Assembly: GCA_905221605.1 (NCBI GenBank)
Contig: CAJNDS010000426.1
Span: 62,001 to 126,000, forward strand
Direction of reading: 5' to 3'
Source of the DNA: Symbiodinium natans
Lineage: Eukaryota > Sar > Dinophyceae > Suessiales > Symbiodiniaceae
Length of the DNA: 64,000 nucleotides
Made by a program: the position numbers and the translations under genes. This document shows, piece by piece, positions 1-64,000 of this stretch. Positions within the stretch are counted from its first letter, which is position 1. Each line of letters begins with the position of its first letter. The notes under the pieces were generated by a model. It saw only the letters and a program-made list of their open reading frames with translations. It did no database searches and had not been told where the DNA came from.

Positions 1-3000
1 TAAGGACATGACTGTAAAGAAAATGGGTTCACCAGCTGCATCAGTACAGCTAGAGCTCGCAGCTGGTGGCTCTGAGCGGCCCCTGGATGATGGCGAAAAC
101 ATTAGACCCGGCTGGGTCATCCGCGCATGTCAGATGATACTGGTACACATCTCCGTCGCAACTCGCTCATGACTTGAGAAGTTGTCGCCTTTTTTGACAC
201 GAGAAAGCACTCCTCCCGGCGTGCTCCTATTCCCTGAAGCCACAAGGTCACCTCCTGCTGCGATGAGCCCATCGGGGACGTGAGTGTGACCATGGCGGCG
301 ACCGACAATGTTGCTGGGTGTACAGACGCCTCGGGCTCCTGCCAGTTGTGACCTGGCAAGTACTGTAGCTGCTTGTAGCGGTTGTCGGCAGCAGCGTTGC
401 AGAGGAGTGTCATGTGATGTTACGTGTGCCATCATCGGACTCTGTCCGGGAAGCTTGTGCAACAGCGTCCCGTGGTGTCTACAGGATGGTGCCTCTAGGA
501 GAATGCCGTATTCATTTGCAACACGCATCGTTTGGCGAGATGAGGCAGTTGCCGTTGAAGGCAGGCTGAGCACATCGGCACGTGCAACATGATAGTTGGT
601 GCACCAGCCAGAAACTTGTGATGCAAGGTGACTTCGGACGCTCGAGGGAAAAAAGACCGCCACCCAGACTTTGTAACTGTTGTGTGACACGTGAAGAGCT
701 TTCAAAAGATTCATGTGTCCTGCGTGTCCTGCGAGGTTTGCTACAGGATGAAGCCTCGCTTCTTTGTCTATGCTACTGATCCTGAGGAGCAGGAGGAAGA
801 GGCTCGAAGGAATGTGTTCCAGCAACGGAAGCTGGTCTCGGAAGATGTGCCACGGAAGGAAGATCCCGATGCGTGTGAAGACTCAGGGTGGCTGACTGCG
901 ACTTCCTTGTTCTTTCCTGCCAGTTCTGCTAGCATGAACGTCGCCAGGCCCTTGTGGGATGCCAGCTGCCTCTGGCTAGCTGCAAGTGAAGGCAAGCAGC
1001 TACTCGTAGCAACAGAAAGGAAACATCGTCTTCCGTGCTGTTCTGAAACCTGTTGGTGAACCCAAGGGCAGATTCCAGAAGATGCCATTGCAGTTCATGG
1101 CAGCCAAGTCCTTGACTGCAACACAGCGTGTGCACGATGGCTCTTGATGCGAAACCTGCAGCCCAGGTGCCACTTGCGTCTGGCCCAGTGCTGCAGCCAG
1201 ACTTCGAGCACGCCTCCGCGTGAGACCGAGCTTGCCGCTGTTTGCCTTGCTTTGGCAAAGCATTGCAGGTGCCTTGTGTTTGGGATCTGAGGCGCCGATC
1301 AGATCGTCGGGTTTGAGCTCGGCCCAACGGGTGGCCCGCTCGGCAGACATTTTCTGTCGGTCACTTTTCAGGGGCTGCCTTCCGAACATGATTGCAAAGG
1401 GGCCTGGGATGGGGTGAGGACGTGAGGCTCTGTGCGATGGGCTGTCATCGAACAGGATGTGGAATTTGAGCAGACAAATCACCTTGATGGAGGCTGTTTG
1501 TTGCTGCGTGGCTCTTCGTCTGTCATGCTGGTTGTAATCGGAGCTTAAGGACTAGGATGCAGAATCCAAGCTTCTATGGGGCTTCTGTGTCTCCATTTCC
1601 CGGCATCAAACTCTCTGCATCGTCTTTCAGTCGGCTCTTGGCCCCCCCCGGCTCGCATGAGATCTGGCTGCATGTTCAAGAACGATGACAGTTGAGCTTG
1701 TCATGAACCAGGGCCAGGGTGTTGAGAAATGTTGCGAAGGTGTTCGGGCTGTGCTGTTGTCGCGTCAGAGTACTTTGCTTGTCGCGTTGTAATGACAACA
1801 GTGCGACTTGGTCAGATAGTCGGGTGGCAAAAAAAGCGGCGCTCGGCCAGAGGCATGGATTTGCTGCTGTGCAGACACCAAGGCTCAGCAAGCAAAGCCG
1901 GTTCGCAGGAATCTCAGGTGGCCTATCTGGAACTGCTGATGCCAGCTGGTGTTGATCCTGTAGGGATGCAGCTTGAGCTTGTCTGCAGCTGTTCTGGCTC
2001 TTTGCATGGAATTGACCAATGTAGAGAAGATTTTATCGCAATTTTGAGCTCCTCGTCTTTTCAGCAGCACCTGGTCGTGCTCTTTGCGACGTGAGACAAT
2101 GATACTTGCCATTACTTGCCAGCCCAGGAATGGCTAGATTGCTTGATGCAGAAGGCCAAGAAGCAATTGTTGGCAAGAGCCAGGCACGTGAACTCAGTGT
2201 GAACTCGCCGCTGCAAGACCATTGTCCAAGACCTGTCAGGGATATTGGTTGGACGCTGAAGATTTTGTGTCCACTGCCGACCTAGATGCTGAGCACCTCG
2301 GAAAGGCGAGCTCTGGTAGTCACCGTAGTCACCTCACACGGGACCGAGCAATACAGGCACTCTGTGCTTAGCTCTTGCCATCGTCAAACTCTGGCAGGTA
2401 GGATTTCCGAGGGACTGGCCCGGCGTTTATGGCTCCAGCAAGGCGCTGAAGCAATTAGTCGGCAAGAAAGGGAAGTGCGCAGGCAAGAAGGTTCCTTGGC
2501 AGCAGCCCAGATGCCAGCGTCTTTTCGATTCAGAACACTCACAACACGCCAAGAAACTGGAAGATGTAGGTTGGAGTGGTTCCAGGCCCGCTGCCCAGAG
2601 CACGCCACATCGGCAAAGGTTTTTATGAAGCAAGCCTTCCCTTCATGTGCACTGGTGCTGTCGTGGAGCGATGGTGCAGTTGCCAGTTGCGTAGCGCGGG
2701 TTCAAAGAAAAGAGCCTTCCCTGCCCCTCGAGCCATCAAGGCCCTGATGCATCGCAGTTGTCGATGGTCAAGGCGGAAGATGCGGAAGTCACTAGTTGCC
2801 AAGCGTTGCCAAGTACGTCGGCGAAAGTTCGGCGACGACTTTGCCTGACAGGGTCTGAAGTTTTATCCGCTTCAAAGCTTCTCGAATGCAGAACGTGCTG
2901 CTAAGGCAGGTCATGCATGTGGATCCTCGTTAAGTTCTGTAAAGTGTGTGAAGTGTGCTTGCTGCAGCTCGCTGGCATGGACGTTGTGCGCGGCTGGGCA

Positions 3001-4439
3001 GTGCGGAATTCTGAGAATCAGCACCTTTCCGCTTTCGTTTGTTTCTTTCACCGTTTATGGTTGCGCAAAGGTACGAGCACATGGACAAAGGGGTTAGCGA
3101 GGCGTTTGTAGCGGAGCGATATTGGTGGAATTCTCTGCCTGCCGCTGCCTCAGCCCTGCCTCAATTCATGCGCTGGTGGCTGGAACTACCGGCTGAACTC
3201 CAAAAACCTAGGATGGCACCTGGATAGACTTCACTCCGAGGCATCAAGCTGCAAGCTGCAAGAAAGCTGTCTCAATGAAAAAAGCGTGAAACTTGTCTTC
3301 TATGGCCTGTGTTGTCAGGCCTGACATGTTCCCGGAGATGTTGCTCGCTGAAGCAGTCGATGGTGCTCCCAAGGCCTTTCCGAACCGGTCATTTGGGGGC
3401 ACAGGTGTGAAAAAGCACTTGCGATCGAGTGCAGGCCATGGACGTTTTGAGCAGCCGGCAGAACTCGATCCTGCTCGCTCTGCTCGTGCAGCGATTTCCA
3501 GGCAACGCGGGGACGATTCTTCTGCAAATCAATGTCTTTGGCTTGGAGATGATTCGAAGGTCATGTGGGATCGTCCGTGAAAGCAGAGCCAAAGGCCACA
3601 CCCACTCTGAAATTTTCCGAAAGAAAAGGGTTCCCTGTTCTTTGGTTGGAGGAGACCAAGGCCAGCGCTTCAGCCACGTCCTCGACGAAGGTCTGGAATA
3701 TTTTTTGTTCTTGGGTTGAAGCTGTTCATTGATCGAAACAGGTAACGACCAAGATTCAGCAGTCTGCCAAGGCAGTTCTCACGTCTTTCGAAGTGGGCAC
3801 ATCATGCCAGATGTTTTGGCACTGCGTGATGGCTTCTCTCCTGTCCACGAAGAGGTTTCGCCAAAGTCGACAGGGCCAGCACCCGCATCTCTGAGGGAAC
3901 TTGCGAGGCAGGTTGGCAGACTGCACTCTGGCAGTATGGAGCACTACACGCCTTGAAGCGTATCAATAAGGACAGGATGCAAGCAGAGGATGTAAGCACA
4001 TGTTGCTGCAAGTCTGCAGTCCGATCGGCAGGCGTATCCAGTCCGGCGATGTGGAGGCTCGGCATTCTGCAGTTGTGTGAACCGACGCCATCATACGAAG
4101 CTTCAGGCCGTGAGTCAAATGGAGGAGAAGCTGCGCGGTGAAGATGAGCAGCTTCCTCGTTCTCTTCATGTTGCTTTGTGAAGTCGTGTGAGCTGTAAGT
4201 CGGAGTGCCGGCCAAAGCATCCTTCCGATTGTATCGTCTCATGTTCATTGCCGCTGGCAGCACCAAACGCGACGTGCTGTGCTCAAATTGTGCAACTTCT
4301 GGATCATTTGCCTCACAAGGCTGTGTGTACAGATTGCAAGCGAAGGACTGGTGGAAGTCTTAAGTCGCTCCTGCTGCTGCTGCCCATGCCCATCATGACA
4401 GCCTCATGAGTCGCCAGACTGAGGCCACACCCTTGTCAA
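1..4439. other. Region without a supported gene
   Basis: Open stretches here are short and overlap on both strands, and none matches a family I recognise. The best coding-like piece is on + near 780-890: an acidic, Glu/Arg-rich segment (EEQEEEARRNVFQQRKL) just after an AG|G that could be a splice acceptor. A second is near 3430-3560 on +. Either could be a 5' exon of the ARM gene downstream or of another gene, but neither can be joined convincingly to anything. No simple repeats of note are present. Confidence 0.4.
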
Positions 4440-4444
4440 AGATG

Positions 4445-7400
4445 TTGGGGGACAGCAAAACCCAGGCTGCGGAGAGATCTTTGCAAAAGGCTTGCAAAGG
4501 ACGCTTTGCCTTCCGTCAGGAGGCTGCCCTGAAGCTGATGCTCATGTTGACAGATGCCGGTGTCTCCCAGCCCGGCTCAGACATTGGCACCGAGGCGCAT
4601 TTGAGCCATCACGAAGACTCACAGACTCATAGACCCAGAGCAGCGAGGGACTGCATGAGTGTCTGTAGTGTACTGTGGCGACTGCCAAGTTGCAGCGCTC
4701 ACATCGGCATGCCCTGAGATGATAGCTGGCGGCGCTGTGCCAAGCCTTCGCCAGCTCCTGTCGAGTTCGGACTCCGCGCTTCAGGCAGTTCTTGGTGCTT
4801 CTCAGGCAGCTCTCATGGCTTTGTTGCGTGTTGTTATTCGGCAGGAGATGTCTGCAGCTGTGCTTGGCAATCTATGTCCACAGCTCTGCGACTCTTTCGT
4901 GCCCAAACATCCAAGCCAAACCGTTGCTCGTCAGCACCTTGCGTTTTTTTTGTGTGATGCCACGAGGTCATGAAAGTCCTGAGAATCAAGACAAGCTCGC
5001 GGAGGCACATGATACAGGGCATGGTTGTCGCTGAATGTTCAGCAACTTGTGACACTTGCAAACTCCCTGTTTCTCCGCTTCATCGCGCTTGTAGTCCCAA
5101 CTTGGACATCGTGGCAGTAATGGTAGCAAGAGTAGCATCCTGGCTAACTTTTGTGGCTCACCTCTGTGACACAAAACGGGTGGTGCACCAAGTACACACT
5201 GCCATCTCACTGCCTAACCCTTGCCGCTGTGACGCTGTGGAAAACCAAACCGACTTTCCTGCTGTAGTGGACTGCTCCCAGCTGCAGAATGTTCTCCTGG
5301 TAGCACAAGGCTCTCCCGAATTAGACCATAGATGTCCCTCCGTCGCGCTTGCTTCTCCCGACGATGCTGGCGATAAGCAGACGATGAAGACGGGTAGTCA
5401 ACGCTAGAGTTCTGAAAGAATGTCGACTTCAGTCGACCCTCAATCTGAAAGATGTGGCCAATGACAAGCCCGAAGCCCCCTGAACGGAGTTGAAACCTCA
5501 CATTCCATGCCCAAACCCTGTCGTCAACCTTGTGCGGAGCAGCAAGATCCTGGTGGGAAGCCCTGATACAAGTTGCCTTAAAGTCTTAAGTGATGCGAAG
5601 CAAGTTTTTCTAAGCGATGTGGGTACCAGCATGAAGGCAGAGATCTTCTCGAAGCTCGTGGATCTACTATCCAGTGGCGCAGCCCCCTCAGTGCAAGCTT
5701 TGCAGGTCCTCATCTCTGCTCTGCTGGGAAAGCCGCCTAGGTGACGCCGGCCCAGGAAGCAGCCTACGCAATTTGGAACCTGACAGTTGGCCACGAGAAG
5801 AACAGTGCCGGGTTCTTACAGTCTAGACTCCAACGAATGGCAGGGCATCACGTCTGACGTTTTTTGGTTGCTGAAGCACATGGCCTGCATGCAGCTTCAT
5901 GTGTTGCTCAGGACGCAATCGCACGTTTGGGCGCAGTGCCAAAGCTCGCAGAGCTCTTGAAGAACACGTCCGACATTGCACAGGAAAATGCTGCAGGCAG
6001 ATGGCATTGGATCATGTTCTTGGCCTTGGAGGGGTTTAGCGACCACAGGGTCACGATTGCTGGTGCTATCCGCCCAAAAACCATTGCTAGCAGAGATAGG
6101 GTAGAATGCTGGGTGCAGTTTCGGATGGGGCTTCTCAAGCGGGTTCTATAGAACGCCTGTAGAACACTGAGCCAGGTGAGGTGTCAGTATCCTGCTGTCC
6201 CCACCCCCCCCCCCAGCCAGCTCCCCTCCCCACCCTCTCCTTGCTGTAGCGGGACGCTGTGAAGGCGCTCTGATGCACATCACAATGTCTGCAGAAGCTA
6301 GGTCCGTCTGCGGCTTGGGACCTTGCTTTCTTGCACCTCCAATGCCAATGCCCAATCACGTGATGACCAAGTGATGGTGCAGGCAATCAGCAAGTGCAAT
6401 GCCATCCCAAAGCTCTGTGAGCTCCTGCAACCCAGCTTTGAGCCAGAGGCAGCAGCATGGTCGAAGCTACTTTGGAGGTGAGCAGCTTGTTAGCCTGCAG
6501 GTGAGCACGCAAGCAGCTGGAGCATTGCTGAACCTGGCAAGTGATTGTGCAGAGTATGCGAAGGCCTTGCGCGTCTTTCTTTACAAGTAATTCAGTATCC
6601 TCGCCTGCCTCATCCAGTGATGAGCGTGAAGGAGATCGTGTCGAACGATGCCATCGGTCCACTGATAAACCTTGTGAAGGCAAGCAGACATGTCCTTCTC
6701 CGTGACCGCAATGAGAAACAGCAATGAGAAACAGAATCGCGCTGGGTCAGAGGATGGACCAGACTTGGCTCGAGAGTACGCCGCCGGTGCGCTGATGAAC
6801 CTCATGCGTGGGGACAGATGCTTGCACACAGTGTGGTTCGGTTCCCTTTCCAAGTGCAGGCTTCCATGTGCAGCACACTGTACGCCGGTACGCTTTGGCA
6901 CGTCATGTGCTTTGCAGAATGCGACCTTCTACGACTTTCCTGTGAGAATTTGTGAGAGGAGATGGGGGTGGCCAGTGCTGCTGCGAAGCTCTCTGCCATC
7001 CCTGCGCTTGCCGGCTTGCTGTCCAGATCCTCAGGCCATTCTGAGGCCATGAAATGGCTTGTAACAGAGGAGACTTTGCAGATGACGTTTTGTCATGGTT
7101 TTCTCTCTCTTCCTTTCTCTGATTCGCTCTTCTTTGCCCACGGGCTGTGCTTGGCTGTGCTTTTCCGCAACTTCACAGCTTCTGAGAGGCACTAGGGGCC
7201 CTGGCCAACTTAGCGAGCGGAAGCGCAGATCGCCAAATCCAGATCTACAAGGCCGGTGGCTTCCCTTAAGCGCCCTCTCTCGAAATCTCTTTCTCTTCAT
7301 CATTGTTTGGTCTGCGCTGTCTGCGGCAATCCTCGTCCGCTTCCTGGGCAGGCCCAGGTAACGCGCAAGACCGTGTCGTTGCTGAGTGATCCAGATATCG

Positions 7401-10400
7401 ACGTACGGCGCAGCGCGGGCACCTCAAGCTTTGTTGCGCGCCTTTGCGCATGCCTTTGCCCTTGCCTGGGCTGGGAAGTTGTGAGGCAGCTGCGTTGCTC
7501 ATGAACCTGGCCCCGCATGGCAAGATCAAGGCCACAGTTGTGTCAAATTTCGGGGGCAGCATAAGGGCATGCAAGGACATGGACATTGTGCCTTGCGGAA
7601 AAAGCAAGGAAAGAATTGTGGAAGCCGGCGCGCTGAAGCCTTTAGCGAAGTCATTGAAAGACGAGGACGAAATCTTGAAGGACCTACACAGAAGTTCTCA
7701 TCGCTTGCTGGAGAGAAGCGCAATTTTGCTGGAAAAAAATCTGCTTATGGCTGTCTCAAGGAACGTGCGGCCGGTGCCCTTGCCAATCTGTTCAACGACC
7801 ACAGTGCCAACGTGCATCAAGGTTTCCAGCAGGCACCGGGCATTATCCATATGTTACTACTATATTTGTCCAGGAAACTGCTATACTTCGTGGCATGGAC
7901 CTTTATGCATAATTTGGTTATCCTCTTACAAAAGGTACTCTTAATCGGAATAGTTCCCTCCACAAGTTAAAGCGGAACACTTGGACGTCAGTCATATAAA
8001 AGTGATTTTCAATCCCAGAGACTTTTGGCCAATCCCAGTGGGTGTTTCTCAAGACCCAAGTGGCTATACGACGACACGGCATGTGTTTATAAACGCAACA
8101 GTGTTTATGAACATGGGCTCCTGGGACAGGAACATGTTACAAATCACTAAACCAAAATCCCAAACAACCCTACCCCTGAAAACGTCACGCATCTGGTAGA
8201 CGAGGCACCTTGCGGGCGAGACGTCCGTTAACCCATTAACCCATGAACCCAATCATTTGTGCCCTACGAATGGGTCAACCCATTCCGCCATCAACCCTAT
8301 CCTTTGGCCCCGTGACTGGGTCAACCCCCACATATTTACCCATTGACCCATTGACCCCATTGACCTATGAACCCAATCCTTTTGGCCCTGTGAATGGGTT
8401 CGTGGGTTGACCCCATTCAAGGGCCCAAATATATGGGCTAATGGGTGAACGGAAACTGCATGTGTTTCTAAACACAGGACGCTTCAAAAACATTGGCGCC
8501 CGATACAAGACACCAATTCCATAAAAATCACCAAACGAGGCAGGTTACAAGAATGTGGGGCATACTCGGTTACCCAACCCAAAACCCTCACGCAAACCCT
8601 ACAGCCTATCCCCTAAACCCTAAAACCCTAAGCCCAAAAGTCTAAAACCCCACCCAGCTAGGTGGGCAGTGAAAAGGAACCTTCAACCCAAAACAAACCC
8701 TTAAAAGCCTTGACCCTAGGCAAAGCCCACAAAACCTTGAAAACCCTCAGCCCTAGCTGGCAAGATGCTCCTGTCTTGAGGGTCAGCACAGTGGCTGATG
8801 GGTTGAGTGGCGCGGAGACAAGCAAGCTGATCTGGAACCGGCAAAGTTAAGAGTCTCTGGAAGCAGGCACTGTGCAACATGTGAATATGAAGCTGTGGTG
8901 AGGTGGAGGGGGGCAAAGAGGAAGTGTCCCGTGGGAGGAGAGATGGGTCAATTCGCTATATGCCTCAGGTTGCTGGATTGTGTGGGCATACTCGTGATGT
9001 CAATGGGGTCGGTTGACGAATCACTGAAGTACATCCCCTGCCTCTCGCGTGCAAAATCGTTTCAGATTCCCAGATTTGCTCGCTTTGGGAATCTGGGAGC
9101 TTGGTGCAAATCTGGAATCTGGGAAGCTAAGGTGAGCAAATCTTGGAACCAGTCAATATTGTGACTAACATAGAACAGGCTCCGTAGTTTTAAGTCTTGG
9201 AGTTAGGATTAAATTAAGAAGATAAAGCTGCCCTGCATTTTGTCGAATATTGCCGACCTTTCAACCAGCAGAATTTATTTAAGAAGTAAATTTGACCTGC
9301 AAGTATATCCACCAACCAGTTCAGTCGTTGACACTTCACACAGAATAAGGATGCACGTGCACAAATGTGCGTGTGTGCGCACAACTGTAGTCTGTTTCTT
9401 TCGACACATACGACATCGACAAAACATGAGCAATTTGTAAATCATTAAGGTGAAGCTGTCAAAAACCGTTCAAAACTGGTGTCTTTACACATGTAAGAGC
9501 CGAAAGTGCTGTATATTTCGTGTTAGTCGAAATCTCGTCCTGGCCAAGTAAGGCCTTTCGGTAAACAAGTTTTGTGTGGTCAAAAGCACGTCTAGGTGTT
9601 AGGGCCTGGGGTATAGCATCGTTCTGAATGGTCCACATGGTGGGCTGTGCACAACAAAGAACCCTCTGCTGCAGGCGAGTGAGATGATCCCATCTTTGGT
9701 TGCGCTAATCCAAGAAGCCGGTCTCTCTGAAGACGCCAAGCGTCAAGCCGCTCATGCGCTTGCGATGTTGGCTGCTGAGGACGGAGTATTCTTTTTGTTT
9801 CAAACGTTATGCAAAAGGCTTTTACATCTGCATGTTTGCCACAGGATGGGCCGTGCGATGCTGTGTGGCAAGCGAAAGCTGGTCCTCCACTGATAGCTCT
9901 GCTTAAGGCAAGGCGTTCCGAGAAACGGCCTAGTACCGGTGCCATGTCGTAATGCGGCCATATTCTTTGTATGTTAGTTTGGAGAGTATTCAACTACTGT
10001 GGAAGACCAGACTAGCAGCAGAGCAAGTGAACAATCGGGTATGGTTGGCCAAGCATCATTGGATTGCATGTGCTGTCAGGAGATGATCGGCGAGGCTGCA
10101 TTGGGCATCATGCGCCTGGTCTGTAAAATGTGCGTGTTGCCTATCAGTAGGCGGGTTGTTGACAACCGCTTCCCAGGAACTTGTCCTGGAGATGGCCGGA
10201 AGTGAAGGCCGAACTGGCAAAGGCTGGAACCTTGGAGTACCTCATGGACATGCTGAGGCAAGGCATGCCGGCATCCCTGTTTCGGCACAAGCGCTTGACT
10301 CTGTACATGTTCTTGAACATACAAAAAGCTACCAGAACAGGCTTGGAGATGCAATGGCCAAGGAGTGCCCACGTGTTCTGTGTGTGACCCGAGCACTTCA

Positions 10401-11115
10401 TGTTGGACTTCGCATATGTTGCTCCTGTTCTCCCAAAAACAACATTCCTGTTTGTGGAGCACATGGCATCGTTGTGTCCCCCAGGTACGCAGCAGGTGCC
10501 TTGATGAACATGACAGCAGGTTCGCCTGACAGCGCTGAGAAGGTTACTCCTGCAGCGTGTGCCTCATATCAGCTTGCACTGTTTTTTTATGTCCTGATCT
10601 TTGCACCCCATTATTGTGACATTTTCCACAAGGTCAAGGACTTAGCAGAACTTTTGAAAGCTGAAGCCATCCAAGCCTGGATCTCAATTGAACCTGCAGT
10701 GTGGCCGGTTTGCATGGTGGGAGCACATGCTTGCATGTCGCTTGCATCCAGAGTTTGCTGTCTCACTACGTCATACTTTAGGCGGCAGAGTGGGCTGCGG
10801 GTGCTTTGGCGAACATCGTCAGTTGGCGGCTTAGTGCTTTCGAGTGCACAAGCAGGTGTTTGGTCTGCTTAGCACATGTTTCAGAAGCTGAGCTCTGCAG
10901 CCATGTGCAGTTCAGCGATTAAGTCGCATTCGTTGGATCAGGATTTCTGCGTTGGGCTGAGGATCGGGGCATGCGGCACAGGAAACGGCAGTTGCGCAGG
11001 CAAGCTCGGATCAGGTGCAAGTGCCGATGATGCGCGACTGTTGACACATGTCTCAGGGGGCCGCCACTTCTTTGGCCGCCTTGCTGCCCAAGGTTCTGCT
11101 CTTACATCCAAACCA
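4445..11115 (+). CDS. Armadillo (ARM) repeat protein, about 20 short exons
   Basis: Successive + strand segments each read as part of an ARM repeat, the three-helix unit of alpha-solenoid scaffolds such as beta-catenin and importin-alpha. Examples: 4722-4784 (GGAVPSLRQLLSSSDSALQ), 4845 on (EMSAAVLGNL), 5751 on (AQEAAYAIWNLTVGHEKNS), 5912-5996 (AIARLGAVPKLAELLKNTS), 6383-6448, 6501-6563 (VSTQAAGALLNLASD), 6632-6679 (EIVSNDAIGPLINLVK), 6753 on (EYAAGALMNLM), 6962 on, 7192 on (GALANLASGSADRQ), 7350 on, 7480 on, 7605 on, 7755 on (ERAAGALANLF), 9680 on, 9842 on, 10075 on, 10200 on, 10490 on (YAAGALMNMTAG), 10780 on (AEWAAGALANIV). Introns 4785-4844, 6449-6500, 6564-6631 and 6680-6752 are all GC-AG and join in phase. 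The binding partner is unknown. True 5' and 3' ends are not determined; at least ten repeats are visible. Confidence 0.78.
6198..6240. repeat. C-rich homopolymer/low-complexity tract
   Basis: A run of C broken by A and T lies inside an intron of the ARM gene. It is a likely source of indel or assembly error. Confidence 0.8.
8215..8450. repeat. Degenerate ACCCATT/TGACCCA minisatellite
   Basis: Short units of the type ACCCATT, ACCCATG and TGACCC recur about 20 times with variable spacing, and the segment ends in reverse-complement forms (ATGGGT). It lies in the longest ARM-gene intron (about 7.86-9.66 kb). The variants resemble degenerated telomere-like GGGT units, but this is inference. Confidence 0.65.
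8606..8660. repeat. Interstitial telomere-like CCCTAAA tract
   Basis: Three near-consecutive CCCTAAA/CCCTAAAA units lie at about 8610-8632, with further AAACCC and CTAAAACCC pieces on both sides. CCCTAAA is the complement of TTTAGGG, the telomere unit of plants and many dinoflagellates. The tract is short and sits in an intron, so it is not a chromosome end here. Confidence 0.6.
9063..9121. repeat. Imperfect inverted repeat (foldback)
   Basis: The left arm 9063-9079 (CAGATTCCCAGATTTGC) and right arm 9106-9121 (GCAAATCTGGAATCTG) are complementary apart from one missing base, with a loop of about 26 bases that itself carries GAATCTGGG. It could fold in RNA or DNA. It lies in the long ARM intron; no transposase is nearby. 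Confidence 0.65.
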
Positions 11116-11639
11116 AACCAGTACAATTACGCACAGGAGGCTTCTTTCTAGCTCCGTAATGTACTGCGCACCGCTCAACCCGCTCATAGTGAGGCTTTGA
11201 GGGTACCAAGCCGCACATTGTTTGCGCTTTGATTGTCAAGAGTATGTGATATGTGAGACCTGAGATTGTCAAACCGACATCTTGGTGTGATGTTGTTATT
11301 TCACATGCATGCTGTGTTCAGGTAGTTTAAGTATCGTTCCTGGGTTTGCAACGATGAGCCGTTATCATTGATTTTTGTTTGAGGGGAAGGGCCGCACTAG
11401 GGCACGAAGAGGCATGAACCTTCGCCTTGGTGCACTCTTTGAGCACACGTCTCGTCTTGTAAATCTCTTCACAATTTGTCGGTCATGACACTGACGAGGG
11501 CTCACGTATCACAGTGTTCTGCATAGTGCAGGTCACCCCGAATGGTATGGCACTTGTGGTGCTGGCTTTGACGTCGTTGGCAGAAACGCAGGCATCAGAA
11601 GTGCGTGGCCTAGTAATTGTAGTAATTGTAAGGCATCTT

Positions 11640-12130
11640 GAGGGTTCATGCGGATGCAGTTCTCAGGTTTGTTATCTCGACTCTTGAGGTGACAAGAGCG
11701 TTGGGGCCGAAAGAGAAAGCCAAGCTGCGTGACTTCAGGGACCCGCAGTTGCGCTTAATTACCAAGAGTTGCGTGCCATGCTACTGTATGTCTTCGGCAA
11801 ATACCAAGCCTGCCGCGATAGGACAGCAGCAACCCCGACCTGCAAGACTACACAAAGGCTCGGCTCTGTTGGACTGCAGATGCACGCGGACGTGCCGCGG
11901 AAAGCCAGGCACTGGCGGACAAGCTCGGCCCAAACTTCACAATCTGAGATGAAAACCTGATGTCGGCAATGCTCCCCGAAGAGAGGATGTCGCTGTGTGT
12001 GGCCATAGAGCCAGAACTCCATGCAGCTGCCTTGTTACCCGTACACGTAGGATCTGGTATTCCTGTCCCGCAGCTGCAAGATGCTGCAAGTCTTGGAAAA
12101 GGACTTAGGAAGTGGGGGCTGAGCGAATGA
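11640..12130 (+). CDS. Unrecognised coding-like segments (possible terminal exons)
   Basis: One frame from an AG|G at about 11820 reads a charged, alanine-rich sequence (ARGRAAESQALADKLGP) to TGA at 11945-11947. The same frame continues without a break into another coding-like stretch (AMLPEERMSLCVAIEPELHA) ending with TGA at 12128-12130. Upstream, 11700-11760 reads GPKEKAKLRDFRDPQLRLI in a different frame. This may be the 3' exons of a separate gene, more ARM-gene exons with an intron over the first TGA, or a decayed gene. I do not recognise the product. Confidence 0.3.
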
Positions 12131-12660
12131 AGCTGCCTAAGGCTGCCTCAGCATTTAACCCGGCCCTGTGAAGGCTTCAAAAGGCTCTGCGAGACAGTTG
12201 CCACACAGCGCTGCGCGTTTGGCGTGAAAGACACTAAAGTTAAAGCGTGGCTCCTTCAAGTGTTGGGCAAGGTTCACTTCGCTCACTTGTTCGGATGGGA
12301 AAGCGTGGGGTATGAACATCCATTCCTCTGAGGCATGAGAACGGTGTGTGCCCGGTCTCCTCTCTGATGGTAAGACTCCATCTCAGTTGCTTCTTCCTGC
12401 GATGTGGTAGGAAGTTTTGAACTTCAAGGATATTCGGTGTATGTTTCGGTATCCTTCGGTATCTTCAGAATATCGCTTTCAATGTCGTGTACGTTTCGGT
12501 ATCTTCGAAGTGCTTTGAATGTCGTGTTTCTCTCGCACATTGAGATGGTCATAAAGATTGTCCGAGGTTGCACTCGGCGAGGGTACAACTGGAAGGCCAA
12601 GGCCGTCGAGCTTGAGACGTGTTTTCCGTGAAGTTTTGTGTGAGATAGTTTCCTTGCCCT

Positions 12661-12830
12661 TGAGCCCGCTTGCACGCAGGCACGCACGTGCATGCGCACG
12701 CGGGCATGCGTACGCGCACGCACCCACGCGCACGCCCACGTACGCACGCACACACACACATCAAACCACATCAAAACGCACATCAACACACGCATCAACA
12801 AACACGCACACACAGAGAGAGCATGCCACA
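12661..12830. repeat. Alternating purine-pyrimidine CA/CG tract
   Basis: GCACGC, GCGCAC and CACACA units alternate almost perfectly over about 110 bases and then grade into CACATCAAA units. Such tracts can adopt Z-DNA. Open frames across it are by-products of the composition. Confidence 0.75.
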
Positions 12831-13616
12831 CTTTTCACTATCAAGAAAGAACGAAAGGGAAAAATGACAGAACGACCGAGAGAAATACAGACAGTACCAG
12901 CATGGTTTCCGCATGCGGGGGTGGGGAGGGGGGCTGCTTCACCGCTACCCGGCTACCCCCTTTGCAAACACCATGTTTTCGCATGTTACTTGATTCGGCA
13001 TGGACCTGAAACTTTGAAAAGTTGATAGGTCTTTGCCGTCTATTGTCTTTGCTTTTTTTGTCATTAGCATTTTCCAGTGAAGCAATATGTGGTTTTGATT
13101 TGTTATTGATGTTGACACCTTCGACTGTTGCAATGGTATTTTTTTGAGCAAGAAGTCCGCTTTAGTTTTTTTAAAGCCATGTGATCTTGCTTTAAAGATC
13201 GCCTTGCCATTAGCAGGTGAATCCTGTCGAAGCCATCATGCAAGGATCTCGAACGGTGAGAGTGAGAGGGGGTTGGGAATCATGATCTTGCGATGTCTTG
13301 GCCAAAACAAAGAGAAATCAAAGCACTGGAGCCGAGGATAACATGTTTTTGTGTCCTTGTTGCTGTCCACAGAAATTTGGTTTTTATTGAAAGGCCGAAC
13401 CGCCATGTCCATGATATTCGTTCTTTACATTCGGGGGCTCAAGAAAACGGAAGTTGCCTAGGACTTTTTGGTTTAGGGCGCCAGTTACCTATCGGATTCC
13501 GGAAGCGGGAAGCCTGGAAGCACAACACTGCCCAAATCCCTAGGTGACTTTTACTGTAGCTGTTATTTCACAAAAAAAATCAACAAATTAACATGTGTTT
13601 CGTTGAGAGGACGTCG

Positions 13617-13645
13617 GGCAATGGGCAATGGGCAATGGGCAGTGT
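13617..13645. repeat. Short tandem repeat, GGGCAATG x3
   Basis: Three consecutive 8-base units are followed by a variant (GGGCAGTG). Confidence 0.8.
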
Positions 13646-14289
13646 TTCTCAGTTGAAACTATTCTTTTTCTTTCGGCCTCCTACTTTTCATCGGAGTTCT
13701 GACGCAAAGCAACTAGTTAGGGATCTGCATATCAGCCTGACCATCTTTCAATCTTCCGACCCATCCCTTGGTTTCCATCATGATGCTAAGTCTTAGCGCA
13801 TTCGCGGAAAATACAAAGGAGTCGCAAGACTCTGACGGACAAGCTGGCACGGTGTCATCCCACGTGAAACCCGGCAAACGTGCAGGACACAACACCTGAA
13901 ATGCATGAGAACACCAAACGAACCAGACAAATCAAGAAGGACATCGTTCGAAGTGCAGCCCGCAGGACAACCCTACTCTCCGGTGGCCGCAAGTGAGTTT
14001 CGGCGCGCCCCGTACAGCAGTGGAAGCTAGTGGCCTACAGCAAGCAGTACCCGGTTGCACTGCAGCAGCGGATAGCCTGTCGAACAAGCGCGGGGGCACG
14101 AAGTTTCCGCGCCGGGCTGCGCAGGCATGTGGGTCTTCGGGTCAGGAGTCAGGGCGGAGGAGGGGCAGAGAATGAAGAAGAGGAAGTGAAACCAGGCTTG
14201 AAAATTGCTCAACAGGTCTGGGAGTCTGGTCCAAACTTACAGGGCCGCATGCAAAAAGGTGGACTTGGCACAATCGAGGCGGGATGGGG

Positions 14290-15410
14290 TTGTAGTGTCC
14301 ACGGGGACCCATTGCTTCAAACAGTTCCATGCGCTCAGGCAGCGCTACAACTGGATAGCCCGAAATGCCGCCATCTTCCTGACCTTGATGCCGCAGGATC
14401 CGTCTCCTTTGGCGGAAAGGACGGCTGAGATTGGAGGTTGCGAGGCGTGCCTTGGCCACAGATTGGAGTTAGGATCGGATGCCGCGATGTGGGACGCAGA
14501 GACATGAGGTTACGGCTGCTCGCCTGTCGACCGCTTGGTGAAGCGGTTGCTTTCTTTTGTCATGCATTACTCCTTCGCTGTCGAACATCGACGTATATCG
14601 ACATGGAAGTATGTTTTTTTGGGCTGAGGCTACCATGTAATTCCCAGATCTGGTTACGACGTTCCGGCAGCTGCAAGTGAACATTAGCTTGAGCATCACT
14701 TGAGGTCCTGTCGTCCTCGGATTTCTCGAGCCACGTGTCATGGATGGATCCTCAGCTCTGCGCCGCTGCGCAGGAGCTGAGCGCAAGCTGAAAGTCCAAG
14801 CTATGGCCCGAGGTCCACTTTGCAGACCGGCCCTCGATGCCTTTCTCCTTGAGCGAGTACTCAGAGGCCATCTCTATTCCTCTTCCGCTTTCCGGTCCTG
14901 GCATGCAGGTTGACCGGCAGCAGTTGGGGCTAGAGCGGTTTGAGTTGCTTGTACAGATTTGTAGACAGGTATCCAGGCATCTACACCCTTAAGTCAAGTT
15001 GACTTTGCTCTCTTTGTGGCTTCCGTTGTTGCACGGTTTCTGACTGCGCCTTCTGATGCCAAACAAGGCCGGCCGCGTCGATTCGACATTGCCTGTGTGC
15101 CATGAGTATGCTTCCCGACAGGCAGATGAGCTGCGGGCGAGGCTTTCGGAGGAGGCGGGGAGTTACTCGAGTTGGTCTCAGACGGTCTCAGACGTTCGAG
15201 CGTTCTTTGTATGCCGGAGGTGGCTGACGACTTCGTGCTGCGAACCGTGCAGCGAAGCCAACCGATCAGCTGCCAGAGACCCGCAGTGCGCAAGCATCTG
15301 GGGAACAAGTTTCCGAGTGTGCGCAAGGCCGTTTCCTCTCCCATTGTGATTTGCTGTGCGCCACGCCCGACGACATGCCTGCTGCACTGGCTTCTATGAG
15401 GCCTGTCTAC
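14290..15410 (+). CDS. Candidate exons of an unrecognised gene
   Basis: Several + segments have coding character but no family I recognise. They are: about 14310-14430 (HCFKQFHALRQRYNWIARN, then LTLMPQDPSPLAERT); about 14810-14970 (FADRPSMPFSLSEYSEAISI, then QQLGLERFELLVQ); about 14998-15090 (DFALFVASVVARFLTAPSD); about 15207-15345 (PEVADDFVLRTVQRSQ, then RPAVRKHLGNKFPSVRKAV). They lie in different frames and are separated by stops, as expected for exons or for a decayed gene. Splice joins could not be fixed. Confidence 0.3.
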
Positions 15411-16519
15411 AGCCACAGCTTTCCTGCAAAGTTGTCGTCAACCGTGGAGCAAGTGCCAGCGGGAGGCGATTCGAGGAGATGAAGTCGGCCCCTGAAACTT
15501 CACAATCAGGCAAGTCGGTGAGCTACTTTCTGTCCGTTAGACGGTTTGTCAGCCTGGCTTCGGTCCGGCTTGTATGTTGCGCACTTGCCGCCAGATCCTT
15601 CGGCTACCACAATGCCATTTCTTGACTTGAAGACATTCCCGTTTCGGCTGTCTGGATAGCACATGTTGTAGTTTCTTTCGTCGATCTGCAGAGCATGTAC
15701 ATGAAGTGGGTTGCCGGTGCAAGTTAAACTTCTTCCGGCACCAGGCAGTTTTTTTTGTGCGCATGCTTTGAGTTGGTTGAGCTTTTCCTGCACTATTATG
15801 CTAAGCAAGTGCAGTCCCAGTTTTGGCATGCCAAAGTTGCTGTCAGGATCCCAGTGCGAAAGCAGCGCAGGGAGGTTGTTGTATCAAAGCCACGAGCTCC
15901 AAATCCATAGCGTGCTTCTTGTGAGTTGTGTGATTGGTTGGGCAACGGACTGATGGAGCAACTCGGCCTCGCGCAGGCTTGCAGCTGCATGTTGCTGCGA
16001 CATGCTTGCTGTGCTTTAGGCTTTTACCAGCAAGTGGCCAGCAAACGAACGGACGAACTCCCCTGAATCACAACATATCCCAACGAAGCGAGCCACGTGC
16101 AGCAGATCGATGGCAAAGTGGAAAGCAGTTGTTGATGGCGACTTCCGAGCCTAGCAGTTGACCTGAAGGCAGCCGATTTGCACCGATGTTGATTTCCTGT
16201 GACATCGAAAAGGGAAGTGACTGCATGGTCAAAGAATGTCCAATTGATATCCTGCCCGCATATGAGAACAGTTGCAGCGCATGCCACCACATGCTAAAAC
16301 ATGTCTTTAAGAAGCTGAGAGCTTAAAGCTGAGTTCTGTTACGGCATGTTTTCGCCAGGCTCAATGGCACCATGGCCTGGTGGCTGAGGGTTGTCGCCTT
16401 GCTGAAGTTGGTCTGAGGTGTTTATATTCTCAGAAGCAGGCTCTCAGAGTACAGAATGCATCAAAGGCTGCAAGCAGGAATCGCCTCCCGAGGTCGGTGT
16501 CCTATGGCTGCAGGCATGC
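15411..16519. other. No supported gene
   Basis: Short open frames occur on both strands, none with recognisable motifs or a clear splice context. Confidence 0.4.
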
Positions 16520-17270
16520 GAATCACTTTGAAGCCTGCAACTGAAAGAGCCGGCGGAGCTCAGAGATGTGTTGCAATGCAAGTGGCTGACAACGCAGGCC
16601 GCAGCGCAAAGCGCGTGGCAGACCTGGGGCACGGAGGCCTTCGATTCGGGCGCTACCACCGCTCCGTGAATACATCGAAGTCTGGACAAGCCCGAGGTCT
16701 TCGTCGAATTTCTGCAAGCGCTTGGCTGCGAGCAGTGTGGCCACGTGCAAGAAGAACCCACGCTCCAGGCGTAGTGGCTGCGGCTTTGTGCTGTTGCATC
16801 TTGAAGGGCGTGAGAGACTTGCCCAGGCACGCTTCGAAGTGTCGAGTAACATCTTCGGGTGTGCAGATATCGATGTGCTACTTCCTTCCATTCATTGGCT
16901 ATACCAGGCAAGAGGGCAGCAATGTCATTCCTGGCCGCTGCATTTCGAGTTCTGCCAGGCAGCGCGGCAGCAGAGTGGGGGCAGCCCTCCTGGCCTCCTA
17001 GTGGACCCCAGCTCAGGCAAGCACAGCAGAGTGAGAAGTGGTCTACGGGACAGTCCGGGGGGTTACCTTGATGAGGACGGTGGGGCAAATGTTGGCAGAG
17101 CTCTACACTTGGAAAGGGTTGGAAGATGTCCAGGCTGTGACATTGTATTTTGTGTCTCCACCAAACTTGACGTAGCTCAGGCGACAGCCCGATGGATAGC
17201 GAGCTTTGGTGATGCTTTCGGCCGGCGTGTATCCAGGCGAAACAATGGACCCTGCAGAAGACTGCCAATA
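16520..17270 (+). CDS. Candidate exons of an unrecognised gene or pseudogene
   Basis: Coding-like + segments: about 16545-16660 (ELRDVLQCKWLTTQAAAQS), about 16684-16770 (DKPEVFVEFLQALGCEQCG), about 16815-16910 (RLAQARFEVSSNIFGCADID) and about 17070-17170 (TVGQMLAELYTWKGLEDVQA). They alternate frames, with stops between them. The opposite strand has a 296-codon open frame over the same bases, but it is rich in Cys/His/Ser with no domain signal. Low confidence: it could equally be non-coding. Confidence 0.22.
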
Positions 17271-17919
17271 TCACTGCACCGTGAGTATCACATGCTGCCG
17301 GCAGAAACCATGCAGAAGCTGCCAGGAACAGCACTCAAGCAACTTGTGTGGTTTGTGCCGGGGCAGATGCGTCGGAGGCCGCTTGCACCACTCCAAGCAA
17401 CTACGGATGCAGCCATGCAATGCAGCTCTGCAGCTTTCTCCGATCAACGATGCTTCTAACCATGGAGGCTGGTGGTGGCCTGGATGCACCAACGGCCGAA
17501 GCCACAGCAGACTCAGCATCATTCACCGTTGCACGCCATGGTGCATTTTGCGGCGTCTGTGGATGGGAATAAAGCCAGGTGGTGGTCGTAGCTGTGCCTT
17601 GGTTGCACGATAGGTTGCAAGGATCCCACAGGACAAATATTCAACATGAAACCGGCTCCACATGAGATCAACTCCTAGTGCTCGCTGCTGCCACAGTATG
17701 TGCTGTCTGCGATGAACGGCTTGCCGGATCTTGCTTCTTGACCGCTTCACAACGCAGCTATTGATGCAAAGCAGATCCCATGTGACAATCGCATGCAATG
17801 GACACCAAGCCCCATCGCAAGAGTTTTGGAGACAGCCTGGTTGCCAAGCAGGTGGAGCCATCCGCATCCAACTTCGAGCTGTCTGACGCTCAGGCTACTT
17901 GTGCTGCCTGCTGCGTCCT

Positions 17920-18115
17920 CCTACTACTACTATTACAACTACAACTACGACTACTGCTACTACTACAACTTCTACTACTCCTAGTCCTACTCCTACTCCT
18001 ACTCCTACTCCTACTACTACTACTACTACTACTACCACTACTACCACTACTACTACTACTACGACGACGACTACTACTACTACTGCTACTACTACTTCTA
18101 CTACTACTACTACTG

Positions 18116-18180
<65 letters not shown>

Positions 18181-18298
18181 GCTACTGCTACTGCTACTGC
18201 TACTGCTACTGCTACTGCTACTGCTACTGCTACTGCTACTGCTACTGCTACTGCTACTGCTACTGCTACTGCTACTGCTACTGCTACTGCTACTGCTA

Positions 18299-18331
<33 letters not shown>

Positions 18332-18405
18332 TTGCTACTACTAGTACTACTGCTGCTGCTGCTGCTGCCACTGCTACTGCTGCTACTGCTACTGCGACCT
18401 TAAGC
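17920..18405. repeat. Block-structured trinucleotide array (CTA/CTG/CTC)
   Basis: About 480 bases of triplet repeats in ordered blocks: mixed CTA with CAA interruptions, then (CTCCTA)n near 17986-18016, mostly pure CTA to 18180, a perfect 20-copy GCTACT block at 18181-18300, a (CCTGCT)n block at 18301-18333, then mixed CTG/CTA. All six frames stay open (poly-Leu, Thr/Ala and so on), so the open frames here are artefacts. Confidence 0.95.
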
Positions 18406-18798
18406 AGCTAAGGCTGCTGAAGCATGCTGAAGAGCACAGCTGGAATGCCAGAGCCTTGCGGCCAGTCATCGTTGCCCGATCGAGATTTTGTTGCGTCGTA
18501 GCTTGCAGCGAATTGCAGGAAGAAGGATTCCTGCCATTGCAGGCATCGGACTTGCCGGTTGTTCGACATGATTTGTGGCGTGCAAGTTGGTTTGGAGCTG
18601 GCTTTCATGTTTGTCGCCCTGCTGACTGCTCCTCACTTTGCTTCTCCGCCATCCATTCGTCGTGGGGCGTTCTCTTGCTGGCGGTTGTACTACACCCTGT
18701 CTACACCCTTCCACCAACCATCTCGGGTGCGGCACCTGCACAAATTGACAAATGTATGTGCTGCTCAGATGCTGCCTTTACAGGTGTGTAGAGAGGTG

Positions 18799-18955
<157 letters not shown>

Positions 18956-19044
18956 GTGTTGGCACAGAATGTGCGAAGTGACATGACACGAGGCAGGGTC
19001 TGCACGCTGTAGCCGTGCAGGCCCGAGCATAGCATTTTCGAACA
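18956..19044 (+). repeat. Retroelement repeat A1 (left terminus)
   Basis: These 89 bases are identical to A2 at 26681-26769. A1 starts GTGTTGGCACAG and ends TTTTCGAACA; right after it TTCGAACA is repeated once more. Upstream is GT microsatellite DNA, so the left end is sharp. Confidence 0.92.
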
Positions 19045-19337
19045 TTCGAACATCGGGCCATGGCGAGCTAGGCCTTGGAAATCCGAGTGGAAACGGCTTG
19101 CTCGGAGCATCTTGCTGCGCTGGCGCGTGGAAGCTGGCACATTCTATGACGCAGCAATCGAGAGCATTCGACATGACTTGCGGCAACTTCATGGCCGCGT
19201 AATTCAACAGGACAGGACCCTGATAGACCGTTACTCAGACTTTGATAAATGTATTGACGTTCCGTAAGTGCTCGTCGGCCGAGCCTATACCGAGTCAGGG
19301 GTGTCAGAGTCAGGGGTGTCACAGTCAAGCGTTTTCT

Positions 19338-19371
19338 CACACGTTGTATTTTTCTTTGTTTTAGCGTGGCC
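19338..19371 (+). promoter_or_regulatory. Pyrimidine tract plus AG before the recombinase ATG (possible trans-splice acceptor)
   Basis: A T-rich run (GTATTTTTCTTTGTTTTAG) ends in AG at 19363-19364, eight bases before the ATG at 19372. In dinoflagellates, spliced-leader addition uses an AG acceptor of this kind. The position just upstream of the first ORF fits a trans-spliced element mRNA, but a chance T-run or a cis-intron acceptor is possible. Confidence 0.4.
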
Positions 19372-21111
19372 ATGTCGGCTACAGAGCTGTGGGATAGGCT
19401 TCGGCAGCGGGGTCTGCAAGATCTCGCCCCAACTCTTGTAGAAGCAGGGGTTAGGGGCCTGGAAGATGTGGCTCAGTCTCGGGAAGCCTTGCTGCAGATG
19501 GGCGTAGCCAGCTGGCGATTAGATTTGCTATGCGGCGAAGGCTCTGGATCGACTGCAGCTTTGGGACGTGTGCCTGCTCCTAGATGGGATGCCCCGCCAG
19601 TCCATAGGCGCCAGAGAGCATCGCAGGCTGAGGCATTGCGAGCGGCAGACCCTGCGCAGAGAGCTTTGGCATTGCGCGAGCTGGAGGCCGAAGTATTAGC
19701 TGCAACTTCTCAAGGCCCCGTGGCGTCCCGTCTGGCTTTCTGGAAGAAAGTTTGTGAAGCTTGGGGGGTGCCAGATTTCCCATTGACAGTGCAGAACGTG
19801 AAGGCCGTAGCTGCTTCGATGAAACGGGGTAAGTATCGCAGTTGCGCTCAGTATTTTTCGGCTGCGACTGTTTGGCAGGTGCGTAGCCTCCATCAAGAGG
19901 TAGAACCACACATTCGGGCATTGATTGCAGATTGCATCCGAAGCATCCGACGGGGATTAGGGCCCGAGGCGCTGAAGGACAGTTTTGATCCCCAGCCACT
20001 TGGTGCGCTGGTCAAGGACCCGCAGGACGGAGAGGTTTTCGATGTCACCATTCCATTTGCTGCTGTAGACATGTGCTTGATCGGTTTGTGGTTCATGTTG
20101 CGGGAGATTGAACTATCCAATGCCAGAGAACATCAGTTGTATTTGCGAGGGGGACGTGTTCACTTCATGTTGCCAGTGGAGAAGAGATCCAGTCAGGGAG
20201 ACGTGACCGAGCGTACCTTGGAATGCGCGTGCCGTTTTCGGCGGCAGCCGCTGTGCCCGTGGCACGCGGCGCAGAGACATCTCAATCGATTGCAGAATCT
20301 GAAGCATCAGCTGGGGGTGAGGGACCTGCCGCTGTTCCCAGGAGCGCGGGGGGAGACCTTGCCTAAGGAAGCCTTCGTCGGCCATGTAAGGTCCACATTG
20401 CTGGCTGCCGGCATCGAGTGCAGCAGGCCAAACGAGGTTGGTCAGCTAGAGGAGAGATTTCAGGGACATGTCCTGAGGGTCAGTGGAGCGCAGTTCTTGT
20501 GCATGATAGGGCTCCCAGGGCATCTCATACAAATGCATGGCCGGTGGACGTCCACTTCGGTGCTCAGATATCTGCAGCAGGCTCCTCTTCATTCAGTTCC
20601 AGTGGCAGCAGCGCAGGCCCTATCGTGTGGACAATCATCCGCAGCGGTTGCCATGACCGTGCAGCCGTTGTCTGAGTTGTTGAGCCCCAGGTTCTCGCAG
20701 GCAGTTGGCTCTGCGGCGGGGAGTGACAAGTCGGGCGAGGCGCGTGAGCCTCCATTGAAGAAGCCAGCATGCCAGTTGGAGCATGCAGGGCAGAGAGAGC
20801 TTGAGAAGCTTCGGAGTGAGTTAGCCGGATTGGCTAGGGCCGTCAAAGCGCCGGCCGAGGTCTGGATACAGAACCCGAGGACGAAGAAGGTCCATCGGCC
20901 TACAGGCGACGAGCTCACGTCTGGATCAGATATGTGGGCTGCACGATGTGGATGGCCATATGGCATGAGGAGGCACTTCAGGCTAGCATCGCTCTCGGAT
21001 AATGCCATAAAATGTCGTCGCTGTTTCGGCCTGACAGAAGATGGCGCAGGCTCTGACGACGGCAGTGAGGAGAGCTCCAGCTCAGTGTCTGGATCCAGTT
21101 CCGACTTGTGA
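19372..21111 (+). CDS. Retroelement ORF1: tyrosine recombinase with N-terminal SAM-like domain
   Basis: A 579-residue protein from the first ATG; the frame is open a little further upstream, but only from GTG. The catalytic set of tyrosine recombinases is complete: Arg at codon 20101-20103 (FMLREIEL), a Lys in the following hairpin (PVEKRSS), HxxR (HVLR, His at 20467), His of HGRW (20536) and the nucleophile Tyr of VLRYLQQ (20569-20571). Residues about 5-45 resemble a SAM domain (LWDRLRQRGLQDLAP). The C-terminus has a C-x-W ... C-x2-C pattern (ARCGWP, CRRCF) that may bind zinc, then an acidic Ser tail. Role: integrates the circular DNA copy by site-specific recombination, in place of an integrase. 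It precedes the gag-like ORF, an unusual position. The 668 bases that follow are non-coding. Confidence 0.88.
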   Translation: MSATELWDRLRQRGLQDLAPTLVEAGVRGLEDVAQSREALLQMGVASWRLDLLCGEGSGSTAALGRVPAPRWDAPPVHRRQRASQAEALRAADPAQRALALRELEAEVLAATSQGPVASRLAFWKKVCEAWGVPDFPLTVQNVKAVAASMKRGKYRSCAQYFSAATVWQVRSLHQEVEPHIRALIADCIRSIRRGLGPEALKDSFDPQPLGALVKDPQDGEVFDVTIPFAAVDMCLIGLWFMLREIELSNAREHQLYLRGGRVHFMLPVEKRSSQGDVTERTLECACRFRRQPLCPWHAAQRHLNRLQNLKHQLGVRDLPLFPGARGETLPKEAFVGHVRSTLLAAGIECSRPNEVGQLEERFQGHVLRVSGAQFLCMIGLPGHLIQMHGRWTSTSVLRYLQQAPLHSVPVAAAQALSCGQSSAAVAMTVQPLSELLSPRFSQAVGSAAGSDKSGEAREPPLKKPACQLEHAGQRELEKLRSELAGLARAVKAPAEVWIQNPRTKKVHRPTGDELTSGSDMWAARCGWPYGMRRHFRLASLSDNAIKCRRCFGLTEDGAGSDDGSEESSSSVSGSSSDL

Positions 21112-21779
21112 TTATAGTCGTGTAGGCGCTACTCGGGGCTTCCTCTCGCGCACGTAAAAAACAGTTAACCTAGAGCAGCGCGTGCCTGGCATGTGACAGT
21201 TGCGCCGAGTTTTTCTTGTCCGTAGCGCTGTGATGCGCTGTGTGCTCCCGCTGCTTCAGGACTTCGGCGAGTGGCCAGATACTTGGACCAGGACATCGGC
21301 GCATTCGCTGGCTCCTGGCACAGTGAGCGAGCCTTTCAGTGTGCAGGAACTCGACTGATGTTGGAAGGGCCAGGGGGCGCCCGAGGACGTTTTTCTGCCA
21401 GTCATAGAGGGTCGCCCGCTAGCGTGGGGGTGGTCGCAGTACACGTGCGTCTGCGAGCCACAGACAGTTGGGGCAGTTGGTTCCCACTGTCGTGAGAGAC
21501 CCTTGAAGTCGTAGTCGGCAGGAGCGCCAACACGGCGCAGAATGACAGCGTTGACCGCGGTGCTCCAGGTAAACGGCTCCTTGGTGTGCTGCAGGGCAGG
21601 CCTAATAATCTGTGTCCCATCCTGCAGTTTCGTATGTAAAGTGTGCGTGGTCAACAGTGTAGGCATGCAGCGCAAGCCTTGAGCATCGACGCATGTTGTG
21701 AGTGTTGTTGGTGTCGGCAGTCAGTTCGGCACAGGCACAGAGTGGTGCGGCAGGATCCCAGCCGCGTGATGCCAGCGTG
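21112..21779 (+). other. Intercistronic region between ORF1 and ORF2 of the retroelement
   Basis: The + strand shows no coding signal over 668 bases. An AG near 21719-21720, after a GT-rich stretch (GTTGTTGGTGTCGGCAG), could be a cis- or trans-splice acceptor for the downstream gag-like mRNA. An open frame on the minus strand (21256-21675) has no recognisable motif. An internal promoter here is possible but not shown. Confidence 0.4.
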
Positions 21780-22955
21780 ATGGCGCAACATTCCGGAAAG
21801 TCGCTGCAGGAGGTGGCGACGTTCGCAGGGGCTGGTCATGACATCATGCGATATCTCGACTTGCGCGGAGTCAAGTCTGTCGGGACTTTAGCCATGCTCG
21901 GGCCCTCCGAATCAGAGTTTGAGCAGTTTCTTATCCATCCGCTGTTGCAGGGTTGGGGGTCAGGGGCCGATCGCATCGAGGTTGCTGAAGCCGAGAAGCC
22001 TATTGCAACTGCCATCCTTAAATACATGAGGGCTCTGGCGGTCGAGGATCGTAAAACCGCCACAGCCGCTCATCAAGCCCCCGCCGTGCCAGCAAATCAG
22101 CAGACAGCGGCAGCTGCGGGAACATCAGCGGCAGCAGGCGATCCAGAGAAAGTGCCCAGGACTTTGCCAGCAGGAGTTTGGGCCCAGCAGCTCAAGCGAT
22201 ATCAGAGGGTCTTGATTGATGGCACTCCGCGTCCCTTTCCGGAGAAACAAATCTTGGGGGCGGAAGCCACCCTAGCAAAGTTGTGGCATCAGTTGCACAC
22301 ATCCAAGACCTACGCTCCGCTTCCTTTAGGTGAGGTGATCGCTAAGCGCAGCTTTGATGCCGGTGCCACGGTAAACCCGCTGAGCAAGCGGTCCATCTCC
22401 CAGAAGGTCGTCATCGATGTGGACAAGGACCAGCTTCGCACGGAGGAACCTGATGAGACTTGGGAGCCCCGTTCGTTGTTAGCAGTAATTGATGCTCTCA
22501 ACGCCGTGAGGTGGGCATACGTCTTCGTAGAATATGGTCCTGAACTGGAAGTGCACGCCCTTTTCGACGTCTTCGAGCAACGAGCTAGGCAGCGTTCTTC
22601 ACATCTTGACCTTTTCCGTCAGTACTACGAGGCTGCAGCTCTGCATCTGTGCATGCAGATGAGAGCGGGGCTCACATTCACGGAGGCTGCGAAGATGATC
22701 ATTGAGGACACGCACATGTTCCAGGAGGTGATGTCGCGAGATAGTCCCGTCAAGAAGCCCCCGCCCAAACGCAGACTGGATGATCCGGCCAGGGCTGGTG
22801 CGCCAGAACCCAAGCGTGGGAGGTGGGGTGCGCCGCAGCGTGGACGAGGCAGGGGTGCGGGTCGCAGCTCATCTTGGCAGTCTTGGGACAGCCGAAAGTG
22901 GGATGACAAGAGCCAGCGGGACTGGTATCAGCACTCCCACAAGGACAAAGAGTAG
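21780..22955 (+). CDS. Retroelement ORF2: gag-like RG-rich protein
   Basis: A 391-residue protein from the first ATG (MAQHSGKSLQEV); the frame is open from about 21702 without an ATG. I recognise no named domain. It has a helical N-terminal half, an Ala/Gln-rich linker (about residues 85-125), a predicted helical middle (ARQRSSHLDLFRQYYEAAA), and a strongly basic C-terminus with KKPPPKRR and RGRGRGAGR runs, typical of nucleic-acid-binding tails that replace zinc knuckles in some gag proteins. The gag role is inferred from this tail and from its place directly before the polymerase ORF. Its UAG stop (22953-22955) is in the same frame as the polymerase ORF, so readthrough would yield a gag-pol fusion. 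Confidence 0.7.
   Translation: MAQHSGKSLQEVATFAGAGHDIMRYLDLRGVKSVGTLAMLGPSESEFEQFLIHPLLQGWGSGADRIEVAEAEKPIATAILKYMRALAVEDRKTATAAHQAPAVPANQQTAAAAGTSAAAGDPEKVPRTLPAGVWAQQLKRYQRVLIDGTPRPFPEKQILGAEATLAKLWHQLHTSKTYAPLPLGEVIAKRSFDAGATVNPLSKRSISQKVVIDVDKDQLRTEEPDETWEPRSLLAVIDALNAVRWAYVFVEYGPELEVHALFDVFEQRARQRSSHLDLFRQYYEAAALHLCMQMRAGLTFTEAAKMIIEDTHMFQEVMSRDSPVKKPPPKRRLDDPARAGAPEPKRGRWGAPQRGRGRGAGRSSSWQSWDSRKWDDKSQRDWYQHSHKDKE
22953..22955 (+). promoter_or_regulatory. In-frame UAG between gag-like and methyltransferase-polymerase ORFs (candidate readthrough codon)
   Basis: ORF2 and the downstream ORF share one frame, separated only by GAG TAG GGA AGT GGG GGT GGC. There is no stop between the UAG and the polymerase ORF, and no ATG before the methyltransferase motif I. 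UAG followed by GGA and a G-rich stretch resembles gammaretroviral gag-pol readthrough contexts. A simple nonsense mutation is the alternative. Confidence 0.6.
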
Positions 22956-25900
22956 GGAAGTGGGGGTGGCACTGGAGTGGGACGGTTCCACGACCCCACC
23001 TGCCCTACGAACCCACACACCTCATCAGGAGCCTCATCCGAGTGGGGGGAGGATGCACAGCCTCGTTCCACAGCTGCTGCAGGATGTCAAGGAGAATCCT
23101 CATCCTCAGCAGTTCGGCCTCGGACCTCAGAAGAGTGGCGTGAGGAGGCCACAGCGGCTGAGGCTTACCCAGAAATCATCCACTTAGATTTTTTCAGCGG
23201 AGCGGGGTCGGCATCGCTCGCTTTGCGCAAGCTTGGCGTGCCAGTGCGCGCGCTGTTGAGCTGGGAGGTTGACCCAGCTGCGCGGGCCATCGCGCAAAAG
23301 GCATTTCAAGGGCTCCGGTATGACAGGGGAGACTTCACGCAGGATGAAGCCTCCGCGGTGGCAACGCTGGTCAGGGACACATGCCAGGGAAGTCGACTGC
23401 CAGTGTTGATCACAGCTGGGCCTCCCTGCCCAGACTACTCCAAGATCAAGTCACATCCCGCGGGGCGTGATGGATCTAGCGGAGGCCTCTTTGTGCAGTT
23501 TACGCAGTTTCTTGCGGAGTTGGAGGCGCAATTGAGTGACTTCCATTGCTTGATCCTGGTAGAGAACGTTCATATGGCCAATGGGGCGGACATCGCCTGG
23601 TTCAGCCATGCGATGAAGGCCAGTCCTATCCTGGCAGATGCTGCTGACTATGGCCTCATTGCTAGGCCCAGGCTGTGGTGGTCACGGGTGAACTGGACTA
23701 AGGTGAATCATCATCCTGAGCATGGTGGAGAACTCAAGTGGACTAAACAAGGTAAGGTTCACAGGCTCAAACTGGACGTTTGTCGAGATGAGCCGTCCCA
23801 GATTGCCATGAAAGGATTGAGTTTTCACCCCAAGGTCAATGATGGATCATGCCGACTCCCGTGCCTCACAACCCCTGCTCCAGATAGTAGTGGCCGCGAA
23901 GCGCCACGCTCTATGAAGGGGCGACTTGACTCCGCCACGCGGGGAAGATGGTTGCAAGGCGCAAGGCAATATGCTCCATGGCACTATGCCGACACTGCCA
24001 TGGTGAAGGACGCACATAACGTCTTGCAGTTGTTGCCGGCTGAGGTGAAGGAGCAGCTTCATCATTTTGATGTTGGGTTCACATCCTCGCCGCAACTCAC
24101 GCCCCGGGACCGGCATAGGTTGCTAGGGAACTCGTGGCACGTTGGTGTTGCGAAGATCCTGTTGGCCTTAGTGCTGGCGGAGACTCGGGGTAGCAGTCCT
24201 ATTGACGAGAGTGCCACTCAAGATTTTGGGAGCACCTTGAAGGAGGTGACCGCTAGTGCAAAAAGGGTTGGCATACCGATGCACAAGGCTCCTGAGCTTG
24301 GGGCACACATACTCATGATGCCTGCTGAAAACATGCTGCAGCACTGGGAGCACTCACAGCATGCGTTGCACCCTCTTGACATTCCGCCCGTCGTAGATCC
24401 CGCCATTGAGAAAACAGCGTGCCGGTTGTTGGCCGTTGGCGCGCAGGTGAGTGAGCTCAGGACTCGCGTCCTGGCAGACGTTCGGGAGCTTATTCGGGTT
24501 TCGCGTTCTAGCACTGAGGAGTGGTTCAAGTCTTTGCCCCCACATGTCCAGGACGCATACCGCTTGGAGGACGGTCGCATTGTGCAGATACCTGTGTTTA
24601 TTCGGCTGCTCCAAAGTTGCAATTATGAGGACTGTCATAACCTGCAGCGAGATCTCAGCGAGGGATTCCCGCTGCTGGGCGAGCTCCCAAGATCACCAGG
24701 TTGGCAACCGCGGACAGATGAGAAGTATCAACATCCCATTGACAGGCAGACCTTTGCCGCCCTCAACTTTTCTTATGTGTGTCAGAAATTGGCCAAACCA
24801 AAAGTAGACCCAGAATGGAGGACTTTGCTCGAGGAAATCACGGAGGAAGTGGCCCAGAATCGAATGCAGGGCCCGTTCACGGCCCCATCAAGTTGGCCGC
24901 GGCAGACAGTCGCAGTGCCTGACCGAGAAGGGTTCACACACTGCCGGCCATTGCTGGACACTCAGCCTCGTGTAGCGGGGGCGTTCTCGGTAGTACAAAT
25001 GGGTAGTGATGGGCGGCGCAAGGTCAGGAGATGCGAGGGTTATCGCCGTAGTCATCATAATTCAACAATAAAGGCGCTAGACGTGCCGGCGCATGACACG
25101 GTGGACACATACGTGCAGCTGATCCGTTTCCTGCGCGGGCTCGGACTGCGATGCACCATCTGGTGCCAGGATCTTTGGGCCGCATACCGGCAATACCCAG
25201 TGGCCAGACCGGATGAGGCGTATGTGTTGCTGCAATTGCCACATGGACCTAGCCTGTGGCGGCATTCGGTGCTCCCTTTTGGCAGCAGTTCCTCTGTTTG
25301 GTGCTTCAACCGCTGCACGGACGCGTTGCTTTTCCTGGGCCGGTGCTTGCTACTGTGCTTGGTGCTGCGTTTTGTGGATGATATCGGGTCTCCTGACGCG
25401 GAGTGGAGTGCCAACAGTAGTTTCTCGGCTTTCAGCGAGCTTTGTGAATTGTTGGGTTTGCGGTTGAAACCTTCTAAAGCCCAACCCCCGAGCAACGTGC
25501 AGAAGTTGTTAGGGGTGACCATTTCCGTGAAGGAAGAAGGTATTGTCCTTGAACCCACGCCGCAAAGGATACAGAAGGTTAGGGCTGCGTTGCAACAGGC
25601 GCTGGCGTCTGACAGTCTGACTCCCGAAGAGGCGGCTCGCGTCACGGGCAAGATCAACTTCCTGAATACCACCATGTTCGGGCAATTGGGTGCATCGGCC
25701 ATGCAACCACTTTACGCCAGAGCAAGAGACTGCCGGGGAGATTCGAGTCATAGTCTCAATGGGGCGTTGAGGAGCGCGTTGACCACTCTGAACGCTATTC
25801 TCGCCAATCCAGTCCCCAGGGTCATCCCATATGGCGATGGAGCGCCAGCGCAGATTGTGTTGTATGCAGATGCCTTTTTCGAGCTGGGAGACTCTTCCTT

Positions 25901-26465
25901 TGGGCTGGCAGACAATCCGCCGGAGCATTGGTCCACTTCTCGTTGCCGATATTATCGAAATGGTCTGGGATTCGTTTTGCGCACTCCGCAGGGAGTGCGT
26001 TGCACACACACTTCGGTGCCAGCGTACGTGCTTTCTTTGTTTTCATCTAGAAGGGCTTATATTTATGCTCTGGAAATCTTAGCGCAGCTTCTGGGTGTCT
26101 TGACCAGCTTGGATGTAGTGCGCGGCCGCTGGATTGGTTTCATTGACAACACCGCAGGCAGGGCGGCTTTGAACAGAGGATATGGGCGAGACCCGGCCAT
26201 CAACCACCTATTAGCATTCTTCTGGGCCTTCGCATCAAGAGTGCAGTGGAGCCCACATTTTGAATGGGTGCCGAGCGAGCTAAACGTATCTGACCCGATT
26301 TCGCGAGGGGATTGGGAGTTGGCCTCACGCGGAGGCTGGAGCAAGCTAGACTCTCCTTTGGAGCCCTTGTGGCGCATATTCGCCAAGGTCGCAGGGGACT
26401 TGCGCTACGCGGTCGGTCAGGCCGTGGATGATGTGGTGGCCCTTCAGTGGAGTTTTCAGATTTGA
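22956..26465 (+). CDS. Retroelement ORF3: DNMT3-like C5 methyltransferase - reverse transcriptase - RNase H
   Basis: About 1,169 residues with no initiating ATG, probably made by UAG readthrough. Methyltransferase: motif I DFFSGAG (23187), catalytic motif IV AGPPCPDYS (Cys at 23427-23429), motif VI ENVHM (23562), motif VIII ARPRLWW and motif X RHRLLGNSWHV (Gly 24126). The spacing, ARPRLWW and the terminal LLGNSW resemble DNMT3 proteins more than bacterial enzymes; it should transfer methyl from SAM to cytosine C5. A linker of about 250 residues follows. RT: CRPLLDTQPR (24945), QDLWAAYRQYP (catalytic Asp 25170-25172) and FVDD (25371-25382). RNase H: YADAFFE, ALEIL, FIDNTAG and NVSDPISRG supply the D-E-D-D set. 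The RT-RH pair is of DIRS type. It ends 43 bases before B1. No catalytic residue is visibly lost. Confidence 0.9.
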   Translation, partial: GSGGGTGVGRFHDPTCPTNPHTSSGASSEWGEDAQPRSTAAAGCQGESSSSAVRPRTSEEWREEATAAEAYPEIIHLDFFSGAGSASLALRKLGVPVRALLSWEVDPAARAIAQKAFQGLRYDRGDFTQDEASAVATLVRDTCQGSRLPVLITAGPPCPDYSKIKSHPAGRDGSSGGLFVQFTQFLAELEAQLSDFHCLILVENVHMANGADIAWFSHAMKASPILADAADYGLIARPRLWWSRVNWTKVNHHPEHGGELKWTKQGKVHRLKLDVCRDEPSQIAMKGLSFHPKVNDGSCRLPCLTTPAPDSSGREAPRSMKGRLDSATRGRWLQGARQYAPWHYADTAMVKDAHNVLQLLPAEVKEQLHHFDVGFTSSPQLTPRDRHRLLGNSWHVGVAKILLALVLAETRGSSPIDESATQDFGSTLKEVTASAKRVGIPMHKAPELGAHILMMPAENMLQHWEHSQHALHPLDIPPVVDPAIEKTACRLLAVGAQVSELRTRVLADVRELIRVSRSSTEEWFKSLPPHVQDAYRLEDGRIVQIPVFIRLLQSCNYEDCHNLQRDLSEGFPLLGELPRSPGWQPRTDEKYQHPIDRQTFAALNFSYVCQKLAKPKVDPEWRTLLEEITEEVAQNRMQGPFTAPSSWPRQTVAVPDREGFTHCRPLLDTQPRVAGAFSVVQMGSDGRRKVRRCEGYRRSHHNSTIKALDVPAHDTVDTYVQLIRFLRGLGLRCTIWCQDLWAAYRQYPVARPDEAYVLLQLPHGPSLWRHSVLPFGSSSSVWCFNRCTDALLFLGRCLLLCLVLRFVDDIGSPDAEWSANSSFSAFSELCELLGLRLKPSKAQPPSNVQKLLGVTISVKEEGIVLEPTPQRIQKVRAALQQALASDSLTPEEAARVTGKINFLNTTMFGQLGASAMQPLYARARDCRGDSSHSLNGALRSALTTLNAILANPVPRVIPYGDGAPAQIVLYADAFFELGDSSFGLADNPPEHWSTSRCRYYRNGLGFVLRTPQGVRCTHTSVPAYVLSLFSSRRAYIYALEILAQLLGVLTSLDVVRGRWIGFIDNTAGRAALNRGYGRDPAINHLLAFFWAFASRVQWSPHFEWVPSELNVSDPISRGDWELASRGGWSKLDSPLEPLWRIFAKVAGDLRYAVGQAVDDVVALQWSFQI

Positions 26466-26508
26466 ACGATTCTCCTATGACCCGCCACGGGGTGGGGATG
26501 GGGCTGTG

Positions 26509-26680
26509 CCGGGTGGCGGTCAGACTGCACAGCCCGAAGTCCCTCACCCGTGAGCCGAGAAAGCGAATGCGAATCCACGTGAGCTTCACCCGAGATTCAA
26601 GCACACCACAGCTCCGTGGGATGGTGAAGACAAAGCATCGTAGTCATTCTTGCATTCAAGAGCATGCCGAGTCACATGTC
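26509..26680 (+). repeat. Retroelement repeat B1
   Basis: These 172 bases are identical to B2 (26830-27001) and directly abut A2. The B1-A2 junction reproduces the joined right and left ends of the element, as expected of a circular intermediate. It contains a small hairpin, CTCAC-CC-GTGAG. Confidence 0.92.
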
Positions 26681-26769
26681 GTGTTGGCACAGAATGTGCG
26701 AAGTGACATGACACGAGGCAGGGTCTGCACGCTGTAGCCGTGCAGGCCCGAGCATAGCATTTTCGAACA
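26681..26769 (+). repeat. Retroelement repeat A2
   Basis: These 89 bases are identical to A1. They lie immediately after B1 with no spacer, and are followed by a 60-base segment before B2. Confidence 0.92.
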
Positions 26770-26829
26770 CCCTCCCACCACTCCCAAGGAGTAACGTTAA
26801 GGGGGTGCCACGTGGCATTCCACGGCTCT
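26770..26829 (+). other. 60-base spacer between A2 and B2, with palindrome
   Basis: This segment is unique within the element. It contains a perfect 12-base palindrome TGCCACGTGGCA (26806-26817) and the 8-base palindrome TAACGTTA. It may be a recombinase or regulatory site; function is not shown. Confidence 0.6.
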
Positions 26830-26997
26830 CCGGGTGGCGGTCAGACTGCACAGCCCGAAGTCCCTCACCCGTGAGCCGAGAAAGCGAATGCGAATCCACG
26901 TGAGCTTCACCCGAGATTCAAGCACACCACAGCTCCGTGGGATGGTGAAGACAAAGCATCGTAGTCATTCTTGCATTCAAGAGCATGCCGAGTCACA

Positions 26998-27001
<4 letters not shown>
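26830..27001 (+). repeat. Retroelement repeat B2 (right terminus)
   Basis: A 172-base copy of B1, ending CACATGTC and followed at once by TGTGTG. This defines the right end of the element. Confidence 0.92.
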
Positions 27002-27096
<95 letters not shown>

Positions 27097-27199
27097 TGTT
27101 GTTGTGGTGTGTGTGTGTGTGTGTGTGGTGTGTGTTTGTGTGTGTGTGTGTGTGTGTTGGTTGTGGTGTGTGTGTGTGTGTGTGTGTGTGTTGTGTTGT

Positions 27200-27240
<41 letters not shown>

Positions 27241-27410
27241 TGGTGTGTGTGGTGTGTGTGTGTGTGTGTGAGTGGTTTGTTTTGGTCCGCGGTGTGTGTG
27301 TGTGTGTGTGTTTGTGTTTGTGTTTGTGTTTGTGTTTGTGTTTGTGTTTGTGTTTGTGTTTGTGTTTGTGTTTGTGTGTGTGGGTGGGTGGGTTGGGTGG
27401 GTGGGTGTGG
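27002..27410. repeat. TG microsatellite with interruptions and TTTGTG hexamers, right flank
   Basis: TG runs are broken by GTTG and GGTG variants; a run of about eleven TTTGTG hexamers lies near 27310-27376, then GGTGGG units. The first 90 bases are nearly pure TG, mirroring the left flank of the retroelement. Confidence 0.93.
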
Positions 27411-29760
27411 GTAGTTGGGTCTTGAACTAATGCACAACGCGCAGGGGGAGCCAGGCCTTCAGTTGCGAACTGTTGACGTTAACGTGGTCCAACAAAGTTA
27501 TGCATTGAAGGGGAAGCCATCGGATGTGTGATGTAGTGTACCTTCGAGAATTCTGGGGGATATGTTAATCATATACGAATCCTTGTTGTCGGCAGCTTCG
27601 GCAGTTGCTGTTGTTCACTAAGATGTTCTAGTACAATGAAGTAGCTCGTTCCTTCCCCCGTTCTCTTTCGCTTTTGCTTTCTCTTTATCTTTTTTGTTTT
27701 TCTTCCTCTTTCTCTCTCACTCTCTGTGTTGGTCGGAAGTGATTACCTTGCTTAAGTCACGAAAGCTAGCCAAGTGCGGCAGCATCCTGCGGAGTGGGGT
27801 CGTTCCAGGGGGTCGAGCCACGAACCCTCCCGGCGAATTCCCATGGGGGCCTTCGGGGACCCGACCCTCAACTGTGGGTCCTCGGCTTAAGGCCCAGGAT
27901 TCGTTTGTGGAGTGGCAGTTGCCAGCTCGTTTTGGCTCGAGAGGCTTGGGAAACGCTTGGCAAGGTTAGCTGAGACCCCCATTGCATAAAGAGTAGAGTT
28001 AGGGCTTGCGATTCGGGGCTTGGGGCATGTTCCTTCCGGGGTTTAGTAGGGTTAAACCCTACGTAGAACAGCCGTAAGCCTTGTGATGCTCCGGCCGCCC
28101 CTGCGGCGCAATTCCAAATACCTAAGCGACGATGCCTAAACCCAAGACCTTCGAAACATCCAAACATCACCGTCACCAAACCCTGAATTTAAAGCGGAGG
28201 AGCGGAGCCACGGACTCCAGCAGCTCTCTCCACTCGTCCCCTCAAACCCAAGATAAGATCAACACGCACATTGCAGGTGTGCTCGATCCTTTCCCTGCCG
28301 CACGTGTTGCTGCAACTAGATTCAATCGTCGCGCGTCGTGTAGCTTCCTCGGCCTTCCAAAAAGCAGTCGCTTGCGCGCAACCCCGCGGCAGCCGAGCTG
28401 GCCCAACGCTGGGTGTAGCGTGCTCGTCGCAGACAAAGGAAAACCAAAGTCACATATCGCTTGGTGCAGTGCCACACGTCATGAGTTCAGGAAGCAGCAG
28501 GGCTTCAGGAGGTTTAGGGTGGTGCCAGGATTTGGACCGCGGCATCGGATTGCGGCTCCGCCAAGCGGTTTAGGCAGGTCCTACCGAGAGGAGGAGCGGG
28601 GGGGTGGACCGCAAACTTCGGGGTGGGAGACTTGTTCCAGACGCCTCTCGGCCCGCTGGCTTCCGCATGTCAGCAGTGTGTGCGATTCTAGCAACATGAG
28701 CCGTGAGACTCAAGCAGCAGGAATCTCGAGGTTCAAGGTGGAGGGCAATGGTTTAGGATTGCTTCCCGCTCCGCGTGCCTCTCTTGCCTTGCGATCTGCT
28801 AGAGGTGGAGACTTCCGATTGGGGAAATCCAAGGTCCAAGGTTGCACTTGAAAGCGAATTACTCTCCTTATAACGGCGCTCCGGATCCTGCTCGCGGTCG
28901 CCTTTTTGGGCCGAGTTGGATCGCAACCCTGTGCTTTCAAGGTGCCGCTGCATCCGTCCGAGGTAGTTGCCGTTTCCGGCCCAACTTGCGAACCATCTTC
29001 AGTCCTGTGTCCTTTCCGTGTGTATGGGCTTCAGACATCAAGTCAACCCCTGGCCTTATGTCACAAGCCTTTGCACGTCATCTCGTCTCCGAAGATTTTG
29101 TGGCACCTTCGCCGAGCTCGATAGCATCTCAACAAAAGGGTCACAACGTGTGAGCCAAACACACGTGAAAGTACAACTGAATTCGACATGCAAGATATCC
29201 AATGCACGTGTGTTGTTGCTGGGAGGCCGCGTTGGGTGGTGCTGCTGGGCGCGCGCAGTTGGCAGTTGATGCCTCGAGACACCACTTCGTCGCCTGCACG
29301 ATCTTCGGGAGAGATGCCTTCCTGTTGCAAGGTCGACAAACACTTCGCAATCGACGAGACCGCTACGTGCGCTGCCAAACGGCTCGATTACATCTATCGG
29401 GGCAAGAATCGTGGCCATGTGTCAAGGCTTCTGTGGAAAGAAACAGATCAACGAGTCAAGCAGCCTGTCGAGGCAACTGTTGTGGGGGAAACATAAGCCA
29501 TTCTTCCGAAACTCTTTTCGGGTGGGAGCCAGCATGTTCAGGTTATAACTCTCTCGCGTGTTGTGGCCTGCTCAGCATACGAGGGACTGAGTGAGAAGAA
29601 TGAGTTGCAACCGCATGCTTCGAGGTTGCTGAAGCACAGAGAGCTTTTCCAGGCTTGAGGGCATCACGCAATTGCTGCGCCAACAGTGTTCTTGCAACCA
29701 CCTCATGCTCTGAGCTACCTCCGCTATTCCAGTTGCATGTTGCGCTCGTCGGCGCTCGTT
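27411..29760. other. No supported gene
   Basis: There is a pyrimidine-rich stretch (27650-27730). An inverted pair around GTAGGGTTAAACCCTAC lies near 28044-28062. Open frames are short and unrecognised. A Trp-Glu-Pro segment near 29520 (LFGWEPACSGYNSL) may be an upstream exon of the FkbM-like gene. Confidence 0.4.
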
Positions 29761-29769
29761 TTTTGAACG

Positions 29770-30024
29770 GCAGGCTTACAGCATGCTTCCGAGATCTATC
29801 TGCTCAAGCTAGACATCGAAGGCTTGGAGCCGGCTGTGCTGAGGCCAGAAGATCCATGCAGCCACAGATCAGATCACAACAGATCAGGGACTGCAGCTTG
29901 CATGGTACAGGTCGATGGCTTCAGGGCGTCCGCGTGTCAAGTTTGTGAGCATGACCCTCAGAGCCTCACAGGAGTCCACTTTGCAGAACTGCCATTCAAC
30001 TTAGCTGAATTCTGCGCAAGCTGA
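29770..30024 (+). CDS. FkbM-family methyltransferase-like exon (partial gene)
   Basis: The frame reads EIYLLKLDIEGLEPAVL at 29788-29841. This closely fits the FkbM methyltransferase signature, typically LLKIDVEGFE.VL, in which the Asp/Glu pair follows the SAM-binding sheet. Such enzymes O-methylate small molecules or sugars and are numerous in dinoflagellates. An AG near 29774 could be the acceptor. The frame then stays open to TGA at 30022-30024, but the sequence after about 29845 no longer looks like the family and may be intron. The N-terminal glycine-rich SAM motif is not clearly visible upstream. It could be a pseudogene fragment. Confidence 0.45.
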   Translation, partial: AGLQHASEIYLLKLDIEGLEPAVLRPEDPCSHRSDHNRSGTAACMVQVDGFRASACQVCEHDPQSLTGVHFAELPFNLAEFCAS

Positions 30025-33000
30025 GCAAGCGGGAGCGCAGATCTGTCTGTAGGCTTCGAATACGCGTCCAACGTTTGGAGAGAAAAGCTGTCCCAAGTTG
30101 TTGAGGACGGCTCACCAACTGCTCCAATTGCCCCAGTTGCAGTGTGGCTTTGGCTTCGATTCGAAGCACGTGTTCAGGACCTTTTTCGCGCTCAGTATTT
30201 CTGTTTCCTGATCACGTCCGAGCAACTCTTTCCTGTCCTGACCTTCAGAACCTGCGAAGCATAAGTGCACCCTGCAGCTCGTGTCAAGTTAGCGTGATTC
30301 GTGATCTCCGGTTCCAGACTATTCAGGTTTCTGGTCCCTTCTGGAGTTATCGGTTCGAGATTCCTATGTGGTCCAGCCGGCATGTTTTCGACCCGCGTTG
30401 CCCTGAGGAAAGGGACAAGAGTGCGCGGATCCGTGACGTCCAGTGCTGTTTTTTGTTGGGCCGCCAGGAGTAATTTGTTCTGCGGTCGAGATGGCGACCC
30501 AGATCTGGAGGAGCCACTTGAACCAAGAACCGCTTCAGACAACCCGCGTACAGCAGCAGGCGTTGGTGCAGTTGCACAGCGGAGCTGTTGGATTGTGGCC
30601 TCGTATGCAGCAGCCTCAAGGGAAGATGCTGCTTGAACTGCGTTTAGGGCATTGTGGTGCGTGTGAACAAAACAGTGCTCATCATCGCCTGACAAGGCCC
30701 GGGACATACTTGGCGGGGTTTGCCAGTCGTGACCAGCACGTAGGTGGCCTCCTCGAGGTGCCCGATGTTAAACATGGGCCACATGGTTGTTGTTTGTTTG
30801 TCATAGGGGCACAGCTGGCTTTGATGCAGAGGTGCAGCATGCTTGCACTGATTTGGGTGCGGCCTGTGCTGGAGCCTGCGGCTTGCGCTGATGGGGGGGT
30901 AGGAGTCGCACGGGGTCGGCTTTGCCGATGCAATCTGCTGAGGTTACTTGTCAGTACCCCGCTGGTGTTCCCGGACAGGAGCCAGGCCGGGCACGATAGA
31001 AAACCCGATAGGTACCACGAGCCTCAACACGGACACGATCAACACGCTTCGGCTGAAGCGTGAGATAAGCCAGCTGCATCGAACGACGTGTCTGCAGTTT
31101 AGCAGCTGTCACAGTCACAGTTCACCGGCAATCGCAATCTCTTCCCAAGAGCTTCAATGCCAGTTATCATGTGCAGATGTTCTCTCGATCTGCTGTTTGC
31201 CGGTTGGACATTGACCCATGCCGCTCTCCCTTGTTCACCAGTTTTTAGAAAATTCCGACTTTTGTCTCGTCGAGGCTTATGTAGGTCTTTGGCAAGGGAG
31301 AGGTCCTTGTTTGTTGTCCTGCGAGCAGTTGGCATCTTCCTTTGCGAGTGTATTCGTGTCCTACCCTGTTCTACATGGTCGGGATGTGAAGTGGTGCATT
31401 TTCCACGTCGAGGCCCGCTTTGGTTTCCATTCGCCCATGGACTTAGCTAACACAGTCCGTATGCCTCTCTGTTTGCAGCACAACGCGCCCCGCCTCGGCG
31501 CGCCCTGCACGTCGGGCCGAGTGCCGCAGCTTTTGCTCTGAATCATAGAAGGTCCTTGGGGCCAGAGGGCTCGGGGCCATTGATCCATGAGCAACACTTC
31601 ATGGGCGGGTGCAGGTGGTCATGGAGCCCACAAGCCGCCCATAGAAATCCATAGGGGTCCAGGCTGGGGGGCCGACAGGGGGTTCTGGGGTTGCCAGGTT
31701 GTGAGCGGGGCCTCGGTGGATTGCTGTACATCACTCGAGAACCCCGGCTGTGCCAGCACGTGAGGACCATGCATTCCGGACCCCACGCCAGCCATGAGAG
31801 CCCATGGTTTAAAGGAGTCCCGTGACTCCAGACCATACAGCGACAAGTTCGCGGCAGTTTCCGGGGCAGGGGGGGGGAGGGATGCCTTTCGAGCACTGAG
31901 CTATGACGACAGCGCGTGCTTTGGTGCTCGAACGGCTGAAGGTGTCACAACATGCCAATTGGGCTGCGTGCCTTCAAATGGACAGCTACGCATGTCATGC
32001 ACATCTTGCAAAGACAGAAGCGGTCAAAATTCAAACGAAAACCCTCCTGCAGTGTGCTTGCAAAATGAGATGCATCGTGATTGAGACAAGATGAAGCTGC
32101 TGTCAGGGGGCTGTTCCGCCCGCATGGGAATTGAAGGACTCAGAAGGTCTCCCACTGGCGAAGTCGAAGCCCCAAAGCTCCAGTTGCTTCAGACAGTATG
32201 CTGTTGCAAGTGCGTCTTTGGAACAAGCAGGTGACTTACCTCAAAAGCTTGGCACATGCCAATCTGTTTTTGAGGCTGGAGTAGACGAGAGTTCAGCTCC
32301 TGCAGCCTTTCACTGGATCTGCATTCCTGCCCCGCGCAGGTACAGGCAAGATGCGGAAGCACGGAAACAGTCTGCAGAATAGTGGAAATGGAGAACTCTG
32401 CTGCAACTGCCAGATCACATAGCGCTGGTGATCAGAGTGTCTGCTGACAAATTGAACTTGTGCAAAACATGCGGCACCATTTCCGAACCGACGAGCCATT
32501 TCCGAACATTTCATGCGCGCATCTCACGACTACCTCGTGCACACAGGATCTATCGGATCGAGCCTATCGCCAGGACAAAGGGTTTTCTAAACATGTCGAG
32601 AGTGTTGGCGATGGCCGCTGTGGGCCGTGATGGCGAAAGAAGCAGCGAGTGAGCCTCGCAACTTGCGGACTCACGAGCACATGGTAAGCACCAGCACCTA
32701 CAGTGGACTTGCTGCAACTCGAGAGGTCTGTATGTCCTTTGCACCTGCAACATGTAAGTGAGCCACAAGTCATGTTCCTGAAGTTGCCCGCATAGGGCCT
32801 CCGCGTCCCAGCTCAGGACTCCTCTTGCTGGCTTGCCTGGCCTTGAATCATGTTGGTGCAGTGGACACAGGCAAGCTCAACAATCCTGATCATGGTGGTC
32901 ACCGTTGTCACCTCTGACTCACTCCTGCTCATGAACTGTCTGAGGAAGCTCGCAGTCTGCCGCGGCTGCAGTTTGGCGGGATCTCGAGGATTTGGTGCAG

Positions 33001-33224
33001 CTACCTGCACAAGCCCAGGACTCCCAACAGGCTACATCACACAACATCAGCTGTATTTTCGTCCCCGCATTTTCCAGTTCTCTTCCTGTCGCTGTCGCTG
33101 CAGGCAGAGTACTGGAACAACGTGCTTGTGACATTGCACGCTGAGCATCCTCACCCTGCGGCTTGGCGGTCGCTCACGTAATGTAGCTCAAAGTTTCTGT
33201 TTTCTGAGTTGCTGCTCTGCTGTA
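30025..33224. other. No recognised gene; scattered coding-like pieces
   Basis: Possible + exons near 31215-31440 (SDFCLVEAYVGLWQG, VKWCIFHVEARFGFHSP) and 32215-32330 cannot be joined or identified. The rest shows nothing I can support. Confidence 0.35.
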
Positions 33225-36200
33225 GTGCAATATCGATCGATGACCCCGAGGATTCATCCGGAATTCTGGCGTGGCTGTATTTGTTCGGTCTGCCATCTGC
33301 AACGCATCCATTGGTACAGCGAGACGTGGACGCTGCGATTAGGATTGCGCGTGAGGGGGCGCATCATTCGCCACCTTGTGGGCGATGCTACGCTTTGCTG
33401 GGATTTCTTCTTGGCTTGGGATACCCTCCGCTGGTTGGAGCTGTGCACCTCGTGCAAGACGGATCAGGCGAGCCCAGACTTCTCATCCTCGGAGACGTCA
33501 CAGCCCATGCCCCAGCAACAGAAGATGCAGCACGCTTACCGCGCGACGTTGGCCCGCCAGATCCTGCTGCAGCCGCATATGTCCTTGCATATACAGCAGG
33601 TGATCCACTTGGCACGCTTGTCACTGCTTACTTGAATCGAACAGGCATGGTCAATCTGACCCTGACCGAACCTGGTCCCAACCAAGCCTCTGCTCTTGTG
33701 TCACGCCAGCCCAGGACCACTGCTGAAGCAGCCTGCAACGAAGCTTTGGTCAATTCATTGGGCACTCTAGCTGCCTCAACCATTGACGAGATTCAGGCTA
33801 AGTCTTGGGGTCCCGTGCCCGACCCACTTTCTCAAGGTGCATCAAAGAAGAGTGCTGACAAAGCCTTTCTTGAGCACATCCTGGCTGATCCGCCCAGGTC
33901 CTCGGCATCTGATCTTGCTAAGGCCTGCAGTATGTTGGAAGCAGGTTCTGTTCGTTCAGAGGAGCTGCCGGCAGTGGCCCGACAATCTGCCAACGTGAGT
34001 CAGCTTCGGGCTTTGGCCGCTTCCAAAGGCGATCGGAAGTCAGCTCTCCGCGTAGCTGTGGAGCACTTGCAGGAGAACGAAACTGAGAAGGCAAAACCGC
34101 TGCTTAGCAGCGTCGTGTCGGCCGTGTCTGCAGATGCATCGGATGAAGCAGACATTGAGATGGCCAAGTATTACCTGGAGCGCTTCGTCTCCTCCAACGC
34201 GTCTGATGTCACAGACGCTAGGCGACATGCTTGGCAGCATCTCGTGAAGGCTGCGGATCTTGGCAGGGAGGACGCCAAACTGCTGGTGGCCCATGCGCTT
34301 GTAGATGGAAGCGACGCGGTTGAAGCTTCGAATGGGTCAAATAGCATGGAGGCGATCCGTCGCTACAGGCAATTATTGCCAGAACCTGACAAGCCCAATG
34401 ACACGATGCCACCACCGCAGCGTCGGCATGGAGTCTTGACTCCGGTGCAAGCATTTGCAGCTTACAATTTGGGGGTGCTCTCCCTCCAAGATGGTGCTGC
34501 TCTTCCGGAGCCGAGATCTTCGGATTCCCCCGAGCTGGGCCTGGTTGGTCAGAATCACACAGAGACAACCAGAAATAGCACGGCCAGCAGCAGTGGCGAT
34601 TCGGACCGCTTGCCTTCGGACACTCTGGGCGCAGATTCTGGAGAGCGTGCCAGCGGCATCTGCGCCGCAGACGTGTCGGCTCCTCAAATCTTGGCTTTCT
34701 TTTGTGTGGAGGTGGCAGGTGGCAAACAGACAGTATTGAACTGAGACTGAACTGAGTCAGCTCAGGCAAGACTCCTTCCTGGAAGTTGCGCTGTCCCAGT
34801 CCAACATAGTTCGCCTCATCATATCCTTGGAGCGGCGGTCTGCTAGACTTGGTGATGAAGTCGGTGCGCTGATGTTGGCTATGCTCTTAAGCAACCAGGC
34901 TGCTGTTGGCGAGCAGAGAGGGTCTTTGTGGGTGTCAGGTCGCACACTTTTGATCAGGGACTCGGCAAGCACCAACCCCTGAACGTCTTCATCGACGCCA
35001 ATGGACGTGTGTGCCTGCAAACGCTAACATTGCTAATCCATCTATCTGTGTAAGGATGTACCTGGTTGGCTGCGTCAGGATAGTTACTTCGCACACTTTC
35101 ACAAAGGGATGCCCCCAGTCGGAGGCATCCAGTTTGTTCCCTCTAGCGGCTCGAACTGCAGGTCAATGATCGGGAACGGATCGACCGAACTTGGCGAGCG
35201 TTTGCAGCGTACTGCGTTTCACTGTGGGCTTCGGCTATTCCTGTTGCTTCTGCAGGGTTGTGCTGCATGGGTCATCCTTGCCTTGCTGTCTTCCTTTCCA
35301 AAAGAGCTTGATGGGCTTGGAAACACAGGATGTTATGTAGTGTCAAACGAAAGGAGAAGGCAAGCCCAATTCAAACTAATGCGTTCTGATGCTTTCTATT
35401 TTGCGCAGCTTTGTTATGATTTTGCCACATTGGCTGATCTCAATAACATCTTCTACGAATAGTTTCGTGCAAAGAGCGAACACGACACCCCATCTTATCG
35501 CTTATTTTAGCTCACTAGTTCGCGAAGGTAAGCTGCTGTGCGCCTCCCTTGTCTTGGTAAGAAGTTATAAGCGAACGCAAGGAACAAACCTTCGGGAGCC
35601 AGTTTTGAGTGCATGGATTTCGCTTGAACTGGGGATTTGTGCCATATTCGTTCTGAGGTTTTCTCTACTTGGCGCGCGCGCGCGCGCGCGCGAAGTTGTG
35701 TATCTATTCTCAGGTGACATTGGCCACGATCTCGGTCATGCCGATGCTGCGTACTTGTGGGACAAGTGGGCGGCCCATCAACCACCTCACATGGTGATGA
35801 TCCACGATGCGCAGACCCGTGAAAATGAGAAGGCAAGGCCGGGCAACCAGAGCGGCCGGTTTGCAGCACGCCGCACTAGACGACGCTGTCTGGAACACCA
35901 GGTGCACCAACCCTGCGACCTCCGTGGTTGGTGGACGTCATCTTCCCTGGACTTAGCTTCCAAGAATGTGACCTTGTTGTACGCAGCCGAGGCGGCCTGG
36001 CTCAAGGTTGCATGAAGCACTGCCGAATTTGTGGCACTTAAAGTGGCGTCACCGAAATTTTGCCCAGGTGACGGGAGGAGGCCACAGGGCAGGGCGGGTG
36101 GTGGTTGGATGTGCAGAAGAGCTCTGATGCGTGTGCGTGCTTTGACCTGTGCACAAAAGGCACTGAGATGTTCAATGCCAGCCTGGCCGACAGCCAACGT

Positions 36201-39200
36201 CTTGCAGGCTTGGAAACAAAGGAGATTATCCAGCCCAAGCCGGAGAGGGTGGAATTTCGACATTTGTATTCGTTCCTGCTGCTCGACTGGGAATGTCCTG
36301 AACCTGGCTTTGCTGCTTGTAGGGCTGTTTGCTGTCTGCCGAGTTGATGTCGATCTTTTAAGATAGTTTCAGGTGGCACACCACTGCTGATGCTTTTCCT
36401 GCTGGTGCACCTGTGCCTGTGGCTCTGCAACCTCCTGGGGCAGTGCCGCACCTTCTGGAGTTCCACCATCAGCGTGGTCGCTGGCTTTCAATTTGCAAGG
36501 GCCTTCAAGTAGGCCTGGATGTCAGCTTTGTGACTTCCTAGTACGTGCCCAGGTAAGCTTCAGATGGACAAATCCTGCAACACTGCCATCGTGGAGGGCA
36601 TGTATGTCAACTGGACTTTCCATCGCTTAGATGCCAAGGAGCCCCCTGAGGCAAGGCAGCACAGAGAACCACACTTTGCTGGGACCACCCTGTTGCGCGT
36701 TTGGGCAGGCAGATGTGAGCGAGATGGTGGCTGAAAAGCGTGAACCAGGTGCCGATCCTGCGCTCGCATCTTGGATGGGCACTAACGGTTTTTTTTTTTG
36801 CCTGTCCAAGACGAAGCACCCCGGCCGAGCCCACGTTGAAGGAAGTTGCCGCGGAATTTGTCCATGTCTTCACTCATTCGGCCACGTCTCTTTCATCAAA
36901 GCGGCCTGACTGTTTGCGAAACATATTCACAAAATGCCCACGACACCCTTAAACCTTGCTCTCCGCACCTAGCAGACACCCAAGAAAGAAGGGGTGAAAC
37001 CGCTCGCTCATGGCTGCTCATTAACAGTGCCGCTACTTCCCGTGGCATCCGCCGGCAGCTCTTGAAGAAGCTTTGTCAGGAACGGTGAGTGATGTTTCCT
37101 TCTGTTGACATTTGGACTTTCGACTTTTTGGTTACGACCTGATTGTAGACGGCCCTTGCTTCTTTTTCATCCTACTCGCCGCCGTCTAAGGTGGCAAGCA
37201 ATCCTAACATTCCGTCTGGGATCCTGGCACCAAACCCTCAACCCCTGCTGAGCATCGCTGAAGCCTAGAAAAGCGGGAAAACGGGGCGCGCGCGTGGGAA
37301 GCATTCCAGGTTGCTGCCCGCGACTTCTTGCACTGCTGGGTTCGGCCAGAACGCTACCACCGAAGCCTACAAGCAGGACCCCCAGATGCACAGGCATTTG
37401 CCATGCTGCCTTGCTGTTCTGCTCTCCCGCTTGGTTCGCTGATCACCTGAATTTGTCCTGCTAATTTTACCCCAGGCTTCCTCAAATCCGTTGTATTGCA
37501 CGGCCACTCCGGGTGTAAATTCCTGGCCGTTGTTGCACAGACTCTTGTCATCACCTCCTTACCACCTGCAAGGGTTGCCATCCTTGTGATGGAAATACAC
37601 AAAGTCCCAGGCGCATGTCGTCTTGTTTGTTGTAATGTATTGACGCCATGGGAACCCATGGCAAACGGAGTGAATGACAGGCAGCTTTTGGGATTACGCC
37701 CTCGTTGTCTTGTTGCGTACTAACTTTATAGGAACAAATGGGGATGGAGTCTCCTGGGAGGCATGATCCCATGGTTTTGAAGACAACCTATGTTTCCTGC
37801 CAACCAAGAAAGAGACAGAAACTCAAGTGACAAGATTGCGCCTGAACAGAATGTTATAATTGACAAGAATCCGAGTGCAGCATGTTTTCTGCTACAGCCA
37901 ACCCAGCTAAGCTGCTTGTGTTCTTGCTGGTCAGGACGATCAATGTCCCTCATCCGGCTTGTTTTTGTGGTTTGGACTTTGGTTTTGGGCTCCCCGATCT
38001 GCCCAACCCTCGAAAACGCTGCAGCTTGGTCCTCGGTTGCCCAGGCGAATTTGGCTGTGCAGCAGAATGGGCCTGCACAAGGTACTTGGCAGGAGCTCGT
38101 GGATCAGGGATGGCATGGCTGTGTTGCGATTTCGCCTGGGTTCATCTGAGCATGTTTCACGCGAGGAGCTCCTCTCCCTCACCGTGAGTGCTGACTGTCC
38201 GTGCTACGGCGGGTTTGGGTGCCGACGAGGTGATGGGGCTTGTGAGGCTCTCGCGAAGCAGTCGGCAGGCGCTGGCGAGGAGGGAGCGCACGCGGCTTTG
38301 CGCCTTTTGCCAAGCCCAGCTGCACCTGAACAAACAGAATCCTGAGGTCTAGAGCCTAGGGGCATTTTGTGTTTGGATGCAAAGCAGTAGAAAGTAGCAG
38401 TGCTTGCGGATGACAGAGAAGAAACTGAATTCCCATCTTGGATGAGGTGGTTGGTGGGGAGTTGTTTGCACCTGTTACTTGCAGTTTCGACTTTTGACCA
38501 GCCGCGCCTGCATGATTTTCCGGCCGGTTCCACGAACACACATCGCCAACAAGTTTCATATTACTGCCAAGTCAGCCCAGATCAGCCCAGTCAGAGCTGG
38601 GGCTTTGGAGGAGCTGTCTGCTTGTCGCCCGGGGTCTTCCCTGTGTCGGGAGGCGCGGTCTTGCGCTATTTGGCAGTAGTGGTGTAAGCCGGTGTAAGTA
38701 TGCGGTGATATGCCGTGCGAGCCTGCGAACCCATGAGGTGCCTGCAGGTTTAGAACCTGTACGACCCTTGTTCGCTGCTGCGCCTGACATCTGCGCCTTC
38801 TACTTCCATCGGAGGCATGTGGCGTCATGTGGCGCAGCTGTTGAAGTGATGTGTTGATGTCTGTGTGCGGCAGGGCGGCTCATGATGGCCGAATTGACGC
38901 CATGCATGCCATGGACTTGGAATGGTCTTATTGCGAGCAACAGGTGCTCGAGACGTATATGTCACTGCGGTTTCGAGTTGTGAGGTTCTTTCGCATGCCT
39001 TCAGCAATGGCTACCGTGGTGCCCCTCAGGATGCTGCTGAGGACTGGCTCCCTTGGCTCCCAGTTGAGAGACGCAGAGAGATGCATGTTGTGAAGCAATT
39101 GCGCATGCCATCCTGGCAGGCTTTCTACTGGAGTCAGCAGGCCATGGCAGCTGGCGACCTACGAGGGCGATTTGATGTGGCGTACTCCATTGAGAACGGT

Positions 39201-39366
39201 CTGGGCACGGAAAAAGATCCTGAGACTTGGCAGACTTAGCGAACACCACGGAAAGCACATCAAGCACAGGGCCAAGATGGTCAAAATGCACTCTTGCAAG
39301 GCACGTGCCTACGAGCTCTATCAGGAGATCCTGACAGCTCAGGCAATGAGAGCGCTTAAGGACTAA
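33225..39366 (+). CDS. Sel1-repeat protein (SEL1L/Hrd3-like candidate)
   Basis: The first long exon starts after a TAG acceptor at about 33224 and stays open to 34744. It carries TPR/Sel1-type pairs such as ARRHAWQHLVKAADLGREDA and AFAAYNLGVLSLQDGA, plus an Ala-rich region. Later pieces: 34766-34935 (SARLGDEVGALMLAMLLS), about 35720 (HADAAYLWDKWAAHQ), about 38015-38090 (AAAWSSVAQANLAVQQNG), 39003-39237 (NGYRGAPQDAAEDW, then RFDVAYSIENGLGTEKDPET), and a last exon ending TAA at 39364-39366 (KARAYELYQEILTAQAM). GLG.EKD followed by a helix pair is the Sel1 hallmark. SEL1L/Hrd3 proteins work in ER-associated degradation; this role is inferred from repeat type only. The start, a signal peptide and several joins are unresolved, and two neighbouring genes could be merged here. 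Confidence 0.55.
35671..35692. repeat. (GC)11 dinucleotide tract
   Basis: Alternating GC over 22 bases lies inside the Sel1-gene region, probably in an intron. Confidence 0.9.
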
Positions 39367-39839
39367 GGGCCGGACTGCAAAGCAGCGCGCAAGGAGAGCT
39401 CGGGGTAGCGCCGTAGCACCGTAGTGCCGCCAGGGCCACGGTGACGACCTGGCAGCAAGAGCCGCCTCCTTTCTGGCGATCCTGGCTGCCTCAGGCCGTG
39501 CCTGGGCAGGCCGCACCTAGGCAAAACCTTCGTTCCAAGAAGAAATGCATACACTTGCATACAGCCTAAATGCCACGATGCGTGAGAAGACTGAGGGCTG
39601 TTTCGAGCCGCAGGCACGGTCACAGGAGACGCTGGCTATTCATTGATAACACCACGCAATGCGCAGCATGCAGATGCAGGCCGGGACTCGACAGAAGCCT
39701 TTGTGGCTTGACCATGGCCGACATCGGCCCGTGAAACGTGGACCTGCTCTGAAGCGTGCGGACTGAAGGCTGGCCGAGGATGCTGACACACAGCTAGAGG
39801 ACGCTCCTGCACCTCGTCGTTCGGTGAAGAAGGAGATTG

Positions 39840-39983
39840 GCACAAGAAGAAGAACCTGGGAGTCACACCGAGTGGCTCAAAAGCACAATAGCTGCAGGTG
39901 ATGAGGACACCGAGTGGCTCAAAAGCACAATAGCTGCAGGTGATGAGGTTCAAAATGTGCCGCTACTTAGCCGCTTCTTGTAG
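39840..39983 (+). CDS. Possible terminal exon with duplicated 14-residue unit
   Basis: After a candidate acceptor near 39830 the + frame reads an acidic helical unit TEWLKSTIAAGDE twice in tandem and ends at TAG 39981-39983. The two 42-base units are identical, so the duplication is recent and frame-preserving. The upstream exon is unknown. The opposite strand is also open across it, so coding on + is a judgement from composition. Confidence 0.35.
   Translation, partial: AQEEEPGSHTEWLKSTIAAGDEDTEWLKSTIAAGDEVQNVPLLSRFL
39865..39948. repeat. Perfect 42-base tandem duplication
   Basis: 39865-39906 and 39907-39948 are identical, starting ACACCGAGTGGCTC. The length is a multiple of three. Confidence 0.95.
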
Positions 39984-40679
39984 TCACTCTGCACTTGATG
40001 CGCCTTGATTGCCGTAGTGCTGGCTCAGAGTTGGAAGATGCGCACGCTGTCCAACCAGTGTCTCTGAACACCTATTGCCTAGCTTGGATATTGACCCAAT
40101 CCAATCCGTGCCATGTCTTGGGGCGATGTGGAAGAGACCTTGCTGCTGGAGCCTCAGGTGGTTCCGGCCCAAGGCATTTGTGCCAATCTTTGCAGCATTC
40201 TGCACAGTTTCTGGCTCTTCCTGCTTCGAAGAAGCGCAGGCGTGGCCGTTGCTTGGCTTCATGCGATCGTCTGTCTTGCTGGATTGCGACAAGGCAGGGC
40301 TGTGCGTAGGGAAGCCAGCGCGCTTGATTGTACGTTTTGTTTGCTTGCGGAATGGCAGCGATGTGACCGTGCGCCGCCAGGCTTTGCGAGTGATGCCCAA
40401 GTTGTTGTAGCTTCTGGAAAAGGTGGAGACAGGCAGTGTGGCACAATTCCACACTTCTCTGCGTTGGGGGACCATGCCATCGGGAAGGCGGCCACAAGGA
40501 GCCCTAGCAGTGACTCGTGACATCGAGCGGCGAGTGGTGCAGGCTTGGCGCAGCCATCACTAGAAGTAGATTCCAACGATCTCCAACGTAATGATGAAAA
40601 CTTGAAGCTGGCAGGCTGGAGGCAACACGCTGGGAGCCGAAGCCTTACGAGACTGCACGATGCCAAAGAGCGAAGCTGT

Positions 40680-41340
40680 TTGTCTTCCAACAATCGAAAG
40701 GTGCTGGTGGCATCGCTGTCTTGGACTTCTGCTGACGACCTTGACCTGCACATGCTTGTGCCAGGCGAGGGGGAGATGCGAAAGTGGATTCTGCCAGCTT
40801 GTTGGCGCCAGGTGGCCAAGAAATCAGCTACAGGCAAAAGACAGCAGACGGTGGTGAATTGGATGTTGACATGTGATCTGTCCTTAGCCGTGATGTTGCG
40901 AGAGTTGTTCTGCTATTGCAGTAGGACGTAGGTCTGCCAATGTGGGACAGCCTGCCTTGCCATGACCAGGCGTGCAGGGCAAGCATGGTGGCATGCTTCT
41001 CAGGGAAGATAGTTCTCGATTTATGCCCAGTCACGCAGCCTTGCAATGATACGGGCGGCTCAGGCAAGTGTGCCGACAGGCCCGTCGAGAATATCGTTTT
41101 CCAGGATGAGCCACCTGCAGGGCTGAGCCCTGAGACCCACACACCAAAGATCTCATGTCGGCAGGCATGGCGATGAAAACCTTGTGGCCAGGGCACAGGA
41201 CCATCATGAAATGTTTCCGGCTCCGAGGCGCTACAAAATCTTTGTTCAGAATTTTAACTACCACTTGAACACCTTGCCCGAGAATATGCAGGCACAGATG
41301 GTTCGTAGACGGCGTCAATGTTTACATTCATTCATGCAAA
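40680..41340 (+). CDS. YfaP/DUF2135-like beta-sandwich domain split over exons
   Basis: Consecutive + segments match the order of blocks in this domain: about 40700-40775 (VASLSWTSADDLDLHMLVPG; the DLDLH block), about 40828-40875 (SYRQKTADGGELDVDM; the GGxLDVD block), about 41070-41120 (RPVENIVFQDEPPAG; the PVENI block) and about 41225-41280 (RYKIFVQNFNYHLN; the terminal strand). Between them the frame is broken, as expected for introns. In bacteria the domain occurs in secreted or periplasmic proteins of unclear function. A coding-like piece near 41305 (VDGVNVYIHSCKF) may continue it. Start and end are not defined; no transmembrane segment is seen. Confidence 0.5.
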
Positions 41341-44282
41341 TTCCCACGATAAGCACAGCAGGTGGCCCGCATGCAGGACGATGGGCTGTGCCGTCAGAAA
41401 CCAGGGTGTCTTTAGCACTCACCCTGCTGTAGCTCTGTGTTCTGCTTTCCCCAAGGAACCTGGCAGGCCATGTTGCAGTGTATCTGGGAACCCCATTTCC
41501 GGGTACTTCCCGCTGTTAATGAAAGGGAAGGCGCCTAGTGTTCGCGTCGGCGGCCCCAGCGATCCAATGCTCACAGGCGAAAGGACAAGCACTAAGACAC
41601 ATTCACCGGGGGCGCATGTGACTCAGCATTTTCCCGGAAATCTCATGATGTTTGATATTGGCATGTCCCTGTCTTTCGGGCGTCATCATGATGCACCTCC
41701 TAGAATCAATGTCTTGCATCTTTCGCGAATTTCAGGACTTGAATAACATCGGTCATTTGCGGGATCTGTTGTTTTTCATTGTTCTTGTCTTCGCTCGGAA
41801 ACAGCTTTCGTGCACAAAGTAAAGACGTAGTCAGATAAACTCGTGTGTTTTTCTATGTTCAGTATGAGTGATGTGTTTCCTTTATTGATTCATTATTCGT
41901 ATGCTTGGAAGCAAGAGAACAGGATAAGTAACAGGATCATGGTCAAGATTGGAAAAGCCTGTCTTTAGCCGAGTAGTAGTGAAAGAAACGAAGCAACGAA
42001 GCACATCAATTAATTTGCTGATTGTCTGTGTTTTCAACACGAACAAATGATGGCGTGTTCTTTGGCCTTTCCCTCGTACCTTGGGAAATGTCTGTTCTTC
42101 TTGCGATCGATTGTTTTCCGACGTCAGAAGCCTTTTGGAAACCGTGATTTGCAGACAAAGCGGCAAGGCCACGTACCACGCTCGGGTTCCTGCTTTAAAT
42201 TCAGTGCACCCTTCCAGCCGCTTTCATGTGGGAGACCTGGGCACAGCCATGACGAACATCCCGTACTCCTCATGAGGGGCTTGGGATTCGTGAGATCTAA
42301 GATCTTGAGAGCCCATCCCAGATCTTAAGGCAGTATCTGTCGTACACTTCGGCAGGAGGGGCGCAAGGCTTCGAAAGAAGAGATGCAGCTTCGCCTGAGC
42401 CACCTGCAAGCATGAGTTGAAAGCAGCCAAGGAAACCCGAACTTGCAGTGACACCCGTGGTCCTGTGATGTCTTGTGCTCTCTCTGCTCCAGGCCAAGAT
42501 CGGCCCGTGCTGTTTGACCTTTTGGTGAAGGCTCCAGAGCTCTCAATTTATCCAAAGTGGACGCCGACGTGTAGAGTGTTAGTAAATCTGCAGGTGCATG
42601 GCAGCAAGAAGTTGTTTGAAGGATTGTGCACGCGGAGACCTCATACCGACACCTGTGCACGAGAAAGGGTCTTGCTGCCCGTCTTTGGAAAGGCCAGCTG
42701 GAAAAACCCATGGGCCCAGCGACGCCCGGACCATCAGTTGTCCAGAGAGTCCCTGAGCGTCGAATGGCCACCACGTTCGGGTTCGCACTGGTTCAGGTCA
42801 CAGTGCTGGAGTTTGACTACGACCCCAGCAAGGCAGCCTCTTGTGTTGAAGCCCTGAGGGAAGCCCCCCTTGAAGTTCCGCTGTCCTTGACATGAGGATG
42901 AGGAAGAGCGGCTCAGCTCGCGCTTCGAAGCCACTGCAGCTCCGGAATGCGCGCTCTCAGAGAAGAGCCGTCAGTGGAGCCTATCTTGGGGGGAGCACAC
43001 GGGCGTGCGAGGCCAAAGGTATGCGGAGAGGCTTGCGCTGGCTAGCTCAGAGGCACATGGACAAGTCGGCCAGGCATGAGCAGTAACGGCTAAGTCGGCA
43101 AAGTTGTCCAGGCTCGCGCGTTGCCGGCCAGTCCGATTCCCAGATTGTCACCGACCCGCCATTCCGGAGAATTGGCTGCGACATGCTGTGACTTTGTGCA
43201 TTCAAGCAGAAGGTCAGAATGGCAAGTCCGTCCAGTCCAAAGGCACCGCGAAGGCCGAGATTGCTGCCCGCATGCCTGCACGCGTGGCATACCATCTCTT
43301 GCCAGGGTAAAAGAAGCCCTGACGGGAGCACGAAGAAAAGTCGCACTGGCAAGCGGGCAGGCCTGACAGAAGCCACGTCAACACGCAGTTTCGCCTTGTG
43401 ATCATTTTAAATCACGTGGCTGTTCAGCTCTTTGCATCTCGCATCGCTTCCTCGTCGCTGCCCAGTCGCAAGCTGTGCATTTGCAGGTCAAGGCAAGGAA
43501 GATGCAAAGCACGCCGCGCTTCAGGCCGAATCCCCGCCACAGTGGACCTCGTGAATCTTGTACCATCTTGTGCCTCCGGAAGTTCTCGAAGCGTTCATGG
43601 CCTCTCGCCACCATTGGCACTTTATGGCACGTGGATCTCGAGGCAGTTCGTAGTTCCTCTGCAGAATTGCTCACTGCAAAGCCAGTGCAGAGCCGAGTGA
43701 ACTTATAGCGTCCAGATGCCATCTACTTTCCACAGTGCCTGCTTGCCGAGTGCATGGTATGGGCTCTACTAGCCCGAATGCTTCTCAGGCATCTGTGCTG
43801 CGGTCTTTGTTGTCTGACCTGGGTACCACATGCTCGTGTCTTACATGGACTTCGGCTTCCAAACACCTCAGTACTGATGCATACACGGTCAGCTACGAGG
43901 CAAGGGCTGCATGGAAAAGGCAGAGCTGGTGGAGAAGCTGCGTCAATCTCAGTCTGAGTTCCACCACGTTCCACAATCGAAATCTGACAGCAGCCTTTTC
44001 TTTTGCCAGAAGAGGGCATAGCGAGGGCTTGAGAAAAGGGCAGTAGAAAGGGCAGTAGAAATTGTGTACCATGCGCGGATGTCGACCCAGGCTTGCTGTG
44101 GCTGGCGTCTCTTCCGAGCTGTGAGACCATGTGGCGCAGCCAAAAGATGTGGACGACCAGGATGTGTATCTGGATCTAGGTGCTTCTAGGGTGCTTGCTT
44201 CACGGCCATGATTTTCCGCTGTCCGCCTCAAATGAAGCAGTAGTAAGGGAAGAGCCTGCCTGCTCGTGCGGCCACGCTCGCC
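41341..44282. other. Mostly unassigned; one or two coding-like segments
   Basis: Possible + exons: about 42790-42895 (VTVLEFDYDPSKAASCVEAL), 42898-43015 after an AG|G (DEEERLSSRFEATAAPECAL) and about 43900-43955 (CMEKAELVEKLRQSQ, reminiscent of a SAP-type helix). None was assigned to a gene. A 369-codon open frame on the minus strand at 43893-45002 is antisense to the ATP-grasp gene and has no signal of its own. Confidence 0.35.
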
Positions 44283-47271
44283 ATGGCCCCAAAGAAAAAG
44301 CCAGCGCAAGCTAAGGCTCTTGCACAAGCATTTGCGTGCAACAGCCTCATGTGGGTTGTGCGACCCTTGTCCTTGACATCGCGCACACGTGGTCGTCACA
44401 AAACATAAGCAGAGCAAAATTACAGCGCTTGAAACTGGTGCCAGGCCAGGGTCAAGAAGGTCGTCACTCGGCGGCATGGCATTTCGTTTGTCCTGGGTTT
44501 CTGGCTTCCCTGTTGATCTCTTCGTATCTCTTCTTTGACCCCTTTGGTTTGCAGGCAGCAGTGAAGCGAAAGCCCGCAGCAGTGAAGCGAAAGCCCGCGG
44601 CCAAAAAGCCTCCAGCCCGGAAGGCGCTCTTGGCTTTGAGTTCTGGGATGCCTGATGGGATGCTTGAAGCAAGAGCTGAGTGTCCTTGGTAGAATGTCTC
44701 TTTCTGAGACGCGCAGGGCTCCTCGCATGGCAAGCGACGGCAAGTGCAATAATGTTACTGGGTGAAATGATTTCTGATCGGTTGTGTTCTGTCAGGTGGC
44801 GCCACCGACAAAGCCCATCCGAATCGGTTTCTTGATTGGCAAGGCCGGCATGGCTACTGAAGCTATGGCTTCCCTCCTTCGGGTGCTTCTCCTGTCCCAT
44901 CCCACGGAAGGACACGGACTTAGTTGAAGATCCCAAGTATGTCGGTGATGCCTCGTTCATGGATGACATGCCTGACAAGTACCGCGTGGACCCTGAGAGC
45001 AAGGAGCTGTGGCAAAGCTTGTTAAGCTTGGGCGAATGCTCACGAACGCACGTGTTGAAACCCTGCGCAGGAGTACCTCAAGAACTGCGAGGCTGGTACC
45101 AAAGGGTTTGCTCATGCAGACGTGGCGATTCCTTGGCACTGTCCTTGGCGAAGCGCGGTTGGGTTGTCACATGCTGTCTCATATGCTTTGGACATCTTTG
45201 GACCTTAGAGCCGAGGTATATCCACAAGAAGTACGGTGATGAAGTGGTTGTTGACATGATCTTTCCGGAGGAGATCACTCTCAAGCGCTTGATGCTTTGA
45301 TAACTTTCAGGCAGCTCGGGGTACTCAGCCAGCTTAGTGAAGCAGATCTTCCAAGGAAATCCAACATGTGCAACTACATCATTGGGTACGATGTCATCAA
45401 CTCCATCTTCGAAGGCCCAAAGAGGCATGGCTTTTTCGCAGAGATGTCGGCACATTGTAACCATGAGGACCATGAAGAGCTGCACACATCTCAGTGTAGG
45501 TACAAGGAGGTAACGAAAGCATTCACCCAATGCGGGAACCTGATGCCAAGCTGGGAAGTCCAGGAGAAGCGACTGACAAAAGGGGTATTGATCTGTGAAT
45601 AGGATGCAGCGAATACCTGGCCATGTTCAGGACTTCATTTACATCAAATCCCGGTATATGCAGGCCCGGGCCCCCTGTGCGTGTACTTTCTCTGTTCAGC
45701 AGGTGAACCCAGGTGTCGACAATTGTGAGCAGGCTTGCATGGATGCCGGGATACCGATGGCACCGACAATCTTCGCGATCAAGGGCAAGCGAAGCCCAGC
45801 CAAGCTGCTAGCGGAGATCAAAGAACGAGGCGAGGGCAGCAACAGTCGTGTTTCACAATAGGATGCTGCATAAAGTTCCCGGCCTCGCAGAACTTGGTTT
45901 AGCCACCGAAGGTTGGAAGACGTTTGTCATGAAGCAGTCCATGATGGCTTTCTCGCTTGGCTTTTGCAAGCTGCACGTCGAGGAGCACTGCTTGACACGT
46001 TCAATGCAGGTCATCTCAGGTCCTGCTGTTGAGAAGACTATGGGGGGGCCCGCGTGGGCTGGCAAGGACTGTGAGAAGGACCCCAGCATTCTGAAGAACT
46101 ACTTTCGGGACTACTCCGAATGTCCGCCTGCCATTCGATTCGCTCCGCTGAGAGTGTTTCTGATGTTCTTTGAAGTAGCTTGTTCTTGATTTCTTGATTT
46201 CTTCAGTTTGGCTTCAACAAACCTCGTAGGTCCTGAGTACGTGGTGCAAGAGGCCATCGATGGTTTCACACGGAATTGGGAGACGAGGACACTCTTCTGC
46301 TTTAAATTAGCAGCCTTCGCTGTGTTGTCGACGTCTGCGGCGCTCCACGGCTCAGGATCTTCTGGTTCAACGGCAAATTCCTCTACGCTGCTCGACCGTC
46401 GCACTCTGATCTTTAAAGGTTGAGGCTTGACATGTCCAAGGCTATCGCCAACAAGGCGGCGGTCTCCACTGAGGATGGCAACGAGGTCATCATAACAGGA
46501 CCCTTATGGAGCATTATGCCTTACGTATCCAATAGACTTTTTCGGACCCCTGCATGACCTTTCATGTTAGGTCACTGAGCTCACGCGAGGAGATGACATC
46601 CCTGCCGAGTTCCTTGAGAACGCGAAGAGAATAGGTGAGCAAGCTCTCAAGATTCTGCCGCAGCTGCACACTCCATCAGGACGCTGCGCGTTTGTTGGCG
46701 CAAAGCATTCAAGCACTGGAATCTGTGCAGCCGGCAAGTCTTCAGGACAGCCGGTTGGCATGACGCTGATCCGGACGGACGTCGGCTGTTCAGACAGCCA
46801 GCTGCACGACAAGCACACGGACTGGGATCCCAACGGTCGGACTTTCTTCTTGAACGAGATTGAGTATGGTGGGACCACCTACTTCATCCGACACCTCAAA
46901 GAGGCCTTTCTTGAAGTGTAACGGTTGTGTCCGCAAGCACTCTCCAAAGTAAGAGTCTCTGCCAGGATTGGGTTCCGAAATGGGCCGAGCTTTATGTCAA
47001 CAAGTCAAAAGAAGTATATGACAGGTTGCGGGCTGAAAAATCAATCCATGGTCGTCTCTGTCAAGTCAAGGCCTGTGGGCCTGTGTCCAACTTCCGAGGA
47101 TGTGGGAGGAACAGCTCAAGGACGTTTGAAGCGCGAGCCGGGCCTGCACTTCCTTACAATTTTTGTGTTTCTGGTGTTTATGGACCATCAAGTTTTGGAG
47201 AGCATGCAAGAGCATGGCACTCCTGCGAAGATTCCATCCATGTTGCCACTAGGGCCGGCTATGAAGGGTGA
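44283..47271 (+). CDS. ATP-grasp-like protein, about 12 exons
   Basis: It begins MAPKKKPAQAKALAQA at 44283. A Lys/Pro/Ala exon at 44556 has a 7-residue tandem duplication (AAVKRKP), then PTKPIRIGFLIGKAG (about 44800) starts the globular part. Further blocks: PKYVGDASFMDDMPDKYRVD (44937), CEAGTKGFAHADVAIPWHC (45088), YGDEVVVDMIFPEEITLKR (45233), YIIGYDVINSIFEGPKRHG (45375), AGIPMAPTIFAIKGKRSP (45745), WKTFVMKQSMMAFSLGFCK (45914), YVVQEAIDGFTRNWETR (46239), FWFNGKFLYA (46361) and RTFFLNEIEYGGTTYFIRHL (46840). The Lys-containing strand, the VVQE hinge and the late NEIE metal site in this order are ATP-grasp hallmarks. Intron 45830-45911 is GC-AG, and 45983-46066 appears GA-AG. The substrate is unknown. 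The 3' end is uncertain: after about 47040 the frame may be intron. Confidence 0.7.
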
Positions 47272-47403
47272 GAATCCGCTGGGTGCAGGGTGTGCATGGT
47301 AGCATCATGCTTTCAGTGTCCTGCGAGAAATCGCGCGCCTCGCTGCAGATGCTGGAAGCGAAGCTCCACGCATGGTTGCAAGGTGTAGGTGTGTATCGGA
47401 GGA

Positions 47404-47790
47404 TGTCGCAGGCGTGATGTGATGTGATCTGGTCTGATGTGACGTGATGTGAGGTGATGTGAGGTGAGGTGATGTAACGTGATGTCATGTCAGTGATGTG
47501 ATGTGAGGTGATGTGAGGTGATGTGAGGTGATGTGAGGTGATGTGAGGTGATGTGAGGTGATGTGAGGTGATGTGAGGTGATGTGACGTGACGTGATGTG
47601 GTGTAATACTGGTGTAATGTACTGTAATGTAATGAAATGTGATGTAATGAGATGTAATGTAATGTAGTGTAATGTACTGTAATGTCATGTAATGTAATGT
47701 AGTGTAATGTACTGCAATGTCATGTAGTGTAATGTAATGTTAATATGTAATGTAATGTAATGCAATGTAATGTAATGTAGTTTAATTAAT
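47404..47790. repeat. ATGTGAGGTG and TAATG tandem arrays
   Basis: GATGTGATGT-type units grade into eight perfect 10-base ATGTGAGGTG copies (47501-47580), then into AATGT/TAATG pentamer DNA to about 47785. Open frames on the minus strand (Tyr/Ile/Thr/His-rich) are compositional. Confidence 0.9.
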
Positions 47791-47814
47791 GTACGTATGT
47801 GTTTTTTTTGTTTA

Positions 47815-47876
47815 TGTGTGTGTGTGTGTGTGTGTGTGTTTTTGTGCGTATGTTTGGAAAGAGGGGGGGGGGGGGC
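47815..47876. repeat. TG tract and G homopolymer
   Basis: A 24-base TG run is followed shortly by a 13-base G run. Confidence 0.9.
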
Positions 47877-48899
47877 AGGACGACCAAACAATTGCCGCAA
47901 AATGCAGTTCGGCTCAAGTTAGCCGGTGACTGTGCCAGAACATTTTGTATGAATTCTGTGTTGATCGGGCCACACATAAACTGAAGATTGTAATGCACTT
48001 CCAAGTTTGCCTCAACTTTCATGTGGTCTCGCGCCTCGCTCAGTCCGCCAGCAGTCTGAGTGCAAGCGAAGCGTAGTTCATCGCGGCAACTGTCAGCTTG
48101 AACCTCTCGCAAGGATATGGAGCAGACCTTCCAGCCATCTGCCTGGTTTTCTTATGGTGCGGCTGTTGCTGTTGTGTTGCACTGTGGCGCTTGACAGCTA
48201 AGGACGCTGCTAAAAGCTGGTCGCAGCCATGCTGAAACGGAGGAGGAAACCCCGGTGTGAGGTTCAAGACAGTCACCGTCGCTTTTGAAACTTTTGCGCC
48301 TATGTCAGGACATGCGGCGAATTTTCCGCCATTTTGGCCACCAGGCGGCACGGAACGATGTAAACAACACAAATTGACTGTTCGCTTTGTCTCAAAGCTT
48401 CCACAGGAAGATCGGGGTTGGAGGCTTTCGCATGGACCTCAAACAACAGATATGAGTTTGGTGACTTCCAGCGCATGTTGGATTCAATCGGTGCTGTCCT
48501 TCGATGACTAAGACTTTTGCAGGCCGTTGGAGTTGGAGCAGCTTTTGCAGGCCGATGCAATGCACCAATGCATCGATGGCAATGCTCAAAGCATGACGCT
48601 GCGTGGGCTGCACGGATATGCTGCGAGTTTGCTAGGATGGTGCTGTCTGCACGAGGCCGCTGAAGAAAGATTGCTGCCAGAAGGTTTTGCCAGCCGATTG
48701 TTCCAGGCTTGGATGCGATGCTGAATTGAATTGCTTTCTCATCATCTCCAGAGCGTAACACAAACCTCAAAAATGTTCAGAGTATGATCTCACATTGTCG
48801 GTCCCTTATGCCGAGGCATGGGCACCAGGATTAGACTCTTTGACAGAAGGCCGTTTCATGACTGGATTCCGGGTGCGCCAGACCCTTCTGCACCAAACT

Positions 48900-50396
48900 C
48901 GTCGCCGAGTCACCGGTGTTTCTAGAGGTATACCTGGAACAGAGGGAGCAGTGGTTTGAACAGTGGTGGTTGGCCAAGAGTGGCGGCACGTCCGCCAAAC
49001 CACCGAGTGCCGAGCTCAGCGTGCGCCGCGAGACAAGGGTAATGCAAGTCGTGTTCTATGGCTTCTACGAATTCCAATATACGATGTTGCGCAGAAGACT
49101 CGGTAGAGGTCATCGGTTGGTGAGTGAGCTGCGAAAGGACTGCCGGCAATGCGCAGTTTGAACCACCGCCATTCGGGCATTCTGAGATGCGGAGGATGCT
49201 GCAGAAGTCGGCTTCGAACAATTCCGTGAGTTTTGCAGCAACTTCGCCGAGGCGTTGGAGTGTTGTGGAGTGCGGTGCAAGCATGTCCGGAGTTGGGTAG
49301 TCCGATGGTCCACTGTTGCTTCAATTTTGTTGCACGAAGGACTCAGGTTATGTTCCTCCACCGGCGTCATTTCTAAGAGCAGTTTGGCAGGCACGATTTG
49401 AAACTGGCTTCAAAGCTGGTTGTCACATGTTGTCGCACTCTGAGACAAGTTGCTCCGGGAGGCTTGTGTTGACAACGTGCGCAAGGATTCTGGACGGAGG
49501 GGTGCGGAGACCCTTCCAGATTCTGTAACTTCGGCAACGTTTTGGCTCACTGTGATTCATTATTGTATTGACTCGCTGTGGTTCATATACTTAGTGGATC
49601 TACACAACTTACCGGCCAGGCATACGATGCACTTCTGGATTCATATGCCGGCCATTGGCGCTTGTGGCTAGAGGATTGGATTGCCGAACGCGAGGTTGCT
49701 CGCCATGTACGATGTGTGTAGCTCGAGGTGTAGCCTTTTTTTATTGCAGTAGGTCAGGTCAGAGCCCACCCTAGCCAGGTCACAAGCGTGCCGGCAAAGA
49801 AGGAGGACTCGGGCCATTTGCACGCAGTTGTTGTGTGATGTGTGGCTGCCATCACGCATTGAAGAGGAGAGTGAAGAGGTTAAAGCTGCCATCACGGTCC
49901 AACGACACTTCCGCGCGAAGCTCAAATGCAAGGTACATCAGTGGCCAGCATGGGAACAGTCCTGAAAGGTGCCTACCAAGCTCGGAAGCGGGTAGACACC
50001 AAGAAGTCTGAGGCTGGCGATCATCAAACAACTCTCACCTGCTGTTCCACTCTTCTGCGGGCTATGTGTCCATTTGCAGGTGCTTTTATCGGATTTGATT
50101 CAGAACATGTCGAACAAGGTGGAGCCCTTGGTGATTCGAATGATGCAGTATGCGGTCAAGTGGAGGCAACAGCGGCAAAGCTTTTCGAAAGGTTTGACAG
50201 CGGGAAGAAGGCTCGACGGCAGCGGCAAGCGATGCTGTTGTGTTCATGTTCTTGGTGCAAGGGGCCCATTGTTGTCCTAGTTGAGGACTACTGGACCGCA
50301 GAGGACATGGCACGCTTCTGCGATGAGCTTTGGCCAAAGCAGGATGGCATGTGGCTCGCCTGCCACTGTGATAGTTTCGTGCCCGATGGTCGTTGA
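48900..50396 (+). CDS. Candidate IQ-motif protein exons, otherwise unrecognised
   Basis: About 49861-49931 reads EEESEEVKAAITVQRHFRAK, an IQ-type calmodulin-binding helix after an acidic stretch. Other coding-like + pieces: about 48919-48990 (FLEVYLEQREQWFEQWWLAK), about 49200-49265 (EVGFEQFREFCSNFAEALE, loosely EF-hand-like), about 50080-50180 (LSDLIQNMSNKVEPLVIRMM) and 50268-50396 (VEDYWTAEDMARFCDELWPK) ending TGA. A calmodulin- or calcium-linked role is a guess from the IQ motif. Exon joins are unresolved and more than one gene may be involved. Confidence 0.35.
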
Positions 50397-50889
50397 GTGT
50401 CTGTGAGTTTGCATTGGCCTAGAGAAGTTTTCATGTTCCAGCGGATGCGGAAAGTTATGGTGAACTGGTTCTAGGCCTCCTCCTCCAGCTGCATTTGGAG
50501 CGGATGCCGTCAAGAAGGCCTGGAAAGGGGCATCTGTGATGTTGTCGTTGTGTGACCGATGCTCCAGCTTGATATGCTAACATGGTGAGACAAGAAATCT
50601 GCGTCGGCGCACGACGCTTAAATCGAACAAATCAGCGCCACACAGTCAGGGACTGCGCGTGCAGAGAAGTGCATGGACTGCAATTAACATTGTACAACCA
50701 AAATGGGTCGTTATAGCATCGAGTGACGCCAAACCAATGAACAAGTTAAACACAGGATTCCGGCTGCCGACTGCCGGAGTAGGGGGGGCAACACGGAACT
50801 TGACCAGCGGACCACGAAGATGCACGGCCTCTTGTCACACTGCAGTGTGAGTATGCACTCTCACCAAAGCCTTGTGGTACTTGGTCCTA

Positions 50890-51275
50890 GTCTGCAACCA
50901 TGAAGGAAGCGCCGCGAAAAAAACTCAGCTGCAGGTGCGCTCACTAGCCGGTGCACGACCCCGGAAAGTTCTGGCGAAAATGGCAGAAGAGGCCGACCTC
51001 AACTTCAACTTCCGCCATAGTGTTTTTTTGCTCAAACAAGCTCAAGCAGTTCGGTCACTTGTTAGGAGGAGGTGGTCCTCACGAGGGAAGAGTTCAGACG
51101 TGGTTTGCCAGCTTCCGAGCTTGTCAGTGTGAAGAGAGCAACTTCGGGGATGGCTTATGATGGTTTTTTCCAGTCTTGGAGCCTCAGGTTGGCGTGGAAT
51201 GACAAGCGCCACCGGCAGCTGAAGAAGTGGGAACGTGCACGGTACTGTGAGGTGCAGTGGCGCAGTAGAATTTAA
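50890..51275 (+). CDS. Candidate exons, unrecognised
   Basis: Two + pieces: about 50960-51050 (KVLAKMAEEADLNFNFRHSV) and about 51068-51275 (VVLTREEFRRGLPASEL, then WNDKRHRQLKKWERARYCEV) ending TAA. LTREEFRRGL resembles the exiting helix of an EF-hand, but no complete calcium loop precedes it. No family assigned. Confidence 0.3.
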
Positions 51276-53228
51276 AGCTCGCTTCTGATCGATTGGAGCC
51301 CCTGAGATTGACTGATCCGATTTTAATCAGTTTGTTGTCTATTGTCGTTGCCCGCGACAGGTGTATGCATGTCCATGTTGCCGCGGGCGCTTCCGTGTTG
51401 TTGCAGTTCCCGTTGCTTCTGAAAGTAGGGGGCCCGACTTCAGCCCTGGACTTTCCTGGAATGCTAGGCAGCATGGCAGTCATGCAACCCGCCCCAGGTC
51501 GCAGCCTGGAGATTGCCAAAGTGATAGATGAAGGCATAGCGCACGGAGTTTGAAACTAAGCTCGCTCCAGGAGTCTGCAGCAGACACTTGGTACGTTGTC
51601 ATGGCTTTGCGAGGTCACGGCGCTCACAGGTGTAAGGGATCCTCCGCGTTTTCCGTCGGGAGCAGCCAGCTTTCATGGAAGTCGGCCTTGCTTTGAGCAG
51701 CGATCGCATAAGGTTGCCGGGCCGGTTCACAGCCGCTCCTGGCAGCGCGGCTCGAAAGCTTCCACATCCGAGTGAGGCTTCGACTCTGGGCATCGGTGTA
51801 CCACTGCCGTGCCGGTTTGCTGGCTGCTGAGAGGTGGCACATCTACACAGCGAAGTGGCAAACGCGGTCGCCGCAGGTGCTGCATTGTGCGACCGGTGCC
51901 TAGACTCTCACCGAAGTAAACTCCGAAGAGTAGACGGTGCTAAATTCGCTTGAAGAGGGGGAAGATGCTTTTCCGAGGTCTTGCCGCCGGGCTGTGCGAG
52001 GCCAGCTCTGGCTGGGCCGGGTCCTTTGGGGAGCCTCGGGGCAGTAGCAGAGTATCTGTGCGCCGATCACGGAGAGACTCACGCAGAATATCCCTAATGA
52101 TCCCAACGCCAAATCCCAGGTGATCCCTTAGTTGCTGGGCTCTGGGGTGGGGATGATCGAAGCAAAGTGATGTCGACTAAAGGCGGCTGCTGCTTCAAGC
52201 GGCGGTCACTGGAGCCGGCCGTGGAGCACCGGTGCCGCTTTCATGGTTGAGAGGGAAGAGAGGCTGGGAGCTTTAGCTGTCGCAGTGCTCGAGGTGCTTC
52301 TGCTTGCCCAAGATGGCGAGATGGATGCGGTTCAGCTGGGTGCTTTCTCGACATTCCTCTCAGGGATGTTCGCCAGACACAGCATGCAGGTTATGGATCC
52401 AGTCAGCATCGCCTGGGTATCCAATGACAAGGTTCTCCCCACAAGAGCCAGCTGCTCAAAGCAGAACGAGTGTAATGAAGTGCTGCATCGGCTATTCTGC
52501 AGCTGTCGGCCATACACGTAGCTTGGTGGAGCGTGGTCTTTCGAGGCCGAGCCGTTGGCAGGAGTCCATTGGCAAGGCTACCAGTGTTAGTCCAGTGTAG
52601 GTCTGGCAGAGATGACAACGTGGGTATGAAGTTGGTGTGTCGTGGCAGGTGTGTGGAAATGAGCTGCCTCGGCTGCTGATGGAGCACTCCTCAGCAAACT
52701 GCTGGGTGGAAGCTGTGAATTCTCAGACTCTTCGAAACGTAGTGAAACGGAGTGAAGCAAAGTGAAGCGAGTTGAGCCAATTGAGCTTGAAGGCCACGCC
52801 GAAAGTTTTCCAGGGGCTGGTGTTGGCGGCGGCCTTTAGCTTTTGGCAGTAGGTGCGGGCCATTGCAGATCTTGCAGTCCCTTGAGCTGAGGATAACAAG
52901 GCATCAGCCAAAAACGTTGACTTCGTTCTCATGAGCTGCTCACAAAGTGAGGCTCGCACAGCAATGCTGATCACGACTAAAGCTGGGCGCCGCTTGAACT
53001 TGCAGGTCCCTTTGCTGAAGGAGTGTGATGAACAAGCTCCCTTCACAATTTCAGCTTCAAGGTGCGCCATTCAAAAGAAATCGCCTATCAATCCACACGT
53101 CCCTGGTTTTCTTTGGAGCTTCGTTCTCGGAAGGCCTCGGGTGGTTTGCCTCCTCGACTCCACCAGCCAGGCGCACGAGGCTGCCCGGATGTGTGCAAAA
53201 CAAAGGGAAGCCGGAGTTGGAGTGCTTG
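51276..53228. other. No recognised gene
   Basis: The only notable piece is a + frame near 52250-52390 (LGALAVAVLEVLLLAQDGEM), hydrophobic-helical and possibly an exon. Otherwise nothing can be supported. Confidence 0.35.
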
Positions 53229-53275
53229 TAGCTCGTTGTAGCTCGCTGTTAGCTCGTTGTAGCTCGTTGTAGCTT
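53229..53275. repeat. GTAGCTCGTT decamer repeat
   Basis: About four and a half copies of a 10-base unit (GTAGCTCGTT, with one GTAGCTCGCT variant). Confidence 0.85.
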
Positions 53276-53380
53276 GGGGAGGGGGTCTTTCCAGTCTGCG
53301 CAGGCCCTGCTAGAACACCTCGAGGCGCTTCAGGAGGCACCCTGGCAGTTTGGACTCCAGAGTGCTCATATGCTGAATGC

Positions 53381-53470
53381 CACAGAGTGCCACAGAGTGC
53401 CACAGAGTGCCACAGAGTGCCACAGAGTGCCACAGAGTGCCACAGAATGCCACAGAATGCCACAGATTGC
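53381..53470. repeat. CACAGAGTGC decamer minisatellite
   Basis: Nine consecutive 10-base units, the last three varying at one base (CACAGAATGC, CACAGATTGC). Confidence 0.95.
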
Positions 53471-56400
53471 CACATGTCCAGGCAAAGGGGCACATGTCCG
53501 CTGCCCTGGAGCATTTGGAGGCTATCGGAAACCGACAAGACCTGTTAGGGTAAAGTGGGTGCTTGTGGACAGGTTTGGATCTTCGGGTTTTATGCCCGTG
53601 AAATGTCTTAACCCAAAACCTTGAAGTCTGAAAATAGAGCGAGAGGGAGCGTCGAAATCTGAAAATAGAGCTGCATCATTCCGAAGCTTAGCGTTATACA
53701 AAGGCAAGGGGCTTCATCTGGTCACAAGGCTGGACCCCAAACTTAGCCTTAGCCAAAGCCTCATGCAGATGAAAGATGGTCTCCAAACGGCTTAGACGCT
53801 ACATAATGTATCATGTATCATACGAGTTCGTGCATCCCTGTTTTTGTGTTAATCCTCAGAAAGTGTGCCTTCGTCGTCCGCCTCGCCTTTGCGACGGGCC
53901 CTTGACCTCCTCGCCTGTGCTTGCTGTGCTGTTCTCCTCCACCCTTCCTTGCTCCCACTGTCCATCTGCTGGCTTTGTTCCTCACTTGAATTTGTTTTCC
54001 CTCTGTCTCATTGTCTCATTCCCCAAGATCACACACGCCAGAAGATTGCCAAGTTCCGAACTGAAGAGGCGGCACAGTCCCTGCATGGCCAACCTGGTGG
54101 CTTTGCGCAGGCGCATTCCGCAATGTTTTAGCCCCTAGCTACGTCTTAGGTTTTTAATGGCTGCCGTGTTGAACTGTTCTCCGTACGCCGGGCTGAAAGG
54201 CCAACTTGGAAGATTTCAGCACAAGACTCAGCTTTCCTGATGAACGCTGCCTTTAGATTCTTGTGCGGCACGCCGCGCTCGGCAGCTCAGGCCGACGAGT
54301 TGCCCGCTTTCCAGCTGCAGCGCGACCAACGGAGATGGACCTGGAAGATGTGCCAGAGGCATTCCAAACATAGCAGAGGATGCGTGTATGGCAAGCCAAG
54401 CTCTGCCAGTGTCGAAACCCAGCGCAGGCGCTTCCTCTTGGCTTCACCGGGCACGGTCCTGAAGGGGTCGTGTAGCACGTCGTAGCCGTTTTGGTCGGAG
54501 TGCTTTGTGTTGGTACTGGCTCCTGAGATTGAGAGGCCCCTTCAGGCGCTGAAGCGACGAGCCGTCATCCCCGCCTTCCAGAAGGCGTTCTATTCATGTA
54601 TCCATCATCTCTGCAAGGTTCATGTGACGGCAGACGCTCCCAGGATGATCTCTCTAGTGAGAGTGATGAGACCCCCTCCTCGTCACCATCTCCAACCAAG
54701 GACCTGGGATGACCTGGGGTTCTGAATCATTCTTGCTGTCGCCCGAAGTTGCGGTGGCATAGGCTAGAATGCTGGATAAAATGACATTGAGCTGGCAGGC
54801 TGCGGACATCTTGCCAAAGCCAGGCGAGACTTCGGCTTGAAGTTGTAGCCGCATGGGAGCCATGCTCTGCCTCTGTGTTGTGCAGGACCGTCAGCACAAA
54901 GAGCGCCGGCGCCTGCCGCATCGGCAGTACCAACGGTTGGCATCTCAGCACCCAGCAGTGTACCTAAAGAATGCTCCTTGCCATTGCCATGATGATCATG
55001 ATTGCTGTACTTGACTGTCGTGATAGCACTGGCTGCCATCACAACAACTATGGAAGCATCTGCACAGTTGCCCGTATGTGGAAATGCACGAGGCAAAGGT
55101 ATGTTAACGCATCTGCACCAGAGGCCAAACCATCTCCTCAGAGCTTCTTCTAGTAGCCTTGCGGCAGCCTCATCGTGTGATGGCTCAGGCGGGCTTGGGT
55201 GCCCTCCTTTACACATGGGGCAAAAGGTAGGATTATGCAGTTGCAACACCAGGCTCGGGACCGTCGACAGGCTCCGGACTCTCGACGCACTCTTCCTTCG
55301 CAGCCCCTTCGGATGCACCATCTCACCGGCATGCTTCGGCATTTTTTGTCAGTGCATGCTCTTGGCTGAGACTCGAACCACACTTGTGTCGATGGCATTC
55401 TCGGAAGGAGGCAGCAATTGGTGCAACTTACTTTGGCAAAATCAGCTTGTGAAGTTGTGCTTGGCGAGGCTACTTGCGTTTTCGGACGATCGACATGCTC
55501 GCACAAGTCTGCAGGCCTGAGAACACAGCACGTGCCAGTTCAATCGGTGAGTGCATTGACGACTTTTCTTCCAGTTGGTCGACGGCCGCATGCCATACCA
55601 CCCGATCCCGTTCACGCAAAAAAAGTCTTGGACGTGGATACTGACAGTCTACGGAAGTCGCTGAAAGTCCAAAACTCTAGGCTGTCCGAAGCACAACAGG
55701 GCATCCCCAGACTTCCTGGCAGATTGTAGCCAGACTGACCAAAGTCATCTCCTTTCGTTCAAAGCCATGCAATTAGTCAAACGTCCAAATATGCGAGTGC
55801 ATCTGCGCTGCGGGCATCCATTTTTGCGCAAGTCCTGCACAACAGTTTGACTGCAACACGACTCAACTGCATTTCATTGTCACCTGCTTTGCCGCCGAAC
55901 CTATTTTATCCCAGCTCCAACCTCTAAGATAATGCTGGATGAATGGGTCGTACAGTGACATGCTCAAGCTCAGCTGCACATCACTTTGCAGAGCGGTTTG
56001 GTGAGCGGCAAAAGGGGCTCAAGCTCACAGCCTTCCCTTGCCTTGCACCTGCGTCTTATTGTGGGGGGCCCAAATGCTGATGAATAAAAGTTTTTCTACA
56101 TGCTTGATGGACTGCTTTGCTTTGCTTGAGGCTGGAGCACCATGGCCGAGGAGGAGGGACAGGAAGTCATCTTCACTGAGAACACGGCGCCCGCTTCCTA
56201 AGCTGAATGCGAGTTTGGTGGCCGATGGATATGGGAAAGCCTGTGCTGCGTGCTGGCGAAGAAACATGAGTGCAATGCCGAGACCCGATCGAGAGATTTG
56301 GGATGAGAAGGCCTGGCAGCTGAGAACGCATCCAGACTTGGAGCCTGTGACTTGGGTGTAGACAGGGTGGCCTCATCAAGAAGGGTGCTGCCGAGATTGC

Positions 56401-56481
56401 TGAGAGAGATCAGGACCACGTGCCGGAGGCCAGTAGATGTGGGCTTGCGCACACTTTGGATCTTGAGTCTGGTGGCTGCAG
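53471..56481. other. Unassigned; isolated coding-like segments
   Basis: Coding-like + pieces are at about 54030-54131 (ending AQAHSAMF and TAG, an apparent C-terminus), about 54630-54700 (SQDDLSSESDETPSSSPSP) and about 55615-55700 (KKVLDVDTDSLRKSLKVQN). They cannot be assembled into a gene I recognise. Confidence 0.3.
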
Positions 56482-56997
56482 GTCAAAGTTCTGACAACCC
56501 TTGGCATGTTTGCGGTGCCGGTCACTGCAGAAACCACGATCGGCGAGATTCGGCAGAAGGTGCAGGCAGGTGAGCAGAGTCATCAAGAAGCAAGACACTT
56601 GCTCCTCGATCAGTTTGCTTCCAGGAGTGGAAACCTGAATACTCCCTTGAGCAGAAGTCCCGACGTGTTTGCAGCTTTGTCATGCCACAGCAGAGCCATC
56701 ACATCTTTCTTTGCCAGGATTGAGCTCGTGTGCAAAGACAAGGACGCATGGGGACCTCTCTTCAACAAGACGTCCCGCCCGCGTGATGATGATGAGACTG
56801 CGCGTGACCCAGACGGCGCGAGTATCTGGCTGCTGTAGCTGCTGTCAAAGATGAGAGCTGATGCTCTGCGAGAGTCAGTGCTTCTCGAGGTGGAGTCGCT
56901 CTGGAGTGACTGGGACATTCCGCGCCGGATGATGCAGGCAGGGTTGCAGCTGCCAAAAGCCAGGGAAAGCGAAGCCTGGAGCGGAAGCATGACGTGA
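56482..56997 (+). CDS. Ubiquitin-like domain exon and following exons (partial gene)
   Basis: After a GCAG acceptor, 56482-56571 reads VKVLTTLGMFAVPVTAETTI then GEIRQKVQA. This is the first beta-hairpin and start of the central helix of a ubiquitin-like fold (hydrophobic-x-V-x-T-L-G-x-F, then TTIGEIRQKV). A downstream frame (about 56725-56838) reads IELVCKDKDAWGPLFNK, which could be the next strands. Another (about 56845-56997) reads ALRESVLLEVESLWSDWDIP and ends TGA. The donor after the first exon is GC or GT (CAG|GCAGGTGAG). There is no di-Gly tail, so it is a domain in a larger protein rather than ubiquitin. The two later frames may be alternatives. Confidence 0.4.
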
Positions 56998-58379
56998 AGT
57001 CACAGTGCAGTTTAGTGTAGGCTAACGCAGGTTACTGCCCCATATTCAAGCTATCCCTAAACCTTTGCCCCATGCCAAGTTGGCACAGGTGGCGCTTTGG
57101 ATCAAGGAGAAGAACGAAGAGACTGGTGAGCGATGCACTGAGTCACGCGCTGGTTTTTGCGACTCATGGTATCGCATGGTTATGCCCTCCTACAGCCTTC
57201 TGGCAGAACTCAAAGATGCAAATCAGGTGGGAGTCCACGTTTTGGAAGATGCTCGAAGAATCCAAGTGCGACGCAGCAGCCTCGGTTGATGTGTCATCAA
57301 GCTGAATGGCCCTTTTTGCCGATTTGCAAAGCACAGCACGTAGGCTCAGAGGAACCGCAAAACCACCATAGACTTTTTCTAGCAGAGCATCTCTTGTTCA
57401 AGGAGTTTTGCCAGCTTTGCCTTTAGCGCTCCCAGGGAGCGTGCAGGGCAGTGTAAGACAATTGTCCACAGCAAATAGGGGTACGCCAGTACACTTATCA
57501 TGAGCTCCTGTGGCGATGGTCAAACCAGTCCTGACCTTCTGCCTGCTGGCCTGTTGTGCGGCAAGCCAGGAGAGGATGATCAGGAAGGCACAAGGTTGTA
57601 AAAGTTGAGGGCCGGACGTTCCCTTAGACAGGAGCCTTGGATCTTGCCGCAGCTGCGCTCGTGGAGTCTAGAGGCTGGTTGCCTGTGACACTTGTATTGC
57701 AGTCGCTCCAAGGATAACTGCACAGCTCTCTTGCGCTCCAAGCCCGCACCCATGTCTGCTAGGACGTGGATTGCGGCAGCATTCGAAGCTCAGTGGTCGA
57801 TTGGGCTCTGTTTCAGCGGTCGGCAACACAGTTCAACAACGTTTGGGTGCTGAACACGCCGCCGCAGCTCGGCAGCAAAACGTTGGTTTGCCAACCAGAG
57901 CAGATGGAGGCGGGCATTGCGATGCTGTAGCAGACAGCGTTGCCTTCTGTGAAGGCCCCGCGAGCTTTGTCCCGAACGCACTCTTCGAACCACGCTGAGC
58001 TACAGGCGCTGCGGACATCTGCAGAGCCCCCGCTGGTGTCAGCATTTTTTGACGTATCTTTCGTTGCAAGGCAGCCTACAGCGAGGCCGCGCTTGACTGG
58101 AGAGGCCGGCTTCGGACCTTTCGACTTGAGTTCGGGGATGCAGCTTGTAGGTAGCCAGACTTGTGTTACATTCTGCTGACTTTGACGTTTGACGAAGAGG
58201 TGGGACACGTCTTGCAGCGTGTGGACGTGGCTTCAGAAGAATGCCCTCTCGGCTCGTTGACGGCTGCAGTACTGGCCATGGCCTCAATGCAGAGTTGCGG
58301 TTTTGCGAAGCTTCGCCTAGGTGGGTGTAGACATCTGCAAAGGCAATTTTATGCATCCGTGCAATATGTGCATTGTAAC
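56998..58379. other. Unassigned; two possible exons
   Basis: Near 57080-57125 the + strand reads LAQVALWIKEKNEETG followed by GTGAGC, a good donor. Near 58175-58320 it reads EEVGHVLQRVDVASEECPLG. Neither is recognised. Confidence 0.3.
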
Positions 58380-58620
58380 ATGTGTACATGTATACATCTA
58401 TACGGCGTCTGCACTGTCTGCATTGTCTGCATGATATGCATTGCATGTGTATGAAGGTATGCATTCATACAAATCTACACGTATACAGTAATTTATACCT
58501 CTACGCATCTTTAGATCTGTATATTCATACATCAATCCATCTGTACATTTTTGCATGTTATGCATTTATATATGCATACATATCTATACATCTCTATACA
58601 TCTCTGTACATGTTTTTGGT
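58380..58620. repeat. TACA/TATACAT-rich low-complexity DNA
   Basis: Irregular repeats of CATACA, CTATACAT and TCTGTACA give spurious Tyr/Ile/His/Cys frames. Confidence 0.75.
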
Positions 58621-58685
58621 AGGACGCACCCTCGTGTGCCCTGCGTTTCCTGGGGTTTCCAGCTTGGGGGGTTGGGGGGGGGGGT

Positions 58686-58910
58686 TGGGAATATCCATGT
58701 TGGGAATATCCATGTTGGGAGTATCCATGTTGGGAATATTCATGTTGGGAATATACATGTTGGGAATATCCATGTTGGGAATATCCATGTTGGGAATATC
58801 CATGTTGGGAATATCCATGTTGGGAATATCCATGTTGGGAATACCCATTTTGGGAATATCCATGTTGGGAGTATCCATGTTGGGAATATCCATGTTGCGA
58901 ATATACATAG
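58686..58910. repeat. 15-base minisatellite (TTGGGAATATCCATG), about 15 copies
   Basis: Fifteen-base units occur in tandem with scattered single-base variants (GTATCC, ATATTC, ATACCC). Because 15 is a multiple of three, frames on both strands stay open as pentapeptide repeats; I do not treat these as genes. Confidence 0.95.
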
Positions 58911-58937
58911 CACTTGCTGCAGGCATCTCCCCCCGAA

Positions 58938-59170
58938 AAAAATGCCGGCCCCAAGCATCCCAAAATCCTTTCTTGCCTGATCCTTCAAGTCCACCAAAGC
59001 AGTCCAAGCCCAAACCTTCCCAAAGCCTTTTTGACCAAAACCTTCAAGCCCAAGCATCCCCAAAGCAGTCCAAGCCCAAACATTCCCAAATCCTCTCTTG
59101 AAAGACCAAGCCCAAACCTTCCCAAAGCCTCTTTTGCCGACACATACACAAGGACATGCAAGCCCCAAAA
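58938..59170. repeat. Degenerate CAAGCCCAAACCTTCCCAAAG minisatellite
   Basis: Units built from CAAGCCCAA, (A)CATTCCCAAA and GCAGTCC recur about eight times. Period is about 20-27 bases and irregular. Confidence 0.8.
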
Positions 59171-60080
59171 AGTGCCCTCAAAAATCCCTACAAATAAGCT
59201 CAAAACACTTAAAACATGGAATACACAACTTTTCGGTTTTCCTGCCCTTCAAAACAAGGCTCCCGCCTAGGCGAAACACTCATTTTCCAGAAAAAGCGCC
59301 CGCCCTTCGAAGGATCAGTGGCGTGTCTTCCTGGTTCCGAAAACCGGAATGAGTCAAAAACCTCGGTTTTGTACACTTTCCAACGTAACCACACCCAACG
59401 CATGCCAACAAAACGCAGGGCACTCCAGCGCGCGTGCTACCATGTTTTTGCATGTGTACATCCGCTTGTACATTCTCACTTTTTTGCAGTAGTACATGTT
59501 TGTATTTTCCTTTTTATCAGTTGTACATATACATTTGCTGTTGAGATGCAGCATCGGTACGGTATTTATTCAATACACATGTGAGATGTAGCTGTTGCAA
59601 GAACAGTGAGCTGCAAAAGTTTGCAGCCGAGTTTTGAAAATGCTCGTAAGCTAAGACATATGTCTTGCTTAAGTCGTGTTGGGTACTGTTACTGCTCGCT
59701 ACGAGCACTTGCTGTAAATAATATTAGGTACAAAGCAATGCTTGCTGTCATTGAAATATTCTGTTGTGTGCAGAAGATATAGAAGCTACACAACAAGCAC
59801 CACAAAATACAATTATGAAGTATGCCAAGTTTAATACTACGTACATATGTGCATATACACATAAACTTGTAGTTGAGATACAGCATCTGTACGAACTCCA
59901 ATGTATATGCTAGATGCTACGTTTTCAATTATCAAAATTCAAAAGCAATACCATGAAGGGGGTCTGAAGATCGTGGAAGCTCCATGTGCGAGGCTGCGCG
60001 TGCAGGTGCGCAATGGTGCACCAGCTTGCGTGCGGCAGTATGAGCGCTGAAGCGCGTAGGTGCATGCGGCGGTGCAACAG
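59171..60080. other. AT-richer non-coding stretch
   Basis: No gene seen. Base composition is more A/T-rich than the rest of the window. Confidence 0.5.
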
Positions 60081-60600
60081 CAAGTGCGCACACATGTGTG
60101 CGGCGGAGCGCGCGTACGCGCGAGCACTCGCGTGCGTACGCCCGCGCACTCGCGCGCGTGCGCGAACGTCTGCGGGCAAGACCAAATTTGCTACCTTCTT
60201 TTGCTGTTTTGCTACCTTTTTTTGGTTGTCACGGTCTACGTGCGTGCAAATTTGCTATTTTTTTTTGCAAGATTTGCTGCCTTTTTGTTGGTTTTTGCTT
60301 CCATTTTTCCGTTTTTGCTGCCTTTTTGTTGGTTTTTGCTCCCTTTATTCCGTTTTTGCTGCCTTGTTGCGCACGCAGAGTGTGCGCGCGCCCGCGCGCG
60401 CGCGCGTGCGCGTCTGCAGATAATGCCGCACACGCGCATGCGCAGCCGCACGCACAGCTGTCCGCACGCCGCCGCGCACATGTACGCGTACCATCGCGTA
60501 CCCGCGCGTGCACCGCGTACGCACTCCGGCGCACTCACGCGCGCACCCTGCTACGCACCTGCACGCGCGCCTTGCACACTCGCCTGTCACCTTCCAAGGT
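60081..60600. repeat. CG-alternating tracts flanking a T-rich TTTTTGCTGCC repeat
   Basis: 60090-60175 and 60378-60590 are dominated by alternating CG, GCGC and GCAC. Between them, 60180-60370 repeats TTTTTGCTGCC/TTTTTGTTGG units. Frames here are compositional. Confidence 0.8.
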
Positions 60601-61959
60601 CTGCAACGTACCCCATATCCATGAAAGCATCTAGTATTCCTTTCGAATTTAGATAAGTTTTCAACCATGAAAATGAAACGCGACAGTTTTATAGACGTTC
60701 ATAAAGCATTTGCATTCTAGTACTTACATCTTGTTTCAAGTTGGGTTCAACACGAATGTCGCCCGCCAAAAACTGTTGTTTTCGCAATGTTTGCATTTCG
60801 CTAAGAAGCACCGGGACTTCTTGCAACGTATTGCTGTTTGATATCGGAGCCAAGGCACTTGTTTGCAACTCAGACTGTGGCACGACGAACACCAACGAAA
60901 AGGGCCTTGTCGAAATGCTTTGGAGGCGCGCGTTCCAGGCCTGAGCTGTGGCATAATGCTACATGTTCTAATAGTTGCACAAACGCAAGCGATCGGTGAC
61001 TCTGTGAAGGAAAACCAGCACCATGTCTTTGGCGAGGCTGGTGAGCTGCGAAGCCACAGTGGAGACACAATCGATCCGAAGTAACCCGAAACTTCCCCTT
61101 CTCTTCCACAGACCTCCGCCGCAGGTGCCAAGCAGCGAGGGCGCTCCGTGGCTGCTTGGGACATCTGCGTGGCCTGTGGCAAGTCTGTTGCTTGCTTGCG
61201 ACATTGCAACAGCATCGCGACATTGCAAAGCGCTTTGTTTCACGTGACAAGTTGTACAGTTACAAATGGTTGTTTGGTGCCACTCGGGTTGCTGAAGCCT
61301 TGGTTTGTTGTCATGACTCTTTGCTGAGCCTTTGCCACTCGTCTTAACGCATGGCAAAAAGGGTTGGATCAACCGAGGTTCCGTCACAGAAGAAGAATCA
61401 AGAGAACGCAGATGGGGATGTACGGATTCCGGATGAATTTTCGGGCACCCGCTAATGACGACAATTCAAGAACTTGGGTTCAATCGCCAGGAGGGGAAGG
61501 ATGGAAGGAAGGGCGGGGCGGCGGGGGGGGGGGGGGGGGGTGGAGGGAAGCAGGGGAGACAAGGGGGGAAGAGAGGAAGGGAGAGTTTTGTGGTCACATG
61601 TGCGCATGGGGGGGGGGGGCGCCTCTATGTCGAAGCCAAATCAAGCCCTTCGACTATGATTCATGTTTCTTCTGCACAATAATTTCCTATTTCCATCGCT
61701 ATCACTGCTATGTCCAGGTTAGCCAAATGGTCTTCAAACTGCACCCGGCGCAGTAGCTTGCGCCAACAAGTGTTCAACCCAGTGCAGGATGGGGAGACAG
61801 CCCGCAGACGGCCGGTTCAGGCACGGGGCTGTATCGCAAGCACAGCTCCATGTTTCGTCGAGGTGCCTGCTAGTGGGCGCTGTGCTGCTGCAAGCCTCAA
61901 TGAATTCAACGCTGCGGTCCACGTCGTAGCTGTCTGGGACTCGGATTTGAGAGATTCGA
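60601..61959. other. No recognised gene; G homopolymers
   Basis: A G run at 61522-61540, and another near 61607-61619 in GA-rich DNA. A coding-like + piece near 60990-61080 (KENQHHVFGEAGELRSHSGD) is unassigned. Confidence 0.35.
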
Positions 61960-62540
61960 GCACGTGAAAAAATCGACAGATCACTGTCATTCGGAAGTCG
62001 ATGAGGACAAAACATTGGCATTGCTGCTGCCGGGATCCGGTGCGGCTGCGTTGATCTTTGACGGTCGGCTGGATTACTTTGCCATGGCTGCGCTTCCACT
62101 TTTGCGGCGTTTGCTCGAGGCATCCCTGTTTGGTCGTTGCTTTGTGATTTCGAATGCCGCACCGGCCAGACCCTGACTTTCCCGAGGCTTTTCCGAAAGT
62201 ACGTTCCTCTTGGCAAGAAGAGCCGACTGGACGACAGAACACGTGTGTGATGGAAGTGGCGACCAAAGAAGTGCTGCTTCTGTTTTTGAGGCGTGCGTGT
62301 CTGTTCCAGGTTCCTAGCATTGTGGCAACTGTAGCATTGGTAGAGAAAGCGGGTCATCCAGTGAAACCTGTGAGGCTTCTGGGGCCAACAATTCCTCCGG
62401 ATATGGACCCTCTTCATCGCGCCAGAACTGCAAGCCTAGCAAAGATCCTGGCGACCGTGTCGCTGCAGAGGCGAGAGAGGGAGGCTTCCGTGCACAGAGT
62501 GCAAAATGAGAGTGAAGGGAGGATAAATGGATACTCATGA
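61960..62540 (+). CDS. Candidate exons, unrecognised
   Basis: Two + pieces: about 62030-62140 (ALIFDGRLDYFAMAALPLLR) and 62309-62540 after a CCAG acceptor (ATVALVEKAGHPVKPVRLLG, then RREREASVHRVQNESEG) ending TGA. The second looks like a C-terminal exon with a basic tail. The first may be a membrane-associated helix. The family is unknown. Confidence 0.3.
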
Positions 62541-63244
62541 CAAGTCAGTCTTCGACGCCCTTTGAGGCTTCTTGAGAAGGGCTTTTCGCTGCTCACCATG
62601 CTCGCAGCCTCGGCTTTGACCACTTGGCGCTCCCACAGCCTCTTCCCTGCGGCGCAGGCCCCTTGAAAATGAGACAACGAAGGGCACTTTATTACGTAGA
62701 CCTGACTTGTTCAGCTGGTCTGTTTTTTGAACGACGTTGTTTTCGGATATGCTTTAGCTTCACAGTCAGCTTCGTCTGGGAGGTGCAAGTGCCGGATGTG
62801 ACAGCTGTGGTTTCGGCAGCTGCTGCTATGCACAATTCAGGTCTTTAACACAGTCCAAGCTCGGCACACTCTTTGATGTGGGGATGTCTCGAACATGTCG
62901 CAACATCCAAACTTTCGAGTGGCTGCAGGAAGCGCAGGAAGCGACATCCTGGAGGCCAGCCCGGGTCTTGGAAGCAGAAGGACAGGGCAGCCAATTGTGA
63001 CCTTGAAGGCCATCAGGACGCAAAGAAGTCTTCAAAGAAGCCTTTGGCAAAAGACATCGCCCGGTCCTTGATGAGTTCTGAGATGGGCAAGAGCAGTCAC
63101 GGTGCCGGCATGTGCCGATGCTGCGCAGGTCCTTTGGAGTGCTCGCCTTAGATTCGGATCCAGTAAGCCCACTTCAAGTCTGACATCAGCAGGCACCTGG
63201 CGTAGAGATGCAATACAAACTCAATACAGGCGCGAGAGATTCTC

Positions 63245-64000
63245 CGTGGGCCCAGGCCAGTCCCATCTTTCGGCAGATTGCAGCTTGGCTCCTCGAGGCG
63301 CCTGAAGATTTGCCGCAGGTGGCTCGGAAGATCGACGGTAGTTCCTTCGCCTTCGCCTTCCCCCCCCCCCCCCCCCCCACTGCCAGATTCCAGACTCAGC
63401 AAAGTTGGTGCTCCCGAGGTGGTTTACATGACCATGTTTTTCGGGGACCTCGGGAACAGCAGCTGGGTGTCACGCTTCCTCGATCGAGCTTTGGTCGTCG
63501 GATTGCCCCGCATCATCTTCGCGAGCCCAGATCCAGCGTACCTGCACGACTGTTGCTTGGCTGCCTGCATTGGTATGGGACTTTGCTTCGGAAGCCAGAC
63601 TCGCAGCCAGACGCGGCGAAGCTGCTGCGTGATCGCAGGCGCAGATGTGGCGCAGATATGGAGGGCTCGAGGCGACGCATACAACAGGCTGCTTTGTTTC
63701 CGCAGTTTCTCCACCGTCGCGAGACCCTATGACATCAACAACTATGCACTTGGGCTGTCTTTGACTTCTGATAGGCTGATAGGTTCTGCAAGATACAAGA
63801 CCCCGGAAGGCTGCCAATTCATTTCAGCCGAGGCAAAATTTGTGCTTCTTCCGCTACTGTTGGCGCTCGGCATGAGCTATGCCTGGTGCCTTGGCCCAGC
63901 TCTTGAGGCCATGACTGGGTGATATGCGGCGCGTATGTCAGTGCCTGTGTGGAGGTTGGACATTGACATCTTCGTGGCCCAGAATCCCACGCAGCGGCTT
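63245..64000 (+). CDS. Nucleotide-diphospho-sugar transferase (GT77-like), 5' part, runs off the window
   Basis: Exons: about 63245-63320 (SPIFRQIAAWLLEAPEDLPQ, then a GT donor); about 63405-63575 (EVVYMTMFFGDLGNSSWVSR, then GLPRIIFASPDPAY); about 63804-63885 (GCQFISAEAKFVLLPLLLAL); and 63955 on (LDIDIFVAQNPTQRL). Intron 63886-63954 is GT-AG, 69 bases, and joins Tyr-Ala-Trp to Leu-Asp-Ile-Asp in frame, restoring the W-L-D-x-D of the DxD metal/sugar-nucleotide site followed by Phe-Val-x-Gln-Asn-Pro-Thr, as in nucleotide-diphospho-sugar transferases. It would transfer a sugar in the Golgi or ER; donor and acceptor are unknown. The rest of the catalytic domain lies beyond base 64000. The 63576-63803 segment is not resolved. 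Confidence 0.6.
63360..63378. repeat. C homopolymer
   Basis: A 19-base C run in the GT77-like gene, probably intronic. It is prone to length error, so frames across it should not be trusted. Confidence 0.9.

Follow-up and report, generated by a model that had tools for sequence, protein, structure and literature searches.

A SymbioDIRS-Dnmt3-like tyrosine recombinase retrotransposon, probably young and complete, in Symbiodinium natans

The stretch of Symbiodinium natans DNA analyzed here (64 kb, hereafter the window) contains, between positions 18956 and 27001, a dinoflagellate element that is very probably young, complete in structure and part of SymbioDIRS-Dnmt3, a family of tyrosine recombinase (YR) retrotransposons. 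As in other YR retroelements of the order DIRS, reverse transcriptase (RT) and RNase H (RH) are encoded, the catalytic YR residues are kept, and no target-site duplication was found at a second copy. The original prediction holds in that the element is a YR retroelement, is bounded by precise ends and split direct repeats, and encodes a C5-cytosine DNA methyltransferase (DNMT). Its suggestion that this combination still lacked a family-level description does not, as SymbioDIRS-Dnmt3 was published in 2018 (de Mendoza et al., PMC5890265). SymbioDIRS-Dnmt3 elements are naturally occurring retroelements with a DNA methyltransferase of their own. To this family, the window copy adds exact termini with a sister insertion that has the same ends, a gag-like gene whose place in the gene order recurs in gene models of other Symbiodinium genomes, and a question, concrete and testable, of how the methyltransferase is expressed.

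Termini and insertion history

All features described below are on the forward strand. The split direct repeats open on the left with their terminal half A1 (18956..19044), which begins with GTGTTGG and is identical to A2 (26681..26769) over 89/89 nt by direct comparison. Likewise, B1 (26509..26680) is identical over 172/172 nt to B2 (26830..27001), the right terminus, which ends with CACATGTC. A2 adjoins B1 and is separated from B2 by a spacer of 60 nt (26770..26829). The outer ends B2 and A1, when joined, reproduce the inner B1/A2 junction exactly (20+20 nt compared). Three large ORFs, encoding the YR, a gag-like protein and a DNMT-RT-RH protein, are all located between A1 and B1 and are all unbroken in the window copy; the order A1-ORFs-B1A2-B2 had been noted correctly to the single base. 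Pattern scans of the window for the A end detected A1 and A2 only, with no element start elsewhere, and those for the B end detected B1, B2 and seven looser matches at chance level.

A whole-element search of the host assembly (759 Mb) revealed at least two full-length places, the window and a further copy with identical ends (L010, C1749; hereafter copy 2), and nothing else among the matches listed, such as A/B repeats occurring as host satellite without the ORFs. Copy 2 begins and stops at the same element bases and has unrelated flanks, in agreement with the predicted precise ends. The repeats are beyond chance, because they follow the known split-direct-repeat order, the joined B2/A1 ends equal B1/A2, and a second copy has the same ends. 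Aligned over 8048 columns, the two copies show 18 substitutions and 4 indel columns (99.8% alike). At least two such similar copies among the matches listed would also be compatible with a segmental or assembly duplicate of the window locus at C1749 rather than a second transposition. However, the flanks of copy 2 (2 kb on the left and 3 kb on the right) showed no blastn similarity to the window outside the element, and the identity ends at both termini, which makes a duplicate extremely improbable. We therefore favor a second transposition, and the insertion, predicted to be young, is supported as recent.

One change between the copies occupies an identical position in the two B repeats (element positions 7607 and 7928), and the other B difference, at repeat position 168, is found in B1 of copy 2 only. 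The common change is what would be expected if B1 and B2 were copied from one template, and thus provides sequence evidence for the template model of such repeats. Alternatively, this change could stem from gene conversion that acted between the B1 and B2 of a single copy. No CG depletion was seen in SymbioDIRS (PMC5890265). CG-type transitions between the two copies were not enriched (6/16 vs 29% expected, p = 0.30), and a CG-deamination signature was rejected on these numbers.

YR retroelements of the order DIRS are not known to duplicate their target site on integration. No match of 1 to 20 flank bases was found across the insertion at copy 2; at the window copy there is a 1-base match only, inside TG repeats, where a duplication cannot be told. 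These TG repeats, absent at copy 2, are target DNA and not part of the element, and consist of a (GT)n microsatellite of 150 nt on the left (18802..18951) and a (TG)n-rich microsatellite on the right (27002..27409). They are the only long TG arrays in the window and suggested, from the window alone, that the element targets TG microsatellites, its YR recombining the circle with (TG)n DNA. Precedents described in excerpts of PMC6681497 and PMC10871703 are TATE, located in telomere repeats, and certain YRs of nimaviruses that go with telomere-type repeats. However, the sequence around copy 2 is unrelated and contains no TG/CA run of eight or more units within 2 kb on the left and 3 kb on the right, leaving TG arrays at one of two insertions. 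Targeting as a rule was dropped once copy 2 was examined, and we consider it very unlikely.

Encoded proteins

The YR ORF (19372..21111; 579 aa from ATG) comprises an N-terminal helical region, a YR catalytic domain and a C-terminal H..C..C..C motif. Arg244, Lys271, His366 and Arg369 were kept in 31/31 rows, and Tyr400 in 30/31, of an alignment of the window protein with a hand-picked 30 of the 62 YR matches (A5). The YR profile showed a weak match to Cre (best E = 0.00078). At E <= 0.1, Pfam Phage_integrase was detected in 22/31 rows, and the match of the window protein itself fell under the curated cut-off; at the same E threshold, the N-terminal part was SAM-like in some relatives (SAM_EPH, 5/31 rows). 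The predicted structure model of the YR had a mean pLDDT of 76.8 and a pTM of 0.50.

The gag-like ORF (21780..22955; 390 aa from ATG plus stop) was assigned from its homologues and position. Its product has a basic, RG-rich C-terminus and six homologues (44–53% identity), and Pfam gave nothing for it even at E = 10. A profile of all six gag matches and the window protein (alignment A4) had a single match in the PDB, which was disregarded (E = 0.64). In 5/5 gene models matching both YR and DNMT, the gag-like part lies between these two, and the order is YR-gag-DNMT-RT.

The DNMT-RT-RH ORF (22956..26465; 1169 aa stop to stop) showed Pfam matches to DNA_methylase (E = 3.8e-8, above cut-off) and RVT_1 (E = 5.2e-4, below cut-off) and has 64 homologous proteins at E <= 0.001. 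Its DNMT domain (23166..24185), a C5 enzyme as predicted, is of the Dnmt3 type according to its PDB matches (DNMT3 and DRM-type enzymes), Pfam and conserved residues, with Cys158, ENV, RxR and Asn392 kept in 28/28 aligned rows. The motifs at 23190, 23424, 23562, 23664 and 24126 are those that we take to be I, PC, ENV, RPR and GN, respectively. It was the sole methyltransferase domain matched, and no Dam-like N6-adenine domain was found. The RT domain (24636..25775) contains VDD at 25374-25382; Asp808 and Asp809 were found in 28/28 rows and Asp739 in 27/28. By its motifs, the region at 25776..26375 is the RNase H domain, and its residues D972, E1040, D1064 and D1113 were the same in 27, 26, 26 and 24 of 28 rows, respectively. 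The pol alignment (A1) and the trees were built from the window protein and a hand-picked subset of 27 of the 64 pol matches; some long matches, such as P0008 and P0023, were left out of the alignments.

In the DNMT and RT-RH phylogenies, the window row grouped with the same four sister rows (supports 99/95 and 99/99), nesting with Symbiodinium and other proteins that have a DNMT in the same ORF. The DNMT is N-terminal of the RT in 58/58 proteins matching both among the 64 homologues. As far as sequence comparison goes, inheritance of the DNMT jointly with the RT is established.

Searches of the window gave no further copies for the three proteins (tblastn, E <= 1), no Rfam match at gathering score and no Pfam match for ten other ORFs (E <= 0.01). 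No element was found in viral contigs scanned with the pol protein and the pol, YR and gag alignments, or in genome contigs scanned once with the YR alignment. The pol alignment had eight DNMT-region matches of 25–30% in viral contigs (L001-L008).

Expression, autonomy and proposed mechanism

The gag-like ORF is followed in the same frame by the DNMT-RT-RH ORF, with a single UAG between them (22953..22955) that is also present in copy 2. The first in-frame ATG of the latter ORF is at 23574, and no AUG lies ahead of the catalytic cysteine. Readthrough of this candidate stop is therefore a plausible expression route of the DNMT-RT-RH protein in the window copy. The 77-codon linker is open in the gag/pol frame, as expected if translated, and base-shuffled linkers were open in 354/5000 cases. 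Splicing, a non-AUG start or reinitiation instead of readthrough is a serious possibility, falling a little short of probable. In six gene models from other Symbiodinium genomes (P0013, P0016, P0041, P0048, P0058 and P0062), gag is fused to DNMT within a single protein, possibly across predicted introns. Moreover, the RNA fold after the UAG was no better than shuffles (z = -0.07), revealing no readthrough hairpin, and the linker had no homology outside P0001, a copy-2-type protein. The common frame, the single stop and the open linker nevertheless argue for UAG readthrough. The gag ORFs of the relatives P0129 and P0131 extend beyond the usual gag end, in P0129 in a frame that we read as different from pol; the same-frame gag-pol layout may thus not be a family trait. 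In such a gag-pol readthrough system, the de novo cytosine methyltransferase might exist solely as part of a scarce gag-DNMT-RT-RH fusion; the capacity to methylate would then enter the particle along with the RT and be restricted to it. We regard this packaging as rather improbable; if true, new cDNA would be methylated before YR insertion and the host genome would not be flooded.

The three unbroken ORFs of the window copy are evidence for autonomy, and the missing AUG ahead of the catalytic cysteine is evidence against it. The YR of copy 2 is frameshifted and has Leu instead of the first catalytic Arg (Leu244), which speaks against autonomy as a rule. The same Leu244 form is present in P0065, a copy-2-type YR that is encoded, like the copy-2-type pol protein P0001 (Ile896), by an ENA contig 86,265 bases long. 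These YR forms would be in line with a dead-end copy, whose ORFs are intact only through recent insertion while the family is no longer self-mobile in this host. Most such elements are also reported to be silent, and SymbioDIRS-Dnmt3 transcription is biased to the 5′ region, without Pol or recombinase (PMC5890265). However, the two copies, with substitutions at 18 positions, are at least one transposition apart, and the gag and pol changes between them are three silent, one Val/Ile and one Phe/Leu. We consider a dead end possible but doubtful.

A transcript would give the gag-like protein and also, perhaps when ribosomes read through the UAG of gag, the DNMT-RT-RH protein. Its RT would then make cDNA, and the inner B1A2 unit would template the joining of the ends into a circle with a single B/A junction, which the YR would insert without duplicating the target. 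Being linked to the RT, the Dnmt3 domain would most probably methylate CG sites of the new cDNA, as proposed in PMC5890265. Two DNMTs of SymbioDIRS-Dnmt3 methylate CG in yeast (PMC5890265).

Comparison with known systems

VIPER and TATE of kinetoplastids have split direct repeats of similar size (A of 173 bp and B of 219 bp in T. cruzi VIPER, 100% identical) and a gag-like ORF defined mostly by position, and TATE sits in a simple repeat, according to excerpts of PMC6681497. In contrast to the window element, their three ORFs are gag-like, YR and RT-RH, and these excerpts mention no DNMT. Ngaro elements share split direct repeats, YR and RT-RH with the window element, which differs in having a DNMT; Ngaro is without a methyltransferase domain in excerpts of PMC4157794. 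PAT-like elements of the order DIRS, as described there, have A1-B1-A2-B2 split direct repeats, RT, RH, YR and a methyltransferase domain. However, the methyltransferase of the DIRS class is a Dam-like N6-adenine enzyme (PMC5890265), whereas the window element has a C5 Dnmt3 domain N-terminal of the RT, and its YR is the first ORF.

The closest likeness is to SymbioDIRS-Dnmt3, which is found in Symbiodinium relatives, has repeats in the order A-coding-B-A-B, encodes DNMT together with RT in a single ORF and has its YR in another (PMC5890265). The window element has all of these, its DNMT being of the Dnmt3 type. Two architectures are given in that paper, whose main text contains 0 occurrences of gag, and likewise of readthrough, microsatellite and target site. 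The nearest pol homologue besides the protein of copy 2 is 52% identical; judged by this distance, the window element is a distinct subfamily of the SymbioDIRS-Dnmt3 kind.

Repeats, termini and a second insertion

Direct comparison of the element (18956-27001) reproduced the originally predicted positions of the repeats and ORFs. The left repeat A1 (18956-19044) and its partner A2 (26681-26769) were identical over 89/89 bases, as were B1 (26509-26680) and B2 (26830-27001) over 172/172 bases. B1 adjoins A2, and 60 nt lie between A2 and B2. When the outer ends of the element are brought together, B2 to A1, the sequence across the join is identical to the internal B1|A2 junction over 20+20 bases; therefore, the termini can be predicted from the structure itself. 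In the window, the A-end pattern occurred only in A1 and A2, and the B-end pattern occurred in B1, B2 and seven looser matches at chance level.

The search for further copies proposed in the original prediction was successful. A whole-element search of the host assembly (759 Mb, 2543 contigs) placed the element in at least two locations, the window copy and a full-length insertion at C1749:671817-679862 (copy 2). Across the 8048 columns of their alignment, the two copies differed by 18 substitutions, of which 16 were transitions, and by 4 indel columns, and blastn of their flanks (2 kb left and 3 kb right of the ends) found no similarity between them. Copy 2 retained ORFs for the gag-like protein and for the methyltransferase-reverse transcriptase-RNase H protein (DNMT-RT-RH) of the same lengths as in the window copy, together with the separating UAG. 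Among the five substitutions between the copies in gag and pol, three were silent, one was Val/Ile and one was Phe/Leu. The tyrosine recombinase (YR) ORF of copy 2 was broken by a one-base frameshift, and Leu replaced the first catalytic Arg; thus, judging from its sequence, copy 2 is not autonomous today. The Leu form was also found in P0065, a YR piece in a separate record, and therefore at least this change is no slip of the host assembly. P0065 and the pol homologue P0001, both located on an 86,265-base ENA contig, were rejected as proteins of the window copy, as they carry the two replacements marking copy 2.

Element positions 7607 and 7928, the equivalent base of B1 and B2, were A/A in the window copy and G/G in copy 2. 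A joint difference of this kind is expected if both B repeats are copied from one template in each cycle, and gene conversion within one copy would yield the same pattern. A further B difference, at repeat position 168, was present only in B1 of copy 2 and is consistent with a post-insertion mutation. The two A repeats of copy 2 were identical to each other.

TG arrays flanked the window copy on both sides, and no other long TG arrays occur in the window. This arrangement at first suggested targeting of TG microsatellites, as the available text of two papers describes for TATE and some nimavirus recombinases (PMC6681497, PMC10871703). However, copy 2 lies outside any such array, and we make no claim of site specificity from one of two insertions. 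The window copy showed a 1-base flank match inside the TG repeats, which hinder its assessment; no flank repeat of 1-20 bases was found across the insertion of copy 2. About 560 nt separate the element from a long upstream (CTACTA)n-type array of 473 nt (17921-18393), which is situated near the TG array. Elsewhere in the window, a 15-nt unit is repeated fifteen times with 93% matching (58684-58908) within an open frame (58382-59101) that had no Pfam match.

Encoded proteins and their expression

The YR ORF runs from an ATG at 19372 to 21111. Arg244, Lys271, His366 and Arg369 were identical in 31/31 aligned rows and Tyr400 in 30/31. A profile of these rows weakly matched Cre (best E 0.00078), most strongly over the His-Arg-Trp-Tyr stretch, and five of the 31 rows matched a SAM family. 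After the catalytic domain sits a His-Cys-Cys-Cys set (residues 508, 526, 548 and 551; window 20893-21024), present in 31, 31, 30 and 31 of 31 rows and kept even in rows of about 28-30% identity; it is possibly a zinc-binding DNA-contact domain. The gag-like ORF starts at an ATG at 21780. Its protein had six homologues and no Pfam match; therefore, the name "gag" reflects where the ORF lies, its basic tail and its conservation.

The third ORF encodes DNMT, RT and RNase H domains. Of the residues assigned to motifs of these domains, Pro157-Cys158, ENV, RxR and Asn392 (DNMT) and Asp808-Asp809 (RT) were present in 28/28 aligned rows, whereas the acidic residues of RNase H, four in all, were shared by 27, 26, 26 and 24 of the 28. 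The originally predicted C5-methyltransferase identity was upheld by PDB searches. The window protein matched 31 sequences up to E 1, of which 29 were named DNMT3A, 3B or 3C and two were labelled just "DNA methyltransferase", and the 28-row profile matched 35 sequences at E ≤ 0.001, named DNMT3A, 3B, 3C, DRM2 or DNA methyltransferase.

The first in-frame ATG of this ORF, at 23574, falls within the DNMT domain, past the catalytic cysteine. The gag UAG is followed by DNMT-RT-RH in the same frame with no further stop; the 77-codon linker is open, as were 354 of 5000 base-shuffled linkers. Readthrough of the UAG would give a gag-DNMT-RT-RH fusion, comparable to gag-pol of gammaretroviruses. Splicing or a non-AUG start is a possible alternative, and three observations argue against readthrough: the RNA downstream of the UAG lacks an unusual fold, the ORFs of two gag relatives extend, in our reading, beyond the usual gag end, and linker homology is absent outside the copy-2-type P0001. 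For SymbioDIRS-Dnmt3 elements, the available text of PMC5890265 reports 5′-biased transcription that does not extend over Pol or the recombinase.

Relatives and phylogeny

A search with DNMT-RT-RH yielded 64 proteins. It was length-limited and scored just the 8000 candidates sharing most words, and therefore other layouts are under-sampled among them. Both the window DNMT and RT were matched by 58 (blastp, E ≤ 1e-4), with DNMT ahead of RT in 58/58; the others matched RT-RH alone (four), DNMT alone (one) or RT alone (one). Besides P0001, the nearest pol homologue was 52% identical. All five proteins matching both YR and DNMT showed the order YR-gag-DNMT-RT; their named sources were Symbiodinium sp. 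CCMP2592 (three), S. necroappetens and S. microadriaticum. Therefore, this gene order is a lineage trait. The relatives also suggest that the host belongs to the Symbiodiniaceae.

Of the phylogenies proposed at the outset, those of the DNMT domain and of RT-RH were built from the same 28 rows. Both trees gave the window protein the same four sisters (P0002, P0003, P0011 and P0013; supports 99/95, 99/99) within one identical ten-row group (supports 99/97, 100/99). This agreement indicates that the two domains have travelled together.

P0064 (885 aa) has an RT distantly matching that of the window and an N-terminal stretch resembling a methyltransferase (FAGTGG ... APPCGTAS). Pfam named only its RT, a PDB search named nothing useful, and it is perhaps another methyltransferase-RT element type. 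In P0063 (1420 aa), a DNMT domain lies towards the C-terminus (862-1180); neither Pfam nor comparison with the window RT found an RT, and the protein may represent the other of the two SymbioDIRS architectures or be a DNMT protein of unrelated origin. Eight viral contigs (L001-L008) matched weakly (25-30%), and only in the region of the DNMT motifs.

Place among published elements

The original prediction called for a family-level description, which proved to exist already: the available text of PMC5890265 describes SymbioDIRS-Dnmt3, with A-coding-B-A-B repeats, DNMT and RT in a Pol ORF and a separate YR ORF. It also reports that the family has two architectures, that its DNMT is under purifying selection, and that two of its DNMTs, only distantly related to each other, methylate CG in yeast. 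A search for SymbioDIRS in the literature that was available found no other paper, and the terms gag, readthrough, microsatellite and target site never occur in the main text of that paper. Whereas a Dam-like enzyme has been described in other DIRS-class elements, the methyltransferase of the present element is not of that type. The element is therefore an additional member of the known SymbioDIRS-Dnmt3 family, to which it adds a sharper anatomy and, through copy 2, one more insertion for comparison.
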